Shown here: piece after piece, positions 1 through 64,000 of the stretch
Layout of the letters: the number at the start of each line of letters is the position of its first letter
Position numbering within the stretch: position 1 is the first letter of the stretch
Source: Nitrospira sp.
GTDB lineage: Bacteria; Nitrospirota; Nitrospiria; Nitrospirales; Nitrospiraceae
NCBI GenBank assembly: GCA_036984305.1
Contig: BQWY01000001.1
Span: 2,315,501-2,379,500, forward strand
DNA length: 64,000 nt
Reading direction: 5' to 3'
Notes under the pieces: model-generated
Told to the model about the DNA's origin: nothing
Database searches by the model: none
Seen by the model: the letters and a program-made list of their open reading frames with translations, nothing else
Made by a program: the position numbers and the translations under genes

Positions 1-2
1 AG

Positions 3-1193
3 TTGGGGGAATGGCATGCCGCACTCGCGCAATACCGCATCATTGTCGCCGCCGCGGCGCATCCGCCCGGCCTTCCGCCCGCGCTCAACACGCAGGTGCG
101 GGACCGAATTTCCGTGCTCACCCGCGTGCTGGGGCGCGCCACGTCGGCCACATCCGGATTCGTGGCGATTGCACTGGACCCCGCCCACCTGCCGGATCCC
201 GCCCGTTGGGAAGAATGGTTGACACCCTTGCTGGCTGAGGGCATTACCACCCTGGTCCTCGATGTGGCACCGGTTAGCCGACAGACCGCGTCCGGCGTGT
301 ATTTCCGCACCACCTGGGCACGCCTGGACCGCGATCTCTTTACCGAACTCATCCCGTTGGCGCACGACTTGGGCCTGACGGTCTTTGCCTCCCTCGACTT
401 GACGCAAATGCCCTGGCTCGATCCGACCTTGGGTTGGACCACCTACGTCTTGGACGAGCGCACGCGCCAACTCACGCCGACGCGTTCGTTCGACGTGCTC
501 CATCCCGCCGTGCAGGAATATCTGACCGGCTTTCTCTCCGACCTGGCTCGGACGCAAGTGGACGGTTTGATCGCACTCTTCGGGAGCCGCAACGGGCCAC
601 GCTACCATATCAGTGGTAAGGGGCTGGCGCAGTTCGCGCAAAGTGTCGGTGCCGACCTCGATCCCGTACAGGTCTTGAGTTATGCCCACACCATACCGGT
701 ACACGGCCACAGCATCACGCCCACCGCACCATCGTCGGATCCAATAGCAGGGTACTTCTGGCGATGGGCCGGTTGGCAAGCTCGTGAGCAGTTGAACGTG
801 CTCGACCGCTTTCGGGCGGCGATGCGCCGCCAGCACACCGGTTTGCACGTGGCCATCGCGTTTCACGACGTGTCGCTGACCAACAGCCCCATCGGTCTTC
901 TCGAACATGGGGAAGATCTTCTCGAAGCCGCCAGTCGAGGGTTCGGGGTGGCACTCCCTCTCGCCGCTCTGTCCCCACAAGCAACCACCGGACCCGGTTC
1001 GCCGTCAGGCTCGGCCTTCGCCGATCAGGTCACGCGCACGTTGGACTACGTCGGATCGGCGGAACGGCTCTGGCTTCTGGAACCGGTTTCGCATCTCGAT
1101 CGTGCCTCGCTGTCGCGCCTGTTGAATGCTCCCCAAGTGCAAATCCTCAGATCGCGCGGCATCAACCTTGTGATCACGGCACCCACGCCGTAG
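3..1193 (+). CDS. PgaB-like glycoside hydrolase (GHL13) C-terminal part, 5' truncated
   Basis: The reading frame is open at the left edge, so the start lies outside the window. The first ~45 residues (GEWHAALAQYRIIV) look like the end of a TPR or helical segment. From about residue 50 the protein resembles the C-terminal GHL13 domain of PgaB, the periplasmic poly-beta-1,6-GlcNAc deacetylase/hydrolase: a TIM-barrel pattern with repeated beta-strand/acidic ends (LVLDVAP, VFASLDLTQMPWLD, DVLHPAVQEYL). PgaB acts on exopolysaccharide during export. No deacetylase domain is visible here. Family assignment is by pattern recall only; a TPR protein with a GHL13 domain is an alternative description. 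Confidence 0.6.
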   Translation: MGEWHAALAQYRIIVAAAAHPPGLPPALNTQVRDRISVLTRVLGRATSATSGFVAIALDPAHLPDPARWEEWLTPLLAEGITTLVLDVAPVSRQTASGVYFRTTWARLDRDLFTELIPLAHDLGLTVFASLDLTQMPWLDPTLGWTTYVLDERTRQLTPTRSFDVLHPAVQEYLTGFLSDLARTQVDGLIALFGSRNGPRYHISGKGLAQFAQSVGADLDPVQVLSYAHTIPVHGHSITPTAPSSDPIAGYFWRWAGWQAREQLNVLDRFRAAMRRQHTGLHVAIAFHDVSLTNSPIGLLEHGEDLLEAASRGFGVALPLAALSPQATTGPGSPSGSAFADQVTRTLDYVGSAERLWLLEPVSHLDRASLSRLLNAPQVQILRSRGINLVITAPTP

Positions 1194-1322
1194 CCCTCCT
1201 GGTCTACGATGGCTTCTCCTGCGAGCACCCCGATACGCCGCGTCCATCGCGGCATGAGAAAAAAGATGACAGGCTCCCGCGGGGTTGTCGCAAGCCCTCG
1301 TGAGAATGTGGGCTGACCAGCC

Positions 1323-1351
1323 TTGACACATGCGGAGTGGTGCACTACGAT
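1323..1351 (+). promoter_or_regulatory. Sigma70-type promoter for gcvH-lpdA
   Basis: A perfect -35 box TTGACA (1323-1328) and a -10 box TACGAT (1346-1351) are separated by exactly 17 bases. They lie about 50 bases ahead of the gcvH ATG. A GGGAG ribosome site follows just before the start. This is prediction from sequence only. Confidence 0.5.
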
Positions 1352-1403
1352 CCGTCGACCCGTTTACGTTCGCTATCCATTCAATAGGGAGACTGCCACC
1401 ATC

Positions 1404-1790
1404 ATGAATCCGGCCGATCTGCGCTACCATGAAGAGCATGAGTGGGTTCGAGTCAACGGATCGCAAGCCACACTGGGAATCAGCGACTACGCCCAGGACG
1501 CGCTTGGCGATATCGTATTCATCGACCTCCCAAAAGCGGGCACGACGATCAGTTCCGGGCAACAAATCGGGGAGGTGGAATCGACGAAAACCACCTCGAG
1601 CATTTTCTCCCCGGTCAGCGGTACCATCGCAAAGGTCAACGGGGACTTGAAGGACCATCCGGAAGCCGTGAACAGCGATCCATACGGCAAGGGGTGGATG
1701 GTGGTCATCGAGCTCTCCGACCCAACTCAGGTCGATGCGCTGATGACGTCCGCCCAATACGACGCGTTTTTGGCCAAGCAGAAGGGCTGA
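1404..1790 (+). CDS. gcvH: Glycine cleavage system H protein
   Basis: 128 residues, normal length for GcvH, the lipoyl carrier that shuttles the aminomethyl group in glycine cleavage. The lipoylation site is the lysine at about residue 62 in GEVESTKTTSS, preceded by the typical YAQDALGDIVFIDLP strand. The ATG at 1404 has a GGGAG ribosome site and gives the usual short N-terminus. A lipoamide dehydrogenase follows 75 bases downstream, but GcvP and GcvT are not in the window, so service to another lipoyl system cannot be excluded. Confidence 0.93.
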   Translation: MNPADLRYHEEHEWVRVNGSQATLGISDYAQDALGDIVFIDLPKAGTTISSGQQIGEVESTKTTSSIFSPVSGTIAKVNGDLKDHPEAVNSDPYGKGWMVVIELSDPTQVDALMTSAQYDAFLAKQKG

Positions 1791-1864
1791 GGTTTCGACT
1801 CGATCGAGAAACGGGCGATTGCCCTCAACCGACTCCTTCCTCCATTCCTACGCACGTCCCCATC

Positions 1865-3292
1865 ATGTCGCCCCCTCTCCACATCGTCCTGATCGGCGCC
1901 GGACCCGGTGGGTACGTCGCGGCCATTCGCGCGGCCCAACTCGGAGCGCGAGTGACAGTAGTGGAGCGGCAGGCGCTCGGCGGCGTCTGCCTCAACTGGG
2001 GTTGCATCCCGAGCAAAGCACTCTTGTCCGTCGTGGAGCTGGGCGACAAGGCCAAAAAGGCCGCGGACTTCGGCCTCCAATTCGGCGGACCTCCGACGTA
2101 TCACCTGGCCCAGATGGTGGAACGGAAGAACAAAGTCGTGACGAACTTGGTGAGGGGGATCGCCACGTTGTTTAAAACGTGGGGTATCGAGCACATCGAC
2201 GGAACGGGTCGACTCACCGACGGACATACCGTGCTCGTGACGTCGAAGACTGGAGAGGAGCGTCGGCTCACGGCCGATGCCATCGTCGTTGCAACCGGAT
2301 CCTCGTGGCCGAATCTGCCGATGTTTCCCGTCGACGGTCGGCGGATTCTCACCAGCAAGGAGGCCCTCGATCTGGACACCATCCCATCGAGCATGCTCAT
2401 CATTGGAGCCGGAGTTGAAGGCTGTGAATTTGCGTCGCTGTACAGTGGAATCGGCACGCAGGTCACGGTCGTGGAATTGCAGCACAGAATTCTCCCTTTG
2501 GAGGACGAGGAAATTGCCGGCCTGATGGACCGAGAGCTACGCAAGCGTGGCGTGACATTGCTCACGGGTACGACCGTCCAGCACGTGCAGGGCTCCCCAT
2601 CGAGCGTTCGCTGCACTCTGAAGGATGAGTCCACCGTGACCACCGACTGCGTGCTCGTTTCTGTCGGGCGTGGCTTCAATTCGCACGGTCTCGGCTTATC
2701 CGAGGCGGGAGTGAAGCTTGGTCCGCGAGGCGAGATCCTGGTCGACGAGCGCATGCAAACCAGTGTCCCCGGCATTTACGCCATCGGCGACGTCACGGGC
2801 AAGGCCATGCTCGCGCACGTGGCGTCGGCCCAGGGCAAGGTCGCGGTGGAAAATATTCTCGGGCATAGGCGGACCATCGACTACAGCGTGATTCCGGCAG
2901 GGATCTTTACCTTACCCGAGATCGGACGTGTCGGCCTCACTGAAGCCCAGGCACGCGACCGGGAAATCGCCGAGGGGCGCAATCCGGCCGATACGCTCCG
3001 AATCGGACGATTTCGCTACCAGGGGATCGGCAAGGCCCAAGCAACCGGCGATACCGCAGGGATCTATAAAATCGTTGCCGAGGCCTCGACAGGAGTCTTG
3101 CTCGGTGTGCACATTATGGGAGCCCATGCGGCGGATCTCATCCATGAGGCTGCATTGGCCATGCGTGTTGGTGCCACGGTCGAGCAAGTGGCCGACATGA
3201 TTCATGCCCATCCCACCTTGGCGGAGGGAATGATGGAGGCGGCCGAGGACGTCTCAGGGAAGGCTATTCATCTTGCCAGGAAGCGCACGTGA
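1865..3292 (+). CDS. lpdA: Dihydrolipoyl dehydrogenase
   Basis: 475 residues, the usual size for the E3 flavoprotein that reoxidises dihydrolipoyl groups with NAD+. Visible features: FAD-binding GAGPGG at residues 11-16, redox-active disulfide C42/C47 in GGVCLNWGCIPSK, a central NAD-binding GAGVEGCEFA, a second FAD motif GIYAIGDVTG, and the C-terminal catalytic His-Glu in HAHPTLAEGMMEA. The ATG at 1865 places the first glycine motif right after the start; the longer open frame upstream overlaps gcvH and is not coding. It probably forms an operon with gcvH. Confidence 0.94.
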   Translation: MSPPLHIVLIGAGPGGYVAAIRAAQLGARVTVVERQALGGVCLNWGCIPSKALLSVVELGDKAKKAADFGLQFGGPPTYHLAQMVERKNKVVTNLVRGIATLFKTWGIEHIDGTGRLTDGHTVLVTSKTGEERRLTADAIVVATGSSWPNLPMFPVDGRRILTSKEALDLDTIPSSMLIIGAGVEGCEFASLYSGIGTQVTVVELQHRILPLEDEEIAGLMDRELRKRGVTLLTGTTVQHVQGSPSSVRCTLKDESTVTTDCVLVSVGRGFNSHGLGLSEAGVKLGPRGEILVDERMQTSVPGIYAIGDVTGKAMLAHVASAQGKVAVENILGHRRTIDYSVIPAGIFTLPEIGRVGLTEAQARDREIAEGRNPADTLRIGRFRYQGIGKAQATGDTAGIYKIVAEASTGVLLGVHIMGAHAADLIHEAALAMRVGATVEQVADMIHAHPTLAEGMMEAAEDVSGKAIHLARKRT

Positions 3293-3303
3293 GGGTTTGA
3301 GCG

Positions 3304-3834
3304 ATGCTGCGTTCCCTCATGTCCAAATTAGCCATGCTGCTGGTTTCCGCTTTCGCAGTCACGGCGATCCTCTCGCAACGGCCGCCGTTACCGCTCGTTC
3401 CCGAGGACACTGTCGTCTCGCCTGAGCCCATGATCATTACGGCCACGGTATCCCCCGAACCACCGCCTCAGCAGGTCGTGACACAGCCGTCGACGACGGT
3501 CGGCGATTCCACGCCGTCGCGCCTCCGGACCCTGGAGGGGAGCGGCGCGGCCCACGGCCAACCTCAGTTTTCGGCGAACCAGGCCAGGCTCGATCTGAAC
3601 CGCGCCACGCAGCATCAGTTCGAGCGACTTCCCGGAATTGGTCCCGGACTCGCTCGACAACTCGTGGCGTACCGAATGGCGCATGGCCGGTTCACCAGCG
3701 TGGAGGAACTCCGGGCCGTGAAGGGAATCGGCGCCAAACGATACGCGCGCGTGGCTCCCTTGGTGACGGTGTCCGCAGCGCCTGGCCCAGCACCCTCTCG
3801 GCTCATGCTCCCGCAGGACTCGCACGACTCATGA
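3304..3834 (+). CDS. ComEA-like helix-hairpin-helix protein
   Basis: 176 residues. An N-terminal hydrophobic stretch (residues 8-24) suggests a membrane anchor or signal. A Pro/Thr-rich linker follows, then a helix-hairpin-helix pair at about residues 95-155 ([20 protein letters not shown], then [12 protein letters not shown]). This layout matches ComEA-type DNA-binding proteins used in DNA uptake. No other competence genes are nearby, so a role in transformation is an inference. It starts 11 bases after lpdA, and its stop overlaps the tyrS start (ATGA). Confidence 0.8.
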
Positions 3835-5048
3835 GCGATGTCTCGAGCCAGATGGAACTGATCCTCCGCGGTGCCGTGGAGGTGATCCAAGTACGAGAGC
3901 TCGAGCAGAAGCTGACCCGATCCCTGAAGGAGCAACGGCCGCTTCGCATCAAAGCCGGCTTCGATCCCACGGCGCCCGATCTGCATCTGGGACATACGGT
4001 TCTCATCCATAAGCTGAAACACTTCCAGGATCTCGGGCATCACGTCGTGTTTCTCATCGGCGATTTCACCGGCATGATCGGCGATCCCACCGGCGTGTCC
4101 GAAACACGGAAGGCCTTAACGCGGCAGCAGGTGGAGCAGAATGCCAGGACGTACCAACGCCAGATTTTCAAGATTCTAGACCCGGCGAAAACACAGATTG
4201 TCTTCAACAGCGAATGGATGACTCCCATGTCGGCCGACGGCCTGATCCAACTGGCCTCGCACTATCGGGTCGCGAGAATGATGGAGCGGGACGATTTTCA
4301 GAAACGGTTTCAGGAACAGAAGCCCATCAGCGTGCATGAATTCCTCTACCCGCTGGTACAAGGGTACGACTCGGTGGCGTTGAAAGCAGACGTTGAATTG
4401 GGCGGAACGGATCAGAAGTTCAACTTGCTGGTCGGACGGGAGCTGCAGCGGGATTACGGTCAGGAGCCGCAGGTCGTCTTGACCATGCCGCTGCTCGAAG
4501 GCACGGACGGCGTCAAGAAAATGAGCAAGAGCGTCGGCAATTACATCGCGCTCGAGGACGCGCCATCGGACATGTTCGGCAAAGTCATGTCGATCAGCGA
4601 TCCGCTGATGTTTCGATACTACGAGTTAGTGACCACGGAAGACTTGGCACGAGTCCGATCGCTCCATCCGATGGAAGCCAAATTGTCGCTCGGGGAACAG
4701 CTCGTCGCCCGATACCACGGGGCCGACGCGGGACGGCAGGCTCGAGAAGATTTCCAGCACACCTTCAGAGAGAAGGAATTCCCGGACGAGCCAGACGTAC
4801 GCCTCACGTTGACGTCTGCGGATCTGAAAGACCCCACCGTTCCCGGAATCGGCTATGTCGAGCTGGTCGCGAAGACCGGTCTCGTGTCCTCCAAAAGCGA
4901 AGCCCGTCGGCTCATTGCTCAGCACGGAGTGGAGCTGGATGGCGTGAAACTGACGGACATCAATGGAGCGCTCGCATTGGAACGCCGACGGCGCTACCGC
5001 CTTCGCGTCGGCAAACGAAAGTTTGCCGTCGTCGAGTATGACGCCTGA
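3831..5048 (+). CDS. tyrS: Tyrosyl-tRNA synthetase
   Basis: 405 residues. Class I synthetase signatures: HLGH at residues 52-55 and KMSKS at about 230-234, with a Rossmann core between and an S4 RNA-binding domain at the C-terminus (about 345-405, [13 protein letters not shown]). The HLGH/KMSKS form and length fit the TyrZ-like branch of bacterial TyrRS. The start overlaps the stop of the ComEA-like gene by four bases, indicating translational coupling. Confidence 0.95.
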
Positions 5049-5054
5049 GTCCGC

Positions 5055-5405
5055 GTGACACGCTCTCTTCCCATCGTTCTGCTGACGTTGCTGTGCGCCT
5101 GCAGCCCGTCCGAGCGGTCCATTCCGGAAGGACTCCCGAGCGAGAGCGCCCTGCGCGAGGCGATCCTCAAGATGGTGCCCATGGGCAGCTCAATCACGGA
5201 CGCGCAGGAACGAACGCAGGCTGCAGGGTTCGAATGCGTCTACCAGTGGCATGCGCCCTGGAGAGACGAACAAAATCTCACCTATTTGTATTGTCACCGC
5301 GACGAGGGGTTACTATTCGTTCAGCGACGGTGGGAAGTCGCCTTCATCATGCAGGGCGTAGTGGTAGGGGAGGTACGCGTCAAAGCGGAGCCCGCGACAT
5401 CCTAA
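5055..5405 (+). CDS. Small putative lipoprotein
   Basis: 116 residues beginning at GTG 5055, six bases after tyrS. The N-terminus MTRSLPIVLLTLLCACS carries a lipobox-like LLCAC, so a lipid-anchored envelope protein is likely. Two further cysteines (ECVY, LYCHRDE) may form a disulfide. The family is not recognised and no enzymatic motif is seen. Context with tyrS gives no functional clue. Confidence 0.7.
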   Translation: MTRSLPIVLLTLLCACSPSERSIPEGLPSESALREAILKMVPMGSSITDAQERTQAAGFECVYQWHAPWRDEQNLTYLYCHRDEGLLFVQRRWEVAFIMQGVVVGEVRVKAEPATS

Positions 5406-5794
5406 TCGCATGCGCCCATTGAGCTTACCTTGACCGTTTTGTCGCACTTGCTAATGCCGCAATAATACCAGCCGACAAGGTCCCCACTCCTCGTACCCCT
5501 AAAAATCCGAATTGGCAAGCCGCGTGATATTGGCCCCGGCCACTGCACCAGTTTTTGAGTTCCTAAGAGTGTGCTCCCCCAAGCACCGTCAAATGCGAGG
5601 CGCCGCTGTGCTTCTGCCGCACAGAAGGAGCGCCCCCTTCAACTGCCCCTGCCGTTCGTGACAGATCACCATGGTCGGTGGGCAATCTAAGGACAAGATA
5701 TGGGTGGAAGATTTACAAAACATCCAGACTGGCTATGATAGCCCCATGCCATTTGCCAGGTCGCAATCGCTATCCAAGACACGGTGGAAACGCC
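5406..5794. other. Intergenic region, no gene seen
   Basis: About 390 bases with no convincing reading frame, RNA gene or repeat. Base composition becomes visibly more AT-rich than in the flanking tyrS operon, and this continues into the decayed genes to the right. Confidence 0.5.
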
Positions 5795-6291
5795 ATGCCC
5801 ATACCTGACGGAATCAGTACGGAGGATTGGGACAGGGTGCACGAGTTGAGCCTTGGCATCGTCAATGCTCCAGGTGAGGCCGAGGCCACAATCGTAACCA
5901 AACAACTGCTAGCGTATCTTGATGAACTAGAACTCGCTATGGCCCGTTGGCGAGCATACTTGCCACCCGTGGCGACTATGTTTCAGACGCGAGTAAAAAG
6001 GTAACTTGTCTACTACAAGCCTACGCACGCGCTGAGCCCACACATGACATAACCAATATGATAGAGATCGCGCACTCGCTCTCCGCAACCTATATCGAAG
6101 ATCATCGGGACACAATCCAGGGCCGGGCCTGGCTTGATCGCCTTGAAGTACTTTCGAGGTTCTCAGCAGAGAAGGATTTGAGCTACGCTCGCTGGATTGC
6201 TCCATTTTTGAGACTAGCAAAAAGTAGTTTTCGGATGTCGATTTTGACCGATCATGAACGACTAGCGCGTGAGGGGCACGAGTTATGCTGA
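5795..6291 (+). pseudogene. Hypothetical gene split by a frameshift
   Basis: Two overlapping frames read as one protein if a base is restored near 5933. Frame one starts at ATG 5795 (MPIPDGISTEDWDRVHELSL) and runs to LAYLDELE. The other frame then continues as RYGPLASILATRGDYVSDAS and ends at 6291. The joined product would be about 165 residues and mostly helical. The family is not recognised. Without the correction, only a short 70-residue product and an unsupported second start are left. A sequencing error is possible. Confidence 0.5.
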
Positions 6292-6316
6292 AAAACCTCA
6301 ACGGGGGATACATAGC

Positions 6317-6853
6317 ATGGCGAAGATCATCTACGGAATGAACCAATCACTCGACGGCTACATCGATCACGAGGCAGAGGCATTTGCGCCAGACTCCTCG
6401 CTATTTCGTCACTTCATTGAGCAAGCGCGCGGCTTGACGGGCAGCGTGTACGGCCGCCGATTGTACGAGGTGATGCAATATTGGGACGAAGACCATCCTG
6501 AGTGGACACCAGACGAACGTGAATTCGCGGTGGCGTGGCGAAAACAACAGAAATGGGTCGTGTCACGCTCGTTGAAGTCTGTTGGCCCCAACGCCACACT
6601 TGTTCAGGATGACATCGGAGCGCTAATCCGCAAACTGAAGGATGAGCTTGCAGGCGAGATTGAAGTCGGCGGACCAGCCCTTGCACATAGCCTGACCGAG
6701 CTTGGCCTTATTGATGAGTACCTAATCTACCTCCACCCGGTCGTACTTGGTCGCGGCAAGCCATTCTTCGCTGGCCCCCGGCCGCCGCTACGCCTTGTAG
6801 CAAGTGATCGGATTGGTAAGAACGTTATCCAGTTGACGTACGTTCCTGCTTGA
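6317..6853 (+). CDS. Dihydrofolate reductase-like (RibD C-terminal domain) protein
   Basis: 178 residues. The beginning (KIIYGMNQSLDGYID) and the pattern VYGRRLYEVMQYW, EIEVGGPALAHSLTELGLIDEY and PVVLGRGKPFF are typical of the stand-alone RibD_C/dihydrofolate reductase-like family, which binds NADPH. The substrate is unknown for most members. The ATG at 6317 gives the standard N-terminus. It lies between two broken genes, and such genes are often found on mobile or accessory DNA. Confidence 0.85.
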   Translation: MAKIIYGMNQSLDGYIDHEAEAFAPDSSLFRHFIEQARGLTGSVYGRRLYEVMQYWDEDHPEWTPDEREFAVAWRKQQKWVVSRSLKSVGPNATLVQDDIGALIRKLKDELAGEIEVGGPALAHSLTELGLIDEYLIYLHPVVLGRGKPFFAGPRPPLRLVASDRIGKNVIQLTYVPA

Positions 6854-7022
6854 GTCCGCTTCGCGTTACGAATCGGCAAACGCTCGCATTCCGAAGCCCA
6901 ATTTGACCTTCCGCACTTCCGCTTCTGGCCGCCAGTCGTCGTATAAACGGTTAGATTTACGAAACCAACTCTGGCCATCTTCATCCTCTGAAGTGTGGGA
7001 CCGGAAGACCGAGCACGGGTGA

Positions 7023-7337
7023 ACTACCGATCACGATATCAGCGCCTACGTCGGCCTCCTCGCCCGCGATGTAAATATCACGCTCGTTGGTGCACCTGAG
7101 AAGCCTCTCGCCGTCCCGGCATTCGATTTGATTTTGGGTCGGCGCAGTCTGTCTGGGTCTCCTATTGGCGGCATCGCGGAAACTCAGGAGATACTCGACT
7201 TCTGCGGGAGGCACAGCCTTACCACCGACGTTGAAGTGATTCCCATGCCAAAAGTCAACGAAGCCTACGACAGACTACTCAAGTCCGATGTGAAGTATCG
7301 GTTCTCCATCGACATGGCTTCGCTCAAGTCGAGGTAA
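7023..7337 (+). pseudogene. 3' remnant of a zinc-type alcohol dehydrogenase
   Basis: Only the C-terminal ~105 residues remain: DISAYVGLLARD, ITLVGAPEKPLAVPAFDL and ILGRRSLSGSPIGGIAETQE, ending KYRFSIDMASLKSR. This is the tail of NAD(P)-dependent zinc alcohol dehydrogenases of the YahK/cinnamyl-alcohol type. The frame is closed upstream by TGA at 7020, and no catalytic zinc domain or glycine-rich NAD motif precedes it. It is therefore a decayed fragment rather than a functional gene. Confidence 0.75.
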
Positions 7338-7509
7338 CGCTCGGGCGAATCCAGGTGAAAAACAAGCGGCTATCTAATCGTACGAGATCACGAGTAAAGA
7401 GCGCATCAAGACCACCACGTCCATGAGCGCATTGACCCCCGCAGCATGACCATGGTAATAATATCTGCCGCTGGGACCGAGACCGTAACTCCTCGAAAAA
7501 CCTCTGTGA

Positions 7510-7584
7510 GCGGGCGTAGCTCAGTGGTAGAGTCCTAGCTTCCCAAGCTAGTTGTCGTGGGTTCAAATCCCATCGCCCGCTCCA
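7510..7584 (+). tRNA. tRNA-Gly (anticodon CCC)
   Basis: A full cloverleaf can be drawn. The acceptor stem GCGGGCG (7510-7516) pairs with CGCCCGC (7574-7580). The anticodon stem CTAGC/GCTAG encloses loop TTCCCAA with anticodon CCC. The T arm has GTGGG-TTCAAAT-CCCAT. The discriminator T is followed by an encoded CCA (7582-7584). It lies at the right edge of the AT-richer patch with gene remnants. Confidence 0.93.
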
Positions 7585-7733
7585 TACCAAGCTTGCTTGT
7601 ACCGCCGGCTCTTCAGGCCCAGCCTCTCCCCATTGACGCCGGCGGAGAATCACCTCAAGTCGTTTGGCAGTCGAGTCTGTTCGGCTGACCTGCCTTCTGC
7701 TAGGACCGGTGGGGCACTGAGCGCAATCAATCC

Positions 7734-9425
7734 TCACTCCTTGGCTCGGAACCCATAGAGCAACGTGATATTGATCCGGCGGGAGAGATACGTGTCGCGG
7801 AAGCGCACGTCATCGGTCTCGTGAAAAAGATCCGAGTTGAAGATAACCGCGCGATTGCATCGATAGGGCACCCGGACCATCCTCGCTCCGGTTTGATCAA
7901 GAAACGCTCGAATCTTCGCACGATTTTTTTCGCTGTTATATTCCTTGAAATTCCACTCGAGCGGCGCTTCCTTGTCCCAGACGAGCAGTCCACCACTTTC
8001 CGGGTCCAGATTAGCCTCGTCGGGCGTGACCCAAAAATTGACATTCACTGCCGCCGCATCCGCGTGCATACCCAATCCCCGCCGGGCGCTGTCGTGTTTG
8101 AACGACCACGATTGAGTCAGGCGATGGTCCTTGAAGATGCGTGGAAATCGCGTGCGGAGTTCTTCGGCAATCTGGAAGAGCAGGGGAGTTCCGAACCCAT
8201 CGCCGATGAACGCACCGAGATAGCCGTTTTCATATTCCTTCTTCCAGATCGTGGCTTCCAGGCAAAACCGTCTGAGAGAAGTCAGGGCTTCGTCGCTCAA
8301 CAGATGGTCGACGTAGAGGATTTCCGGACGCTTGGCGAGCCATTGGGCTTCGACGGCCTGGACATCCAGGCTCGGATTGAGCGCCCCTCCAGCAAGGCGC
8401 GGCGCGTTCCCAAGATAGAGCAGACGATTCCACGAAGATGCGAGCACGTCTGCCTCCTGCGGCGCCAGCCTCACCCACGTCTCGGTTGGTGACGCCGTAT
8501 CGGCAGCAGCCCTTGCGCGCCGAAGTGCATCGAGGTACGAAAGCTGGCCCTGCCCGAGCAGACCACGGTCGACGAGATAGGCAATCTGTTCCTCGTCGTG
8601 TTTGAGGCGCGCGCATGAAACCAGAGAAGGACGCACAGCCCGACCGTGATCATGCTTGAGCCGGGCCGATGCCTCGAGAGCGCGTGCGGCCTCGTCGTGA
8701 CGCCCTTGCCAAACGGCAAGGAGCCCGAGATTGTAATGACTCTTCCACTGAGTGGGATCCGCCCGCCGCGCCTGCTCGAAACACGCACGGGCTTCGTCGT
8801 AATGGCCGGCCTCCATCCACAACAGTCCCAAGTTGTTTCGTGTTTCAAGGTGATCCGGATTCAAACGGAGTGCATGCTCGTACGACGCCTGCGCGTCCGT
8901 CGCGCGTCCCAACTCTTTCAAGACGACGCCAAGATTGTTGCGGAGATCGGGAGACTCGGCGGATAGCGCAATTGCGCGGCGATAACACTCCTCGGCCTCC
9001 GGATATCGAGCCTTGTCACGGAGAAGGTTGCCCAGATTGCTGAGTGCTTCCACATAGCGTGGGTGGAGGTCCACGGCCTTGCGATAGGCATGTTCCGCCA
9101 GATCCAACGCGCCCTGCTTCTGACTCACGACACCGAGGTTGAAATGATAGGCGGGCTGGCGGGGCGCGGAATCGATCGCGGTTTGGATCAACTCCACCGC
9201 CTCAGTCAGACGGCCCATACGATAGGCGATCAGTCCCAGGAGATGCGCGGCCTCAGCGTGGTGGGGATCCTCTTCGAGAATGCGCTGGTAGAGATCGGCG
9301 GCTTCCGCCAAACGACCGGCCCCATGATGGGCTCGCGCCTCAAGCCATGCCTGCTGAATTCGGTCGCCGGAACGCCCGACAGCCCGCTGCCGCTTTTCCT
9401 GTGCGCGCCGCTCGTTTCGATTCAT
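7734..9425 (-). CDS. TPR protein fused to a 2-oxoglutarate/Fe(II) dioxygenase domain
   Basis: 563 residues. A basic N-terminus is followed by about seven TPR units (roughly residues 25-270; repeated LGxxxxxxG...A and NxxNxLGLL patterns). The C-terminal ~220 residues look like a prolyl-4-hydroxylase-type double-stranded beta-helix: iron ligands H454 and D456 in GMHAD, distal H535 in DLFHETD, and an Arg at about 549-550 (YLSRRINIT) to hold 2-oxoglutarate. Known relatives hydroxylate proteins or small molecules; here the TPR part could bind the substrate. Monocistronic, on the strand opposite the tRNA. Confidence 0.85.
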   Translation of the reverse strand: MNRNERRAQEKRQRAVGRSGDRIQQAWLEARAHHGAGRLAEAADLYQRILEEDPHHAEAAHLLGLIAYRMGRLTEAVELIQTAIDSAPRQPAYHFNLGVVSQKQGALDLAEHAYRKAVDLHPRYVEALSNLGNLLRDKARYPEAEECYRRAIALSAESPDLRNNLGVVLKELGRATDAQASYEHALRLNPDHLETRNNLGLLWMEAGHYDEARACFEQARRADPTQWKSHYNLGLLAVWQGRHDEAARALEASARLKHDHGRAVRPSLVSCARLKHDEEQIAYLVDRGLLGQGQLSYLDALRRARAAADTASPTETWVRLAPQEADVLASSWNRLLYLGNAPRLAGGALNPSLDVQAVEAQWLAKRPEILYVDHLLSDEALTSLRRFCLEATIWKKEYENGYLGAFIGDGFGTPLLFQIAEELRTRFPRIFKDHRLTQSWSFKHDSARRGLGMHADAAAVNVNFWVTPDEANLDPESGGLLVWDKEAPLEWNFKEYNSEKNRAKIRAFLDQTGARMVRVPYRCNRAVIFNSDLFHETDDVRFRDTYLSRRINITLLYGFRAKE

Positions 9426-9607
9426 GCTCCCCCGCGATCACCCGATCCGGGCTTGGTGAGATAGCCTAACGTAGGCTCATGGCGGAGGTCAAAAGGGCGT
9501 CCCTCGACCCAGCCATGTCTTGTGCGACCGCCAGTGGTGGAAAGGGATGCGGGGGCATCATGCAGTCTCACGCAGGGATGCGTTGCATGAAGACTCGATA
9601 AGGGAGG

Positions 9608-11023
9608 TCAGCTTGCTTTGGCGAGAGGTTCGATCTTGCTCCGCTGCTTGACGATGTCCAACGCGGCAATCCGATAGGCCTCAGCATACGTGGGAAAGTT
9701 GAAGATGCTCTCGACAAACGTATCGACGGGATTCCCATTGAGCAAGACGAGTTCTGCCAGATGCACCAATTCGGTGGCGTGCTCACCGACGACCTGCACA
9801 CCCAGAATCTGCCGTCCGTCCGGTCCGGCTACCAGCTTCAATAATCCCCCGTTCGTTCCCGCAATCTGCGCCTTGGCCACTTCGTCGAATGCGGCCCGCC
9901 CTACGATGACATTTCGGAACCGCGCCCGCGCTTTGGGCTCATCGAGTCCCACGCTCGCGATTTCCGGGATTGTATAGATCCCCATGGGAATGTAGTGGTC
10001 TGCGGACTCCACCGGTGTGCCCAGCGCGTGCGCGACCGCGCGACGACCCTGTTCCATCGCCGCCGAGGCCAACGAGGGCGGCCCCGCCATGTCGCCCACA
10101 ACGTAGATGTGCGGGACCGACGTCTGTCCATTCCGATCGACCGTAATAAAGCCTCGTTCGTTGGAGGAGAGGCCCGCCATCTCTACATCCAGGTCGTCGA
10201 TGTTCGGCTGACGTCCCAGCGCTGCCAGCATCTTTTCGGCTTTGATGATGTCGCCGCCGGCCAAGGTGGTGACGACCGATGTAACGCCGTCCCAACGGAC
10301 GGATTCGATGTGGGCCTGACCGATATAGCGTCCTCCGTGGTCGATAAAGGCATGCAGAAATCGCTGGACGATCTCTTCGTCCATGAACCGTAGGGGACGA
10401 TCGGAGAGGTCGATCAACGTGACGGCCACGCCGAGGAGTGAGAAAATCGAGGCATATTCGCAGGCAATCACCCCACCGCCGAGGATGGCCAGCGATTTCG
10501 GCAGATAGATCATGGACAGGATGGAATCGCTGTCGAGGATGTGCTCGTGGTCGACGGGCACGTTGTGAGGCGCCTTCGGCCGGGACCCCGCCGCCAATAC
10601 GATGACATCGGCCTGCAATGCCTGCGTAAGCCCATCGACCGTGGTCAACTCCAACACGTGATCGGAGACGAATTTGCAGCATCCATGCAGAAAGGCAATG
10701 TGGTTCCGTTTCAATTGCGCGGTCATGTATCGGCTGTGGGCCTCTACCACTTCGGCCAACCGATGCATGAGGATGCCGACCTCGATTCCTTCCTTGAGAC
10801 GGCACTCAAACGCCTGCGCGCCACGCTTGATCCGGTCAAGGCTCAGGGCGGTCTCGCGCAACGTCTTGCTGGGGATGGTGCCCCGGTAGACGCAGCCCCC
10901 GCCCAAACCCTGCTCGCGCTCGACCACCGCGACACGCTTCCCGGCCTTTGCCGCCATGACCGCCGCCTTCTGACCGGCCGGACCGCTCCCGACGACCACA
11001 ATATCGTATTTCGCCGTGCTCAT
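9608..11023 (-). CDS. sthA: Soluble pyridine nucleotide transhydrogenase
   Basis: 471 residues of the pyridine-nucleotide disulfide oxidoreductase fold. FAD motif GSGPAG at residues 12-17. The usual CxxxxC redox pair is reduced to one cysteine (GGGCVYRGTIPSK), which is the mark separating SthA from lipoamide dehydrogenase. The second nucleotide motif is GGGVIACEYA and the last FAD motif YVVGDMAGPP. SthA exchanges hydride between NADH and NADPH in the cytoplasm. The ATG at 11023 overlaps the stop of the HDOD gene (ATGA), so the longer frame upstream is not coding. Confidence 0.92.
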   Translation of the reverse strand: MSTAKYDIVVVGSGPAGQKAAVMAAKAGKRVAVVEREQGLGGGCVYRGTIPSKTLRETALSLDRIKRGAQAFECRLKEGIEVGILMHRLAEVVEAHSRYMTAQLKRNHIAFLHGCCKFVSDHVLELTTVDGLTQALQADVIVLAAGSRPKAPHNVPVDHEHILDSDSILSMIYLPKSLAILGGGVIACEYASIFSLLGVAVTLIDLSDRPLRFMDEEIVQRFLHAFIDHGGRYIGQAHIESVRWDGVTSVVTTLAGGDIIKAEKMLAALGRQPNIDDLDVEMAGLSSNERGFITVDRNGQTSVPHIYVVGDMAGPPSLASAAMEQGRRAVAHALGTPVESADHYIPMGIYTIPEIASVGLDEPKARARFRNVIVGRAAFDEVAKAQIAGTNGGLLKLVAGPDGRQILGVQVVGEHATELVHLAELVLLNGNPVDTFVESIFNFPTYAEAYRIAALDIVKQRSKIEPLAKAS

Positions 11024-11889
11024 ACGGACATGCTGTTGACGAGCTTCTTGACCATGTCCTGGGCCGAAACGAGGGCGGCCAAGTCCTTGGGGTAGAGATT
11101 GAGATCCGCGTACGCGGGGTGATCGTACAGAACGTCCACGGTCATGTCCTCCAGGCCAAGAATGAAGCTGGCAAATCGATCTGCAACGGTGGCCATCATG
11201 ACCTCTTGTTTGAAGGTCTGGGCCTGATCGTACTGTTGATAGTGGGCAATAGCCTCCCGGACCTGGGCCGGCAATGCCCATTTCTCACCGACGAGGAGGC
11301 CGACTTGAACGTGATGGTCCTCGACGAGCGACTTCATGGACCCCTGGTCGAGCGTGACGCCGAGTTCCTTTCCCAGCTTGACACAGATATTGAGCACGAT
11401 CGGCTTCCCAATGGCGTGCAGCAGGCCGCAGATATAGGCGCTTTCCAGGTTGTGTCGCTTGAGTTTGGCCACTTCTTTTGCATAGGCGCCGCTCGCCACC
11501 GCATGCCACCACATCACTTCCAGGTCCTGCTCAAAGCCGGGAGCCTGAAACGTTCCGGCTTTCAACGACACGGTGAACGCGATCTCCGACAGAAGGTTGA
11601 TCCCTAACATCGACACCGCATGCTGCAATGACACGATGGGCACCTTTGGCATATAGGCCGGTGAATTGGCAATGCGAAGAACGTGTGCGGCCAACGCCTG
11701 GTCCTGGTGGATCAGCGCGGCAAATTTAGCGGCATCCGAGTTGGGATCGTTCACCAGGGATAGTACCTGCGTCGCCACGCGAGGCAACAGCGGGAGTTGA
11801 ACGGTCCCGTTGGCGACGCGCTCCTCGAGCGCCTGCGCAAAGGACTGACGGACTTCGGCGGTCATTTCCTTGGCAGTCTGTGAAGGCAT
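11020..11889 (-). CDS. HDOD-domain signalling protein
   Basis: 289 residues. The HDOD domain covers about residues 25-220: LPLLPRVATQVLSLVNDP, DQALAAHVLRIANSPAY, and SAYICGLLHAIGKPIV. HDOD proteins resemble HD-phosphohydrolases but lack the full metal-binding HD set, and serve in regulation (motility, development, second-messenger networks). The chosen ATG at 11889 has a GGAGAGA ribosome site. It overlaps the sthA start by four bases, so the two are co-translated; the link between them is not known. Confidence 0.85.
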   Translation of the reverse strand: MPSQTAKEMTAEVRQSFAQALEERVANGTVQLPLLPRVATQVLSLVNDPNSDAAKFAALIHQDQALAAHVLRIANSPAYMPKVPIVSLQHAVSMLGINLLSEIAFTVSLKAGTFQAPGFEQDLEVMWWHAVASGAYAKEVAKLKRHNLESAYICGLLHAIGKPIVLNICVKLGKELGVTLDQGSMKSLVEDHHVQVGLLVGEKWALPAQVREAIAHYQQYDQAQTFKQEVMMATVADRFASFILGLEDMTVDVLYDHPAYADLNLYPKDLAALVSAQDMVKKLVNSMSV

Positions 11890-12135
11890 AGCTCTCTCCG
11901 GGGTTGATACGCTGGTCTGTGTCGATACCGATCTTGTCGGATGCGGCACGAGAAACCTTGAGCCTCGACGCAGAACCCTTTCCGGACCGCCGCATGACAA
12001 AATGGGGTCCCTCGGGTATGCTTCATACACGTGTACTCGCCTTTCGTACACCCTCCCGACACGGCAGCGGCCCAACGCGATGTGCGGCCGCAACTAATCC
12101 GCTCCATCGATCTTCTGAATCTCAGGAGGTTGCCG

Positions 12136-12555
12136 ATGCTCGTGTGCACCTGGCTTTTTGCGCTCCTGCTTGCGATGCCGGGCATGCTTGCGGCTGAGAC
12201 ATCGCCGACCTCCACGAGGGATGTCCAGCACAAGGCAGGCGAAGCCTTCGAGACCGCCACCGACTATGCGGAGCAGGAACGCGCCGAGGCCGAGAGGAAA
12301 ATCCAGGCCGAGTTCAACGAAGTCGAGGGTGGAATCCAACGCCTGCAAACGCGCATGGACCAATTGTCTGGAGAAACCCGTCAGCGGGCCGAGGCGTCGC
12401 TCGCCGACCTGGAACGGCGGAAGGAAGAAACCAGGCGGAAACTCGAGGACATCAAGGTGGCGGGTCAGGCGGCCTGGGATCGGATGCGCAAGGGCCTCGA
12501 AGCGTCACTGGATGAATTGCGTCGTCAGTACCGCCGGGCCGTCCCCTCTCAGTAG
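12136..12555 (+). CDS. Periplasmic coiled-coil protein
   Basis: 139 residues. It starts at ATG 12136 behind a strong AGGAGG site. A signal peptide (LVCTWLFALLLAMPGMLAAE) is followed by an almost continuous charged helix (AEQERAEAERKIQAEFNEVE onward) with heptad character. No catalytic motif is present. Such short exported coiled coils may be structural or chaperone-like; the function is unknown. Divergent from the HDOD gene. Confidence 0.75.
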   Translation: MLVCTWLFALLLAMPGMLAAETSPTSTRDVQHKAGEAFETATDYAEQERAEAERKIQAEFNEVEGGIQRLQTRMDQLSGETRQRAEASLADLERRKEETRRKLEDIKVAGQAAWDRMRKGLEASLDELRRQYRRAVPSQ

Positions 12556-12647
12556 GTCTCACCTACGTCGCCGCTTGCCGAGACCCGCCCCGCCGTGTAT
12601 AGATACCCGACGAACATCTCATCTTTAGGAGATGTCTCCGAACGATC

Positions 12648-13553
12648 ATGCCGCATCGCTACGCCCTCTATCCCGGATGCGCGGCCCAAGGCGCGACGCC
12701 TGAACTCTACGAATCCACCATGGCGGTCCTGCCACGGTTGGGCATCGAGGTCGTCGAGCTGAAAGCTGCCGCTTGTTGCGGAGCCGGGGTCGTCACAGAA
12801 GCCGATCCCGAGCTGGCCTTGACGATCAACGCGAGAACCTTCGCGCAAGCTGAGGCTCTGCACCTCGATGTCATGACGATCTGCGGCACGTGCCAGGGTG
12901 TCATGAGTGCCGCGAATCGGCGGCTCAAGGGAGAGCCCGACACGATGGCTCGGATCAATGCGCAACTCGCTCGGGACGGCCAGTCGTACCAGGGAACGGT
13001 GCAGGTGAAACATCTGCTCTGGATTCTGGTCAAGGATATCGGGCTCGGCCGCCTTCGTCAGGAGCTTCTCGCTCCCTTGTCCGACCTTCGTCTCGCACCG
13101 TTTTATGGGTGCTATATCTTGCGGCCTTCGTGGGAATTGGGATTCGACGATCCCGAAAATCCCTCTTCGCTCGAGAAGGTCATCCGCGCCGTCGGCGGCG
13201 AGGCGGTGTCATACGCGGGACGTACCAAATGCTGTGGGTTTCCAATCATCCTCGAGAAGGAGGCCATTGCGATGGCCATGTCCGGACAGAATATGAACGA
13301 AGCAAAACAGCAAGGCGCCCACGCCATGGTCACCCCCTGTCCACTCTGCCATATGAGCCTGGACATTTACCAAGAGCGGGCGGGGGAAGCTGTAGGCACT
13401 GCACTCAATCTTCCGATTCTGCACCTGCCGCAGCTACTCGGGCTCGCCATGGGGATCCCCGCGAAGGATCTGGGTCTCGGACGCCATCTGGTTCCCGTCG
13501 ATTCACTCCTGCGTCGGCTCGACCAGGCCCGGACGACACGTGCGTCGGAATAG
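12648..13553 (+). CDS. HdrB-like CCG-domain protein
   Basis: 301 residues with two CCG modules. The first is at the N-terminus (LYPGCAAQG, then AAACCGAG with CGTC). The second is around residues 155-240 (FYGCYILRP, TKCCGFPI, then TPCPLCHMSL). Such modules form non-cubane [4Fe-4S] clusters in heterodisulfide reductase subunit B and in SdhE-type subunits of succinate dehydrogenases. No HdrA or HdrC lies nearby, so the partner is unknown. The name SdhE/HdrB is a family-level call. A GGAGATG ribosome site precedes the ATG. Confidence 0.82.
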   Translation: MPHRYALYPGCAAQGATPELYESTMAVLPRLGIEVVELKAAACCGAGVVTEADPELALTINARTFAQAEALHLDVMTICGTCQGVMSAANRRLKGEPDTMARINAQLARDGQSYQGTVQVKHLLWILVKDIGLGRLRQELLAPLSDLRLAPFYGCYILRPSWELGFDDPENPSSLEKVIRAVGGEAVSYAGRTKCCGFPIILEKEAIAMAMSGQNMNEAKQQGAHAMVTPCPLCHMSLDIYQERAGEAVGTALNLPILHLPQLLGLAMGIPAKDLGLGRHLVPVDSLLRRLDQARTTRASE

Positions 13554-13609
13554 ACACCCACCGTGAATCGGGAATGCCCTAAATCAAACCAACGAGGAGC
13601 GAGAGCTGG

Positions 13610-13927
13610 ATGAACGTGATTAATCTGTTGGACTATCAGCAATTTGGCGCGGAGAAGATGAAAAAGAACAATATTTTTCAGACGCCGCGATTTTTTTGCG
13701 ACGTGTATTGCTTCGAACCTGGACAGGAACAAAAGGGGCACGTACATGGCGACCAGGACAAGGTCTACCTGGTCCTGGAGGGAGAGGGCACGTTTCAAGT
13801 CGGCACGGAAAAGCGCGTGCTGGGACCGAATCAGGGGACCATGGCCCCGGCCGGAGAGCAACATGGATTGAAAAATCACACCGAGCGTAGGCTCACAGTA
13901 CTCGTCTTCGTCGCGCCCAATCCCTAG
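13610..13927 (+). CDS. Small cupin-domain protein
   Basis: 105 residues forming one cupin barrel. Motif 1 is GQEQKGHVHGDQDKVYLVLEG, with two histidines and a glutamine or glutamate-like position; motif 2 is GTMAPAGEQHGLKNH. Single-domain cupins bind a metal and act as sugar isomerases, oxygenases or sensors; the sequence does not decide which. It lies 56 bases after the HdrB-like gene on the same strand and converges on nirK. Confidence 0.85.
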   Translation: MNVINLLDYQQFGAEKMKKNNIFQTPRFFCDVYCFEPGQEQKGHVHGDQDKVYLVLEGEGTFQVGTEKRVLGPNQGTMAPAGEQHGLKNHTERRLTVLVFVAPNP

Positions 13928-13942
13928 CGCGTCCCCACCGCG

Positions 13943-13978
13943 ATTCGGCCCCCACCGTTTCGACGGCGCGGGCCGAAT
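13943..13978. terminator. Bidirectional hairpin between convergent cupin gene and nirK
   Basis: A perfect 9-bp stem ATTCGGCCC (13943-13951) / GGGCCGAAT (13970-13978). Inside its 18-base loop is a second hairpin, CCGT-TTCG-ACGG, with a TTCG tetraloop. It sits between two converging genes. There is no long T tract on either side, so it may be a pause or stabilising structure rather than a classic intrinsic terminator. Confidence 0.45.
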
Positions 13979-14003
13979 GTCGTCGCGTAGGACTTCCGGC
14001 TCT

Positions 14004-14993
14004 TCACTGAATCTCGGACGGGGTGATCTCAGTCTGAGGCGTCTTCACCACCCATGGCACCATCGGCATAAGGGGCGCCGGTTTCGCATCCGGACTCGCC
14101 ACCAGGACGGCGATCGCCCCGCGTAGCGCACCGGTGAGCGAATGGGTGACGATGGGATACGCCCCCGCCGATTCGACGACCACGTCGAAGGTAGCGGCAC
14201 TACCGGGCCCCACCACGTACGTTTGCACTCCGGTCAATTTGTTGGCCGGATTCCCGCTCTCGTACACATTGTCCCAAATCTCACCGATGGGGTGAAACGA
14301 AGAAAATTCGTTCGGCCCGGCGTTGACGAAGTAGACGCGGACGCGCTCGCCGGGTTTCGCATCCAATTTGCCGCCGCCCGTGACGAACGGGTGGTATTTG
14401 AAGATACCTCCATTAAACAGCATATGGTCGAACTTGCGGTCGAACATGGCCTGAACGTCGTCCGGATTCTTGAAGAACTCCGATTGAATGAGTACGTATT
14501 CCCGATCGGCTTTGGGCCAGGCGCTGGCATTTTTCGGATCCACGATGATGGCGCCAAACATGCCGCGCGCCACGTGTTGGATCATCGGGGGTGCCCCACA
14601 GTGATAGAAGAAGATGCCCGGCTTCTTCGCCACGTAGGTGAAGCTGATTGTCTCCCCGGGATTGATCGCCTTGTAATTTTTCAAAAAGTCGATCTCCGCG
14701 GCGTGAAAATCCATCGCGTGCGGAAACTTGTTGGTGGCGGGATTCTCCAGGGTGAAGTTCACCGTGTCGCCCTCCTTGACGCGGACCACCGGGCCCGGCA
14801 CCTGGCCGTTGAACGTCCAGGCGGCATACTTCTCCCCACTACCGTCGATGACAACCCTGGTTTCGACTGCGGTCATCTTGACCTCATGCGTCTTGGCCCA
14901 TCCCGGCGCGGACACCAGCAGCGCCCACACCGCCATGGCGGCCACGCCCACTGCCGTACCAGAAAACCGAATCCTGCTTCGTGCGTCCATCAA
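14004..14993 (-). CDS. nirK: Copper-containing nitrite reductase
   Basis: 329 residues with a signal peptide (about 1-33) and two cupredoxin domains. Type 1 copper ligands visible: H92, C132, H140, M145 (HCGAPPMIQHVARGM). Type 2 ligands: H97, H131, H284 (VTHSLTG). Catalytic Asp95 (AMDFHA) and His234 (SSFHPIGE) are present, so the enzyme should reduce nitrite to NO in the periplasm. A GAAGGAG ribosome site precedes the ATG. A palindrome and a Crp/Fnr gene lie directly upstream. In Nitrospira NirK is common, and its physiological direction is still debated. Confidence 0.93.
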   Translation of the reverse strand: MMDARSRIRFSGTAVGVAAMAVWALLVSAPGWAKTHEVKMTAVETRVVIDGSGEKYAAWTFNGQVPGPVVRVKEGDTVNFTLENPATNKFPHAMDFHAAEIDFLKNYKAINPGETISFTYVAKKPGIFFYHCGAPPMIQHVARGMFGAIIVDPKNASAWPKADREYVLIQSEFFKNPDDVQAMFDRKFDHMLFNGGIFKYHPFVTGGGKLDAKPGERVRVYFVNAGPNEFSSFHPIGEIWDNVYESGNPANKLTGVQTYVVGPGSAATFDVVVESAGAYPIVTHSLTGALRGAIAVLVASPDAKPAPLMPMVPWVVKTPQTEITPSEIQ

Positions 14994-15110
14994 CGTGACT
15001 CCTTCAAAAGGTGATATCAGCCGCTCCCGAATCCGACGACCCGTCCACGTTTATCGTTGGATGGGCTCGGAATCCTGGGCGAGCGAAGCATATCGGATCT
15101 GGGTTACCAG

Positions 15111-15132
15111 AAACATGACGCGCGTCATGTTT
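15111..15132. promoter_or_regulatory. 22-bp perfect palindrome upstream of nirK
   Basis: The half site AAACATGACGC is followed immediately by its exact reverse complement. On the nirK strand, a -10-like TATGCT (15092-15087) lies downstream; if it is used, the palindrome centre falls near -41, a usual place for Crp/Fnr activators. The neighbouring Crp/Fnr gene is the obvious candidate binder, but this is inference. A terminator for that gene is an alternative, though no T tract follows. Confidence 0.45.
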
Positions 15133-15173
15133 TGAAAATATCGCAAACTCAGAAGGGTTGCAGGGAGGAAGAC

Positions 15174-15923
15174 TTAGATCGAAGCGAGTTTTTTCAGACG
15201 ATCGAGGTCTCGAATGAGTAACCGATTGGCCGTGCCGAATACGAGCCGCTCACGCTTGAACCGGCTCATGATTCGAATGGTGGTTTCTGTGGTGGTTCCA
15301 ACCATATTGGCCATGTCCTGACGCGTCAACCGCATCGGTAGCCGGATACCAGCCGCCTCCCGGACGCCGTTTCGATCCGCCAGATCCGCAAGCAGCGCCG
15401 CGAGCCGTTGATCCGCCCGGTCCAGCGCAAGGATCTTGGCTTTTTCCTGGGCCTCGTTGAGGCGATTGCCCAGATACCGAATCACTTCCAGCGCCGCTTC
15501 CGGACTTTGCCGTAACATGGAAAAGTACGCCTGCTTCTTCATCCGCAGCACACGGACGTCGCCCATCGGTTGCGCGGTCCCTGGATGCGCCCCACCCTCA
15601 AAGGCGGCCGCATCGCAGCAGAACAAGTCGCCCGGCATCAACATCTTCAGCGTGCATTCCTTGCCATCCGGCGTCGATTTCACGCACTTGACGGTACCCT
15701 CCGTGACGATATGGAAGAACTCGGTGGGATCGCCCTGGCGAAAAATGAGGTCGCCCTTGCCGTACTGTGCTTCGGTCAACTCGCTCAGCACGCGCTCGCG
15801 ATCGGCCGCAGAGAGGATGTTCAGCAGCGGAATTCTGGAGATCCAGTCCGCCTGCCTGAGACAAGGACCGCTATTTGATGGCTTGCTTGACGGCTTCGAC
15901 AATGGAGCGCGCCCCGATTCCAA
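15174..15923 (-). CDS. Crp/Fnr family transcription regulator
   Basis: 249 residues. The cyclic-nucleotide-binding-like fold covers about 30-150 (IPLLNILSAADRERVLSEL, then IFRQGDPTEFFHIVTEGTVK). A dimer helix follows (EVIRYLGNRLNEAQEKAK), then a winged HTH_Crp at about 170-235 (RLTRQDMANMVGTTTETTIR). There is no N-terminal four-cysteine cluster as in Fnr; cysteines CCD sit at the effector pocket region. The effector is unknown (NO, haem, cyclic nucleotide and redox are all possible). The listed start overlaps the transketolase 3' end by 53 bases; a shorter start is possible. The next gene on the strand is nirK. Confidence 0.88.
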   Translation of the reverse strand: MESGRAPLSKPSSKPSNSGPCLRQADWISRIPLLNILSAADRERVLSELTEAQYGKGDLIFRQGDPTEFFHIVTEGTVKCVKSTPDGKECTLKMLMPGDLFCCDAAAFEGGAHPGTAQPMGDVRVLRMKKQAYFSMLRQSPEAALEVIRYLGNRLNEAQEKAKILALDRADQRLAALLADLADRNGVREAAGIRLPMRLTRQDMANMVGTTTETTIRIMSRFKRERLVFGTANRLLIRDLDRLKKLASI

Positions 15924-17736
15924 AATGATCGATCAACTCCTCGGGCTTCCCGCTGTGTGGGATCTCCCGAACGGCCAGCTTCGTGGCGTGGACGCCTTCA
16001 GTGGACAGCGCGTTCAGCACGGCATCGCCCAGGCCGCCGTGGGCGTAGTGGTCCTCCACGGTCAGCACCCGCTTATTCGTCGCTCGCGCACAGCTCAACA
16101 GTGTCGTCCGATCGATGGGCGAGATGCTGTAAAGGTCCACGACACGAGTGGCCACACCCGCCGCCTTCAATTGGTCGTGCGCGTTCAACGCCTCGGCTAG
16201 CGTGACGCCGGCCGTCACGATGGTCACCTGATCGTGCTCGCTCTGACGAAGCACTTTCGACCCTCCGATGGAGAAGGTCTCCTCGGGCCCGTACAGCACC
16301 GGTGACTTTGGACGACCGGCGCGCAGATACACCATGCCCTTGTGCCGGGCCGCAGCCTCGACCAACCGGTACATGCTGGTGGCGTCCGACGGGTAGAGCA
16401 CAACCACCCCCGGTTGGGCGGCCATGATGGCCAGGTCTTCCAGGCCCATTTGCGAAGCCCCGTCCTCGCCGATGCTGACGCCCACGTGGGTCCCCACCAA
16501 TTTGATATTCACCTGGCTGATCGCCGCCATGCGAATGAAATCGTACGCGCGGGTCAAAAAGCAGGCAAACGTGGCGGCGAACGGAATCTTGCCGCACGTC
16601 GACAAGCCGACCGCGGCGCCGACCATGTTCTGCTCGGCGATGAAGTTTTCAAAAAATCTGGGCGGGAAGGCCTTGCCGAACTTGTCGGTGTACGTGGAGT
16701 TCTTGACGTCGGCGTCCAGTCCCACGACCGTTGGATTGGACTCGCCCAAGGCCTGCAAGGCCACCCCGAACGCTTCGCGGGTCGCCACGGCGTCGCCCAC
16801 TTTGTATGAAGGGGACGGCATGGCCTTGACGCCTGACGATCCGGAAGGAACAGGCGACGGGGCCTGAATGGACGGTTGCGCGCCATTCGGTTTGATCTGT
16901 CTCGTCAATTCAGCGATCGCTCGATCCGTCTCATCCCCCTTTTTCAAGGGCTTGCCGTGCCAGTTCGGTTTATCCTCGACAAAGGAAATTCCTCTGCCTT
17001 TGAAGGTCTTCGCGAGGAGCACCGTCGGGCGCCCCTTGGTCGCCCCGGCCTCGGCAAACGCGTCGAGCAGAGCCGCGAGGTCGTGTCCGTCCACGATGAT
17101 GGCGTGCCAGCCGAATCCGGACCACCGAGACCTATAGGCCTCCATGTCGTGCTGGAGCATCGTGGGATCGCTCTGTCCGAGCCGATTGACGTCCACGATC
17201 GCGCACAGATTGTCGAGCTGGTATTGCCGCGCGACTTCCACCGCCTCCCAAACCGACCCTTCCACCGACTCTCCATCGCCCATGAGCACGTAGGTTCGGT
17301 AGTCGGTCTTGTCCACATACTTGGCATTCAACGCCATTCCGAGTCCGGCCGACAAGCCTTGCCCCAGCGATCCGGTGGCCACGTCCACGAACGAGACCCG
17401 CGGCATGGGGTGGCCCTCCAACTCGGAATCGAGCCTCCGCAACGTCGTGAGGCGGCTCTTGGGGAACAGTCCGGCCTCCGCCCAGGCCGCATAGAGCAGG
17501 GGAGCGGCATGTCCCTTGGAGAGCACGAAGCGATCACGATTGGCATGCTGCGGATCCTTCGGATCGTACCGCATGACGGAAAAGAACAGGGCCGCGACGA
17601 TATCGGCGGCGGAACAGCAACTCGTGGGATGGCCGCTTCCCGCCTCGGTCGTTGCCCGAACGCTATCGATCCGCAGGTTGGCGGCCTTGTTCTGAAGCAA
17701 CGTCAGCAGTTCGGTTTGCACGGCGGCTGGCGACAT
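15871..17736 (-). CDS. tkt: Transketolase (short, single-chain type)
   Basis: 621 residues. The N-terminal TPP domain has LSKGHAAPLLYAAWAE and the GDG...N motif (MGDGESVEGSVWE to IVDVNRLGQ). A Pro/Ser-rich linker (about 290-320) joins the pyrimidine-binding domain with EQNMVGAAVGLS and the C-terminal domain. The length and linker match the animal/archaeal-like short transketolase branch rather than the ~665-residue E. coli enzyme. It transfers two-carbon units in the pentose phosphate pathway and in carbon-fixation sugar shuffling. The start follows AGGAGAAACATC. Confidence 0.92.
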   Translation of the reverse strand: MSPAAVQTELLTLLQNKAANLRIDSVRATTEAGSGHPTSCCSAADIVAALFFSVMRYDPKDPQHANRDRFVLSKGHAAPLLYAAWAEAGLFPKSRLTTLRRLDSELEGHPMPRVSFVDVATGSLGQGLSAGLGMALNAKYVDKTDYRTYVLMGDGESVEGSVWEAVEVARQYQLDNLCAIVDVNRLGQSDPTMLQHDMEAYRSRWSGFGWHAIIVDGHDLAALLDAFAEAGATKGRPTVLLAKTFKGRGISFVEDKPNWHGKPLKKGDETDRAIAELTRQIKPNGAQPSIQAPSPVPSGSSGVKAMPSPSYKVGDAVATREAFGVALQALGESNPTVVGLDADVKNSTYTDKFGKAFPPRFFENFIAEQNMVGAAVGLSTCGKIPFAATFACFLTRAYDFIRMAAISQVNIKLVGTHVGVSIGEDGASQMGLEDLAIMAAQPGVVVLYPSDATSMYRLVEAAARHKGMVYLRAGRPKSPVLYGPEETFSIGGSKVLRQSEHDQVTIVTAGVTLAEALNAHDQLKAAGVATRVVDLYSISPIDRTTLLSCARATNKRVLTVEDHYAHGGLGDAVLNALSTEGVHATKLAVREIPHSGKPEELIDHFGIGARSIVEAVKQAIK

Positions 17737-17878
17737 GATGTTTCTCCTGATCGATGGACGATTATGAGTGCGTATGGTGAGATGATTCGATCGATGCTCG
17801 GACTGAGGCTAGCAAATGGAGCCGAAGGGAGTCAACGCGACAGGTTGCCGCCTCTGCAGCACGCGGTCGATGCACTCG

Positions 17879-19249
17879 CTACAGAAAGTAGCGCAGCCAC
17901 AGATACAGGTGGCCGATCAGCAAGGAACCGAACATGACGGGCAGGCCCATTTTGGTGAATTGCCAGAACGTGATCGGATAGCCGGCCCGCCTGGAAATGT
18001 CCGCAATCACCACATTGGCGGAGGCGCCGATGAGCGTGCCGTTGCCTCCCAAACAGGCTCCGAGCGCGAGCGCCCACCACAACGGGATGATATCGGGTTG
18101 ATGCACCAGCAACGTCTGGTCCTCGATCGTCGGATGGAGCGATCGCGCCAAATCAACGATCAGGGGATTCATGGCGGCGACGTAGGGGATGTTGTCCACG
18201 ATCGCCGAGAGAATCGCCGAGCCCCACAGCACCGCGAATGTGGTCCCCATGGTATTGCCTCGGGTCCATTCCACGAGTTGGCCCGCCAGTGCGCCGATGA
18301 CGCCTACCTTCACCAGCCCCCCGACAAGAATGAATAGCCCGATGAAGAAGAAAATCGTCTTCCACTCGACGTCCGTCAGGTAAGCGAGGTCGGCCGCATG
18401 TTTCTCCTTTGTACGGGGATGCCCGATGAGCATGAACATGCTCGCGCCGAGTAAGGCGATGGTCGCCGGTTCGAGGTGCAACAGCCCGTGGAAGCAGAAG
18501 CCGAGGTTGACGATCGCCAGCAGCCAGACGCATCGGACCAGTAACGCGCGATCCCGGACGGCTTCCATCGCCTTGAGCGCCATCATCGCCTCGCGCAAAT
18601 GGGGCGCCACGGTGAGATGCCGACCGAAGGCGAGCCACAACCCGAGAATGAATACGCCCATGATCACCACAACCACCGGACCGAGCACGACGATGAAGTC
18701 CAGGTACCCGAGTTCGGCCTTGCTGGCAATCATGATGTTCGGAGGGTCGCCGACCAAGGTCGCCGTACCGCCGATGTTGGAGGCCAGGGCTTGAGGCAAC
18801 AACAGGGGGAGGGGATTCAGCTCCAATCGCTTGGCGATTTCCAGCGTGACCGGCGCCATGAGCAACACGGTCGTCACGTTGTCGAGCATGGCGGACAGCA
18901 CGGCGGTGATGAGCGAGAGCAGCACCACCATCCGGAATGGTTGCGCTTTCGCGCGCTTCGCGGCCCAAATGGCGAGGATTTCGAAGAGACCCGTTTCGCG
19001 GGTGACGTTGACGATCACCATCATGCCGATTAGCAGGAAGATGACATTGTAGTCCACGCCGAATTCATGGGAATAAAACGCCTCATCCTGGCTGACGATT
19101 CCCAGACTGATCATGAGGGCGGCCCCGAACAGGGCGACGATCGTCTTGTGCACCCGTTCGGTGACGATGGCCAGGTAGCAAACGCCGAAGATGATGAGCG
19201 CGAGTACGGTATGCGACACGGGAGACGGAACCGGCACTCGTCGAGGCAC
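17879..19249 (-). CDS. ArsB/NhaD-family ion permease
   Basis: 456 residues, about 11-12 hydrophobic segments. Signatures of the IT superfamily: LDNVTTVLLMAPVTLEIAKRL, NIGGTATLVGDPPNIMIAS and, in the second half, DNIPYVAAM with GACLGGNGTLIGASANVV. These duplicated NxGGxxTxxGDPPN/GASANV half repeats occur in NhaD-type Na+/H+ antiporters and ArsB-like transporters. No ars genes are adjacent, so Na+ or another anion/cation is more plausible than arsenite. The N-terminal SHTVLALIIFGVCYLAIV is the first membrane helix. Confidence 0.85.
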   Translation of the reverse strand: MPRRVPVPSPVSHTVLALIIFGVCYLAIVTERVHKTIVALFGAALMISLGIVSQDEAFYSHEFGVDYNVIFLLIGMMVIVNVTRETGLFEILAIWAAKRAKAQPFRMVVLLSLITAVLSAMLDNVTTVLLMAPVTLEIAKRLELNPLPLLLPQALASNIGGTATLVGDPPNIMIASKAELGYLDFIVVLGPVVVVIMGVFILGLWLAFGRHLTVAPHLREAMMALKAMEAVRDRALLVRCVWLLAIVNLGFCFHGLLHLEPATIALLGASMFMLIGHPRTKEKHAADLAYLTDVEWKTIFFFIGLFILVGGLVKVGVIGALAGQLVEWTRGNTMGTTFAVLWGSAILSAIVDNIPYVAAMNPLIVDLARSLHPTIEDQTLLVHQPDIIPLWWALALGACLGGNGTLIGASANVVIADISRRAGYPITFWQFTKMGLPVMFGSLLIGHLYLWLRYFL

Positions 19250-19427
19250 GATTGCCTCGACGTGAGCCCCACTCTAAAGATCTTGCGCGCCTCGCGCAAG
19301 ACATATCGGCCACACGCGTCCGGGAATCGGAGCACGACACGGACCCGTGCGGATGACGATCATGCATCAAGATCGAGCGGGGAAATCGGACCAATCCCGA
19401 AATCTGTTTCGGGATGGCGCTATGGCG

Positions 19428-19670
19428 CTACGGTGAACTGACGGGAGGAATGACCCGTCCCCATCGGATTTTCTGCCACACTCGTTCGTGTCCCCAAAAC
19501 AGAAACACCTTGGTCAACGCCTCCGTCGACCCGATGAACGCGGCGTACTTGATGTTCCCCGTGATCAGCCAACTGATCAGCATGGTATCCATCGTCCCGA
19601 CGGCTCGCCAACTGATGCCTTTGACCAAACTGCGGATATGTGATTCGGGAGCCGTGACTTTCGTCGTCAT
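19428..19670 (-). CDS. DUF2061 small membrane protein
   Basis: 80 residues. The motif VKGISWRAVGTMDTMLISWLITGNIKYAAFIGSTEALTK (written as the run at residues 16-54) with two membrane helices and the tail ALTKVFLFWGHERVWQKI is characteristic of DUF2061. The biochemical role is unknown. Its ATG overlaps the stop of the Rrf2 regulator by four bases, so it is translated with that gene; Rrf2 partners of this kind are often found near sulfur or Fe-S genes, but none is seen here. Confidence 0.85.
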   Translation of the reverse strand: MTTKVTAPESHIRSLVKGISWRAVGTMDTMLISWLITGNIKYAAFIGSTEALTKVFLFWGHERVWQKIRWGRVIPPVSSP

Positions 19671-20212
19671 GAATCGTGTCCTTTTCGTGCTCGTCGAGCG
19701 GAACCGGCTGTACGGCCGCGCCGCGCTGATTGCCGTCGTGAACGTGGATCCGTCCGCGACGCGATCCCGACCCGCGGTCGAATCTTCCCCTCACCGGCTG
19801 CAAACTGTTCGAGTGTGTAGTGATCCAGGATGCCGGCGATCGCGTCCCTCACGTCGCCCATGGCATGCTGGATGGGGCAGAACGCCTTGGATGCATAGGG
19901 ACAGTCGTGGCACTTCTGATAGGCCGTCACGCTCACGCAGCCAATGGGAGCCAGTGGTCCGTCCAACACCCGGATCACCTGACCGACCGTCACGTCCGCG
20001 GGAGATTTGATCAGCGAGTACCCCCCGTAGACGCCGCGCTGACTCGCCACCAGGCCGGCCCGTTTGAGCGCCAGCAGAATCTGTTCAAGGAATTCGACGG
20101 GGATTCGCTGACGCTCCCCGATCTCGTGACGCTGCAACGGGCGCTGGCCTTCATGCCGTGTCAACTCCAGGAGAGCTCGCAAACCGTATTCGCTTTTTTT
20201 TGAAAATTTCAT
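19667..20212 (-). CDS. Rrf2/IscR family regulator
   Basis: 181 residues starting MKFSKKSEYGLRALLELTRH, the standard Rrf2 winged-helix start; the frame extends further upstream but without support. A recognition helix lies around IPVEFLEQILLALKRAG and the wing at SQRGVYGGYSL. Four cysteines C92, C101, C104 and C112 fit an IscR-like [2Fe-2S] or NO/redox sensor. The basic C-terminal tail after residue 150 is unusual. The AT-rich DNA from 20213 to 20265, upstream of the start and unlike the surrounding GC-rich sequence, is the probable promoter/operator. Divergent from glyQ. Confidence 0.88.
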   Translation of the reverse strand: MKFSKKSEYGLRALLELTRHEGQRPLQRHEIGERQRIPVEFLEQILLALKRAGLVASQRGVYGGYSLIKSPADVTVGQVIRVLDGPLAPIGCVSVTAYQKCHDCPYASKAFCPIQHAMGDVRDAIAGILDHYTLEQFAAGEGKIRPRVGIASRTDPRSRRQSARRGRTAGSARRARKGHDS

Positions 20213-20371
20213 CGGTTCGTCAAAATAGTAAACTGTGTTAATCAAGTTTTTCTGACAATATAAAGCGAGCGCGTCCATGTCAAGCCGCCCTGCTTCCGTG
20301 GACATCTCGGTGGGAGACCTATCTCAACCGTCGTCCGGTGAATCCCCAGTGGGCTGCACGCCATCAGTCGC

Positions 20372-20400
20372 TTGACACCGCGCAAGGTTATTGTTACGTT
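20372..20400 (+). promoter_or_regulatory. Promoter for glyQS
   Basis: Perfect -35 TTGACA (20372-20377), 17-base spacer, and -10-like TACGTT (20395-20400). It lies about 40 bases before the glyQ start. Sequence prediction only. Confidence 0.4.
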
Positions 20401-20438
20401 CGACTTCTTAAAAATCCGTTATACGCCAAGGGTTTCGA

Positions 20439-21362
20439 TTGTCCGTGACCTTCCAGAACCTCATCCTCGCGCTGCATCGATTTTGGGCCGCACAAGGCTG
20501 CATCATCCATCAGCCCTACGATCTGGAAATGGGCGCCGGCACGTTTCATCCCGCAACTTTCCTACGAGCGTTGGGGCCCGAGCCCTGGCGTTCCGCCTAC
20601 GCACAGCCGTGCCGACGACCAACCGACGGCCGATACGGTGAAAATCCCAATCGATTGCAGCACTACTACCAGTACCAAGTCGTCCTCAAACCGTCTCCCG
20701 ATCACGTTCAGGCCCTCTACCTGGAAAGCCTCTCCGTGCTCGGCATCGACCCAACGCAGCACGACATCCGCTTCATGCAGGACGATTGGGAATCACCCAC
20801 GCTGGGGGCTTGGGGACTGGGGTGGGAAGTGCGGCTCGACGGGATGGAGATCACGCAGTTCACCTATTTTCAGGAAATCGGCGGGATCGAACTGGAGCCG
20901 ATCACCGTCGAATTGACATACGGCACCGAGCGCATCGCCATGTACTTGCAAGGCGTCGACAGTGTGTTCGATCTCCAATGGAACGACACGCTGACGTACG
21001 GCGACATTCATCATCGGTCGGAAGTCGAATTTTCCCGATCCAACTTCGAAGAAGGCACCGTCCCGAGGCTGATGGGGCTGTTTCAATCCTATGAAGCGGA
21101 GTGCCGCGACCTATTGGCGAAGGGCCTCACGCTCCCAGCTTACGACTATTGCATCAAATCCTCACACGCCTTCAATTTGCTGGATGCCCGCGGGGCGATC
21201 AGCGTCGCCGAACGGACCGGTTACATCGCCCGAGTGCGGGGACTGGCTCGGCAATGCGCGGAGCAATACGTGCAGAGCCGAGAAGACATGGGACATCCAT
21301 TGCTGCATCGGACCACCGCGACGTCAGGGCCTCGAAGCCGTGGACGCAGGGCAAAACCGTAA
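20439..21362 (+). CDS. glyQ: Glycyl-tRNA synthetase alpha subunit
   Basis: 307 residues, as usual for the catalytic alpha chain of the alpha2beta2 bacterial GlyRS. Conserved blocks: [38 protein letters not shown], and [19 protein letters not shown], a class II synthetase core. Start codon choice is between TTG 20439 and GTG 20445; the second gives the commonest N-terminus and a CAAGGG site serves either. The final ~20 residues after REDMGHPL are not conserved. glyS follows immediately. Confidence 0.95.
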
Positions 21363-21385
21363 CGGCCCGTATCAGGTACGACGAG

Positions 21386-23560
21386 ATGGCTCGCTCCCGG
21401 ACACAGCCCCGCAAACATCCTAAGGGTCGCTCAAGTCAGCCAGCGTCGGCCGATCTGCTGCTTGAATTAGGGACCGAGGAGTTGCCGTTCCAATTCATCG
21501 GACCCTCACGTGGTGTATTAGAGAAGGCTACCGCGAATTTTTTCAACGAACTCCGTCTCACGCACGGGACTATCCGATCGTTCGCCACCCCGCGCCGCTT
21601 GACCCTGCTGGTGGAGGAGTTGGCCGATCACCAATCGGCCGCCACCAAGGAGTCCATGGGTCCGCCCAAGTCCGCCGCGTACGATGCCTCCGGCCAGCCT
21701 ACAAAAGCGGCGCTTGGGTTTGCCGCCTCGCAGGGTGTGCCGGTCACAGCGCTCGAAGTTCGGCAGCTCCCCAAGGGCGAGTACCTCTTTGCGGTCAAGC
21801 GCGAGGAAGGACGTACAACCGAAGCGGTGTTGAAGGAACATCTCGCTCACGTGATTCTTCAGCTGTCCTTCCCAAAGGCCATGAAATGGAACGAGACGGG
21901 ATTCCGTTTTGCGCGGCCGCTCCGCTGGATCCTCGCTCTGTACGGAGACAGGATCATTCGATTGGAAGTCGGCGGAGTGCAATCGGGCAACCGCACGTTT
22001 GGGCATCGCGTCTTGGCCGGGAAACCGGCCGCCAAGGGAGTCACCATCGACAGAGCGAGCAACTACGAATCCGCACTCGAACGCGCCGGCGTCATCGTCG
22101 ATCCGACCCGGCGCCGGGCGCTGATCGAACAACAGCTGAATACGCTGGCGCAGCGAGCCAAGGGACGATGGCGCACCGACGAAGGATTGCTGGAGCAGGC
22201 CGTGTACGCCGTGGAGTTTCCCAGCGTCATCATCGGCGACTTCGATCCTCAGTTTCTTGAACTCCCCGCCGATGTCATTGAGACGGCCATGCGGGAACAC
22301 CAAGGGTTCTTCGCGCTGCGCGCGACGTCGGGGGATCTGTTGCCGAAATTCATGGCCGTGGTGAACAACCGGTGCAAAGACATGTCGCTCATTCGCAAGG
22401 GCAACGAGCGGGTGCTTGCCGCTCGTCTGTCGGATGCGGCCTTCTACTACCACGAGGATCAAAAAACGAATCTCAACGATCGGGCGGCTAGACTCGGTAC
22501 GGTTATTTACCATCAGAAGCTCGGCACGATGGGACAGAAGGCCGAGCGATTGGAAGCCTTGGCCGGCTGGCTGGCGGAAACACTCGGAGACGCGTCGTCG
22601 GTCGAGTCCGCGCGCCGTGCGGCACGCCTCAGCAAGGCCGACCTCCTGACCGGCGTGGTCGGGGAATTTCCCGCGCTCCAGGGCATTATGGGAGGCGTCT
22701 ATGCCCACCGGGACGGTGAGTCCACCGAGGTGGCAGCGGCAATCCGAGACCAGTACCTTCCTCGGGGCATGGACGGCAACGTACCGGAGACCGCCGTCGG
22801 CAAAATCGTGTCGCTCGCCGACCGATTAGATACCCTGGCCGCATTTTTCAGGGCCGGCATGATACCGAAGGGTTCTGAAGATCCCTTTGCCCTGCGGCGT
22901 CATGCGCTCTCGATCGTCCGTATCGTCATTGAAGGCCAACTCACACTCGATCTTCGGAAGGCGCTGGATGAGGCGCGGGGCCTCGTCAAACCGCATCTCA
23001 CACATGCCGGCGACGACCTCGCCAAACCACTACCATTCTTGCTCGAGCGCTTTCGGTACTATGTGGCAACAACCTCCGGCATCCCCGCGGATCTGATCGA
23101 GGCGGCCACGAGTTGGGCGCAGGCTCGCCCTACGCTGGACCTGAACGATACGATGGAGCGCATTCAGGCCCTCCATGGTATCGCGAAGCGACTCGAGTTC
23201 GGCCCGCTCGTGGTTGGCTTCAAGCGGGCACACCGCCTAGTCGAAAAGGAACAATGGACCAAGGATGACATCCACCTCGACGCGTTTCAGCACGAGGCAG
23301 AGAGAGACCTTCATGCAGCACTCATGAACGTAAAAGCACAGATGCCGGCATGGCTCGATGGTCGGCACTATTCGGACGCATTGAATGCCTTGGTCGGCCT
23401 GAAGCCGCACATCGACGCATTTTTCGATGGGGTCATGGTCAACGTCGAGGACCGAAATTTACGTGCCAATCGGCTGTCCCTCCTCCGCGTCATCGACAAT
23501 CTCTTCATGAGTGTGGCAGATTTCTCGGTCGTGCTTGAACAGGGAGCGGCAGGAGGGTAG
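21386..23560 (+). CDS. glyS: Glycyl-tRNA synthetase beta subunit
   Basis: 724 residues. It starts at ATG 21386 (MARSRTQPRKH), 23 bases after glyQ; the frame is open further left inside glyQ but that part is not conserved. Core: LLLELGTEELPFQFI, FATPRRLTLLVEEL, KRAHRLVEKEQW and, near the C-terminus, FDGVMVNVEDRNLRANRLSL, the anticodon-binding DALR region. The beta chain binds tRNA-Gly. An HD-like segment (GEFPALQGIMGGVYA) is also typical. A tRNA-Gly gene lies 13 kb to the left. Confidence 0.95.
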   Translation: MARSRTQPRKHPKGRSSQPASADLLLELGTEELPFQFIGPSRGVLEKATANFFNELRLTHGTIRSFATPRRLTLLVEELADHQSAATKESMGPPKSAAYDASGQPTKAALGFAASQGVPVTALEVRQLPKGEYLFAVKREEGRTTEAVLKEHLAHVILQLSFPKAMKWNETGFRFARPLRWILALYGDRIIRLEVGGVQSGNRTFGHRVLAGKPAAKGVTIDRASNYESALERAGVIVDPTRRRALIEQQLNTLAQRAKGRWRTDEGLLEQAVYAVEFPSVIIGDFDPQFLELPADVIETAMREHQGFFALRATSGDLLPKFMAVVNNRCKDMSLIRKGNERVLAARLSDAAFYYHEDQKTNLNDRAARLGTVIYHQKLGTMGQKAERLEALAGWLAETLGDASSVESARRAARLSKADLLTGVVGEFPALQGIMGGVYAHRDGESTEVAAAIRDQYLPRGMDGNVPETAVGKIVSLADRLDTLAAFFRAGMIPKGSEDPFALRRHALSIVRIVIEGQLTLDLRKALDEARGLVKPHLTHAGDDLAKPLPFLLERFRYYVATTSGIPADLIEAATSWAQARPTLDLNDTMERIQALHGIAKRLEFGPLVVGFKRAHRLVEKEQWTKDDIHLDAFQHEAERDLHAALMNVKAQMPAWLDGRHYSDALNALVGLKPHIDAFFDGVMVNVEDRNLRANRLSLLRVIDNLFMSVADFSVVLEQGAAGG

Positions 23561-23569
23561 CCTGCTGTC

Positions 23570-24115
23570 ATGGAAGCGGAGGGGACGGGAGCCTCACAAA
23601 GCTTTCACCACGCGCCGACAGAAGCCGGCGAAATCGACCTTCGCCACGCCGAGTTGGTCCGTCGGTACGCCACGCGCGTCACGGTGGTCTTGATGGTCGT
23701 GTGTCCAACCCTGTTCTTGGCTGGAATGTGGGGATCCGGTGTGCAACCGGAACAGCTCTTCTCCATCCCCGAACATTACAAGCCGTCGAGCGACATCTGC
23801 GTGCGGCAAGGCTGGCAGCGGGTGACCGGCAAAGACGATCTGGTGCGCGTGTGCTCGGAGTGGCTCGACTCGACGGATCCCTCGGGGGAGACGCATCAAC
23901 TTCAGACAACCATGCAGATACACGAAACCGCAGACGGCCGGCTGTACTACGAATCCGGGTCGCGCGCAGACTGGCATTTGGCCGCGTTCGTGGCGTTCGT
24001 GGCGGCGATCCTGGCCTTCGGGTGGTTCGTGCGCCGCTACCTCGTGGCGCGGTACCGACGACAACTTGAGACGATGGCCGCAAAGCAGGCCCTCGCGGCG
24101 CAGGTGTCCTCATAA
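23570..24115 (+). CDS. Two-helix membrane protein of unknown function
   Basis: 181 residues, nine bases after glyS. One membrane segment lies at about residues 36-52 (VTVVLMVVCPTLFLAGM) and a second near 138-155 (LAAFVAFVAAILAFGWFV). Between them is a ~85-residue external domain with two cysteines (SDICVRQGW, RVCSEWL) that may pair. The C-terminus is basic. Family not recognised. The position between glyS and ppdK suggests co-transcription only. Confidence 0.7.
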   Translation: MEAEGTGASQSFHHAPTEAGEIDLRHAELVRRYATRVTVVLMVVCPTLFLAGMWGSGVQPEQLFSIPEHYKPSSDICVRQGWQRVTGKDDLVRVCSEWLDSTDPSGETHQLQTTMQIHETADGRLYYESGSRADWHLAAFVAFVAAILAFGWFVRRYLVARYRRQLETMAAKQALAAQVSS

Positions 24116-24138
24116 TCATGTGAAGGGAGCGTACAACC

Positions 24139-26922
24139 GTGGCTGCCAAGAAGAAATTCGTCTACTACTTCGGTGACGGCAAGGCCGAGGGCACCGGAGA
24201 CATGAAGAACCTGCTCGGCGGGAAGGGCGCCGGGCTGGCTGAGATGACCAACCTCCGCATTTCGGTCCCGGCCGGGTTCACCATCACGACGGAGGCCTGC
24301 GTCGAGTACTACAAGAACGGCAAGAAGTATCCGCCGGGGATGTGGGACGAGGCTCTGGTGGCGCTCAAACGCGTCGAGCGCTCCATGGGTATGAAGTTCG
24401 GCGACCCCGCCAATCCGCTCCTGGTCTCGGTGCGGTCGGGGGCGCGGGCCAGCATGCCCGGCATGATGGACACGGTCCTCAATGTCGGGCTCACGACCCG
24501 CACCGTCGAGGGGTTGGCTGCAAAAACCCGTAACGAGCGCTTCGCGCAGGACAGTTACCGCCGATTCGTGACGATGTTCGGCAGCATCGTCATGGGCGTA
24601 AGCCGCGAGCACTTCGAAGAAATCCTGAATCAGAAAAAGGCGCAGCTGAAAGTCACCCAGGATACGCACTTGGATGCCAAAGCGCTCCGCGATCTCGTGG
24701 TGAGCTTCAAGGAACTCATCAAGCACGATACGGGCCTCGAATTTCCCGACGATCCGCTGGACCAGCTCCGGATGGCCACCAATGCGGTGTTCTCGTCCTG
24801 GTACGGTGCCCGCGCCATCACCTATCGCAAGCTCTACAACATCCCTGATACCTGGGGCACAGCCGTCAATGTGGTGGCCATGGTCTTTGGCAACATGGGC
24901 GAGACCAGTGGCACGGGCGTCTCGTTCACTCGCGATCCCGCGACGGGCGAGGGCCGTTTCTTCGGCGAATGCCTGATGAACGCGCAAGGCGAGGACGTGG
25001 TGGCCGGCATCCGCACGCCGCTGCCCGTGACCGAACTCGCCAGGCTGTTGCCGAGCGCCTACAAGGAGCTGGAGCACACCTACAAGCGGCTGGAGAAGCA
25101 TTACCGGGACATGCTCGACCTGGAGTTCACGATCCAGGAAGGCAAGCTCTACATGCTCCAAACCCGTGTCGGCAAGCGAACCGGTATCGCCGCCGTACGC
25201 ATCGCGGTCGACATGGTCAAGGAAGGAGTCATCTCGAAAGACGAAGCCGTCAAGCGCGTCGAGCCCGAACACCTGTCGCAGTACCTGTATCCCATCTTCG
25301 ACTTGGCCGAGGAATCCAAACGGACTCCGCTGGGAAAAGGCTTGCCCGCGGGGCCCGGCGCGGCGGCAGGCAAGGTCGCCCTGACACCGGAGCGGGCCGT
25401 AGACATGCAAGCGGCCGGCAATCGCGTCATTTTGGTGCGTCAGGAAACCAGCCCGGACGACATTCACGGCATGAACGCGTCCCTCGGATTCCTCACCGCG
25501 CGCGGAGGCATGACCTCGCATGCCGCTGTCGTCGCGCGGCAAATGGGCAAGGTGTGCGTCGCCGGTTGCGACGCCGTGGAAGTCGAGAGCAGCCAGAGCG
25601 TGCGGATCGGCAGCAAGGTCTTTCGCGAGGGAGATTATCTCTCGATCAACGGATCGACCGGCAACGTCTACGACGGCGACATTCCTGTCGTGCCTTCGGA
25701 AGTCATTCAGGTATTGGAAGGGAAGATGCAGCCGTCGAAGTCGGAAAAATTCCAGCGTTTCGAGCAGATTCTCAAGTGGGCCGACGACATCCGCGCCCTC
25801 AAGGTCCGGGCGAACGCCGACGTGCCCGACCAAGCCCGCATCGCCAGGGGCTTTGGCGCGGAAGGCATCGGCCTGTGCCGGACCGAGCACATGTTCTTTG
25901 CCGAGGACCGGATCTCTATGATGCAGAAGATGATCCTGGCCCGGACCCGGGAAGACCGCGAACGGTACCTCGACCAACTCCTGCCGCTTCAAAAGCAGGA
26001 TTTCATCGGGCTCTACCGCGAGATGAAAGGATACCCGGTCACCATTCGACTGCTCGACCCGCCGTTGCACGAGTTTCTCCCGCGCCGCGAAGAACTGATG
26101 GTGGAAATCGCCAAGTACGAATTGACGGGCGGCAGCGCCGCCGTCCTCGAAGAGAAGCGTCAGCTGCTCGCCCGCGTCGAGGAGCTGCATGAATTCAATC
26201 CAATGTTGGGCCTTCGCGGGTGCCGCCTGGGCATCACTATGCCCGAGATCACGCGGATGCAAGTCCGGGCCATCATCGAAGCCGCCTGCGAAATCGCCAA
26301 GGAGGGCAAAAAGATCGTCCCGGAGATTATGATTCCACTCGTCGGGATGGTCACCGAGATGAAGGCTCAGAAGGACCTCGTGCGGGAGGTCGCGCAAGAC
26401 ACGATGAAGCAATACGGAGTCAAGCTCAACTACCTGGTCGGCACCATGATCGAACTCCCGAGGGCCGCCGTGATGGCCCGCAACATCGCCAAGGAGGCGG
26501 AGTTCTTTTCCTTCGGCACCAACGACCTGACCCAGACGACATTCGGCTTCTCGCGCGACGACGCAGCCAAATTCGTCGGCGTTTACAAGGAGCAGAAAAT
26601 ACTCGAGAACGACCCATTCGCCGTGCTGGATCGCGAGGGAGTCGGACAGTTGATGACCCACGCCATTCGCAATGGTCGCCAGACTCGCCCCGACATCAAG
26701 CTCGGCATTTGCGGGGAGCACGGTGGAGATCCCAGCTCGATCGAGTTCTGCCATCAACTCGGACTCGACTACGTCAGCTGCTCTCCCTACCGCGTCCCGA
26801 TCGCCAGATTGGCCGCCGCCCACTCCGCGATGGAAGGCAAGACCGAGGCGAAAGCGGCGGGGAACGCCAAGCGGAAGCCTGTCCGCAGGGGAGCCGCGAA
26901 GTCGCGCCCGAAGAAGCGGTGA
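24139..26922 (+). CDS. ppdK: Pyruvate, phosphate dikinase
   Basis: 927 residues from a GTG start with a GGGAG site. The N-terminal ATP-grasp domain begins YYFGDGKAEGTGDMKNLLGG; the swivelling phosphohistidine domain holds H461 in GGMTSHAAVVARQMGK; the C-terminal PEP/pyruvate barrel ends with LGICGEHGGDP carrying the catalytic cysteine. The enzyme interconverts pyruvate and PEP using ATP and phosphate, a step expected in gluconeogenesis after reductive-TCA carbon fixation. A Lys/Arg-rich tail of ~30 residues is added at the C-terminus. Its stop overlaps the ribD GTG. Confidence 0.96.
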   Translation: MAAKKKFVYYFGDGKAEGTGDMKNLLGGKGAGLAEMTNLRISVPAGFTITTEACVEYYKNGKKYPPGMWDEALVALKRVERSMGMKFGDPANPLLVSVRSGARASMPGMMDTVLNVGLTTRTVEGLAAKTRNERFAQDSYRRFVTMFGSIVMGVSREHFEEILNQKKAQLKVTQDTHLDAKALRDLVVSFKELIKHDTGLEFPDDPLDQLRMATNAVFSSWYGARAITYRKLYNIPDTWGTAVNVVAMVFGNMGETSGTGVSFTRDPATGEGRFFGECLMNAQGEDVVAGIRTPLPVTELARLLPSAYKELEHTYKRLEKHYRDMLDLEFTIQEGKLYMLQTRVGKRTGIAAVRIAVDMVKEGVISKDEAVKRVEPEHLSQYLYPIFDLAEESKRTPLGKGLPAGPGAAAGKVALTPERAVDMQAAGNRVILVRQETSPDDIHGMNASLGFLTARGGMTSHAAVVARQMGKVCVAGCDAVEVESSQSVRIGSKVFREGDYLSINGSTGNVYDGDIPVVPSEVIQVLEGKMQPSKSEKFQRFEQILKWADDIRALKVRANADVPDQARIARGFGAEGIGLCRTEHMFFAEDRISMMQKMILARTREDRERYLDQLLPLQKQDFIGLYREMKGYPVTIRLLDPPLHEFLPRREELMVEIAKYELTGGSAAVLEEKRQLLARVEELHEFNPMLGLRGCRLGITMPEITRMQVRAIIEAACEIAKEGKKIVPEIMIPLVGMVTEMKAQKDLVREVAQDTMKQYGVKLNYLVGTMIELPRAAVMARNIAKEAEFFSFGTNDLTQTTFGFSRDDAAKFVGVYKEQKILENDPFAVLDREGVGQLMTHAIRNGRQTRPDIKLGICGEHGGDPSSIEFCHQLGLDYVSCSPYRVPIARLAAAHSAMEGKTEAKAAGNAKRKPVRRGAAKSRPKKR

Positions 26923-28055
26923 GCGACACCCCGTGCGATCGCCGGTTCATGGCGGAGGCCCTGCGCTTGGCCGCGCGAGGCCGCGGAGCCACCAGCCCCA
27001 ATCCCATGGTCGGCGCCCTGGTCGTGGCGCGCGGCCGGGTGATCGCGAAGGCTTACCACCGACGTGCCGGCGGCCCACATGCCGAGGTACTGGCGTTGGC
27101 GCAGGCCGGTCCAATGGCCCGCGGCGCCACCCTCTATCTCACGCTTGAACCCTGCTGTCACACCCGCAAACTTACGCCGCCCTGCTTGCCACTGATTGTC
27201 ACGGCACAAGTCGCTCGTATCGTCATTGCCATGCCCGATCCGAATCCGGCCGTCGCGGGACGGAGCATTCGCGCCTTGCGCAAGGCTGGCGTCACCGTCA
27301 GCGTCGGGTGCTTTGGAGAGGACGCGGCGGCGCTCAACCGGATCTATGTGCACTGGATGCGCACCGGCCTCCCCTGGGTCGTCCTGAAAGCCGGCATGAC
27401 ACTCGACGGCAAGATTGCCACTGCCTCCGGCGAGTCCCGCTGGATCACCGGCCTGGATTCCCGCGCCCACGCACACCGACTGCGGAGCGAACTCGATGCC
27501 GTCATGGTCGGGGCGGGGACGGTTATCCGTGACAATCCTCAACTGACGGCACGGGTTGCGATCGGCCGCACGCGGCGACAGACGTTGGCGGCTCGGCAGC
27601 CGGCCTGCGTGATCGTGGACGGAACGCTACGGATCTCGCCCCACGCCCACGTGCTACGGACGAGCCGCACGCGGCCCGTGCTGGTGGCGACAACGGAACG
27701 CGCCTCCTCCGTGCGAATCCGACAATTCCAGCGAGGCGGCGCGGAGGTGTTGACGTTCAGGAGCCGACGCGGACTCGTCCCGGTCCGTGCCCTCTTGGCC
27801 GAGCTTGCACGGCGGCGCATCAGCTCAGTATTGTTGGAAGGCGGCAGCACACTGAATGCGGCCGTGTTGCGGGAGGGGCTGGTGAACCAGTTCCGCTTCT
27901 ACGTGGCGCCTCGTCTGCTCGGCGGGCAGGACGCCATCAGCGTCATCGGCGGACGCAGCCCCGCTTCGTTGACCGAGACGATTCCGCTCGGTCAGGTGAC
28001 CTTGGAGCAAGCCGGTAATGATCTCATCATCGACGGGATTGTGCTTTACCACTGA
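26919..28055 (+). CDS. ribD: Bifunctional riboflavin deaminase/reductase
   Basis: 378 residues. The deaminase domain (1-145) has zinc ligands in GGPHAEVLAL and PCCHTRKLTPPC. The reductase domain (about 150-378) has VVLKAGMTLDGKIAT, SRWITG and VLLEGGSTLNAA. It carries out the second and third steps of flavin synthesis. The start is GTG 26919, overlapping the ppdK stop; ATG 26949 is an alternative. The open frame extending back to 26220 lies inside ppdK and is a shadow. ribE is 3.6 kb downstream in the same direction. Confidence 0.94.
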   Translation: MSDTPCDRRFMAEALRLAARGRGATSPNPMVGALVVARGRVIAKAYHRRAGGPHAEVLALAQAGPMARGATLYLTLEPCCHTRKLTPPCLPLIVTAQVARIVIAMPDPNPAVAGRSIRALRKAGVTVSVGCFGEDAAALNRIYVHWMRTGLPWVVLKAGMTLDGKIATASGESRWITGLDSRAHAHRLRSELDAVMVGAGTVIRDNPQLTARVAIGRTRRQTLAARQPACVIVDGTLRISPHAHVLRTSRTRPVLVATTERASSVRIRQFQRGGAEVLTFRSRRGLVPVRALLAELARRRISSVLLEGGSTLNAAVLREGLVNQFRFYVAPRLLGGQDAISVIGGRSPASLTETIPLGQVTLEQAGNDLIIDGIVLYH

Positions 28056-28083
28056 GCCGGGAGCGCACGACAGACCGCGCCCT

Positions 28084-29352
28084 GTGCGCCGGTGGTTTCT
28101 GCCTGTGATCCTCGCACTCGTGGTCGTGACGTTCCCCATCGCCGCTCTGTGCGCAGAATCAACCACGGCGCTCGAAGCGCTCCTGTGGCGCTACGTCGAT
28201 ACACCGGACGGACGGGAGGCCGACGAACTCCTCGACGAGATCCTGCGTCGGGATCGAGCCACTGTGGTCGAAATCACGGCAATCTTTCGAAAGGGGCGGA
28301 CCTACTCTATCCAACCGACCGGCACGCATCCGAGAGTCCCCATCGCTGCGCGAGGACGATGGTACTCCTACGCGCTGGCCGTGCCGCCCGACTACGATCC
28401 GGCCCATCCCTATGGCTTGGTGATCTGTCTCCACGGCGCCGGATTCACGGGCGAGGCGTATCTGGAGCGATGGGAGTCGCGCCTCGGACAACGCTACATA
28501 CTTGCCTGTCCCACCTACACCATGGGAGCGTGGTGGACCCGATCGGCAGAGGAACTCGTGCTGGCGACCATGCGGGACGTGGTGCGCCGGTACCACATCG
28601 ATCCGGAGCGGATTTTTTTGACCGGCATGTCGAATGGCGGGATCGGGGCGTGGATCATCGGCATGCATCACGCCGATGTGTTCGCGGGAATTGCGCCCAT
28701 GGCCTCGGGGATCGACGACGTGCTGTTTCCATTCCTGGCAAACCTGAAGCATACGCCGTGCTATGTCATCCACGGTGCCAAGGATCAGGTCATGCCGGTC
28801 AGACTGAGCCAGGACATCGTCGCCGAGCTCAAGAAACTTGGATATGAGGTGGTGTACCGTGAGCACGAGCGGGAACATCCGATGGCGGGCGGCCATTACT
28901 TTCCCAAGGAGGAATTGCCCGACCTGGTGGCCTGGCTCGACTCACATCGCCGCGATAGCCGGCCGACGTCCCTCGCGCTTGTCCGCGATGCCACACACCT
29001 GGAGCCGTTCGACTGGATCCGTATCGACGCCACCGATCGGATTGCCGCATTTCCAGAAAGCCTCGTCGAAAGTCCCGACCATCTGATCAAACAGCGGGTC
29101 TATGCCAAACTCCTGGCGACCATCGGGGAGGGCAACCGGATCGACGTGGCGGCCGCATTGGTGAAGCGGTACTCGCTCTTTCTGAACGACGATCTCATCG
29201 ACGTCGCGAAACCCCTCACGGTGACCACGAACGGCCGGACGTCTTTCGAGGGCCCGCTCACTGCGTCGGTCGAGACCCTGCTCCGACAGGCGCGCCTGCG
29301 GCAGGATACGCATCGTCTCTATCCCATCCACGTCACCGTCACGGTGCGGTGA
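28084..29352 (+). CDS. Secreted alpha/beta hydrolase (PHB depolymerase/esterase-like)
   Basis: 422 residues from GTG 28084, which gives a clean signal peptide (VRRWFLPVILALVVVTFPIA). The hydrolase core has the oxyanion segment LVICLHGAGF, nucleophile Ser in GMSNGG, acid Asp in HGAKDQVMPV and His in GGHYFP. This resembles LpqC/PHB depolymerase-like esterases. The C-terminal ~110 residues (from about 315) form an extra domain of unknown role. Substrate unknown. It lies 28 bases after ribD, and its stop overlaps the next start. Confidence 0.8.
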   Translation: MRRWFLPVILALVVVTFPIAALCAESTTALEALLWRYVDTPDGREADELLDEILRRDRATVVEITAIFRKGRTYSIQPTGTHPRVPIAARGRWYSYALAVPPDYDPAHPYGLVICLHGAGFTGEAYLERWESRLGQRYILACPTYTMGAWWTRSAEELVLATMRDVVRRYHIDPERIFLTGMSNGGIGAWIIGMHHADVFAGIAPMASGIDDVLFPFLANLKHTPCYVIHGAKDQVMPVRLSQDIVAELKKLGYEVVYREHEREHPMAGGHYFPKEELPDLVAWLDSHRRDSRPTSLALVRDATHLEPFDWIRIDATDRIAAFPESLVESPDHLIKQRVYAKLLATIGEGNRIDVAAALVKRYSLFLNDDLIDVAKPLTVTTNGRTSFEGPLTASVETLLRQARLRQDTHRLYPIHVTVTVR

Positions 29353-30161
29353 TGAGACTTCCGTGGCGGTACGATGCACGGGTGATGGCGGTGGTCTGTC
29401 TCTCGGCTGTCTTGGCTGTTTCCACCGCCGTGGATCCGGTGCGCGCGAAAACCTGCACGCTGCCGACGTACTATGCCGGCATGCCTTATCCGGTCGAAGA
29501 GGTCGCGCCACGATGGACGTGCCAGGTTCAGAACGTGGTGGCAAACTCGACGACCGCCAACAAAATGGGGCCCGTCCGTCTGCGGATTCCTTTTCACGCA
29601 TACGATTATCTCTTAGATCATCCCGACATCGCGGCGGCGCTGGTCAACCGCCTGGATCTCGGCCCGTACAAGGCCGAGATGAAAGGCCCGGGACGGTTCT
29701 GGGGCACCGACGGCGAAGGGAACCAAGGCCTCGTGCAAATCTTGCATCAGGGTGACGGCGCGCGCATGTATCTTTTGGATGGAACGCACGACGGACGCAT
29801 CCTGCCGCAACTGCGTGGCACGGCCGTCGTGCTCGTCCAGGCAAGACCTTCGACCCTACCGGACGGCATTGAGACGGTGGAAGCGGACATCGTCGCCTAC
29901 CTTCAGGTCCACAATCGCTTCATTGCGGGTGCCGCGGCGCTCCTGCGCCCCATGGCCGGAGCACTCGTCCGTCGTCAAATGCAAAAGGCCGTCCAAGCCG
30001 CAGTCGGGTTAAGCAACGCGATGCGGACGGATCCCGATCGCGTCCTGTTCGAAGCAACCGACCCGCCCTCCTTGCCGGACCAGGCCGTGGATTTCCTTCA
30101 AGCGACATTATCGGCCTTCCAAGACCCCGGCAAGCGTTCTCACACTGTCACCCCGCCATGA
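29352..30161 (+). CDS. Exported protein of unknown function
   Basis: 269 residues. The ATG at 29352 overlaps the preceding stop (ATGA). A signal peptide (VMAVVCLSAVLAVSTAV) is followed by a cysteine pair (KTCTLP, RWTCQV) and a mixed alpha/beta region. Family not recognised. Coupled on both sides (stop overlaps the MFS start), so it likely works with the hydrolase and the transporter. Confidence 0.72.
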   Translation: MRLPWRYDARVMAVVCLSAVLAVSTAVDPVRAKTCTLPTYYAGMPYPVEEVAPRWTCQVQNVVANSTTANKMGPVRLRIPFHAYDYLLDHPDIAAALVNRLDLGPYKAEMKGPGRFWGTDGEGNQGLVQILHQGDGARMYLLDGTHDGRILPQLRGTAVVLVQARPSTLPDGIETVEADIVAYLQVHNRFIAGAAALLRPMAGALVRRQMQKAVQAAVGLSNAMRTDPDRVLFEATDPPSLPDQAVDFLQATLSAFQDPGKRSHTVTPP

Positions 30162-31333
30162 CCATCGCCCGCACCTTCGGACTCCTTTGCACCATCGGTA
30201 TCTTCTGCTTCGTCAGTTACAACATGGTGCGCATGCCGGTCTTGTCGCTCTTCGCCGAGCAACTCGGCGCGGGACCGGAGTTGATCGGATTGATCGTGTC
30301 CGTGTCCACCCTGACCGGCGTCTTTCTCAAGCTTCCGTCCGGCGCGTTGTCGGACATCTATGGGAGAAAATTCCTGCTGCGCATCGGCGTGCTGGCCTTC
30401 GGTCTGCCGCCCTTTGCGTATCCATTTGTACACGACACCGACACGTTGACGGTCCTCCGATCCGTCCACGGTCTGGCAACCGCGATCTTCGCCCCGAGCG
30501 CGCTGGCCACGGTGGCCCAACTGTACAAGGAGCGCCGTGGCGCCGCGCTGGGCGTGTATACCGCCTGCACGCAATCGGGCGCGTTGCTGGGACCGTTCAT
30601 CGGCGGATGGCTCGTCGTCATCGCCGGATTTGACGCCGCCTTCGTCACGGCGGGCCTGTGTGGTCTGACCGCCGTCGTGATCTTCTTCAACTTGCATCTC
30701 GACGAACCCCCACCACGCGTTACGGAACGCGGCCTGCGCCCTGTTCTCTGGGAAATGTGGAAGGGTTTCACCGTGGTCGCCCGCAATACGCGCGTGCTCG
30801 TCACGAGTGCGACCGACGGCGCCAAGATGATCGCGAACGGCGCGCTCATGGCGTTTTTGCCGCTCTATGGCCTGTCGGTTGGATTGAACGCATGGCAGAC
30901 CGGGCTCCTGTTCAGCGTGCAGGCCGTCACGTCGTTCTTCTCGCGGCCAATCATGGGCCGCGTGTCGGATCGAGTGGGGCGCAAGCCGCTCATCCTCATC
31001 GGCCTCTGCATCTGCGCGGCAACCTTCGTCACCATTCCCCACGTGACCTGGTTTCCTGCGCTACTGGTCTTGGCCTCGGGATTCGGGTATGGTGAAGCGG
31101 TCGTGACCTCGTCTACTTCGGCCTTTGTGGCCGACCTCTCGGAATTGAAAACGCTCGGAGCGGGGATGGGCATGCAGGGAACGATCGGCGACATCGGTCA
31201 CGCGAGCGGTCCGCTCTTGGCCGGCGTGTTGATCGCAAGCCTGAGCTATCAGCAGGCATTTCTCATCATCGCGGGTGTCCAAGTCGCCGCCGCCGGTCTC
31301 TTCTGGATCACCATGCGACAGTACCCTCGGTAA
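30158..31333 (+). CDS. MFS transporter
   Basis: 391 residues with about 12 hydrophobic segments. The conserved loop between helices 2 and 3 is seen as GALSDIYGRKFLLRIG and its second-half copy as GRVSDRVGRKPLILIG. This fits 12-TM drug/metabolite:proton exporters (DHA1-like). The substrate is unknown; its place inside the ribD-ribE cluster allows a guess of flavin or another small metabolite. The start overlaps the upstream stop. Confidence 0.88.
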   Translation: MTIARTFGLLCTIGIFCFVSYNMVRMPVLSLFAEQLGAGPELIGLIVSVSTLTGVFLKLPSGALSDIYGRKFLLRIGVLAFGLPPFAYPFVHDTDTLTVLRSVHGLATAIFAPSALATVAQLYKERRGAALGVYTACTQSGALLGPFIGGWLVVIAGFDAAFVTAGLCGLTAVVIFFNLHLDEPPPRVTERGLRPVLWEMWKGFTVVARNTRVLVTSATDGAKMIANGALMAFLPLYGLSVGLNAWQTGLLFSVQAVTSFFSRPIMGRVSDRVGRKPLILIGLCICAATFVTIPHVTWFPALLVLASGFGYGEAVVTSSTSAFVADLSELKTLGAGMGMQGTIGDIGHASGPLLAGVLIASLSYQQAFLIIAGVQVAAAGLFWITMRQYPR

Positions 31334-31516
31334 AGGCGAGACGAACGCCTCCTCCGGTCCGTTTCGCCAATTCAACGGCTCGACGGTCACCATGCCGAAT
31401 AGGCCGATGACGAGTGCGAGCGGCGACGGAAGTCGCCAGCTCGATCGACCGGACCGTTGAAACGCGATCGAGGCGTACGCGAAACTGGAGAGCATTACTC
31501 AACGCAATGTAAATGT

Positions 31517-31522
31517 TATAAT
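31517..31522 (+). promoter_or_regulatory. Extended -10 promoter element before the small membrane gene and ribE
   Basis: A perfect TATAAT preceded by TG one base away (TGTTATAAT) stands out in GC-rich DNA, 16 bases before the ATG at 31539. No good -35 box is present, as expected for an extended -10 promoter. It would give ribE transcription independent of ribD. Confidence 0.45.
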
Positions 31523-31538
31523 TCGGGACGGTCAACTT

Positions 31539-31646
31539 ATGGACGGCAATCGCATCATCGAGCTCCTGGTTCTCTTCTTCTTCATCTTGCTGGTGGTCAT
31601 GTTCATTCACGTCCTGAAACGCGTGCTCAAGAAGGAAGACGAGTAG
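31539..31646 (+). CDS. 35-residue single-helix membrane peptide
   Basis: A short frame, MDGNRIIELLVLFFFILLV onward, with a single membrane helix (about residues 7-25) and a basic tail ending KRVLKKEDE. Its stop codon shares a base with the ribE GTG start, so translation is coupled. The composition, the positive C-terminal flank and the promoter-like element just upstream support that it is a real gene. No family is recognised. Confidence 0.6.
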   Translation: MDGNRIIELLVLFFFILLVVMFIHVLKRVLKKEDE

Positions 31647-32302
31647 TGTTCACCGGCATCGTCGAAGAAATGGGGGCCGTCGCGGCCATGGAGAAAAGCC
31701 TGACCGGCACCAAGATGTCGATTCTGGCCTCCAGCGTGCTCGGCGATCTCAAGGTCGGCGACAGCATCAGCGTCAACGGTACCTGCCTGACCGTCGTGAC
31801 GCGGGGCGAGCGCGACTTTTCCGTCGACGTCTCTCCCGAGACCTTGTCGGTCACCACCATGGGACAACTCGTGCCGGGCTCGCCCGTCAACCTCGAGCGG
31901 GCCATGCAACTCAACGAGCGGATTGGCGGCCATCTCGTGGCCGGCCATGTAGATGGGCTGGGCACGATTCGAGGACGCCACCAGGAGGGGAATGCCGTCT
32001 ACATCGTCATCGAAGCCCCGCCGGACGTCCTTCGTTATTGCGTCGTCAAAGGATCGATCACGGTCGACGGGATCAGCTTGACCATCAATGAAGTGTCGGA
32101 TCGAACCTTTTCCGTGGCCATCATCCCGCACACCGCGACGATCACGACACTCGGCCTCAAGCAGGTGAACGATTCGGTGAACCTCGAATCCGACCTCATC
32201 GGCAAATACGTCGAGCGACTGCTTCAGGAACGGAGTGTGACGCAGAGGAAAGCGGCACCGGTCATCGACCGGGACTACCTTCAGAAGCGGGGCCTTCTGT
32301 GA
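31646..32302 (+). CDS. ribE: Riboflavin synthase alpha chain
   Basis: 218 residues with two lumazine-binding repeats. The first starts VFTGIVEEMGAVAAME, with SISVNGTCLTVV; the second, about residue 98 onward, has GHLVAGHVDGLGTIR and ITVDGISLTINEV. The enzyme dismutates two dimethylribityllumazines to riboflavin. The GTG start overlaps the upstream stop and gives the standard N-terminus. The stop overlaps the GTG of the next gene. ribA/ribB and ribH are not in the window. Confidence 0.93.
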   Translation: MFTGIVEEMGAVAAMEKSLTGTKMSILASSVLGDLKVGDSISVNGTCLTVVTRGERDFSVDVSPETLSVTTMGQLVPGSPVNLERAMQLNERIGGHLVAGHVDGLGTIRGRHQEGNAVYIVIEAPPDVLRYCVVKGSITVDGISLTINEVSDRTFSVAIIPHTATITTLGLKQVNDSVNLESDLIGKYVERLLQERSVTQRKAAPVIDRDYLQKRGLL

Positions 32303-33060
32303 AGGCAGGACGGACGTCGCGCCCGTCGTATCGCTTCCCCTTCATGCTGATTGCGCTGCTGGCGACTAGCCTCACACTCGATCCAGCGCATGCGGCTTGG
32401 GAGGCGGGATATACGCTCATCGACTATGGGATCACGCTCGAAGACGGTCAGCGCGAGATCGTCCTCGATGCGGATGAGTTAGGCCGGCCGTTCTCCGGAG
32501 AAATACTTTGGGTCGTCGACGGGAACTGTCACGTCCGCACGCAGCCGGCGATCACCTCGCAACCAGCATCGGAGTGGACACCCCTGCGCGATAGCGGTCT
32601 GTACGATGGACATCCGGGCCATGCCCTCGTCAAGGACGTCCAGGCCATCGCGATCGCTGCCGAAAAAGGGACCTGCGCACTGGGCGGCAAGGACGGAGAA
32701 TTCATCAGCCTCGCGCCGGCCGAGAACCATCCGGTCAAGACCTCTGCGGCGCCTCTCGGGGGCACCGTCTTTTTGGTCCGGCCGAGTTCGTTTCTCTGGC
32801 CCAAGACGCTCACGGTCAAGGCTGGAACACGCGTCGTCTGGATCTACGCGGACGGTCAGAAAAGTCAGCATACAATCACGAGCGGCACCTGTGATGGGGC
32901 GACCTGTCCGGACTCCGGCCAACTCTTCGACAGCGCGCTCACACTCGTCAAACCCGGCGACCGGTTCGAGCACATCTTCGATACACCTGGCTCCTATCCC
33001 TACCATTGCAATACTCACACCGCCGTGATGCAGGGAACGATTCAGGTACTCCCTCGATAA
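32299..33060 (+). CDS. Secreted cupredoxin (plastocyanin-like) protein
   Basis: 253 residues with a signal peptide (FMLIALLATSLTLDPAHA). A ~120-residue N-terminal part is of unknown type. The C-terminal ~100 residues form a blue-copper fold with ligands His (GQKSQHTI), then Cys, His and Met in YHCNTHTAVMQG. It should carry electrons in the periplasm. Translationally coupled to ribE (4-base overlap), which is odd for a copper protein. A partner is not evident; NirK is 18 kb away. Confidence 0.85.
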   Translation: MKAGRTSRPSYRFPFMLIALLATSLTLDPAHAAWEAGYTLIDYGITLEDGQREIVLDADELGRPFSGEILWVVDGNCHVRTQPAITSQPASEWTPLRDSGLYDGHPGHALVKDVQAIAIAAEKGTCALGGKDGEFISLAPAENHPVKTSAAPLGGTVFLVRPSSFLWPKTLTVKAGTRVVWIYADGQKSQHTITSGTCDGATCPDSGQLFDSALTLVKPGDRFEHIFDTPGSYPYHCNTHTAVMQGTIQVLPR

Positions 33061-33085
33061 TCCAGCCCCACTCCGATCTCCGTAT

Positions 33086-34762
33086 TCACCCCAAATGCTG
33101 CGACAGCCGCAAGGCCAGCGCGACCAACGCACGCACCGGGTTGGCCGCGGTGCTCAACGGCATCACCGACATGTCGCAGACGTACAGGCGCTGCGTGCCC
33201 ACCACCCGTAGATCTTCATCCACCACTGAATGAGGGGCAAACGGCGCATCGAGATGCGGTCGGTAGGGCATTCGCAAACTGCCGGCCGCATGATGGACCG
33301 TCCCCCATCCGAACCCGAGCCCTCCATCCCCGTACCGCGCATTGTTCGTCGGCTGCGCGGGCTGTCCGCTGAACCGGAACTGCGAGAAGATTCGCCCGGT
33401 CACCTCATTCAGCACGTCCCAGGTGCCTTGAGGATTCTTGCTCCACCCGGCCACCGCGGGAAAGCGAGAGCCCGCCAGATAATCGGCCCAACTCTGGTTG
33501 CGAAACGCGACCTCCGGTACATAGCCGAATGGCGGAGCCGGTTTGACCTCGTTGTTCTCATCGAGGCAGTTCCCGAAGCTGAACTTGATGTCGACACGCG
33601 CCGCCCCGCCCGTCAGGGCCGGGCCGGCCGCGCCAGGATCGTTGTCCCGCAAATGCCAATACTCGTGGTTGATGTTCATCTCGACGTTGAACGGATAACG
33701 GATCTCATGGCTCCCGACGCGATGTCCCTTCGAATAGAAGACGATCTTGGCGTGATCCTCGCGTCCCAAGGCGACATTTCCGATGTCCGTCACGAACGTC
33801 GTAATCTCGCTCGACGTGGGATGATCGGTGAGGCCGCGACCCACGAGATCCTTCACCGGCTGCGGTAACCACGGATACAGGCTCGAGCGACGGAGCAGCT
33901 TTGGACTTTCGATAGAACCCGCGGCCAGGACAACCGTTCCAGCTTTGAAATAGCGGGCTTGCCCGGTCCTGGTATTGCGGGCGACAACGGCAACGTGGCC
34001 GCCATGGTCCTGCACGTCTTCCACATACTGATTCACGAGCAGATGCAAACCCGGCCCGTCGCCGTGGCTGACGCCCGGCGTCAGTCCCAGCTGGTTCACC
34101 AGCAGCTCGGCCGTATTGAACACGCCGGTGCCCTCCGTGAAGAACTCGTCCTTCGGCGTACCATCAGGTTTCAGATACGGCTGGTGCAAGGCGCGTGGGG
34201 TTTGCTCGATCACGAAGTCGGCACTGAGCGGGGACTGCTGCAAGCGCTCGACCACGTCTTCGGCTGTTTTTCCCATCGACTCGGACTCGTTCATCGTCCG
34301 CCCGGCCAGGTCGAGAAGCCCCCCAGCCAGGTCCTGACGCACCCGCGCGGGAAAATAGTCGAGTTCCCATCCTTGGATCGTGGGGATCAGCCCCGACCAA
34401 AAAATCGACCGACCCCCGAAATTCAGCTGCGGCTTCTCGCCGATGTAGTTCTGCGTCCCGCTATCGCCGGCTTGCCAGAACGTATCGCATCCGAAATGCC
34501 TGGCAAGACTGCTGTTCGGAAATCGGCAAATGTTGTAGACGTGGGTGGGATAGAGGAACGATCCGGCCTCGAGCACGAGAATGCGTTTCTGTGAACCGAG
34601 CCGATCCGCCAGATCATCGGCCAGCACCCCGCCCCCGATCCCGGAACCGACGATGATAATGTCGAAATCGTCTCGCCAGCCCATGTATTGCAGAAACAAA
34701 CGCTCCCGCGCCGCCGTCTCATCCGACACGAAATTCACATAGGTAGAGGGGGTAAAGGTCAT
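33086..34762 (-). CDS. GMC family oxidoreductase
   Basis: 558 residues. The FAD-binding Rossmann motif is DFDIIIVGSGIGGGVLADDL at about residue 33; NFGGRSIFWSG and VVLAAGSIESPKLL follow; the C-terminal GMC domain has the active-site His region GTVHHAAGSLRMP and NPVRALVALA. GMC enzymes oxidise alcohols, sugars or sterols. No signal peptide is obvious, so it is probably cytoplasmic. No partner gene is recognised. Convergent with the cupredoxin gene, 26 bases apart. Confidence 0.88.
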   Translation of the reverse strand: MTFTPSTYVNFVSDETAARERLFLQYMGWRDDFDIIIVGSGIGGGVLADDLADRLGSQKRILVLEAGSFLYPTHVYNICRFPNSSLARHFGCDTFWQAGDSGTQNYIGEKPQLNFGGRSIFWSGLIPTIQGWELDYFPARVRQDLAGGLLDLAGRTMNESESMGKTAEDVVERLQQSPLSADFVIEQTPRALHQPYLKPDGTPKDEFFTEGTGVFNTAELLVNQLGLTPGVSHGDGPGLHLLVNQYVEDVQDHGGHVAVVARNTRTGQARYFKAGTVVLAAGSIESPKLLRRSSLYPWLPQPVKDLVGRGLTDHPTSSEITTFVTDIGNVALGREDHAKIVFYSKGHRVGSHEIRYPFNVEMNINHEYWHLRDNDPGAAGPALTGGAARVDIKFSFGNCLDENNEVKPAPPFGYVPEVAFRNQSWADYLAGSRFPAVAGWSKNPQGTWDVLNEVTGRIFSQFRFSGQPAQPTNNARYGDGGLGFGWGTVHHAAGSLRMPYRPHLDAPFAPHSVVDEDLRVVGTQRLYVCDMSVMPLSTAANPVRALVALALRLSQHLG

Positions 34763-35046
34763 AAGAGTCTCCCAAAGTATGCGGGGTGTTGCTCCGGCTT
34801 GTTTACACGGGAATCCTTCGGCAGTCGATCAGCGGCATGATAAGGAAATAGATGGGGAAAGGCCACCGGAGGAGTGCTTCAATGGAGCAGCTTTGTCGGG
34901 CACTTCGTGAGACCACGGCAAAGGCGAGCATGAAGCGGGTTCAGAGAAGTGGGCGGGTCAAGCCAGAACCTGTGGGTCATTCGACAAGGCCGACATCATC
35001 GTGCGGACTCGCAGGGCTTCATCCCTGCTCCCATGGCTCTCATCAC

Positions 35047-35640
35047 TCACTCCTTGGGCAAGGGGAACGTGATGACCAGGCCTCCCATGACGTCGTCGAG
35101 CTTGAAATCCGATTTGGGGCTGCGGGGATGGGTGTTATGGCAATCGATGCAGGAACTCGTGATGGCGCGGTCGGCATAGACAGCACCGAACACCTGGACT
35201 CCGTCACGTTGGAAGGTTCCGTAATACGGACGATTCGGACGGTTCTCGACGGCCTTGAGCCCTTCCCGTTCGAACTCCGTGCTCGGTGTGCTGGCCTTAT
35301 TCACCGGCCATTGACTGATCAGACGGTATTTCATGTGCGGGCTTGTCAACTCGGCCATTTCACTGGTCTCTTGCAGCAATTGCACGGGCAGCGGGAGTCC
35401 ATGCACGTCCCGCCAGTCCTCCGACGCTTCGGCCACGCGCTCTTGATGGAGCCGGTTGACGATTTCGATCGTGTAGAAATGCCGATGGGCCATGATGACG
35501 GCGCGCAAATAGTCGGCAACGACCTTTGGAGAAATACCCACCGCGGTGTTTATCTGCTTCTCGACAGCATAAATATTCGAGGCAGCCACCGCAATGGTGG
35601 TGGCCGCGACGATGATGCAACGCAACGCTCTATTGGTCAT
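35047..35640 (-). CDS. Tll0287-like (DUF3365) haem protein
   Basis: 197 residues. The ATG at 35640 has an AGAGAGGA site. An N-terminal signal/anchor (CIIVAATTIAVAASNIYA) is followed by a helical sensor-like domain of the DUF3365/Tll0287 type and a single c-type haem site CIDCH at residues 164-168 (SSCIDCHNTHP). It would be a periplasmic monohaem protein, possibly a redox or gas sensor. No kinase or other domain is attached. Confidence 0.8.
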   Translation of the reverse strand: MTNRALRCIIVAATTIAVAASNIYAVEKQINTAVGISPKVVADYLRAVIMAHRHFYTIEIVNRLHQERVAEASEDWRDVHGLPLPVQLLQETSEMAELTSPHMKYRLISQWPVNKASTPSTEFEREGLKAVENRPNRPYYGTFQRDGVQVFGAVYADRAITSSCIDCHNTHPRSPKSDFKLDDVMGGLVITFPLPKE

Positions 35641-35792
35641 GAGATCCTCTCTTCTTTCCATGTCGGCGGTGGGACTGCCGGACTCTTCGCCTCGTGACGC
35701 CGCACTGCGACCGTCACAATGAATGCGTTTGATCTGAAATGGAAACGGTTCGCGTCTGCTTCAGCACCGTGCCTGAAGTTCCCCTCTGTCGT

Positions 35793-36566
35793 TCAAGGTT
35801 GGAAACCGTATTTGACCAACAGTCTTTGAATGCGGGAGGTCATCAGAAAGTCCGAGAACTTCTCCGCAATAGGACGCAGGGGCGGCCGACAGGTGGACAC
35901 CACCGCTTGTCCGAAGTCCACGCGCACGGGCATGCCCATAGGTGCTTCATCGCTGATCCGTACCTGGCCGCTGTTGATCATATCCACGCGGTACACCAAC
36001 CCCACGTCGGCCTTGCGTGTGCGAATCAACTCGACGATGTCCACACTATGGGTCGCATAAATAATGTTGCCGTGGCTCTTGTACGCCGGATGCAGTTTCA
36101 CTAGCTCTTTCGCCGTGATGTCGCCCAGCGAGGACGTCTGCGGATCGCCGAGGGCAATCCGGATTTTTGGATTATCGAATGCTTCGTCAAACGAAAGCAA
36201 CCTGGACGGGGAATCGGAGGCCATCAAAAGAACGAGGGACGTGCGTGCGTACACACGAGGCTTGCCGTTGAGCGTGAGCTTCTTTTTGTACAGGTCCTCG
36301 ATCTCGTCGATGCCCGCCCCCAGGAAAACGTCGATAGGGGCACCTTTTTGCACTTGCCGAGCGAGCGTTCGGGAGGGCGTGTACATCACATTGACGTGCG
36401 CGTCGTATTCCTGCTCGAACATCGGCAAGATATCGTGGAACGCCGGCCGCAAACTGGGTGGGGCACCGACCGTCAGCGACTCAGCCGAGACGGGCCCACA
36501 TAGACCTACGAGCACTGCCAGTCCAGCCAGCCCCGCTATCACGCCTGTGACGATCCTTGTGTCCAT
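35793..36566 (-). CDS. modA: Molybdate-type ABC transporter substrate-binding protein
   Basis: 257 residues from ATG 36566, which gives a good signal peptide (GVIAGLAGLAVLVGLCGPVSA). The ModA-like fold is seen in LTVGAPPSLRPAF, GAPIDVFLGAG, RIALGDPQTSSLGD and DVGLVYRVDMIN. It binds an oxyanion such as molybdate or tungstate in the periplasm. No ModB permease or ModC ATPase lies next to it, so it is an orphan that must share a permease elsewhere or sense rather than import. The symbol is family-level. Confidence 0.82.
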   Translation of the reverse strand: MDTRIVTGVIAGLAGLAVLVGLCGPVSAESLTVGAPPSLRPAFHDILPMFEQEYDAHVNVMYTPSRTLARQVQKGAPIDVFLGAGIDEIEDLYKKKLTLNGKPRVYARTSLVLLMASDSPSRLLSFDEAFDNPKIRIALGDPQTSSLGDITAKELVKLHPAYKSHGNIIYATHSVDIVELIRTRKADVGLVYRVDMINSGQVRISDEAPMGMPVRVDFGQAVVSTCRPPLRPIAEKFSDFLMTSRIQRLLVKYGFQP

Positions 36567-36879
36567 TCTCCATCTCCCGAACAGATTCGCATCACAACCC
36601 ACGGCCAGGTATGAGCCGGGAACGTCTCAATTCTCCCTCGTTCCTCTGCAGCCTCCGCGAGGGAGGGCAAGATTACAGCAGACGTTGACCGCTTGCAAAC
36701 TCCAGGGATAGGCATGAAACGGTCAGCATTCCGCCCGGTCCCTCCGTGATGAATTGGACTATTTTATATCGGCGCACAAAGCACACCACATTGACTGGGG
36801 CTGATCAAGTACTGATAATGCGCTGCGCAGGCAGGGACGCATCCAATAAGGACCACCGACATGGCCGACTGATGCAGAC
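36567..36879 (+). promoter_or_regulatory. Divergent intergenic region with a strong promoter for the lipoprotein gene
   Basis: Contains -35 TTGACT (36791-36796), 17-base spacer and -10 GATAAT (36814-36819), oriented to the right and about 60 bases ahead of the ATG at 36880. The rest shows an AT-rich stretch near 36757 but no gene. Confidence 0.45.
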
Positions 36880-38358
36880 ATGAACCTGCTGACATCGTGG
36901 CTCCCTCGCGTTGCTCTCTCCGTGTCGACCTCCCTGTTCTTGTCCGGTTGTTCCGGGGGAGGGGATGGAACCGGCGATCCATCCGTCGCACCGCCCGGCG
37001 TGACGCAACCTACGCCGGCCACGATCGTCCCGCTGCCGAATACCACCCCGCAAACAGCCTCGGTCAATACCGCCACATCGCTCAAGCCCGGTGTGATCGT
37101 ATCGGACGATCGGGGAAACCGACTCAAGGATGTCACTGTCACGTTCAGCGTCGTTGAGGGAAACGGCACGCTCATAGACCCCAATCCGGTGACGAACGAT
37201 CAAGGTGTGGCCACGGTCGGGGACTGGATCCTCGGCCCGGTCCCCGGGCAAAACCAGTTGGTCGCGACCATTACCGGCCTCTCTCCGGTAGAGTTTATTG
37301 CCACAGGCACGCCGCAAGCGCCGCCCGCCATCATGATGAAAATACCCGAAACGGATCATCACAGTGCATTGGCCGGCACGCGCGTTGAGCTGTCACCCGC
37401 CGTAAAGATTCTCGACGACACCGGACACCCGATCGCAGGTATCGTGGTTGAATTCCTCATCGTGGAAGGCAATGGGACCATCGCGCCGACAACGGTGGTC
37501 ACCAACGCACAAGGAATTGCGGAAAGCCATGATTGGACCCTCGGTCCCACACCAGGGACCAACCTGGCATTGGCGATCTCACAGGGGCTGACGAATGTAC
37601 TGTTTACCGCCACGGGATTGGACCTGTCGGAATCCGGGCGTGTAACGCGAAACCGTCCTGACGAAAGTAGTGATCCTGCGGTGCAGTTCGTCTACGTGAT
37701 CCCCAGCGACGGAACGGACCGGCGGTTCGATGTCAGTGGCGCCATCGATGCATCCGTCGCGGTGTTTCAAAACTGGTTGCGCACGCAAACGGGGGGGCGA
37801 GTCCTGAGGCTCGACACCTATCAAGGCAGGCTCGATACGTTCTTTTACCGGCTGAGCCTGTCAGACGCGGCGATGCAAGCACATGATCCGTTCATCCGCA
37901 ACCTTCTCGAAGATGAGCTGCAGGCTGCCGGCCTGCTCGACTCACGGAAGATCTATGCCGTATACTACGATGGGTCGAGCCAATATGCCTGCGGAGGAGC
38001 GGCGTGGCCCCCGCTGCTTCCCGGCCAAGTAACGGCGTTGTATCTCCGCGGAACCCCTCCAGGCTCCATTCGGTGCGACACCACCCCGTTTGCCAGGTCA
38101 CACTCCGACCCACCGCGCTATCTGGAATTCGCGATGCTCCATGAAATCATTCACACCTTCGGAATCGTCGCGGAGAATGCGCCGCATCACATTTTCCCCA
38201 ACTACGCCCATGTCGGCGACGACCCTCGCGACCTCATGTACGGCGGAACGCTTCCCTGGACCCCCTCCATTCTCGACATCGACCACGATGACTATTACGG
38301 GGAAAACGTACCCGCCGGCGTGGTCAATCTCATGAATAGCCCGTACCTCACTCCCTAG
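36880..38358 (+). CDS. Ig-like (Big_1) lipoprotein with a C-terminal zincin motif
   Basis: 492 residues. Lipobox LFLSGC with lipidated C24 and a Gly/Asp-rich tether. Two tandem invasin-like Ig repeats at about 50-145 and 160-250 share the pattern VTFSVVEGNGTL / VEFLIVEGNGTI and VTNDQGVA / VTNAQGIA. The C-terminal ~230 residues carry HEIIHTFG (H421, E422, H425), a HExxH zinc metallopeptidase signature, with further His in NAPHH as possible third ligand. A surface-anchored peptidase is predicted. Family not identified beyond these parts. Confidence 0.78.
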   Translation: MNLLTSWLPRVALSVSTSLFLSGCSGGGDGTGDPSVAPPGVTQPTPATIVPLPNTTPQTASVNTATSLKPGVIVSDDRGNRLKDVTVTFSVVEGNGTLIDPNPVTNDQGVATVGDWILGPVPGQNQLVATITGLSPVEFIATGTPQAPPAIMMKIPETDHHSALAGTRVELSPAVKILDDTGHPIAGIVVEFLIVEGNGTIAPTTVVTNAQGIAESHDWTLGPTPGTNLALAISQGLTNVLFTATGLDLSESGRVTRNRPDESSDPAVQFVYVIPSDGTDRRFDVSGAIDASVAVFQNWLRTQTGGRVLRLDTYQGRLDTFFYRLSLSDAAMQAHDPFIRNLLEDELQAAGLLDSRKIYAVYYDGSSQYACGGAAWPPLLPGQVTALYLRGTPPGSIRCDTTPFARSHSDPPRYLEFAMLHEIIHTFGIVAENAPHHIFPNYAHVGDDPRDLMYGGTLPWTPSILDIDHDDYYGENVPAGVVNLMNSPYLTP

Positions 38359-38523
38359 AGCACACATCCATACCCCAGACCCCAGGCTCGAGCCTGAAGG
38401 AACTTAGACTGCGGCAATCGTTTGAGCGCTTTGACGAAACGCTCACGTGGTCGGGGAGCGACAGCGTGGACCGTGTCTGAGCCATGAACGTGCCTGTGGC
38501 AGGTGGGACTGCCGGCACAGGTA

Positions 38524-38958
38524 CTACTTGGCAGACAATTGTCGGATCAGGGAGACAGTATTTGCGCGGGTCGCGGTCTTGCCGATCATCACCACCGAAA
38601 GCGTCGCATCGGCCGTCAGCGCCATTGCCCGCCATCCTCCTTCCGAGTCCGGGTGGGAATAGGCCCGCTTCCCGAGATTGAGAATGACTTCGTACCCCGG
38701 AGCCTGTCGGGGGTCGATCCAAAAGCCGGGCCCCACACGCTGGATGATGACGTACGACTGTTCGTCCTTCCCGAACCACTGGCAACCGGTCCCCATGGCC
38801 GCAGGCTCGCCGGCATCCACATCCGTTCCCAAGAGGGACTTCATGTCGCCGACCGTGAAGAGGGCACACAGATTCGCAGGGGCCGCGTACGCGGGAATTG
38901 CAAACGTGCCTGCAAGCAGTGAAAGACCGATTGCAAACCGTATGAATTTCTGGATCAT
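38524..38958 (-). CDS. Secreted protein, DUF3558-like
   Basis: 144 residues starting at ATG 38958, where a signal peptide begins (IRFAIGLSLLAGTFAIPAYA). The mature part ANLCALFTVGDMKSLLGTDV...GTGCQWFGKDE has two cysteines in the arrangement of DUF3558-like envelope proteins. The frame extends upstream but without a better start. Function unknown. Confidence 0.68.
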   Translation of the reverse strand: MIQKFIRFAIGLSLLAGTFAIPAYAAPANLCALFTVGDMKSLLGTDVDAGEPAAMGTGCQWFGKDEQSYVIIQRVGPGFWIDPRQAPGYEVILNLGKRAYSHPDSEGGWRAMALTADATLSVVMIGKTATRANTVSLIRQLSAK

Positions 38959-39196
38959 CACTCCTCCAGCAGCATAATTGCCGCGAACGACGAGGCTAGC
39001 TTTACTCATCGCCCCCGCACACGACATGTTCGGCGACGGCCAAAAGCGCGCCAGCATGCCCGGTTCCTGGTGTTCCGTCAAGCCAACGACAATCTTTATC
39101 GTGTAAACTTGAATCCTGAGAAGGTCCCATTCCGAGTAGGAATGGTCATCTTGAACACAGTCAGCCGCCCATTGCCGGTCCCCAGCGAGTCAAGGG

Positions 39197-40222
39197 TCAC
39201 TCTTGCATGTCCGACCTGCGGCTCACTGTTCGCTTCATCGTACGGATGAATTCCACAAGGAGAGCGCCCTGATCTGCGGCCAACTGCGCATCGGAGACTG
39301 GGGGAACGACCCGCACGGATTGCCGCGCCCAACTATCGGTCCAGAATTGAGCGTCGGGTGCCCGCGGAATGCGCGCCTCTTCGACCACAAACACCCCGGA
39401 CTCATACAGCACTAGCCCGGGACACTCGGCATCGAGCGAATGCTGAACGAGCTCTATCCCGAGGGTCACCGTCTTGTCTTCCATTTCACGTTCCGCGAGA
39501 GGCCACCCCGCAGCCGCCATTTGTTCGAATGCCCGTTTGGTCAACCAATGGCCTGATTGACCTGCTGAGACGGACAGTTGAACGGTCCTGAGCAGTAGTC
39601 CTAGCAAACCGGCATCATCTCGTGCATCAGGCAAGTCGTCGAGCGACTTCGTGGGGAGGTCTGGACTCGGCGTGCTCGCTGTAGCTCGCGAGTGAGTGTC
39701 AGAGTGACTTGGTGCACCGTCCTTTGCCTCGCCATTCGCACGAGCGAATTCACTCAGAAACCGGTCGAGAAGGTGAGCCGCATCCTGCTCCAACTCCGTG
39801 GCCGAGAGGGATGGTCGTACCCGGGGTGCAGCACCCGCCGACCAGGCAGCATCACGCAATATGACACCGTTCCGCTTGATGGACACCGGTTCGACCAAGG
39901 CGATGGACGGTGCGTATATGACATGATTGGGACACACGTCCTCGATCGCCTCAGGGAGAACTGTGACGGTAAGGGTCGCGCGAGACACAGGAGGGGATTG
40001 TGTCGTCTCGGAGGGCGAGAGACCAGCCTTCTCGACCCGAGTCCTTAGATGCCTATACAGTTGTGGCTGCAGATCCGAGGGCGCGAGAACTTCTATCCGG
40101 ACCTGGTGTAGGTCGAGTCCACGTAGGAACGACGCTGATTGGGCCGCCCCCACATCCAACCTCACAACCGACCACAAGAGAGCGAGCCCGACACCCCATG
40201 TCCAACCACGAACGAGGCTCAT
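39197..40222 (-). CDS. Exported protein with two homologous domains
   Basis: 341 residues. A signal sequence (GVGLALLWSVVRLDVGAA) precedes two copies of a ~120-residue unit joined by a Ser/Thr/Pro linker (about 160-200). Copy one: VRIEVLAPSD, TLTVTVLPEAIEDVCPNHVI. Copy two: VQLSVSAGQS, TLGIELVQHSLDAECPGLVL. Each unit is followed by W(S/A), VRP/VVPP and a helix LLDRFLSEF / LLVEFIRTM. The fold is unknown. Such a duplication suggests a pseudo-dimer binding site. Confidence 0.72.
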   Translation of the reverse strand: MSLVRGWTWGVGLALLWSVVRLDVGAAQSASFLRGLDLHQVRIEVLAPSDLQPQLYRHLRTRVEKAGLSPSETTQSPPVSRATLTVTVLPEAIEDVCPNHVIYAPSIALVEPVSIKRNGVILRDAAWSAGAAPRVRPSLSATELEQDAAHLLDRFLSEFARANGEAKDGAPSHSDTHSRATASTPSPDLPTKSLDDLPDARDDAGLLGLLLRTVQLSVSAGQSGHWLTKRAFEQMAAAGWPLAEREMEDKTVTLGIELVQHSLDAECPGLVLYESGVFVVEEARIPRAPDAQFWTDSWARQSVRVVPPVSDAQLAADQGALLVEFIRTMKRTVSRRSDMQE

Positions 40223-40553
40223 AGCCGTGACCCTACCATGAAGAACCTGGTTCTCCCACTGCTACCAGCCATCTTCTGTTTCTGGAAAGGGTAGTTTACC
40301 GAAGTGATTTCTGTGGCTTGTGACTCGGTCCTCATCCTCGGTCTGTCCACACGCATACCCTGACCTTGAAGCCTGTCTTTCTACAACTTCGCCCCTGAAA
40401 GGAGAGGATTGATCATCCCATTTGGGGTCTGTCCTTGCTGCTCGCCGCGCCGTGCCGCCTAGTTCTGCCCGGGTATCTCGTCTAGGCCGACACCTATGAA
40501 CTATGCTCACGGCTGAGCGACCCTTGGCTGTCGACACCAACGGGCACTCATCC
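40223..40553. other. Intergenic region, nothing recognised
   Basis: About 330 bases between two minus-strand genes. No supported reading frame, RNA gene, repeat or clear promoter was seen. Confidence 0.4.
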
Positions 40554-41933
40554 TCACTTGTCACCACGGAGGGAATTTGCGAGCACCCGCCAAGCTACGC
40601 GTGGCGCCATCAAAGACTGTGGGGCTGCCAGCAGATTGAGCACCTCGAAGAATTTTCGACAGACAACCCGGTCACGCGAGGCCACCGCGTGCACGCGCTC
40701 CATGTAGGGATTGATGAACCATGATCCGAACGGCCGCCGGCCTTCCACTTGCGGGAAACGAAAATCTTCGCCCGTCGCAATGGTCCAGGGAATGTCCACG
40801 ATCCTCCCCACCCGCTGGTAGAACCTCTGCGACAGACCCTCAAGCCCCATCGCGATGCAGTCTTGGAGTGCTTTCGCCTCTGCTGCCGCGACGGACATGC
40901 CCTGCCCATAAATGGGATTGAAGCTGCACAAGGCATCGCCCAGTACCAGATACCCGGAGGGAAAGCGCTTCATGTTCTCGTAGAGCCGCCGCTGGTTGGT
41001 CGGAAACCGATAGCTCGTGATGCCGGTCAGCGGGCGCGCCGCCGACACAAGTTCATGGACCAGCGGTACCGGTAGATGCTCGGCAAAAGCCAGCCACTCC
41101 TCCTCATTCGTGGGTGGATAATCCCGAACCGTGCCCACCAGGGTGACCACCCATCGATTGCGCTCGGCTGCCAGCACCGCGGCATACCGTGTGCTCGCAG
41201 GCGGCGTCCCGGAAATGAGACCGCCAATCGAGTTGGATAATTCACCCGGACGTCTTTCAAAGATGCGTGTGGCATACCCGACGTTGATCCGTATGGAAAT
41301 TTCTACCGGCGGATCGTAGCCCCATTGCTGCAACCATTTGGGCGACTGTGAGCCTCGTCCGCTCGCATCGATCACGAGATCAGCGTTGAGGCGCTGCTCC
41401 ACCTGGTCGTCCCGCCGCCGCACGGCCACGCCAGTCACCCGGCCAGCGGTCTGATCATAGAGGGGATGGATCCCTTCGGTCTGCTCCAGAAACGTCACGT
41501 TCGGAAGGGCCTTCACCCGGCGGCGGACGGCCGTCTCCAGACACGGTCGGCTCACCGTGATGCCGCGGAGGCCGGACTGGTGACGCAGCTTCCATCGGCC
41601 GTATTGGAACCAGAGAAAGTCTCCCGTCACGTCGCCCCGCGGTGCCCCCAGCGCTTCCAACTCGTCCATCATGCCCGGGAAATAGTCGTCGAGCACACGG
41701 TATCCGCTCGCCAGCAAGCCGTGGGCATGGGCAGCCTGCAAGGCTCCCTTTCGCACCTCTTCACGATCCGGCAGCATGTCACGGTCCACGATTGTGATGT
41801 GGGAACACGAGGGGCTCAGTGCACGAGCGGCAAGCAGCCCGCTCATACTCGCACCCAGGATCATCGCAGAGGCAGGAGGGTTCGCCATCGCAGGCCGTAT
41901 ACGCAGCATGGACCCCGGTGAAGGGTCAATCAC
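40554..41933 (-). CDS. FAD-dependent oxidoreductase/monooxygenase
   Basis: 459 residues by the longest start (GTG 41933); ATG 41909 or ATG 41888 (MANPPASAM) are good alternatives. FAD motif AMILGASMSGLLAARAL, then the second motif YLVLGDALCSFNPIYGQGMS typical of group A flavin monooxygenases and geranylgeranyl-reductase/halogenase relatives, and DLVIDASGRGS in the middle. A halogenase WxWxIP motif is not present. The substrate is unknown; a lipid- or quinone-like hydrophobic substrate is possible. Confidence 0.82.
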   Translation of the reverse strand: MIDPSPGSMLRIRPAMANPPASAMILGASMSGLLAARALSPSCSHITIVDRDMLPDREEVRKGALQAAHAHGLLASGYRVLDDYFPGMMDELEALGAPRGDVTGDFLWFQYGRWKLRHQSGLRGITVSRPCLETAVRRRVKALPNVTFLEQTEGIHPLYDQTAGRVTGVAVRRRDDQVEQRLNADLVIDASGRGSQSPKWLQQWGYDPPVEISIRINVGYATRIFERRPGELSNSIGGLISGTPPASTRYAAVLAAERNRWVVTLVGTVRDYPPTNEEEWLAFAEHLPVPLVHELVSAARPLTGITSYRFPTNQRRLYENMKRFPSGYLVLGDALCSFNPIYGQGMSVAAAEAKALQDCIAMGLEGLSQRFYQRVGRIVDIPWTIATGEDFRFPQVEGRRPFGSWFINPYMERVHAVASRDRVVCRKFFEVLNLLAAPQSLMAPRVAWRVLANSLRGDK

Positions 41934-42313
41934 GATAGACCGTCATCTTCTTACGAAGACGGAATGACCGCAAGACCACATTTGGCGGTTTGGGTGAGAG
42001 TAAATGGACAGGGCCGGAAAGCAAGGCGGCGATCCTGTTCAGTCTCCTTTTATGCCATCACCGATGATAATGACGTGAGCCGCGCTGATATTTGGGCAGT
42101 GCGGCAAGCCCGGTGCGCGAGGCGCACGCCTGATGCTGCTGCAGTCTTCGGCCTCGGTTGCTCATTTCATCTTGGAGAGTTGTCTCACCGTTGAGCTCTC
42201 GCGCGCAAAGGTATATCGTTGCAGACGGGCAGTATTCACCGAACCGGCGGCCCCGGTTTGCCCGTCAGTTATCGCGTCGAGGTGCACCGGTCTCCATCAC
42301 TGAGGACAGAGCT
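41934..42313. other. Intergenic region, no gene seen
   Basis: About 380 bases between divergent genes. A short hairpin (CCGT...CTTC/GAAG ACGG) lies near 41940-41962 just ahead of the oxidoreductase start. Otherwise nothing is supported. Confidence 0.4.
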
Positions 42314-42550
42314 ATGTCGTCATCTGATGCGCGCGCAAGTTGGTTCGCTCATTTCCTCGAGGAACTCTTCAGCATGCCGAGACGGCATACCGTGGTCTTT
42401 GCCGTGGCCACCATCCTGATGATCGTCCTCGAAGTCGAATTCATGGACGGGGTGGAGGTCGTGCATGTGCTCGACTTGATCGGCTTCATGGCCTTCCTCT
42501 ATTTGACGTGGACCGCCTGGCGCGTCCACCGCGTCCGACGGAGTTGGTGA
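42314..42550 (+). CDS. 78-residue membrane protein
   Basis: Starts at ATG 42314. Two membrane helices (VVFAVATILMIVLEVEFM and VLDLIGFMAFLYLTWTAW) are joined by a short loop, and the C-terminus is basic (RVHRVRRSW). Family not recognised. It ends 125 bases before hydB and may be its own transcript, since a promoter candidate lies between. Confidence 0.6.
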   Translation: MSSSDARASWFAHFLEELFSMPRRHTVVFAVATILMIVLEVEFMDGVEVVHVLDLIGFMAFLYLTWTAWRVHRVRRSW

Positions 42551-42596
42551 ATCGATGCGTGTCGAGCAGACGCCCGGCATCCTCGCCGATCCGCGC

Positions 42597-42625
42597 TTGC
42601 AAGCCATCCAATGGCTGCGTACCAT
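42597..42625 (+). promoter_or_regulatory. Candidate promoter of the hydrogenase operon
   Basis: -35-like TTGCAA (42597-42602) and -10-like TACCAT (42620-42625) are separated by 17 bases and lie about 50 bases before the hydB GTG. Both boxes match consensus at four of six positions. No sigma-54 -24/-12 pair was found. Confidence 0.3.
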
Positions 42626-42675
42626 GATTGAACGGTCGAGGATGCGCCATTCTATCTGACGAGAGGTCCCACTTC

Positions 42676-43818
42676 GTGGCTGAGACGCACGAATCTCAAG
42701 TCGACCATATTCCCAAGTCAGCCATTCAACACCTGATCGACGCCCTGCGCACACGTGGTTATCGCGTCCTTGCAGCGCTCGTGCGCGATGGGGCGGTCGT
42801 CTGGGACGAAGTCGTCGCCGTCGCGGATCTCCCGATCGGCTGGTGCGACTCGCAGGAGCCGGGGCAGTACCGATTGGCACGCACCGACGCGCCCGACATG
42901 TTTGGGGTCGTCCACGGCCCCCAATCGATCAAACCGCTCACATTTGCCTCGGTTGAGCCGCTGCTTCAAATCGAACGGACCTCCGCCGGCTTCACCGCCA
43001 CGCCACGGCTTCCCCAACAGGACAAAATCGCCGTCCTCGGCGTCCGTGCCTGCGACCTCGCCGGGTTGGCGATCCAAGACCGGATCTTTTTGAATGACAC
43101 CTTCAAAGACCCTTACTACGAGACGAGACGCAAGAGCCTGTTTCTCATTGCCGTGAATTGCACCCGATCCCTGTCCACGTGTCTCTGCGTGTCGACCCAG
43201 ACCGGCCCGCGCGCCGCACGGGGGTTCGATCTCGCGTTGACGGAACTGGAGGATGGCTTTCTCATTGAAGCCGCCAGTGAGGACGGGCGGGCACTCGCCG
43301 CTGAACTTCCCCTCGATACGGTCACCGAGCGCGAGCTCCAGGAAGGAATACAGCGGATCGACGCCTGCGCCACGAGCCAAATCCGCCGACTCGACCAATC
43401 CGCGCTTCCACAGGCGCTGTACGACGCACACGATCATCCGCGCTGGGACCACGTGGCCGCCCGCTGTCTGTCCTGCACCAACTGCACCATGGTGTGCCCC
43501 ACATGTTTCTGTCACACGGTCGAGGAGAGACCGGACTTGGCGCACCATCGCACAGAGCACAGCCGGCTCTGGGACTCCTGCTTCACGCAGGAACATGGCT
43601 ACATTCACGGGAAGAACATCCGGCCGACGATTAAAGACCGATATCGCATGTGGCTCACGCACAAGCTTGCGGCATGGGTCGATCAATTCGGCATGTCCGG
43701 CTGTGTAGGCTGCGGCCGCTGTATCACGTGGTGCCCGGTCGGCATCGATTTGACCGAAGAATTGCCCGCGCTGTTGACGCCGACGTCCATGCCGGGAGAG
43801 GAACGTCCGACGTCATGA
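42676..43818 (+). CDS. hydB: Group 3b [NiFe] hydrogenase, beta (4Fe-4S) subunit
   Basis: 380 residues from GTG 42676 with a GAGAGG site. The C-terminal third carries two ferredoxin-type cluster motifs: CLSCTNCTMVCPTCFC and GCVGCGRCITWCPVGI. This matches the sulfhydrogenase/dissimilatory sulfite reductase-like beta subunit (HydB/HyhB) that relays electrons between the hydrogenase module and the flavoprotein. The first ~200 residues are a domain typical of the family. Its stop overlaps the hydG start. Confidence 0.9.
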   Translation: MAETHESQVDHIPKSAIQHLIDALRTRGYRVLAALVRDGAVVWDEVVAVADLPIGWCDSQEPGQYRLARTDAPDMFGVVHGPQSIKPLTFASVEPLLQIERTSAGFTATPRLPQQDKIAVLGVRACDLAGLAIQDRIFLNDTFKDPYYETRRKSLFLIAVNCTRSLSTCLCVSTQTGPRAARGFDLALTELEDGFLIEAASEDGRALAAELPLDTVTERELQEGIQRIDACATSQIRRLDQSALPQALYDAHDHPRWDHVAARCLSCTNCTMVCPTCFCHTVEERPDLAHHRTEHSRLWDSCFTQEHGYIHGKNIRPTIKDRYRMWLTHKLAAWVDQFGMSGCVGCGRCITWCPVGIDLTEELPALLTPTSMPGEERPTS

Positions 43819-44684
43819 GGACCACGACCGAACCGCCGCACTCCGTACCGTGGATCAATCCCTATATGATTCACGCGGCCATCATCATGGAGAAGATCCA
43901 GGAGGCCGAGCAGGTCAATACGTTTCGGCTTCGCCTTGTTGATGAGCAGGTACGGCAGGCCTTCCGCTTCCAGGCCGGGCAATTCAATATGGTCTACCTC
44001 TTCGGCGTTGGAGAAGTCGCCATTTCGATTGTGTCGGACCCCGACGAGCCGGAACGCCTGGACCATACCATCCGTGTCGCGGGCCGCGTGACCTCGGCGA
44101 TGGCGCACATGCAGCCCGGCGAGACGCTGGGTATTCGAGGACCGTTCGGGAAAGGTTGGCCCTTGGACGTCGCACGGGGCAAAGACGTCGTGATCGTGAC
44201 GGGCGGGCTGGGCTGTGCGCCGGTGGTTGGCGCCATCGATTACATCTTTCGACGACGGGAGCAGTACGGCGCGGTCAAGATTCTTCACGGCGTCAAGACG
44301 GCGCACGACCTCCTGTACCGCGAACGGTTCGATGCGTGGCGGCGGCACCCGAATACGGAAGTCTTGTTGACCAGCGACCAACCGGACAAAACCTGGCGGT
44401 ATCACGTGGGGGTCGTGACGGAATTGTTCGAGCAGGTTGCCCTCGTCCCTGAACAGAGTGTTGTGCTGATGTGCGGGCCGGAGATCATGATGCGCCTCGG
44501 AGTACCCGTGCTGATACGTCGCGGCGTTCCCGCCTCGGCCATTCACGTATCCATGGAGCGGCACATGGAATGCGGCATCGGCCTGTGCGGGCACTGCCAA
44601 CTCGGCCCCTACTTCATTTGCAAGGATGGTCCGGTGATGCGATACGATCAGGTGGCAGGGTGGTTGGGTAAGACGGGAGTGTAA
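43815..44684 (+). CDS. hydG: Group 3b [NiFe] hydrogenase, gamma (FAD/NAD(P)) subunit
   Basis: 289 residues, ATG 43815 overlapping the hydB stop. Ferredoxin-NADP reductase fold: FAD binding around FRFQAGQFNMVYL and AISIVSDP, NAD(P) motif VIVTGGLGCAPVVGAI, and a C-terminal [2Fe-2S] site in MECGIGLCGHCQLGPYFIC. It passes electrons between NAD(P)H and the iron-sulfur chain in the cytoplasm. A 138-base gap separates it from hydS, unlike the rest of the locus. Confidence 0.92.
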   Translation: MRTTTEPPHSVPWINPYMIHAAIIMEKIQEAEQVNTFRLRLVDEQVRQAFRFQAGQFNMVYLFGVGEVAISIVSDPDEPERLDHTIRVAGRVTSAMAHMQPGETLGIRGPFGKGWPLDVARGKDVVIVTGGLGCAPVVGAIDYIFRRREQYGAVKILHGVKTAHDLLYRERFDAWRRHPNTEVLLTSDQPDKTWRYHVGVVTELFEQVALVPEQSVVLMCGPEIMMRLGVPVLIRRGVPASAIHVSMERHMECGIGLCGHCQLGPYFICKDGPVMRYDQVAGWLGKTGV

Positions 44685-44822
44685 CCAGTACGGGGTGAAG
44701 ACTAGGGGCAAAGAGTGAAGAGTGGGGAGTGGGGAGTGAGGAGCCAGGGCTGAGGGGCTAGGAGAAAGCGGTACTGGACAGATGCTTGGCGTGAGCAGAT
44801 AGAGCCCTACAAGGATCAGACG
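44685..44822 (+). repeat. Purine-rich repeat between hydG and hydS
   Basis: The gap is dominated by G/A on this strand and contains near-repeats of GAGTG, GTGGGGA and AGGGGC units (44699-44767). There is no coding content. The low-complexity stretch breaks an otherwise overlapping operon. Origin unknown; an imperfect short-repeat tract or degenerate mobile repeat are both possible. Confidence 0.5.
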
Positions 44823-45680
44823 ATGCCCGCGACCGGTCCACCACGTGCACCACATGAACGGATGAACAGGCCGAAGCTCGGGGTGTTTAAATTCGCTTCG
44901 TGCGACGGATGCCAACTCAGCATCCTGAATTTGGAAGACGACCTGCTCGCCGTCAGCGAGACACTGGACATTGCCTACTTTCCGGAAGCGTCGAGCGACA
45001 TGCGCGAGGGCCCCTACGACATCGCCCTAGTCGAAGGTTCGATCACGACGCCGGAGGACCTGCACCGAATCGTGTCGGTGCGGGAACGCGCCAAGGTTTT
45101 GATGACGATCGGGGCCTGCGCCACGGCGGGTGGGATTCAAGCCTTGCGCAATTGGAGCGACGTGGAGGCCTTCAAGCAGGCGGTGTATCCCAGCCCGCAG
45201 TACATCCAAAGTCTCAGCACCTCGACGCCGATTTCGGAGCACGTGCGGGTCGACTTTGAGCTGTGGGGGTGCCCGATCGAGAAGACTCAGCTGATGCGCG
45301 TCCTCATCGATCTATTCGCGGGCGTGCAGCCGAAATTACCCACCCATTCCCTGTGTCTGGATTGCAAGCGTCGCGGCATGGTGTGCGTCCTCGTGACAAA
45401 AGGCGAACCGTGCATGGGCCCTGTGACCCGCACCGGTTGCGGCGTGATTTGCCCCAGCCTCGGGCGCGATTGTTACGGCTGCTTCGGACCATCGGAGGGC
45501 GCTCCACAGGGTGAGGCCTTCCCTCCAAACACCAGCTCGCTCGCCACCCAGTTTCATCACGGGTTGCAACTCATCCCGGCCGAGGTGCTGCGCCGTTTTC
45601 GCGGCATCAACGGCTACGTCGCGCCGTTTCGAAAGGAAAGTCAGACGTGGGAATCCCGGATCGAGGAGACCACACCCTGA
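44823..45680 (+). CDS. hydS: Group 3b [NiFe] hydrogenase, small (delta) subunit
   Basis: 285 residues. Proximal cluster ligands are in [16 protein letters not shown] and [14 protein letters not shown]; later cysteines ([38 protein letters not shown]) bind the other clusters. No twin-arginine signal, so cytoplasmic, as expected for group 3. The ATG at 44823 follows AAGGA; ATG 44862 (MNRPKLG) would give the commoner N-terminus. Works with hydL in H2 activation. Confidence 0.93.
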
Positions 45681-45696
45681 GAGCTTGGCCAAGGCC

Positions 45697-47010
45697 ATGA
45701 GCGAGCCGCAACGCCAGACGCGCACGATCAAGATCGACACCATCGCCCGCGTTGAAGGGGAGGGAGCCCTCCGCGTCACCGTGAAGAACGGACTGGTCGA
45801 CGACGTCGAATTGCGAATCTTCGAGCCGCCGCGTTTCTTCGAAGCCTTTCTCCAGGGCCGGCACTATGAGGAACTGCCGGACATCGTGGCGCGTATCTGC
45901 GGAATCTGCCCGGTGGCCTATCAGATGAGCGCCGTGCACGCCGTGGAGTCGATCTTTGGCGTGCAGGTGACCGGGGCATTGCGCGATCTCCGGCGGTTGC
46001 TGTACTGCGGGGAATGGGTTGAGAGCCACGCCCTGCACGTCTACATGCTGCAGGCGCCGGATTTTCTCGGGTACGAGAGCGGCATCGCCATGGCAAAGGA
46101 CCACGCGCACGTGGTGACGCGAGGCTTACGGATCAAAAAGGCCGGCAATGCCCTGATGGCGCTGTTGGGCGGACGCTCGGTGCACCCCGTGTCCGTCAGG
46201 GTGGGCGGCTTTTCAAGAGCGCCGACCCGGCGTGAATTGAACGGGTTGACGGACGAGTTATTATGGGCGCGGGATGCGGCGGTCGAGACCGTCCGCTGGG
46301 TCGCCGGCTTCCACTTTCCCGACCTCGATCCCGGCTACACCTGCGTCGCGTTGCAGCCGAGAGACGAATACCCCTTCAACCATGGCCTACTTGCATCCTC
46401 CGACGGCCTCAAGATTCCGGGGGATGAATTCGAGTTGCATTTCTCCGAGACGCAGGTGGCGTACTCGACTGCACTGCACTGCACACTGCACGGCAAGCGG
46501 TATTTCGTGGGTCCGTTGGCCCGAATCAACCTCAACGCCGACCGTCTGACTCCTCTCGCCAGAGCGGCCTTGGACGGGACCGGCGTGAGTCTGCCGCTTC
46601 GCAATCCCTTTCACAGCATCATCGCGCGCTCGGTCGAGATACTCTTCGCCCTGGAAGAGTCGCTCCGTCTGATTGCGCAATACGAGCCGCCGCCTGCACC
46701 GGTCGAGGACTACCAGGTTCGGCCCGGCGTGGGCATGGCCTGTACGGAAGCCCCGCGCGGGATCCTCTATCATCGCTACAGGGTCGATGCGGACGGAATC
46801 GTACGGGAGGCCAAGATCGTGCCGCCCACTTCACAGAACCAAGGCCGCATCGAAGAGGATCTACGTGTCTTCCTGCCACATGTGCTCGATCTGCCCGACC
46901 AGGCCGCGGCACTGGCCTGCGAACGAGTCATCCGGTGCTACGATCCGTGCATTTCTTGCTCGACGCATTTTCTGAACCTTGAGATCCATCGGGAGGACGA
47001 CGCGTCGTGA
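45697..47010 (+). CDS. hydL: Group 3b [NiFe] hydrogenase, large (alpha) subunit
   Basis: 437 residues. The nickel site is made by RICGICP near residue 66 and the C-terminal DPCISCSTH. The last ~13 residues ([13 protein letters not shown]) would be cut off after the final His by the maturation protease encoded next. [13 protein letters not shown] at the N-terminus is typical. The position after the first cysteine pair reads PVAYQMS, with Tyr where many groups have His. ATG 45697 lies 16 bases after hydS. Confidence 0.94.
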
Positions 47011-47498
47011 GCCGACGGTCCAATCGACCGATTCGTATCGTCGGCCTCGGCAATCGCATGCGGGGGGACGATGCGGCGGGCCTGATCGCAGCCGACCGAA
47101 TCCGGGCACGGATCGGCGCTCGCGCGGAGGTCATCGACGCGGAGATGGCCGGGGCGGACTTACTCGAGTGGTTCGACGGCGCTCGAGCCGTTTTCTTGAT
47201 CGACGCGGTCCGGAGCGGCTCCCCGCCGGGCACCCTTCATCGTTGCGATGCATCCACTGGCCCGATCGGAACAGCTCATCTGCCGCACTCCAGCCACGCA
47301 CTGAACGGAGTCGATGCGCTGGAGCTGGCACGAATCCTGGGGTTGCTTCCTCCGATCGTGCTCGTGTTCGGTATCGAGGTCGGCGCGACGAGTTTTGGCC
47401 GCCTCCTGTCTCCCGAGGTTGCTGCAGCCATCGAGGCGACCGTCGAGACGGTGTGCCGCGAGAGCGAGGCGTTGGCATGCACGAATTCCATCTGCTGA
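47007..47498 (+). CDS. Hydrogenase maturation protease
   Basis: 163 residues from GTG 47007, overlapping the hydL stop by four bases. Motif [20 protein letters not shown] and acidic metal ligands ([21 protein letters not shown]) identify the HycI/HyaD/HoxW (M52) endopeptidase family. The enzyme recognises nickel in the finished large subunit and removes its C-terminal peptide. Its 3' end overlaps the hypA start by 22 bases. Confidence 0.9.
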
Positions 47499-47830
47499 GA
47501 CAGGTGGTCAAAGCGGTCGAGGAGGGCATGGGAGGTATTCGTCACGGCCGCCCGGTCGTCGTGCGCCTTCGGGTCAGCCACGGATCTCACCTGCTCAGCC
47601 ACGATCCGGCGACGCTGCAACACACATTCGCTCTCGCCGCCCGCGGCAGTGTCGCCGAAGGCGCAGACCTGGAGTTGTTGACCGTGGTTGGCGAGGCACG
47701 GTGCGTAGATTGTGGGCGAGTCGCCTCCATGGAGACCGGCGATGAGATGTGCGCAGCCTGTGGTGGACCGCTCGAGATCCCAACCGGCGGACCGGAAGTC
47801 GTGGTGCACGAGGTCGTCGTGGAGGAATGA
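47477..47830 (+). CDS. hypA: Hydrogenase nickel-insertion protein HypA
   Basis: 117 residues starting MHEF; the MHE start is needed for nickel binding by the N-terminal amine, His2 and Glu3. The zinc site is RCVDCGRVASMETGDEMCAACG (two CxxC pairs, about residues 75-96). HypA works with the GTPase HypB in nickel delivery, yet hypB is not in this locus. It starts inside the protease gene, and its stop overlaps hypF. Confidence 0.92.
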   Translation: MHEFHLLRQVVKAVEEGMGGIRHGRPVVVRLRVSHGSHLLSHDPATLQHTFALAARGSVAEGADLELLTVVGEARCVDCGRVASMETGDEMCAACGGPLEIPTGGPEVVVHEVVVEE

Positions 47831-50226
47831 TGCCGACCGCTGCGGTACGCCTAGGAATCGCCGTGACTGGCATCGTACAAGGCGTAGGGTTTCGTCCGTT
47901 CGTCTCCCGGCTCGCGCATGATCTGGGGCTCGCCGGATCGGTAACGAATACGGCCCTTGGCGCACTCGTGGAGGTCGAAGGTCCACGGCAGCAGACCGAG
48001 GAGTTCGTCCGGCGGATGCGAACGGACGTGCCCACCTCGGCCCATCTGGAACACATCGAAATATGCCCTCTCGACCCATTGGGCGAACACTCGTTCCGCA
48101 TCGCCGCGAGCGTATCGGGAAGGGATCGACGTCTGGCGATTCCGCCGGATCTCGCGCCCTGTCCCAACTGTGTTCGTGAACTCTTCGATGCACGGGATCG
48201 CCGGCATGCATATCCGTTTCTGTCCTGTACGCAGTGTGGGCCGCGCTATAGCATCGTCACTGATATACCCTACGACCGTCTGCAGACAACCATGCAGGCG
48301 TTCACTCTCTGCGACGCCTGTGCACGCGAGTACAACGCGGAGCGCGACCGACGATTTCACGCAGAGCCGACCGCGTGCGCCGTCTGTGGTCCAAAGGTGA
48401 GACTCTGGGATGAGCGAGGCGCTGGCCTGGCCTCCGAAGCCGAAGCACTCCGGCAGGCCCGTGACCTTCTCGTTTGCGGAGCCATCCTCGCAGTAAAAGG
48501 GGTAGGGGGATTTCAGCTGTGGGTCGATGCCGCCAACGACAGTGCCGTGCAGCGACTGCGCGAGCGGAAGCACCGCCCGGACAAACCCTTTGCACTCTTG
48601 TTCCCTTCGCTCGAGTCTCTTCGTGTTTTCTGCCGGATCTCGATGCTGGAGGAAATGGTGCTCGCTTCTCAACAGGCACCCATCGTGCTTCTCAGAAAAC
48701 GGCACGACGTCGGTCTGGCTGACTCCGTGGCTCCGGGCAATCCATCATTCGGTGCCATGCTGCCCTCGAGCCCGTTGCATCATCTTCTCCTCGCACAGCT
48801 TGGGCGACCGGTGGTAGCGACCAGCGGGAATCGTGCCGAAGAGCCGATCGTCACGGATGACGAGGAAGCCCTCGTGCGCTTAGCCGGCATCGCCGATGCG
48901 TTCCTGGTACACGATCGTCCAATCGCCAGACCCGTAGACGATTCGGTACTGCGAGTCGTCGCAGACGATTGCGGAAACCGTCAGATCGAAAGCGATGGAG
49001 CCGAGCCACCGTACCCTTCGCCACGGGTGCTCCTGCTCCGTCGTGCACGGGGCTACGCCCCCCTCGCGATACGGCTTGGGCCTCATTGGACAGAGCGAGG
49101 CAAGACGGGACCGGTCCTGGCCCTCGGAGGACATCTGAAAAATACGGTGGCCGTACTGGACGGTGACCGCGTGGTCTTGAGCCAGCACGTTGGAGATCTG
49201 TCCACAGTGGAGGCGACTACCGCACATCGGCACGCCGTCGAGGACCTGTTGCGGCTGCTCGCCGTGAGGCCAACCTCTATCGCATGCGACCAGCATCCCG
49301 ATTATCGATCTTCGCAATCTGCTCACGAATTGAGTCAGTTACTCTCGATACCTCTCGTAACAGTTCAACATCATCACGCGCATGTGGCCGCTTGTATGGC
49401 GGAGCATCAGCTCGATGGTCAGGTGCTGGGGATTGCCTGGGATGGGGCCGGTTACGGTAGCCATACACAAATCTGGGGAGGGGAAGCACTGCTCGCAAGT
49501 TATCGAGGCTTCATCCGATTCGCCCATCTCCGCCCGTTCCGACTACCGGGAGGCGAAGCCGCCATGCGCGACCCCACACGATGCGCCCTGGCCCTCCTGT
49601 GGGACGCATTGCCGGACCAAGTGCCATACTGGAGGCATCGACTGGCCGGCTCGCTCCCGGATCGCACGGAGCAGCTTGTGCGACTCATGGCGTCCGGCCT
49701 CGCCTCGCCGGAGACCACTTCGATGGGGCGCTTGTTTGATGGGGTGGCAGCCCTGACCGGCCTCTGCCTCCACAGCTCGTTCGAAGGGCACGCGGGTATG
49801 GCGGTGGAATTCGCTGCGGAGCGGGCAGCCGATTGCTCGGATCATGATATCGGATCCGAGTACCATTTCAATCTGATCCGCAATGATAGTTCCGCTGCTT
49901 TCGTGATTGATTGGCATCCCGTTCTTCATGCCATACTCGAAGATCGTTTGCACGGGGTGCCGGCAGACATCATGGCGTGGCGATTTCATGCAGCCCTCGC
50001 GGCACTCATCCTGAGATTGGCGCAGCACTGCGGAATCCCCCGTGTGGTCCTGACAGGAGGCTGCTTCCAAAACGGTCTCCTCCTGTCTCTCTCACGACAG
50101 CAATTGGAACGGTCCGGATTGACCGTCTACAGCCACCAACTGGTTCCGCCCAACGATGGAGGTCTGTCGTTAGGGCAGGCTGTCGTGGCAGCCGCCTCGA
50201 TGACGGATCGGACAGGGGAGGCATAG
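47827..50226 (+). CDS. hypF: Carbamoyltransferase HypF
   Basis: 799 residues, near normal length. Domains in order: acylphosphatase (1-95; VTGIVQGVGFRPFVSRLAHD), zinc-finger pair (about 110-190; CPNCVRELFD, CTQCGPRYS, CDACAREY, CAVCGP), YrdC-like adenylating domain (about 200-390; AVKGVGGFQLW), and a Kae1-like domain (about 400-799; HHHAHVAACMAEH, GIAWDGAGYG). It makes the thiocarboxamide on HypE from which the CN ligands of the active site derive. The ATG overlaps the hypA stop. Confidence 0.95.
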   Translation: MMPTAAVRLGIAVTGIVQGVGFRPFVSRLAHDLGLAGSVTNTALGALVEVEGPRQQTEEFVRRMRTDVPTSAHLEHIEICPLDPLGEHSFRIAASVSGRDRRLAIPPDLAPCPNCVRELFDARDRRHAYPFLSCTQCGPRYSIVTDIPYDRLQTTMQAFTLCDACAREYNAERDRRFHAEPTACAVCGPKVRLWDERGAGLASEAEALRQARDLLVCGAILAVKGVGGFQLWVDAANDSAVQRLRERKHRPDKPFALLFPSLESLRVFCRISMLEEMVLASQQAPIVLLRKRHDVGLADSVAPGNPSFGAMLPSSPLHHLLLAQLGRPVVATSGNRAEEPIVTDDEEALVRLAGIADAFLVHDRPIARPVDDSVLRVVADDCGNRQIESDGAEPPYPSPRVLLLRRARGYAPLAIRLGPHWTERGKTGPVLALGGHLKNTVAVLDGDRVVLSQHVGDLSTVEATTAHRHAVEDLLRLLAVRPTSIACDQHPDYRSSQSAHELSQLLSIPLVTVQHHHAHVAACMAEHQLDGQVLGIAWDGAGYGSHTQIWGGEALLASYRGFIRFAHLRPFRLPGGEAAMRDPTRCALALLWDALPDQVPYWRHRLAGSLPDRTEQLVRLMASGLASPETTSMGRLFDGVAALTGLCLHSSFEGHAGMAVEFAAERAADCSDHDIGSEYHFNLIRNDSSAAFVIDWHPVLHAILEDRLHGVPADIMAWRFHAALAALILRLAQHCGIPRVVLTGGCFQNGLLLSLSRQQLERSGLTVYSHQLVPPNDGGLSLGQAVVAAASMTDRTGEA

Positions 50227-50231
50227 AGACG

Positions 50232-50498
50232 ATGTGTTTGGCGATACCAGGTGAAGTCGTCACCGTCCAGGACGACCCGCTCCGCATGGCGACGGTCCGC
50301 TTCGGGGCCATTACGAAAGACGTGTCCCTCGCCATGGTTCCGGATGCCACCATCGGTGATTATGTGGTGGTCCACGTCGGTTTTGCGATCAGCAAACTGG
50401 ACGAAGCCGCGGCACGCGCCTCGCTCGCGCTACTCCGTCAACTCGAAACAGACGGCTCGGCGAGCGAGGAGGGAGCGGTGGAGAGGCTGGAACCATGA
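50232..50498 (+). CDS. hypC: Hydrogenase assembly chaperone HypC
   Basis: 88 residues starting [10 protein letters not shown], the invariant HypC start with Cys2, which carries the Fe(CN)2CO unit with Hyp[22 protein letters not shown] is the usual C-terminal helix; a short acidic tail is extra. The stop overlaps the hypD start by four bases. Confidence 0.95.
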
Positions 50499-51664
50499 GA
50501 TACGTCGATGAATTTCGCGATCGCACCGTGGCCAAGGCACTGGCAGCGCGTATTCGACGCACGGTGCGGCAGCCGTGGACGCTCATGGAAGTCTGCGGCG
50601 GACAGACGCATGCGATCGTGCGGTTTGGTTTGGACCAACTGCTGCCGCCGGACGTCGCGCTCGTACACGGGCCGGGCTGTCCGGTGTGCGTGACCCCTGC
50701 CGGACTGATCGATCAGGCGATACGGCTCGCCGGACTGCCTCACGTAGCGCTCTGCTCCTTCGGGGATATGCTCCGTGTGCCAGGCACTCGGGGGGATCTC
50801 CTGAGTGCTAAAGCCGCGGGCGGGGATGTCCGCATCGTGTACTCCCCCCTGGACGCCTTGGAGCTGGCACGCGCGCATCCGGATCGCGAGATCGTCTGTT
50901 TTGCGGTCGGCTTCGAGACCACCGCCCCGGCCTGGGCCATGGCCGTCCTGCAAGCGAAGGCGCGGCAACTCTCCAATTTGAGTCTCCTCGTCGCACACGT
51001 GCTGGTACCGCCGGCCATCGAAGCCATCATGTCGTCCCCGCAGACACGCGTGCAAGGCTTCCTTGCCGCCGGCCACGTCTGCACCGTGATGGGCTATCAC
51101 GAATACGAGCCGCTCGCTGATCGATATCGCGTTCCGATCGTCGTGACCGGATTCGAGCCGATCGATATTTTGGAAGGCGTGGCTCTTGTGGTCGAACAGT
51201 TGGAATCTGGCCGTAGCCAGGTCGAGAATCAGTATGCGCGATCCGTCCACCGGGATGGCAATCGCCGGGCACAAGCTGTCGTTCAGGAGGTCTTCGAGGT
51301 CGGACCACGCCTGTGGCGCGGAATCGGCGAGATCGCGCGCAGTGGTCTCCGGCTGCGGCCTGCTTATGCAGGTTTGGACGCGGTCGTGCGATTCGAGGCC
51401 GACCTCGTCGGCCTCGGCGAATCCGCCCCCGACGACCATGAGTGCCACAGCGGTCGCGTTTTACAGGGACAGCTGAAACCGACGGACTGTCCGGCCTTCG
51501 GTGGACGCTGCACGCCCGAGACCCCACTCGGTGCGCCGATGGTCACCAACGAAGGGGCCTGCGCGGCCTATTATCGATATCGAAAGGGCGCCGCAGTCGA
51601 ACCAGTGGGGACACGACATACTCACGAACCGCCTGCCGCAGGCATGAACAGGGGTCCGAGGTGA
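50495..51664 (+). CDS. hypD: Hydrogenase formation protein HypD
   Basis: 389 residues. [34 protein letters not shown] and [12 protein letters not shown] are the conserved HypD blocks; the C-terminal cysteines ([20 protein letters not shown]) hold the [4Fe-4S] cluster. HypD with HypC is the scaffold for assembly of the Fe(CN)2CO group. The final ~25 residues are non-conserved. Its stop overlaps the hypE GTG. Confidence 0.95.
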
Positions 51665-52710
51665 ATCGACCTGAGACGGCGATGCAATGCCCGCGTCCAG
51701 TCGAACCCGCACACGTGCGACTCGCGCATGGCGGGGGCGGTCGCCAGATGCAGGCACTGATCCAGGACGTCTTCGTGAAGGCGTTTGACAATTCGATCTT
51801 GGCTGCTTTGCACGATGGTGCCACCTGGGACATGCCGGCAGGCACCATGGCGTTTACGACGGATTCCTACGTCGTACATCCGCTGTTCTTCCCCGGAGGG
51901 GACATCGGTAGTCTCGCGGTCCACGGCACGATCAACGACCTGGCCATGTGCGGCGCACGACCGCTGTACCTCAGTGCCGGTTTTATTCTCGAAGAAGGAC
52001 TCAGCCTGGACACGCTGCACCGAGTGGCTCAGTCGATGGCAACCGCGGCACGCGCAGCCGGGGTTCAGATCGTCACTGGGGACACGAAGGTCGTCGATCG
52101 CGGCAAGGCCGACGGCATCTTCGTCAACACGGCCGGCATCGGGGTCGTGCCGAGGGGCCTGTCGATCACGCCTGAGCGGATCCGGCCGGGCGATGCGATC
52201 ATCTTGAGCGGCGACGTGGGCTCGCATGGCATTGCGGTCTTGAGCGTCCGTAACGGCGTGGCATTCGAGGGCCACGTCGAAAGCGACTCCGCGCCGCTGC
52301 ATCGGGTGGTCGCGGATCTGATCGCCGGGGGGATCGATCTTCATTGCCTGCGCGATTGCACGCGGGGCGGTCTGGCATCGGCACTGTACGAATTGGCCGC
52401 CGCCGCGAGGGTCGGGATGCGTGTGGATGAAACGATGATACCGGTCCACCCGGCCGTCCGCGGTGCGTGCGAGTTGTTGGGGCTCGATGCCCTGTACGTG
52501 GCGAACGAAGGGCGGTTCGTGGCCCTCATTCCACAGAACCAGGCCGATGCGGCGATCGCCATCATGCGGCGGCACACGGCAGCCAAGGCCGCCGTCCGGA
52601 TCGGCAAGGTAGACTCGATCGACAACCACCACGTCGTACTTCGAACGGTTTTGGGGACACGTCGCATTCTAGATCTGCTCTCCGGTGAACAGCTTCCTCG
52701 TATTTGTTAA
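51661..52710 (+). CDS. hypE: Hydrogenase expression/formation protein HypE
   Basis: 349 residues from GTG 51661 (overlapping the hypD stop; ATG 51682 is an alternative). PurM/AIR-synthase fold: [40 protein letters not shown], and [11 protein letters not shown]. The C-terminus PRIC ends in the cysteine that receives the carbamoyl group from HypF and turns it to thiocyanate. It is the last gene of the locus. Confidence 0.95.
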
Positions 52711-52722
52711 GCACGATCCCGT

Positions 52723-52772
52723 CGGATTCTTCAACAGCCGAGGAATCGGCTGCCGCGTTGCACGGGAATCCG
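52723..52772 (+). terminator. Nested hairpin after hypE
   Basis: A 7-bp stem CAGCCGA/TCGGCTG with a GGAA tetraloop (52735-52752) sits inside an outer 7-bp stem CGGATTC (52723-52729)/GAATCCG (52766-52772). It lies 12 bases after the hypE stop. There is no T tract, so it may be a rho-assisted end or an RNA-stabilising structure. Confidence 0.4.
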
Positions 52773-53384
52773 TCCCAGCGCTCGCGTTCCTGACTCGTCC
52801 CGCTGCTGCAGTCGAGAGTGGATACGGGACCCTGTCTCCTTGAATGCTGCACACATCGAACTGACCTCGTGCAGACAGGATAATCTGTCCTCGCAAAGGA
52901 CAGAGATTGTCCATGAGCCCAGTCCGCCATCCCAAATGGTCCCGATCAAGAGGACATTCACGACTCCGTACCGATTCGTCTCGCGAGCCATGATAAATCC
53001 ACTTACCAGTTGACCTTCCGTCACCTGTCACCTACAGGCTCCTCATAACCTCCCTCCGAGCGAACGCAGATCTGATACGGTGGACCCACAATTCTTGTGC
53101 GGCAGGCAAACCTCCGTTGTAAGGACGGATAGCCATGATGCCGCTCTGGCGGGAACTTGCTCGAGAAACTCGAACGACTTAGAATACGCAGCACGAGTCG
53201 GAGAGAATATCATTGTCGCTCCATAAGGCTTTCCACCGCCGTTTTCTCGCTACCACTCGCACCTATTTCATTCGTACCGGTTCCACGGAAGCAGCTACGG
53301 GGGGTCTCGACGGACGGCGTCTTGCCTATTGTGCCCGCGTGTAGGGAGCAGCACACACCATAATCGCACGGGACCGAGGAAGGA
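52773..53384. other. Long intergenic region before zwf
   Basis: About 610 bases without a supported gene. Short frames here lack ribosome sites and protein-like composition. The zwf promoter must lie within it, but no clear box pair was found. Confidence 0.4.
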
Positions 53385-54803
53385 ATGGCGATGGCCGAGC
53401 TTCATTTCGGGGACTCAGACGCATTGGTCCTCTTTGGCGCAAGCGGCGACTTGGCATATAAGAAACTGTTCCCCGCGCTGTATAGGCTCGCCAGTCAGCG
53501 ATCATGGAGAGTCCCCATCATCGGTGTGGCATCCACTCGCTGGACCGCCGATGACTTCGAAGCCCGGATCAGAGACAGCATCGGCCACTCGAACGCCACG
53601 ACCGACCCGGAAGCCCTTGAAGCGCTCCTGTCACGCATACAGTATGTCCGTGGCGATTACAATGAGTTCGACACCTTTGTGGCGATCAAGCAAGCATTGC
53701 AGTCTGCCAACTCTCCAACATACTATCTCGCGATTCCTCCAGCCTTGTTCGGCGTCGTGATTAACAGCCTGGGGAAGGCGGGGTTAGCCGAGCCTGGTGC
53801 TCGGGTCATCGTCGAGAAACCGTTTGGGCGGGACCTCGCTTCTGCGCGGGGGCTCAATCGTGTGGCTCGTGCGGTGTTTCCGGAAGAAGCCATCTTTCGC
53901 ATTGATCACTTCTTGGGAAAAGAAGCGATCATGAATATCTTGTACTTCCGATTTGCGAACTCCTTTTTGGAGCCCATCTGGAACCGGAATTATGTCAGCA
54001 GTGTTCAAATCACCTTGGCGGAGGACTTTGGCGTGAAAGGACGAGGAGCCTTCTATGAGAGTGCCGGGTGCTTGCGGGATGTGATTGAAAACCATCTCTT
54101 TCAGATCCTGTCGCTCGTCGCCATGGAACCACCAGGCTATCAAAGCTATGCTGCCGTGCACATTGAGAAGACCAAGGTGTTCAGAGCCATGCGGCCGTTA
54201 CGGCGTAACGATATGGTCCGCGGTCAATATGTCGGCTATCGCGACGAAGACGGAGTCGCACCCGACTCAGATGTCGAAACCTATTGCGCAGTGCGCGCCT
54301 TCATCGATTCATGGCGGTGGGAAGGCGTGCCATGGTACTTGCGGTCAGGCAAATGCTTGGCGACGAATGTGGTCGAAGTCCTGGTCCAGTTCAAGCGGCC
54401 GCCTCAGGGGCTGTTCGATGATTCCCGCACAGCGGATGCACCAAGAAACTATTTCCGCTTTGGCATCTCACCCAATTCAGCTGTCGCACTGGCGGCACGG
54501 ACGAAGCGGGTTGGCCACGAGTACCGTGGCCTGCAACGCGAACTCTATCTTCTGGATGAACACGCGGGGGAGGAAGCACCGTATGAGCGGCTGATCTCAG
54601 ATGCCATGGCGGGGGATAGTGCCCTCTTTACAAGACAAGATGCAGTAGAAGCGGCGTGGGCGGTTGTCGATCCAGTCCTCGACGATCACCCTACTGCTGC
54701 GCCATACAAGTCGGGCACCTGGGGACCAATGGACGCGGATGCGTTCATCGGGGCCGACGGCCCCTGGCATAACCCGGACCCCGGCAGGAACGTCATCCCA
54801 TAA
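53385..54803 (+). CDS. zwf: Glucose-6-phosphate 1-dehydrogenase
   Basis: 472 residues. The NADP-binding [20 protein letters not shown] at the N-terminus and the active-site block [16 protein letters not shown] (about residue 170) identify G6PD, which makes NADPH in the oxidative pentose phosphate pathway. An AGGAAGG site precedes the ATG. It is separated from hypE by 674 bases, so it is an independent unit; together with SthA and the hydrogenase it could supply NADPH. Confidence 0.94.
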
Positions 54804-55082
54804 CGCTCAGTTTAGGCACGAGTGAATCAACGTGCGTGGGTTCCACCATGACTTGAGGGATGGATCCGGCACGATGTAGCAGCTTCGCACCGTTGCTTTC
54901 GGGTGCACGAATTCGGGGTCCTCTGCGTACCCCACTACAGAACATTTCACAACAGCGCTCAGCCAAATTCAGGGCTCGGGGAGGACAATGATCTACACCT
55001 GGGAATGGGAGCTGCGCCCGTTGAAGTTCGGTCAGACCTCGGGGCCCTGACACCCGGACGGCGTTTCCTAAAACGGACCTTC

Positions 55083-56312
55083 CTAGAAGCCGAGGGCCTT
55101 CTCCAGATCCTCCTGGCCCTTCTTGAACTGTTTCTTTTCAGCGGCATCCTTTTTCTTCGTCAAGGTCTCCAGCTCCGCTGCCTTTTTCTTGAGCGCCTCG
55201 CCCTCTGCCTTGTTGGCCAGTTCTTCTTTTTCTTCCGCCAAGGAGCTGAGTTGAGCCGCCTTGATGAGGTCGTCCGATACCGTCATCCACGACAACCGAT
55301 ACCCGGGTTTCCTTAGTGCCTGCTCTTGATAGACCACGACGTACTTTGTGGGGTAGCGTCTCTTACCGATCTGCTGCTCCTCCAGCACATAGACCGTCGG
55401 TGTCCCATAGAGAGTGGGCTGGTAGAAATCGAAGAATGCCCGGCCCATACGTCCCTGTGTCGACACCGCTTGCATCCGTTGCATGTACACGGTGAAAGCC
55501 TGTAGATTCGTCGCATCGGGAGGTTTCTCATTCTCCAACTGTTTGCCCGCCGCCTGTTGGGCTTGATCGAGCGCTTCTTCTTCGTCTTGGAGCTGATAGC
55601 GGTACTGCTCTTTGAATTGTTCCCATTTCAACGGACCCTTCTTGGCTTTCGACTTGTAGAATTGCCCCGGATCGCTTTTGCCTTTTATGACATACGAGAG
55701 ACGCCCCTTCGTCGCATCACCCGAGTCGAAGAGATAAACGCTGTCCGGAGCCACAGGCATTCCGAACTTGCCGGCATCGGGTGGCACTCCCGGTGCGAGC
55801 CCTGCTTTCTGAGGGGACAGAAATCGTTGCCCGAGCAAACCAAGGGCATTTCCTTTCCCTCGGGAGACAGTTTGCAACCAGGCCCTTCTGACGTCCGGTA
55901 CCGGGTCGTTGGCCATTCGTGCCAACATGGGGACATCGCTATCCGTCGGACCGATCATCCCGATCGCGTCCAACACGGCAATGCGCAACTCCGGCTCCTC
56001 GCTCTTAAATACTTTCAGCAGTGTCGGCAAAAATTCCCGGTTCGCAGTGGAGCCGAGTGTCAGGATATCTTCCTTCAAAATTTCGAGCGCCTGCTTGCGA
56101 ACTTTTTCACAGGACGCATCGTTCGCCGCCTTGCCCACGCAATCGGTGACATACGTTTTCACCGTGGCATCTTTCGGTGAACTGGCTGTGACCTCAGATG
56201 GAGGAGCGAAGCCCGCCAGCGACGTCGCCAGCGTTGGTGTCGGCATGGCAACCAGGATCGAACCAATCGACAGGACTAGAATTCGGGAACGAGAACAGAG
56301 TGTCGGTGTCAT
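55083..56312 (-). CDS. Secreted HEAT-repeat-like protein with C-terminal coiled coil
   Basis: 409 residues. A signal peptide (ILVLSIGSILVAMPTPTLA) is followed by HEAT-like repeats at about 60-160 (FLPTLLKVFKSEEPELRIAVLDAIGMIG, MANDPVPDVRRAW; each seen as a run with the LRxxVLxAI pattern). A middle region of unknown fold follows, then a Lys/Glu-rich coiled coil at 355-405. Probably a protein-binding platform in the periplasm. Its start overlaps the stop of the next gene upstream (ATGA). Confidence 0.72.
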   Translation of the reverse strand: MTPTLCSRSRILVLSIGSILVAMPTPTLATSLAGFAPPSEVTASSPKDATVKTYVTDCVGKAANDASCEKVRKQALEILKEDILTLGSTANREFLPTLLKVFKSEEPELRIAVLDAIGMIGPTDSDVPMLARMANDPVPDVRRAWLQTVSRGKGNALGLLGQRFLSPQKAGLAPGVPPDAGKFGMPVAPDSVYLFDSGDATKGRLSYVIKGKSDPGQFYKSKAKKGPLKWEQFKEQYRYQLQDEEEALDQAQQAAGKQLENEKPPDATNLQAFTVYMQRMQAVSTQGRMGRAFFDFYQPTLYGTPTVYVLEEQQIGKRRYPTKYVVVYQEQALRKPGYRLSWMTVSDDLIKAAQLSSLAEEKEELANKAEGEALKKKAAELETLTKKKDAAEKKQFKKGQEDLEKALGF

Positions 56313-57016
56313 CGGCTCCCTCCTCCCTGGAGCGCGGTTCCGAAGGTCTGCAAGCGCGCGTTGGACTGATTGGCGCGTTCCTGTTGCGCCAAGGCTTGTT
56401 GCAATTGGTTCTTGGCGCTGGGGTCGAGCTGGGTGGGTTGGCAGTGTTTACGTTGCATGTCTTGCTCGCGTTTGAGTCGTTCCTGTTCCTTCTGGTAGCC
56501 TTCCCGCTCTTCTTTCAAGTAATCCACAACGGTCTGGTCGCTGCGCCAATCGACGAAGGGATTCAAGCTCTTGTGTGCTTTACAGGCCTTCGCGTGCACG
56601 TTTTCATGGTCCTGGAGAGCGCCCCGAAGACAGGCCGTGGCATTCGGATTGACCGTGACCTCACACGTCGGACCCGTGTTCGCGCCGTACGCTCGTGAAC
56701 CCTTGATTTGCGCTGGATAGAAGACGAAGCCCAGCTCCCCCATTAGCACCGTGCTCCGAAACTCCTCCGTATTCATGTTATTCTGATCGGCGCCGTCTCC
56801 TAACGTCATCGAACCGTTGGCCCGTCCTTGCCAGAACTTGATCATGCGGTCCAGCTCACGCATCGCGGCTTCGGTTTGCTGGAGACGGCTTTTCACGTCC
56901 AGTTTGTCTTGCTCCGTGCACCCGCAGGGTGCGCCTCCTTGCGCGTGAAGACCAGCCGGAGCCGAGGCGAACGCCAAGACTGCCACGGTGACGCGTACTA
57001 CGGCCCAAGTGTTCAT
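56309..57016 (-). CDS. Secreted protein with an HExxH motif
   Basis: 235 residues. Signal peptide (VTVAVLAFASAPAGLHA), then a cysteine pair CGC, a helical part and the motif DHENVHAKAC, giving H137, E138, H141 of a HExxH zinc site with a cysteine four residues on. Further cysteines (TCEV, ACL, KHC) suggest disulfides. The C-terminal ~70 residues are Gln/Glu-rich coiled coil. Peptidase activity is inferred from the motif only; no third ligand is certain. Translated together with the HEAT-like protein. Confidence 0.7.
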   Translation of the reverse strand: MNTWAVVRVTVAVLAFASAPAGLHAQGGAPCGCTEQDKLDVKSRLQQTEAAMRELDRMIKFWQGRANGSMTLGDGADQNNMNTEEFRSTVLMGELGFVFYPAQIKGSRAYGANTGPTCEVTVNPNATACLRGALQDHENVHAKACKAHKSLNPFVDWRSDQTVVDYLKEEREGYQKEQERLKREQDMQRKHCQPTQLDPSAKNQLQQALAQQERANQSNARLQTFGTALQGGGSR

Positions 57017-57062
57017 AGAGCCCCCTATACCAATTGAAATGTGATGCAGTATAACGGTCCCC

Positions 57063-58469
57063 GTGAAATCGAAGAGATCATGCCGTCAGTTCTCTGTCCT
57101 GTTCCTGTTTCTTGTCACTCTCTTGGTCTATTCCGGCTCGTTCCACGGCGATTTTCAATTTGATGACTATTCGACAATCCTCAACAATCCGCACTATGCC
57201 GACTGGAGCACGTTTGTCGAACATGTCGGACATATCGTCCGTCCCGTCTTGTCGTTGACGTTCCTCGTCGATCGCACACTGTACGGTTCCTCGCCAACCG
57301 GCTATCACATCCTGAATCTGCTGCTCCACCTTGGGTCGGGCATCTTGGTCTACCTCATACTCACGCGAGCCGTCGTGGGCGAGGGTAGTCAACTGCCTGT
57401 GTGCACCGCACTGCTGTTTCTCATCCATCCCCTGCAAACCGAAACCGTGACCTACATTTCCGGTCGGGCATCAGGTTTGATGGCGTTCTTGTACCTTCTT
57501 GCCTTCTTCCTGTACGTCAAGGCGTCAGAATCGCAACATGACGAGAACTTCCGCCGAATCTATCTCTCAGGCGCCGTCGTCGCCGGGCTCCTGGCGATCA
57601 GCTCGAAAGAAACGGCTGTGACGCTTCCGATGGCATTGGCGCTCTGGGACGTTCTTATCAGGAGACTTCAAGGCCCTTCCCTTCGCGAAGCATTCCTCTC
57701 ATCCCAGCTTCCATTCTGGATTCTTCTCGTCTTCGCGGGAGGCTGGGCTTGGAGTCATCCGCGCTATTCCTATCTCGTGGAATTCAGCTTTCAACTGCGG
57801 CCTGTATTGGACAACGTACTGAGCGAGGCTCATGCCATTGTCTATGCTCTGCTGTTGTTCGTTTCTCCCTCGAATCAGAACTTCGACCATGACCTGCCTG
57901 AACTTCACTCATTGGTTCAATGGCCGTTGCCATTCGACTTACTCGTCATCGGAATACTTCTCGCCGCCACCATCCTCATGGCCCGCCGTCTTCCCTTGTT
58001 TTCCTTCGGCACCGGATGGTTCTTGCTGCAGCTTCTCCCCACAAGCCTTGTTCCGCGTGCAGACCTCTTGAGCGAACGCAACCTCTATTTGGCATCCATC
58101 GGGCTGTTTCTCGCATTTATCGTGCTTGCCGCTGCGGCCCTGATTTGGTGTCAGGAACAGATGAAGCCACCTCGGCTGGTTTCAATGGTCGGCGCCACCG
58201 CCGCCCTTGTCGTCGTGGTTGGGCTCTGTACGATGACCGCTCACCGCAATACATTCTATCGGGACCAGCTTGCTCTCTGGTCAGATACTGTCACGAAATC
58301 GCCTCACAAAGCTCGTCCTCATAACAACCTGGGCCATGCCTATGCCTTAGAGGGCGAATGGGACAGGGCCATCGATGAATTTCGTCTCGCCGTCCAATTG
58401 GATCATGCCTACGTGCTTGCCCAGAGCAATCTCCGTCACGCGTACCTGCATCGAGTCGGCCGGGAGTAA
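57063..58469 (+). CDS. TMTC/GT39-like membrane glycosyltransferase with TPR
   Basis: 468 residues from GTG 57063. About 10-11 membrane segments. The first loop has YSGSFHGDFQFDDYSTILNNPH, with the acidic DD pair typical of GT-C enzymes such as O-mannosyltransferases, and RPVLSLTFLVD after it. The C-terminus (about 415-468) is a TPR pair (RPHNNLGHAYALEGEWDRAI). Such TMTC-like proteins use polyprenyl-phosphate sugars to glycosylate exported proteins. Divergent from the secreted protein pair. Confidence 0.8.
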   Translation: MKSKRSCRQFSVLFLFLVTLLVYSGSFHGDFQFDDYSTILNNPHYADWSTFVEHVGHIVRPVLSLTFLVDRTLYGSSPTGYHILNLLLHLGSGILVYLILTRAVVGEGSQLPVCTALLFLIHPLQTETVTYISGRASGLMAFLYLLAFFLYVKASESQHDENFRRIYLSGAVVAGLLAISSKETAVTLPMALALWDVLIRRLQGPSLREAFLSSQLPFWILLVFAGGWAWSHPRYSYLVEFSFQLRPVLDNVLSEAHAIVYALLLFVSPSNQNFDHDLPELHSLVQWPLPFDLLVIGILLAATILMARRLPLFSFGTGWFLLQLLPTSLVPRADLLSERNLYLASIGLFLAFIVLAAAALIWCQEQMKPPRLVSMVGATAALVVVVGLCTMTAHRNTFYRDQLALWSDTVTKSPHKARPHNNLGHAYALEGEWDRAIDEFRLAVQLDHAYVLAQSNLRHAYLHRVGRE

Positions 58470-58484
58470 CGTCTTTCCACATGG

Positions 58485-59327
58485 TTACCCAGCAGGACCT
58501 TCCAACACAGTCAATCCATACCGGAGCAGGCGAGTGGCCTGCTCCCATTGGTCCTGGACGTTGAGCCCGACCAGCAGTAACCGGTGCCCGCCCTTAAACA
58601 TGCTCGCAACGAGGCAGCGACCGGCTTTGCTCGTATACCCGGTCTTGACCCCCGTCACATCAGGGTCCAGCAACAGTTCGTTCGTGCTGTGCAGGGAAAC
58701 CTGCCGCTTCCCATCTACCGTCGTGATGGTGCGGGTGACCGTGCGGACCATCATGGAGACGGCGGGAATCCGAAGGGCGTGATCCGTCAACTTGGCCAAG
58801 TCCACTCCGGTCGAATAGTGGCCCGGCGCATCGAAGCCGCACGGGTTGGCGAAATGCGTATTCTCTAATCCAAGGGCATTCGCTCGATCATTCATCATGG
58901 CGACGAAATGAGGCTCATCACCACCGACGTGCAAGGCGACCGCTTCACAGGCGTCATTGGCACTGTTGACGAGCATCGCAGCGAGCAGGTCCCGCAACAG
59001 GTATCTTTCGCCCGTGCGGAACTTGAGCGAAGAGCGGTGCCTGAGCGCGCGCCGATCGATTTGCACCGTTTGCATGAGAGAGGCGGACTCGAGCGCAACG
59101 ACCGCCGTCATAATTTTCGTGAGGCTGGCTGGGGGGAGCCGGAGAGTGGAATTCTTCTCAAGCAAGACCCGTCCGGATTGCAGCTCGATCAAATACACGG
59201 CAGATGCCTTGATGACCGGCCGGTCTTCCCGTGAGAGCTCAACCGGCGCTTCGGCCATGCCGCCACGGGGCGACAGTGTAAGTCCCACCAGAAGACACGC
59301 GGCCAACCCGGATGCTCGACACAGCAC
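58485..59327 (-). CDS. D-alanyl-D-alanine carboxypeptidase (PBP5 family)
   Basis: 280 residues with a signal peptide. The three serine-acyl-enzyme motifs are complete: SLTK at 68-71, SAN at 122-124 and KTG at 228-230. This is the low-molecular-weight PBP (peptidase S11) that trims peptidoglycan pentapeptides in the periplasm. It is shorter than E. coli PBP5 (~400), and the C-terminal anchor domain is missing, so it would be a soluble form. Confidence 0.92.
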   Translation of the reverse strand: MLCRASGLAACLLVGLTLSPRGGMAEAPVELSREDRPVIKASAVYLIELQSGRVLLEKNSTLRLPPASLTKIMTAVVALESASLMQTVQIDRRALRHRSSLKFRTGERYLLRDLLAAMLVNSANDACEAVALHVGGDEPHFVAMMNDRANALGLENTHFANPCGFDAPGHYSTGVDLAKLTDHALRIPAVSMMVRTVTRTITTVDGKRQVSLHSTNELLLDPDVTGVKTGYTSKAGRCLVASMFKGGHRLLLVGLNVQDQWEQATRLLRYGLTVLEGPAG

Positions 59328-59335
59328 GATGTTCC

Positions 59336-60163
59336 TCAGTGACCGAACAGACCTTTCAACATATCGGTGGCCTTTCGCATGTCCGATTTCTCCTCAGACG
59401 GAGCGTCGGATTCAGGAGCGGGCGGTGTGTCTTCCGGCGGCGGTGTCACCTCAGGCCGGCCGATACTTTGCCGACCTGCGTTCGGGCGCATGCCTTCCAT
59501 GTCCGGTCGGCCGGCCCGTGGCCCTATACCTGGCCGTCCCATTCCCGGGTTGTCCATCATCCCACCCATCATTCCGCTCATGTCGAACTTGATATATTCA
59601 TCCGGAATCTCGAACAGCTTGGCGTCCTGTTTGCCGATCTTCACGTTGCTCAGTTCGATGAGCATACGCTTCTTGTCGTTGCCCTCTTTGTAGAGTAGGT
59701 CCTGCTTCAGATTAATGCCCTCCTTGGTCCGCCAGGAGAAGCCGCCGTATTTTTTGCCGTCCGTGCTGGTCGCGATCGTTTTGTATTTGGTGACTTTGAT
59801 ACCGTCCATCGTTTCTTCGCCCACGACGGTGTCTTCGTAGGTCCATTGCGACGGATCATTCCGCTGCTCCCGTCCGCCTCCGATGGGATGCTCCATGTAC
59901 ATCTTTTCTGACGGCATGAGCATCCACATCACCTTAGTGTCGTACCGGAAGATCATAACGGCGCCGTCGCCGGAGCCCGTCAGCATTTCCTTGCGCTCTT
60001 TGGTGGGCGTGGCATAGATCCGTTGTTGGATCGTGCCTTCTTCGCTTTGAATCGTGGAATCAGCGGAATATTCAGCCTGAGGACGCTGCATCTGAACTGC
60101 GTGGGCCTGTGATACTGCGACCAGGCACAAGAATACCGTCACAACCAAGATTGGGCGCGGCAT
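59336..60163 (-). CDS. DUF4412-domain secreted protein
   Basis: 275 residues with a signal peptide (ILVVTVFLCLVAVSQAHA). The mature part (YSADSTIQSEEGTIQQRIYA, MLMPSEKMYMEH, FEIPDEYIKFDM) matches DUF4412, a lipoprotein-carrier-like beta fold of unknown role. After about residue 190 comes a Met/Gly/Pro-rich tail (GMMGGMMDNPGMGRPG) of possible metal-binding or disordered character. Separated by eight bases from the carboxypeptidase gene, probably co-transcribed. Confidence 0.8.
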   Translation of the reverse strand: MPRPILVVTVFLCLVAVSQAHAVQMQRPQAEYSADSTIQSEEGTIQQRIYATPTKERKEMLTGSGDGAVMIFRYDTKVMWMLMPSEKMYMEHPIGGGREQRNDPSQWTYEDTVVGEETMDGIKVTKYKTIATSTDGKKYGGFSWRTKEGINLKQDLLYKEGNDKKRMLIELSNVKIGKQDAKLFEIPDEYIKFDMSGMMGGMMDNPGMGRPGIGPRAGRPDMEGMRPNAGRQSIGRPEVTPPPEDTPPAPESDAPSEEKSDMRKATDMLKGLFGH

Positions 60164-60296
60164 AAGGCTCTCCTTCCGAGATTATTCTCGCTGAAATCTG
60201 GCCGGTCTGACTCCATGGCGGAGCCCGCAGTTCAAGGCGAGGGAAGCTGACTCGGGCGGGAAGGGTACTCTTTGGAATGCAGGAAGTAAAGAGGGT

Positions 60297-61041
60297 TCAC
60301 AGTCGGGCGACCACTTGAGCGGCGGGGTCTTTATCCGAGTAGGGTAGTCGGATCAGCCTCCCTAACCGAACGTCGTCAAACGTCCGATATCCCGGAACGC
60401 CGATTGTGATGGCGTCCTGAGGGATGTCCGTCCGGAGGGTCCCGTGGAGGCGATCCCACACCGTCAAACCGCTGGACCAGTTCGAGTTCGTTTCGCTCGG
60501 CACGATCGAATGATGAATGCCGTGCAGCCGCGGCGTCATGATCCACCGCATCAGCTGTTCTTCGATCGTCGGGTGTAGACGCATGTTCGAATGATGAAAC
60601 GCCACGGAGAGCAGCGACAGGAGCTGCCAGAGCCGCAGGACCGGCGGCCTGACGCCGAATCAGCACGACCTGGGCCGCACGCCACAACACCGAAATGGCC
60701 ATTTCGAGAGCATGAAATCGGACTGCAGTCGATACATCCAAATCGAGATCGATGTAGTGCACCTTATAGATACGCCATTAGGCCGGGACCTGGTGTGTCA
60801 GCACGTGCCACACATAGAGGGAGTAATCGAGGAGAACGAGCACAACGGTGCTGTCCCATGGGCGCCGGAAGGCCGACGTAAGAGGCACGGCCCCCCAGCG
60901 ATGCCTTTCGACGAGGGCCGTCATCCGCTTGGCAATCGGCTGTTCCAGGATGATCAACGTGAGGGCGGACAGGGAAGCCACGGCACAGCAAGCCGAACCA
61001 TGCCATGACGAGTGCGGGCGTATCCAAGCGCCAGGTTTCAT
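60297..61041 (-). pseudogene. Disrupted sterol desaturase-family gene
   Basis: Homologous pieces lie in two frames: LDYSLYVWHVLTHQVPA, then TAA at 60780-60778, then WRIYKVHYIDLDLDVSTAVRFH in the same frame, then a one-base shift near 60655-60661, after which LSVAFHHSNMRL and HGIHHSIVPSETNSNWSS follow. These are the histidine boxes of fatty acid hydroxylase/sterol desaturases. One box reads HYID where HHxD is expected. A further shift near 60970-61000 is possible. At least two lesions make a working product unlikely. Confidence 0.75.
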
Positions 61042-61201
61042 TCCGGCAGTCTGGCCAAGTACGCGACTCGTCGCGACTGGAGCATTCCCTGGAATTTGAT
61101 GCGACTGGGAACCCGTGGAGACGGAACGGGTGATGCTAAAAGATTGCTATAGGAATGGAACGCGTTAATAGTATGATGCGTTAGGTAGTGAAATCTTATA
61201 T

Positions 61202-61207
61202 TTGACA
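61202..61207 (+). promoter_or_regulatory. Possible -35 box before the TrkA-C gene
   Basis: A perfect TTGACA in the AT-rich stretch 61140-61220, 40 bases before the ATG at 61247. No convincing -10 is seen at the right distance; TATATT and CATAAT in the same stretch could belong to an overlapping promoter. Confidence 0.25.
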
Positions 61208-61246
61208 TAATGTATCTTATCGGACATTCGATTTCGATGCCTCGCC

Positions 61247-61936
61247 ATGAACTTTGATTTTCTAGGCCGATTGAGGCAGGAGCTGCGTGTGACGCTCACT
61301 GCGGCAGAAGAAACGGTACTCGCAGTGGCCGAACGTGTCAACCGAAAGGTCCAGCTACTCCGTCTCCATTGGAAAGCATCCCAACTTCAGGAAACCCTGG
61401 CCGGCATTCACCACGGGCTCGGGCATGAGCTCGCGGAGGTCGTGCTACGACCCATATCCATCCCGGATCCTGCGCCGACATCTGAATCCCTGGTGCGCAC
61501 GCACCCTCACCTCGAGCCGCTGGTCAGCCGTTCGTGCGAACAGTCTCGAACGATCAAAGAGCAACTCAACCGTATCTCTTCCAGAATCGTTTCCATGCAA
61601 TCGGAGGCCATTCGTGAGGACCTCCTGCGATTTACACGAGAACTTGAGTTTCGCGGTACAACCCTTCAATATTTTGTGGTTTCTCGTGGCGCGACAATGA
61701 TCGGTCGTCCGCTGCGAGATCTCACCGTACAAGCCGGAGTTGATATCGTCAGCGTGCTGCGCGGCCCCCTGGTCCTCGCACCAAATACAGATGAGCGGAT
61801 TCTTCCCAACGACGGTATTCTGCTCTTAGGCGCTCCAGACGCACTTGCCGCTTGTGCGAAAAGTCTGGTCCCGTCTCCCGGCGAACTGGGACCGACCGAA
61901 GAAGACGACCTCATCGGTCGGCCGAGCCACGTATGA
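61247..61936 (+). CDS. TrkA-C (RCK_C) domain protein with PhoU-like helices
   Basis: 229 residues. The N-terminal ~125 residues are helical with the spacing of PhoU-like or potassium-channel accessory bundles. The C-terminal part FFVVSRGATMIGRPLRDL-like (seen as YFVVSRGATMIGRPLRDLTV), then VDIVSVLRGPLVLAPNTDERI and NDGILLLGAPDAL, is a TrkA-C domain that binds small ligands such as cyclic dinucleotides or K+-linked nucleotides. No transport subunit is present. Its stop overlaps the htrA start by four bases. Confidence 0.75.
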   Translation: MNFDFLGRLRQELRVTLTAAEETVLAVAERVNRKVQLLRLHWKASQLQETLAGIHHGLGHELAEVVLRPISIPDPAPTSESLVRTHPHLEPLVSRSCEQSRTIKEQLNRISSRIVSMQSEAIREDLLRFTRELEFRGTTLQYFVVSRGATMIGRPLRDLTVQAGVDIVSVLRGPLVLAPNTDERILPNDGILLLGAPDALAACAKSLVPSPGELGPTEEDDLIGRPSHV

Positions 61937-63321
61937 CCCTATCGATTCTGATCAGGTTGACACGGCTGTCGGGCATGATCTTCCTGGGGGTGCTTTTGGC
62001 GTTCCCGGTGCACGCGCAAGCGCCGGTCACTGCCTCAGCTGAGCCGCCTGGCCTCCGCATGTTGGAAGAAATCCAGACCGTTATTACCGATCTCGCCGAG
62101 CGTACGAAGCCCTCCGTGGTCAATATTTTCCCCATTCAGCAGGTCCCTGGCACCCAGGAGTTCCGGAGCGACCGAGGACAGAATTCGACCGGATCGGGTT
62201 CGGGCGTCATCGTGGATGGGCAGGGCCATATCGTCACGAACAACCATGTGGTGGGAGATGCAGCCGAGGTAGAAGTCCGACTCTTCGATCGAACCAAGAT
62301 GGTGGCCCAGGTGGTAGGGCGAGACCCGGATACGGACTTAGCCGTGCTCAAGGTCACCTCGTCTCGACCGCTCGCCCATGCCAGGATCGGCGATTCATCC
62401 ACCGTGCGCGTCGGACAGTGGGTCTTGGCTGTCGGCAATCCGTTCGGCCTGGAGCAAACGGTTACCCTCGGGGTCGTCAGCGGAATTGGTCGCGAGAACA
62501 TCAACCTGTCGCGCTATGAAAATTTTATTCAAACCGATGCGTCGATCAACCCCGGGAACTCCGGTGGACCGCTGTTCAACTTGCGCGGCGAGGTCATTGG
62601 CATCAATACGGCCATTATCAATTTTGCTCAAGGGATCGGCTTTGCCATCCCCTCGAACATGGCCAAACAAGTGGTCAACCAACTCCTCACCAAAGGCCGA
62701 GTCGTTCGTGCCTGGTTGGGCGTCGGGATTCAACCGTTGACACCGGAGTTGGCCAAGAAGTTCGGCGTTGACGATGCCGCGGGCGTTCTGGTGAATGAAG
62801 TCTTCGAAGGCGATCCGGCGTCGGAATTCGGCATTCACCCGGGGGACGTCATCACGAAGGTAGATGGAAAGCCCGTCGATTCACCCAATCGCTTGTCGCG
62901 AATGGTCGCGACGATGGATCCGGGTACCTGGACGCAGGTGGAAGTCGTCCGGGACGGCAACCGCGTCGAGTTCAAGGTGGCATTATCGGAACGGCGCGAT
63001 CAGGCAGTCGTCGCGTCTCTGCCAATGACCCATACGGACGGGAAGCTTGGCCTCGACGTGCAGGATCTGAATGCCGCCCTCGCCGAAAAGTTTAAACTGA
63101 AGGAGACGCGCGGCGTGCTGGTCTCGAAAGTCGATCCGGGCACACTCGCCTACGCCGAAGGACTGCGTGCCGGAGATTTGATCACCGAAGTCAATCGGGT
63201 CGACGTGCATTCGACAGGCGAGTTCTCCGCTGCGGTAGGAAAAACCCGACGCGGCGATTCGCTGCTGCTCCGCGTGATTCGCGAGAGTCGCGCCTTCTAC
63301 GTCGTGCTGAAAACGGGCTAG
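61933..63321 (+). CDS. HtrA/DegP-type serine protease
   Basis: 462 residues with a signal peptide (GMIFLGVLLAFPVHAQA). The catalytic triad is H105 (VTNNHVV), D135 (DTDLAVLK) and S210 (NPGNSGGPL). Two PDZ domains follow, about 265-355 (WLGVGIQPLTPELA) and 370-462 (LGLDVQDLNAALAEKF). It should degrade or refold damaged periplasmic proteins. Translationally coupled to the TrkA-C gene, an uncommon pairing. ATG 61933 gives the right signal peptide; the frame upstream lies inside the previous gene. Confidence 0.93.
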   Translation: MTLSILIRLTRLSGMIFLGVLLAFPVHAQAPVTASAEPPGLRMLEEIQTVITDLAERTKPSVVNIFPIQQVPGTQEFRSDRGQNSTGSGSGVIVDGQGHIVTNNHVVGDAAEVEVRLFDRTKMVAQVVGRDPDTDLAVLKVTSSRPLAHARIGDSSTVRVGQWVLAVGNPFGLEQTVTLGVVSGIGRENINLSRYENFIQTDASINPGNSGGPLFNLRGEVIGINTAIINFAQGIGFAIPSNMAKQVVNQLLTKGRVVRAWLGVGIQPLTPELAKKFGVDDAAGVLVNEVFEGDPASEFGIHPGDVITKVDGKPVDSPNRLSRMVATMDPGTWTQVEVVRDGNRVEFKVALSERRDQAVVASLPMTHTDGKLGLDVQDLNAALAEKFKLKETRGVLVSKVDPGTLAYAEGLRAGDLITEVNRVDVHSTGEFSAAVGKTRRGDSLLLRVIRESRAFYVVLKTG

Positions 63322-63387
63322 ATCGCCGTAACACCGCTTTCGATGTCCGCTCCCTGGTCCGGGTCTTCCCCTGCCCTTTCGATCGTC

Positions 63388-64000
63388 CTATACCGATGTG
63401 GTCATGGCCTTCCCGGCGCGCGCTTCTTCAATCACCTTCGCGGCCAGATCTCTCGGCACCTCTTCGTAGGAGGAAAATTCCATGCTGTACTCACCCCGGC
63501 CTCCCGTCAGCGCATTCAGCGTCGGAGCGTACTTGAGCATTTCAGCGAGCGGCACGACGGCCTGAATGCTTTCCATATGCCCTCTGGCCGTGACGGTGGT
63601 GATGCGGCCTCGCCGCGAGTTCAGATCTCCAATGACCGCCCCGACGTAATCGTCCGGACAGGATACCTCCACCTGCATCAACGGCTCCAACAGCACCGGA
63701 TGCGCCGCCTCCATGGCCTTCTTGAATGCCATCGAACCCGCGATTTTGAAGGCCATCTCGGAGGAGTCCACGACGTGATACGACCCGTCGTACACCGTCG
63801 CCTGCACGTCCACGACGGGAAAGCCAGCGAGAATGCCCTCGCGCATGGCTTCCACCACGCCCTTCTCCACCGCCGGAATGAAATTTCTCGGGATCGTCCC
63901 TCCGACGATCTTGTTTTCGAACGTGAACCCCTGCCCATGCGGAAGCGGTGCAAGCTGAAGCCAGCAATCGCCGTATTGGCCGTGCCCGCCGGTTTGCTTC
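63388..64000 (-). CDS. fusA: Elongation factor G, C-terminal part (runs off the window)
   Basis: The frame is open through the right edge. It begins in domain IV with QTGGHGQYGDCWLQL and NKIVGGTIPRNFIPAVEKGV, then domain V with LLEPLMQVEVSCPDDYVGAV, DLNSRRGRITTV and the end YSMEFSSYEEVPRDLA. It drives ribosomal translocation or, in EF-G2-like paralogues, other steps. The GTPase domain is outside the window, so canonical versus EF-G2 type cannot be settled. Convergent with htrA. Confidence 0.9.
   Translation of the reverse strand, partial: KQTGGHGQYGDCWLQLAPLPHGQGFTFENKIVGGTIPRNFIPAVEKGVVEAMREGILAGFPVVDVQATVYDGSYHVVDSSEMAFKIAGSMAFKKAMEAAHPVLLEPLMQVEVSCPDDYVGAVIGDLNSRRGRITTVTARGHMESIQAVVPLAEMLKYAPTLNALTGGRGEYSMEFSSYEEVPRDLAAKVIEEARAGKAMTTSV

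Follow-up and report, generated by a model that had tools for sequence, protein, structure and literature searches.

A co-inherited pair of exported proteins in Nitrospira, one with a predicted gluzincin-type zinc site and the other with HEAT repeats

Two neighbouring genes of Nitrospira sp. (Nitrospirota; Nitrospiraceae) encode exported proteins, one with an HExxH motif and the other with HEAT-like repeats, and the question they raise is whether the two belong together and what they might do in the cell envelope. The genes lie in a 64,000-nt stretch of assembly GCA_036984305.1 (contig BQWY01000001.1, positions 2,315,501-2,379,500, forward strand), which is referred to as the window. The parts encoded here are of known kinds; their combination is undescribed. 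Searches of the literature for Nitrospira together with TMTC, and for Nitrospira together with metallopeptidase and HEAT repeat, found no published description of the unit.

The pair and its neighbouring genes

The two proteins, termed A and B, are encoded as follows:
56309..57016, minus strand: protein A gene, a 235-aa predicted exported zincin with a signal peptide at about residues 1-26
55083..56312, minus strand: protein B gene, a 409-aa exported protein with a HEAT region, a small beta domain and a long helix

The original prediction was of an exported pair with a four-base overlap, and this is what the window contains: both ORFs are present, they share the four bases ATGA, and each protein starts with a signal-peptide-like hydrophobic stretch and has no further strongly hydrophobic segment. 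Across 26 loci including the window, with start codons picked by Shine-Dalgarno score, the four-base overlap was confined to the window and one other locus (L047). At the remaining 24 loci the gap from A, or from a short protein that takes its place in some genomes, to B was 24-68 nt, with a strong Shine-Dalgarno sequence. The spacing from A or the short form to B therefore lies between -4 and +68 nt, in the same order, at 26/26 loci.

A conserved leader precedes the A gene:
57017..57055, minus strand: conserved leader GTTATACTGCATC ... GGTATAGGGGG before the A start codon, with a -10-like box and a ribosome-binding region, present at 21 of 26 loci

In the form GTTATACTGCATC-N-GGTATAGGGGG the leader stands before both full-length A and the short form at these 21 loci, and its exact core occupies 57043-57055 in the window. 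Exact copies of TTATACTGCATC number 11 in 16 genomes, nine of them at this locus and two elsewhere (L125 and L126); the leader is practically locus-specific in these 16 genomes. A role as a wider regulon signal is unsupported, since two off-locus copies are about what chance would be expected to give. At L126 (G036:C55 near 5180) an ORF starts about 67 nt downstream of the exact core, which may be chance. At another locus (L065, 7015-7950), a partial tandem duplicate of A with the leader precedes the full A gene.

The genes on the other side of the leader are the following:
57063..58469, plus strand: TMTC-like GT-C membrane protein carrying a single TPR at its C-terminus; gene divergent to that of A
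58485..59327, minus strand: locus-specific S11 D,D-carboxypeptidase of 280 aa (Pfam Peptidase_S11, E 2.3e-57), co-inherited
59336..60163, minus strand: DUF4412 exported protein (Pfam E 1.5e-10), adjoining the S11 gene and not exclusive to the module

The divergent TMTC-like gene is present at all 25 near-complete B loci, the S11 gene at 23 and the DUF4412 gene at 21, and in the remainder the contig ends there. Among 99 genomes, an orthologue of the TMTC-like gene (54-100% identity) occurs in 16, precisely the genomes that carry B (G021 being counted on a contig-end fragment of B), and a second S11 gene (65-100% identity; one a contig-end fragment) occurs in the same 16. The general S11 gene, at about 43-53% identity, is separate, some S11 gene being present in 66/99 genomes, and DUF4412 is distributed more widely than the module (36/99). 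In G019 an S11 gene adjoins a 40%-identical TMTC-like gene with neither A nor B, and the S11/TMTC-like pair is therefore separable from A/B. The locus S11 protein resembles the PBP5-like S11 D,D-carboxypeptidases (DacA/DacD), its best NCBIfam match being DacD, below the cut-off; it differs from them in being a second, locus-bound paralogue beside the family-wide one. Further along the window (60297-61041, minus strand), ORFs in different frames look as if they came from a single sterol-desaturase/fatty-acid-hydroxylase-like gene that may carry a frameshift.

The label TMTC-like, which had been given to the divergent neighbour, holds in part. The protein contains all three of the GT-C motifs DD, KE(T/Q)xxT and ERxxY, with D34, D35, K182, E183, T187, E338, R339 and Y342 invariant in 17/17, and its gene is co-inherited with the pair; on the other side, PF08409 (TMTC_DUF1736) did not match it at E <= 10 in a search of the genome. 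The motifs listed for TMTC proteins in the available text of PMC7801869 include M1, M2, M4, M5 and M7. Like the TMTC1-4 O-mannosyltransferases of the GT-C/PMT clan, the neighbour protein has D34D35, H57..R60P61, K182E183T..T187 and E338R339..Y342 together with TPR, and these motifs match M1, part of M2, M4 and M7 of that list. Unlike TMTC1-4, it has no TMTC_DUF1736 match, no DW motif identified for M5 and one TPR only.

Predicted zinc site of A and architecture of B

The residues of A on which its assignment turns are these:
56594..56608, minus strand: HENVH, A residues 137-141, with predicted zinc ligands H137 and H141 and predicted catalytic E138, in 20/20 alignment rows; helix 128-147 of the model
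56507..56509, minus strand: E170 of A, predicted third zinc ligand, in 20/20 rows; helix 163-191 of the model
56495..56497, minus strand: Y174 of A, one helical turn past E170, an invariant tyrosine in 20/20 rows

A was aligned with 19 relatives from named genomes (20 rows; 18-82% identity to A). H137, E138, H141, E170 and Y174 are invariant in all 20 aligned family members, as are C31, C33 and C118, and the same His, Glu and Tyr residues are invariant in 13/13 of an overlapping A set. Because it is invariant across this range of identity, the HExxH of A is more than a chance occurrence. The possible zinc site of the original prediction is thus upheld, with E170 as a third-ligand candidate besides, and no substitution of H137, E138 or H141 was seen within the paired family. 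In an AlphaFold2 model of A (mean pLDDT 78), the HExxH lies in helix 128-147 and, after two short strands, E170 and Y174 lie in helix 163-191; mean pLDDT is 97 for residues 131-140, 91 for 141-150, 89 for 161-170 and 97 for 171-180. Of the features of gluzincins, MA(E), A has the HExxH with invariant His, Glu and His (20/20 rows) and a downstream Glu on a later helix, namely the predicted ligand E170, which sits 29 residues past H141. As read from the alignment and the model, this motif layout is a gluzincin-type signature, and the predicted zinc site of A is well supported.

The cysteine near the motif, which had been pointed out along with it, is conserved in the main A subtype and has a different bearing. 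C129 and C145 flank the HExxH in this subtype, where they are conserved together, and both are absent from a diverged subtype. Their joint absence suggests that C129 and C145 form a disulphide. As a zinc ligand C145 was rejected, because it is gone together with C129 in the diverged subtype while the HExxH remains.

No family scored above its cut-off for A in Pfam, NCBIfam, PHROGs or PADLOC, and in these collections the A family is unclassified; the best Pfam scores, below the cut-offs, were to Enkurin (E 0.14) and HicB (E 0.15). Comparison of the A sequence with the PDB gave nothing below E 0.23, and Foldseek searches with the models of A and B gave no match at E <= 0.001. In further structure comparison, A matched flagellins and chemoreceptor sensor domains with Z up to 7.2, which reflects a common helical arrangement; peptidase folds were absent among the matches listed for A, which excludes nothing.

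Protein B is composed of the following parts:
55875..56129, minus strand: HEAT region of B, residues 62-146 (Pfam HEAT_2); structural matches to HEAT-like folds span about 110 residues (Z up to 12.1)
55287..55397, minus strand: beta segment of B, residues 306-342, conserved and with invariant columns; strands in the model
55095..55274, minus strand: long C-terminal helix of B, residues 347-406, a 60-residue helix in the model with a conserved QxDLEKxLG end

The HEAT-like repeats and coiled coil foreseen for B were borne out by Pfam matches over the cut-off (HEAT_2, E 2e-10, 41.3 bits against a cut-off of 27.7; HEAT, E 5.8e-8, 32.7 bits against a cut-off of 23.5) and by the modelled 60-residue C-terminal helix. 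By sequence, B matched mostly artificial alphaRep/HEAT proteins in the PDB, and its N-terminal part resembled alphaReps in structure comparison (Z up to 12.1). Mean column identity in the B alignment is 63%. The window's own genome also holds a separate 110-aa ORF (L115, 1447-1779, minus strand) with 42-43% identity to the C-terminal domain of B, which appears to be a remnant of B or a stand-alone copy, and G018 has a short match to the same domain that is similar to this ORF.

Distribution of the pair and a clade with only the tail of A

A was matched in 15 of 147 relative genomes, and in 15/15 B directly adjoins it. This is the co-occurrence in other genomes that had been proposed as a check, and A and B form a genuine coupled pair. 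Matches to B at E <= 0.001 were obtained in 49 of the 147 genomes and were near full length in only 22; the rest comprise the contig-end fragment of G021 and short matches, mostly to the HEAT region. In a set of 395 Nitrospirota genomes, B is present in 23, with zincin A upstream in 15 and a short exported protein in eight, and the A profile matches 17, of which 15 have it beside B and two carry unpaired relatives. A scan of GTDB species genomes with two short peptide patterns of B, which distant B would escape, gave 27 B loci with titles of Nitrospira, Nitrospiraceae, Nitrospirae, Nitrospirales or Nitrospirota, and no B relatives were seen outside Nitrospirota by these patterns. Relatives of the pair were not found on plasmids or viral contigs. 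At the 25 near-complete loci the gene before B encodes zincin subtype 1 in 17, the diverged subtype 2 in two and the short protein in six. Beyond linkage, the co-evolution signal between the A and B sequences appears weakly positive, with a partial rank correlation of 0.18 that was reached by 73 of 2000 permutations (17 loci; TMTC-like gene accounted for).

The short exported protein occupies the place of A in 8/8 zincin-less B genomes, is 97-150 aa long (its start at L111 is uncertain) and resembles the end of A:
56324..56443, minus strand: helical tail at the C-terminus of A (about residues 192-231), identified by profile comparison with controls; helix 199-231 of the model; kept in the tail-only clade

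When the mature short proteins (a profile of eight rows) were compared with mature A, they aligned to the A tail over 50 columns with a probability of 89 and a score of 40; among the controls, the highest score in 200 column shuffles was 15.4, with 13.5 reversed and 11.6 versus B. With signal peptides kept, 49 columns aligned to A residues of about 179-229 with a probability of 96.5. The claim of tail similarity rests on profile comparison; single-sequence HMM search mostly misses it, as in 6/8 cases many shuffles of the short protein scored as well as the protein itself, and in 2/8 all of the 500 shuffles except one scored lower.

The short form makes up one clade in both the B tree (93/91) and the TMTC-like tree (100/100), and in each tree zincin subtype 2 falls into two separate positions. 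The short-form clade probably lost the catalytic domain while retaining the tail. Given the single clade, the common leader and the tail similarity, one loss of the zinc domain in which signal peptide, promoter and tail were kept is the simplest account. Since the zinc domain is missing in 8/23 B genomes, catalysis would be dispensable to the module, and since the tail is kept where the enzyme domain was shed, it would have a role of its own. No other fact argues as strongly for the tail having a separate role, or against a purely catalytic one, as its survival without the enzyme. Genomes that have naturally lost the catalytic domain and kept the tail make it straightforward to test which portion of A is important to B.

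Possible roles of the pair

We give about an even chance to the reading in which A is a periplasmic zinc endopeptidase, docked by its tail on the scaffold B, in a lineage-specific envelope-remodelling module. A would be a Sec-exported gluzincin-type enzyme (HExxH plus E170) at work in the periplasm, its C-terminal helical tail would dock on the HEAT/coiled-coil scaffold B, whose gene follows directly, and B would position the substrate for A. The pair would be one arm of a Nitrospirota-specific module whose other parts would be the TMTC-like lipid-linked-sugar transferase, the extra D,D-carboxypeptidase and usually the DUF4412 protein, and one clade would have shed the enzyme domain and kept only the tail. 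The locus adds to the nitrite oxidisers an unclassified family of predicted zincins with a fixed scaffold-like partner, and links it, through all-or-none inheritance, with a GT-C sugar transferase and an additional D,D-carboxypeptidase. Very improbable, in our judgement, is that the pair is the peptidase arm of a glycoprotein-processing machine in which A, held by B, cleaves substrates glycosylated by the TMTC-like enzyme in the manner of an O-glycopeptidase. The TMTC-like enzyme would then act on exported proteins, possibly on the Ser/Thr/Pro-rich linker of B itself, and clades without the zinc domain would retain the glycosylation and scaffold arms.

A toxin role was weighed against the preferred endopeptidase reading. 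On this view A would be an antibacterial zincin that brings its own export signal, B would be the matching immunity protein in the periplasm, and the two would make up a minimal effector-immunity pair in which B outlived a decayed toxin domain. The A profile picks up, in another Nitrospirota genome, the C-terminus of an RHS-core protein (L090 of G325, 1492-2106, minus strand; core E 4e-22) with HETSH and then E..Y, a weak single match of 18.7 bits (the best of 2000 shuffles reached 10.5; E 1.2e-4 within its genome) that has a similar CL...HExxHxxxC...E..Y layout. This hints that A may share its fold with peptidase domains of toxins such as those covered in the available text of PMC3482391. The RHS C-terminal peptidase toxins described there (Tox-MPTase, Zhang et al. 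2012) are HExxH zincins like A; unlike them, A is a free-standing protein encoded on the chromosome in a syntenic setting, with B as its partner, and it lacks the fusion to a trafficking module expected of a polymorphic toxin, having a signal peptide only. A precedent is VgrG2b, which the available text of PMC6899460 presents as a gluzincin toxic in the periplasm with a small immunity gene following. Like the C-terminal gluzincin of this Pseudomonas aeruginosa T6SS protein, A would combine an HExxH, a downstream Glu as third ligand, a periplasmic location and a partner gene next to it; unlike VgrG2b, A has its own signal peptide, no VgrG spike and no DUF4157 match in a Pfam scan, and it is partnered by a conserved HEAT protein of 409 aa in place of a small immunity protein. 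A toxin role nevertheless looks quite doubtful to us, as the pair is single-copy in this genome, keeps a fixed place co-inherited with envelope genes and has no match in PADLOC, plasmids or viral contigs, while B is large and well conserved and the RHS match is weak.

Two further readings were considered. If the metal site of A were structural and A no working enzyme, serving only as a helical subunit of a B complex, then domain loss would be tolerated; that one clade has lost the entire zinc domain fits this. So does an unpaired full-domain relative of A in which HEKSN takes the place of HExxH (L089 of G307, 1504-2109, minus strand), which has an N-terminal hydrophobic stretch and lies between ORFs that we take to be transporter-like and acetolactate-synthase-like. 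We consider a non-enzymatic A unlikely, however, since E138, both histidines, E170 and Y174 are invariant at 18-82% identity, and E138 or Y174 would not be expected to be necessary for a purely structural site. It is rather less likely still that A/B, the TMTC-like gene and the S11 gene are merely neighbours on a mobile or lineage-sorted island and work separately. An S11 gene adjoining a distant TMTC-like gene in G019, the patchy distribution, and a correlation between A and TMTC-like distances that falls to 0.01 once B is accounted for all point in that direction, but the divergent TMTC-like gene is kept at every near-complete B locus (25/25), none of 99 genomes has its orthologue without B, and A and B stay close and in the same order at 26/26 loci.
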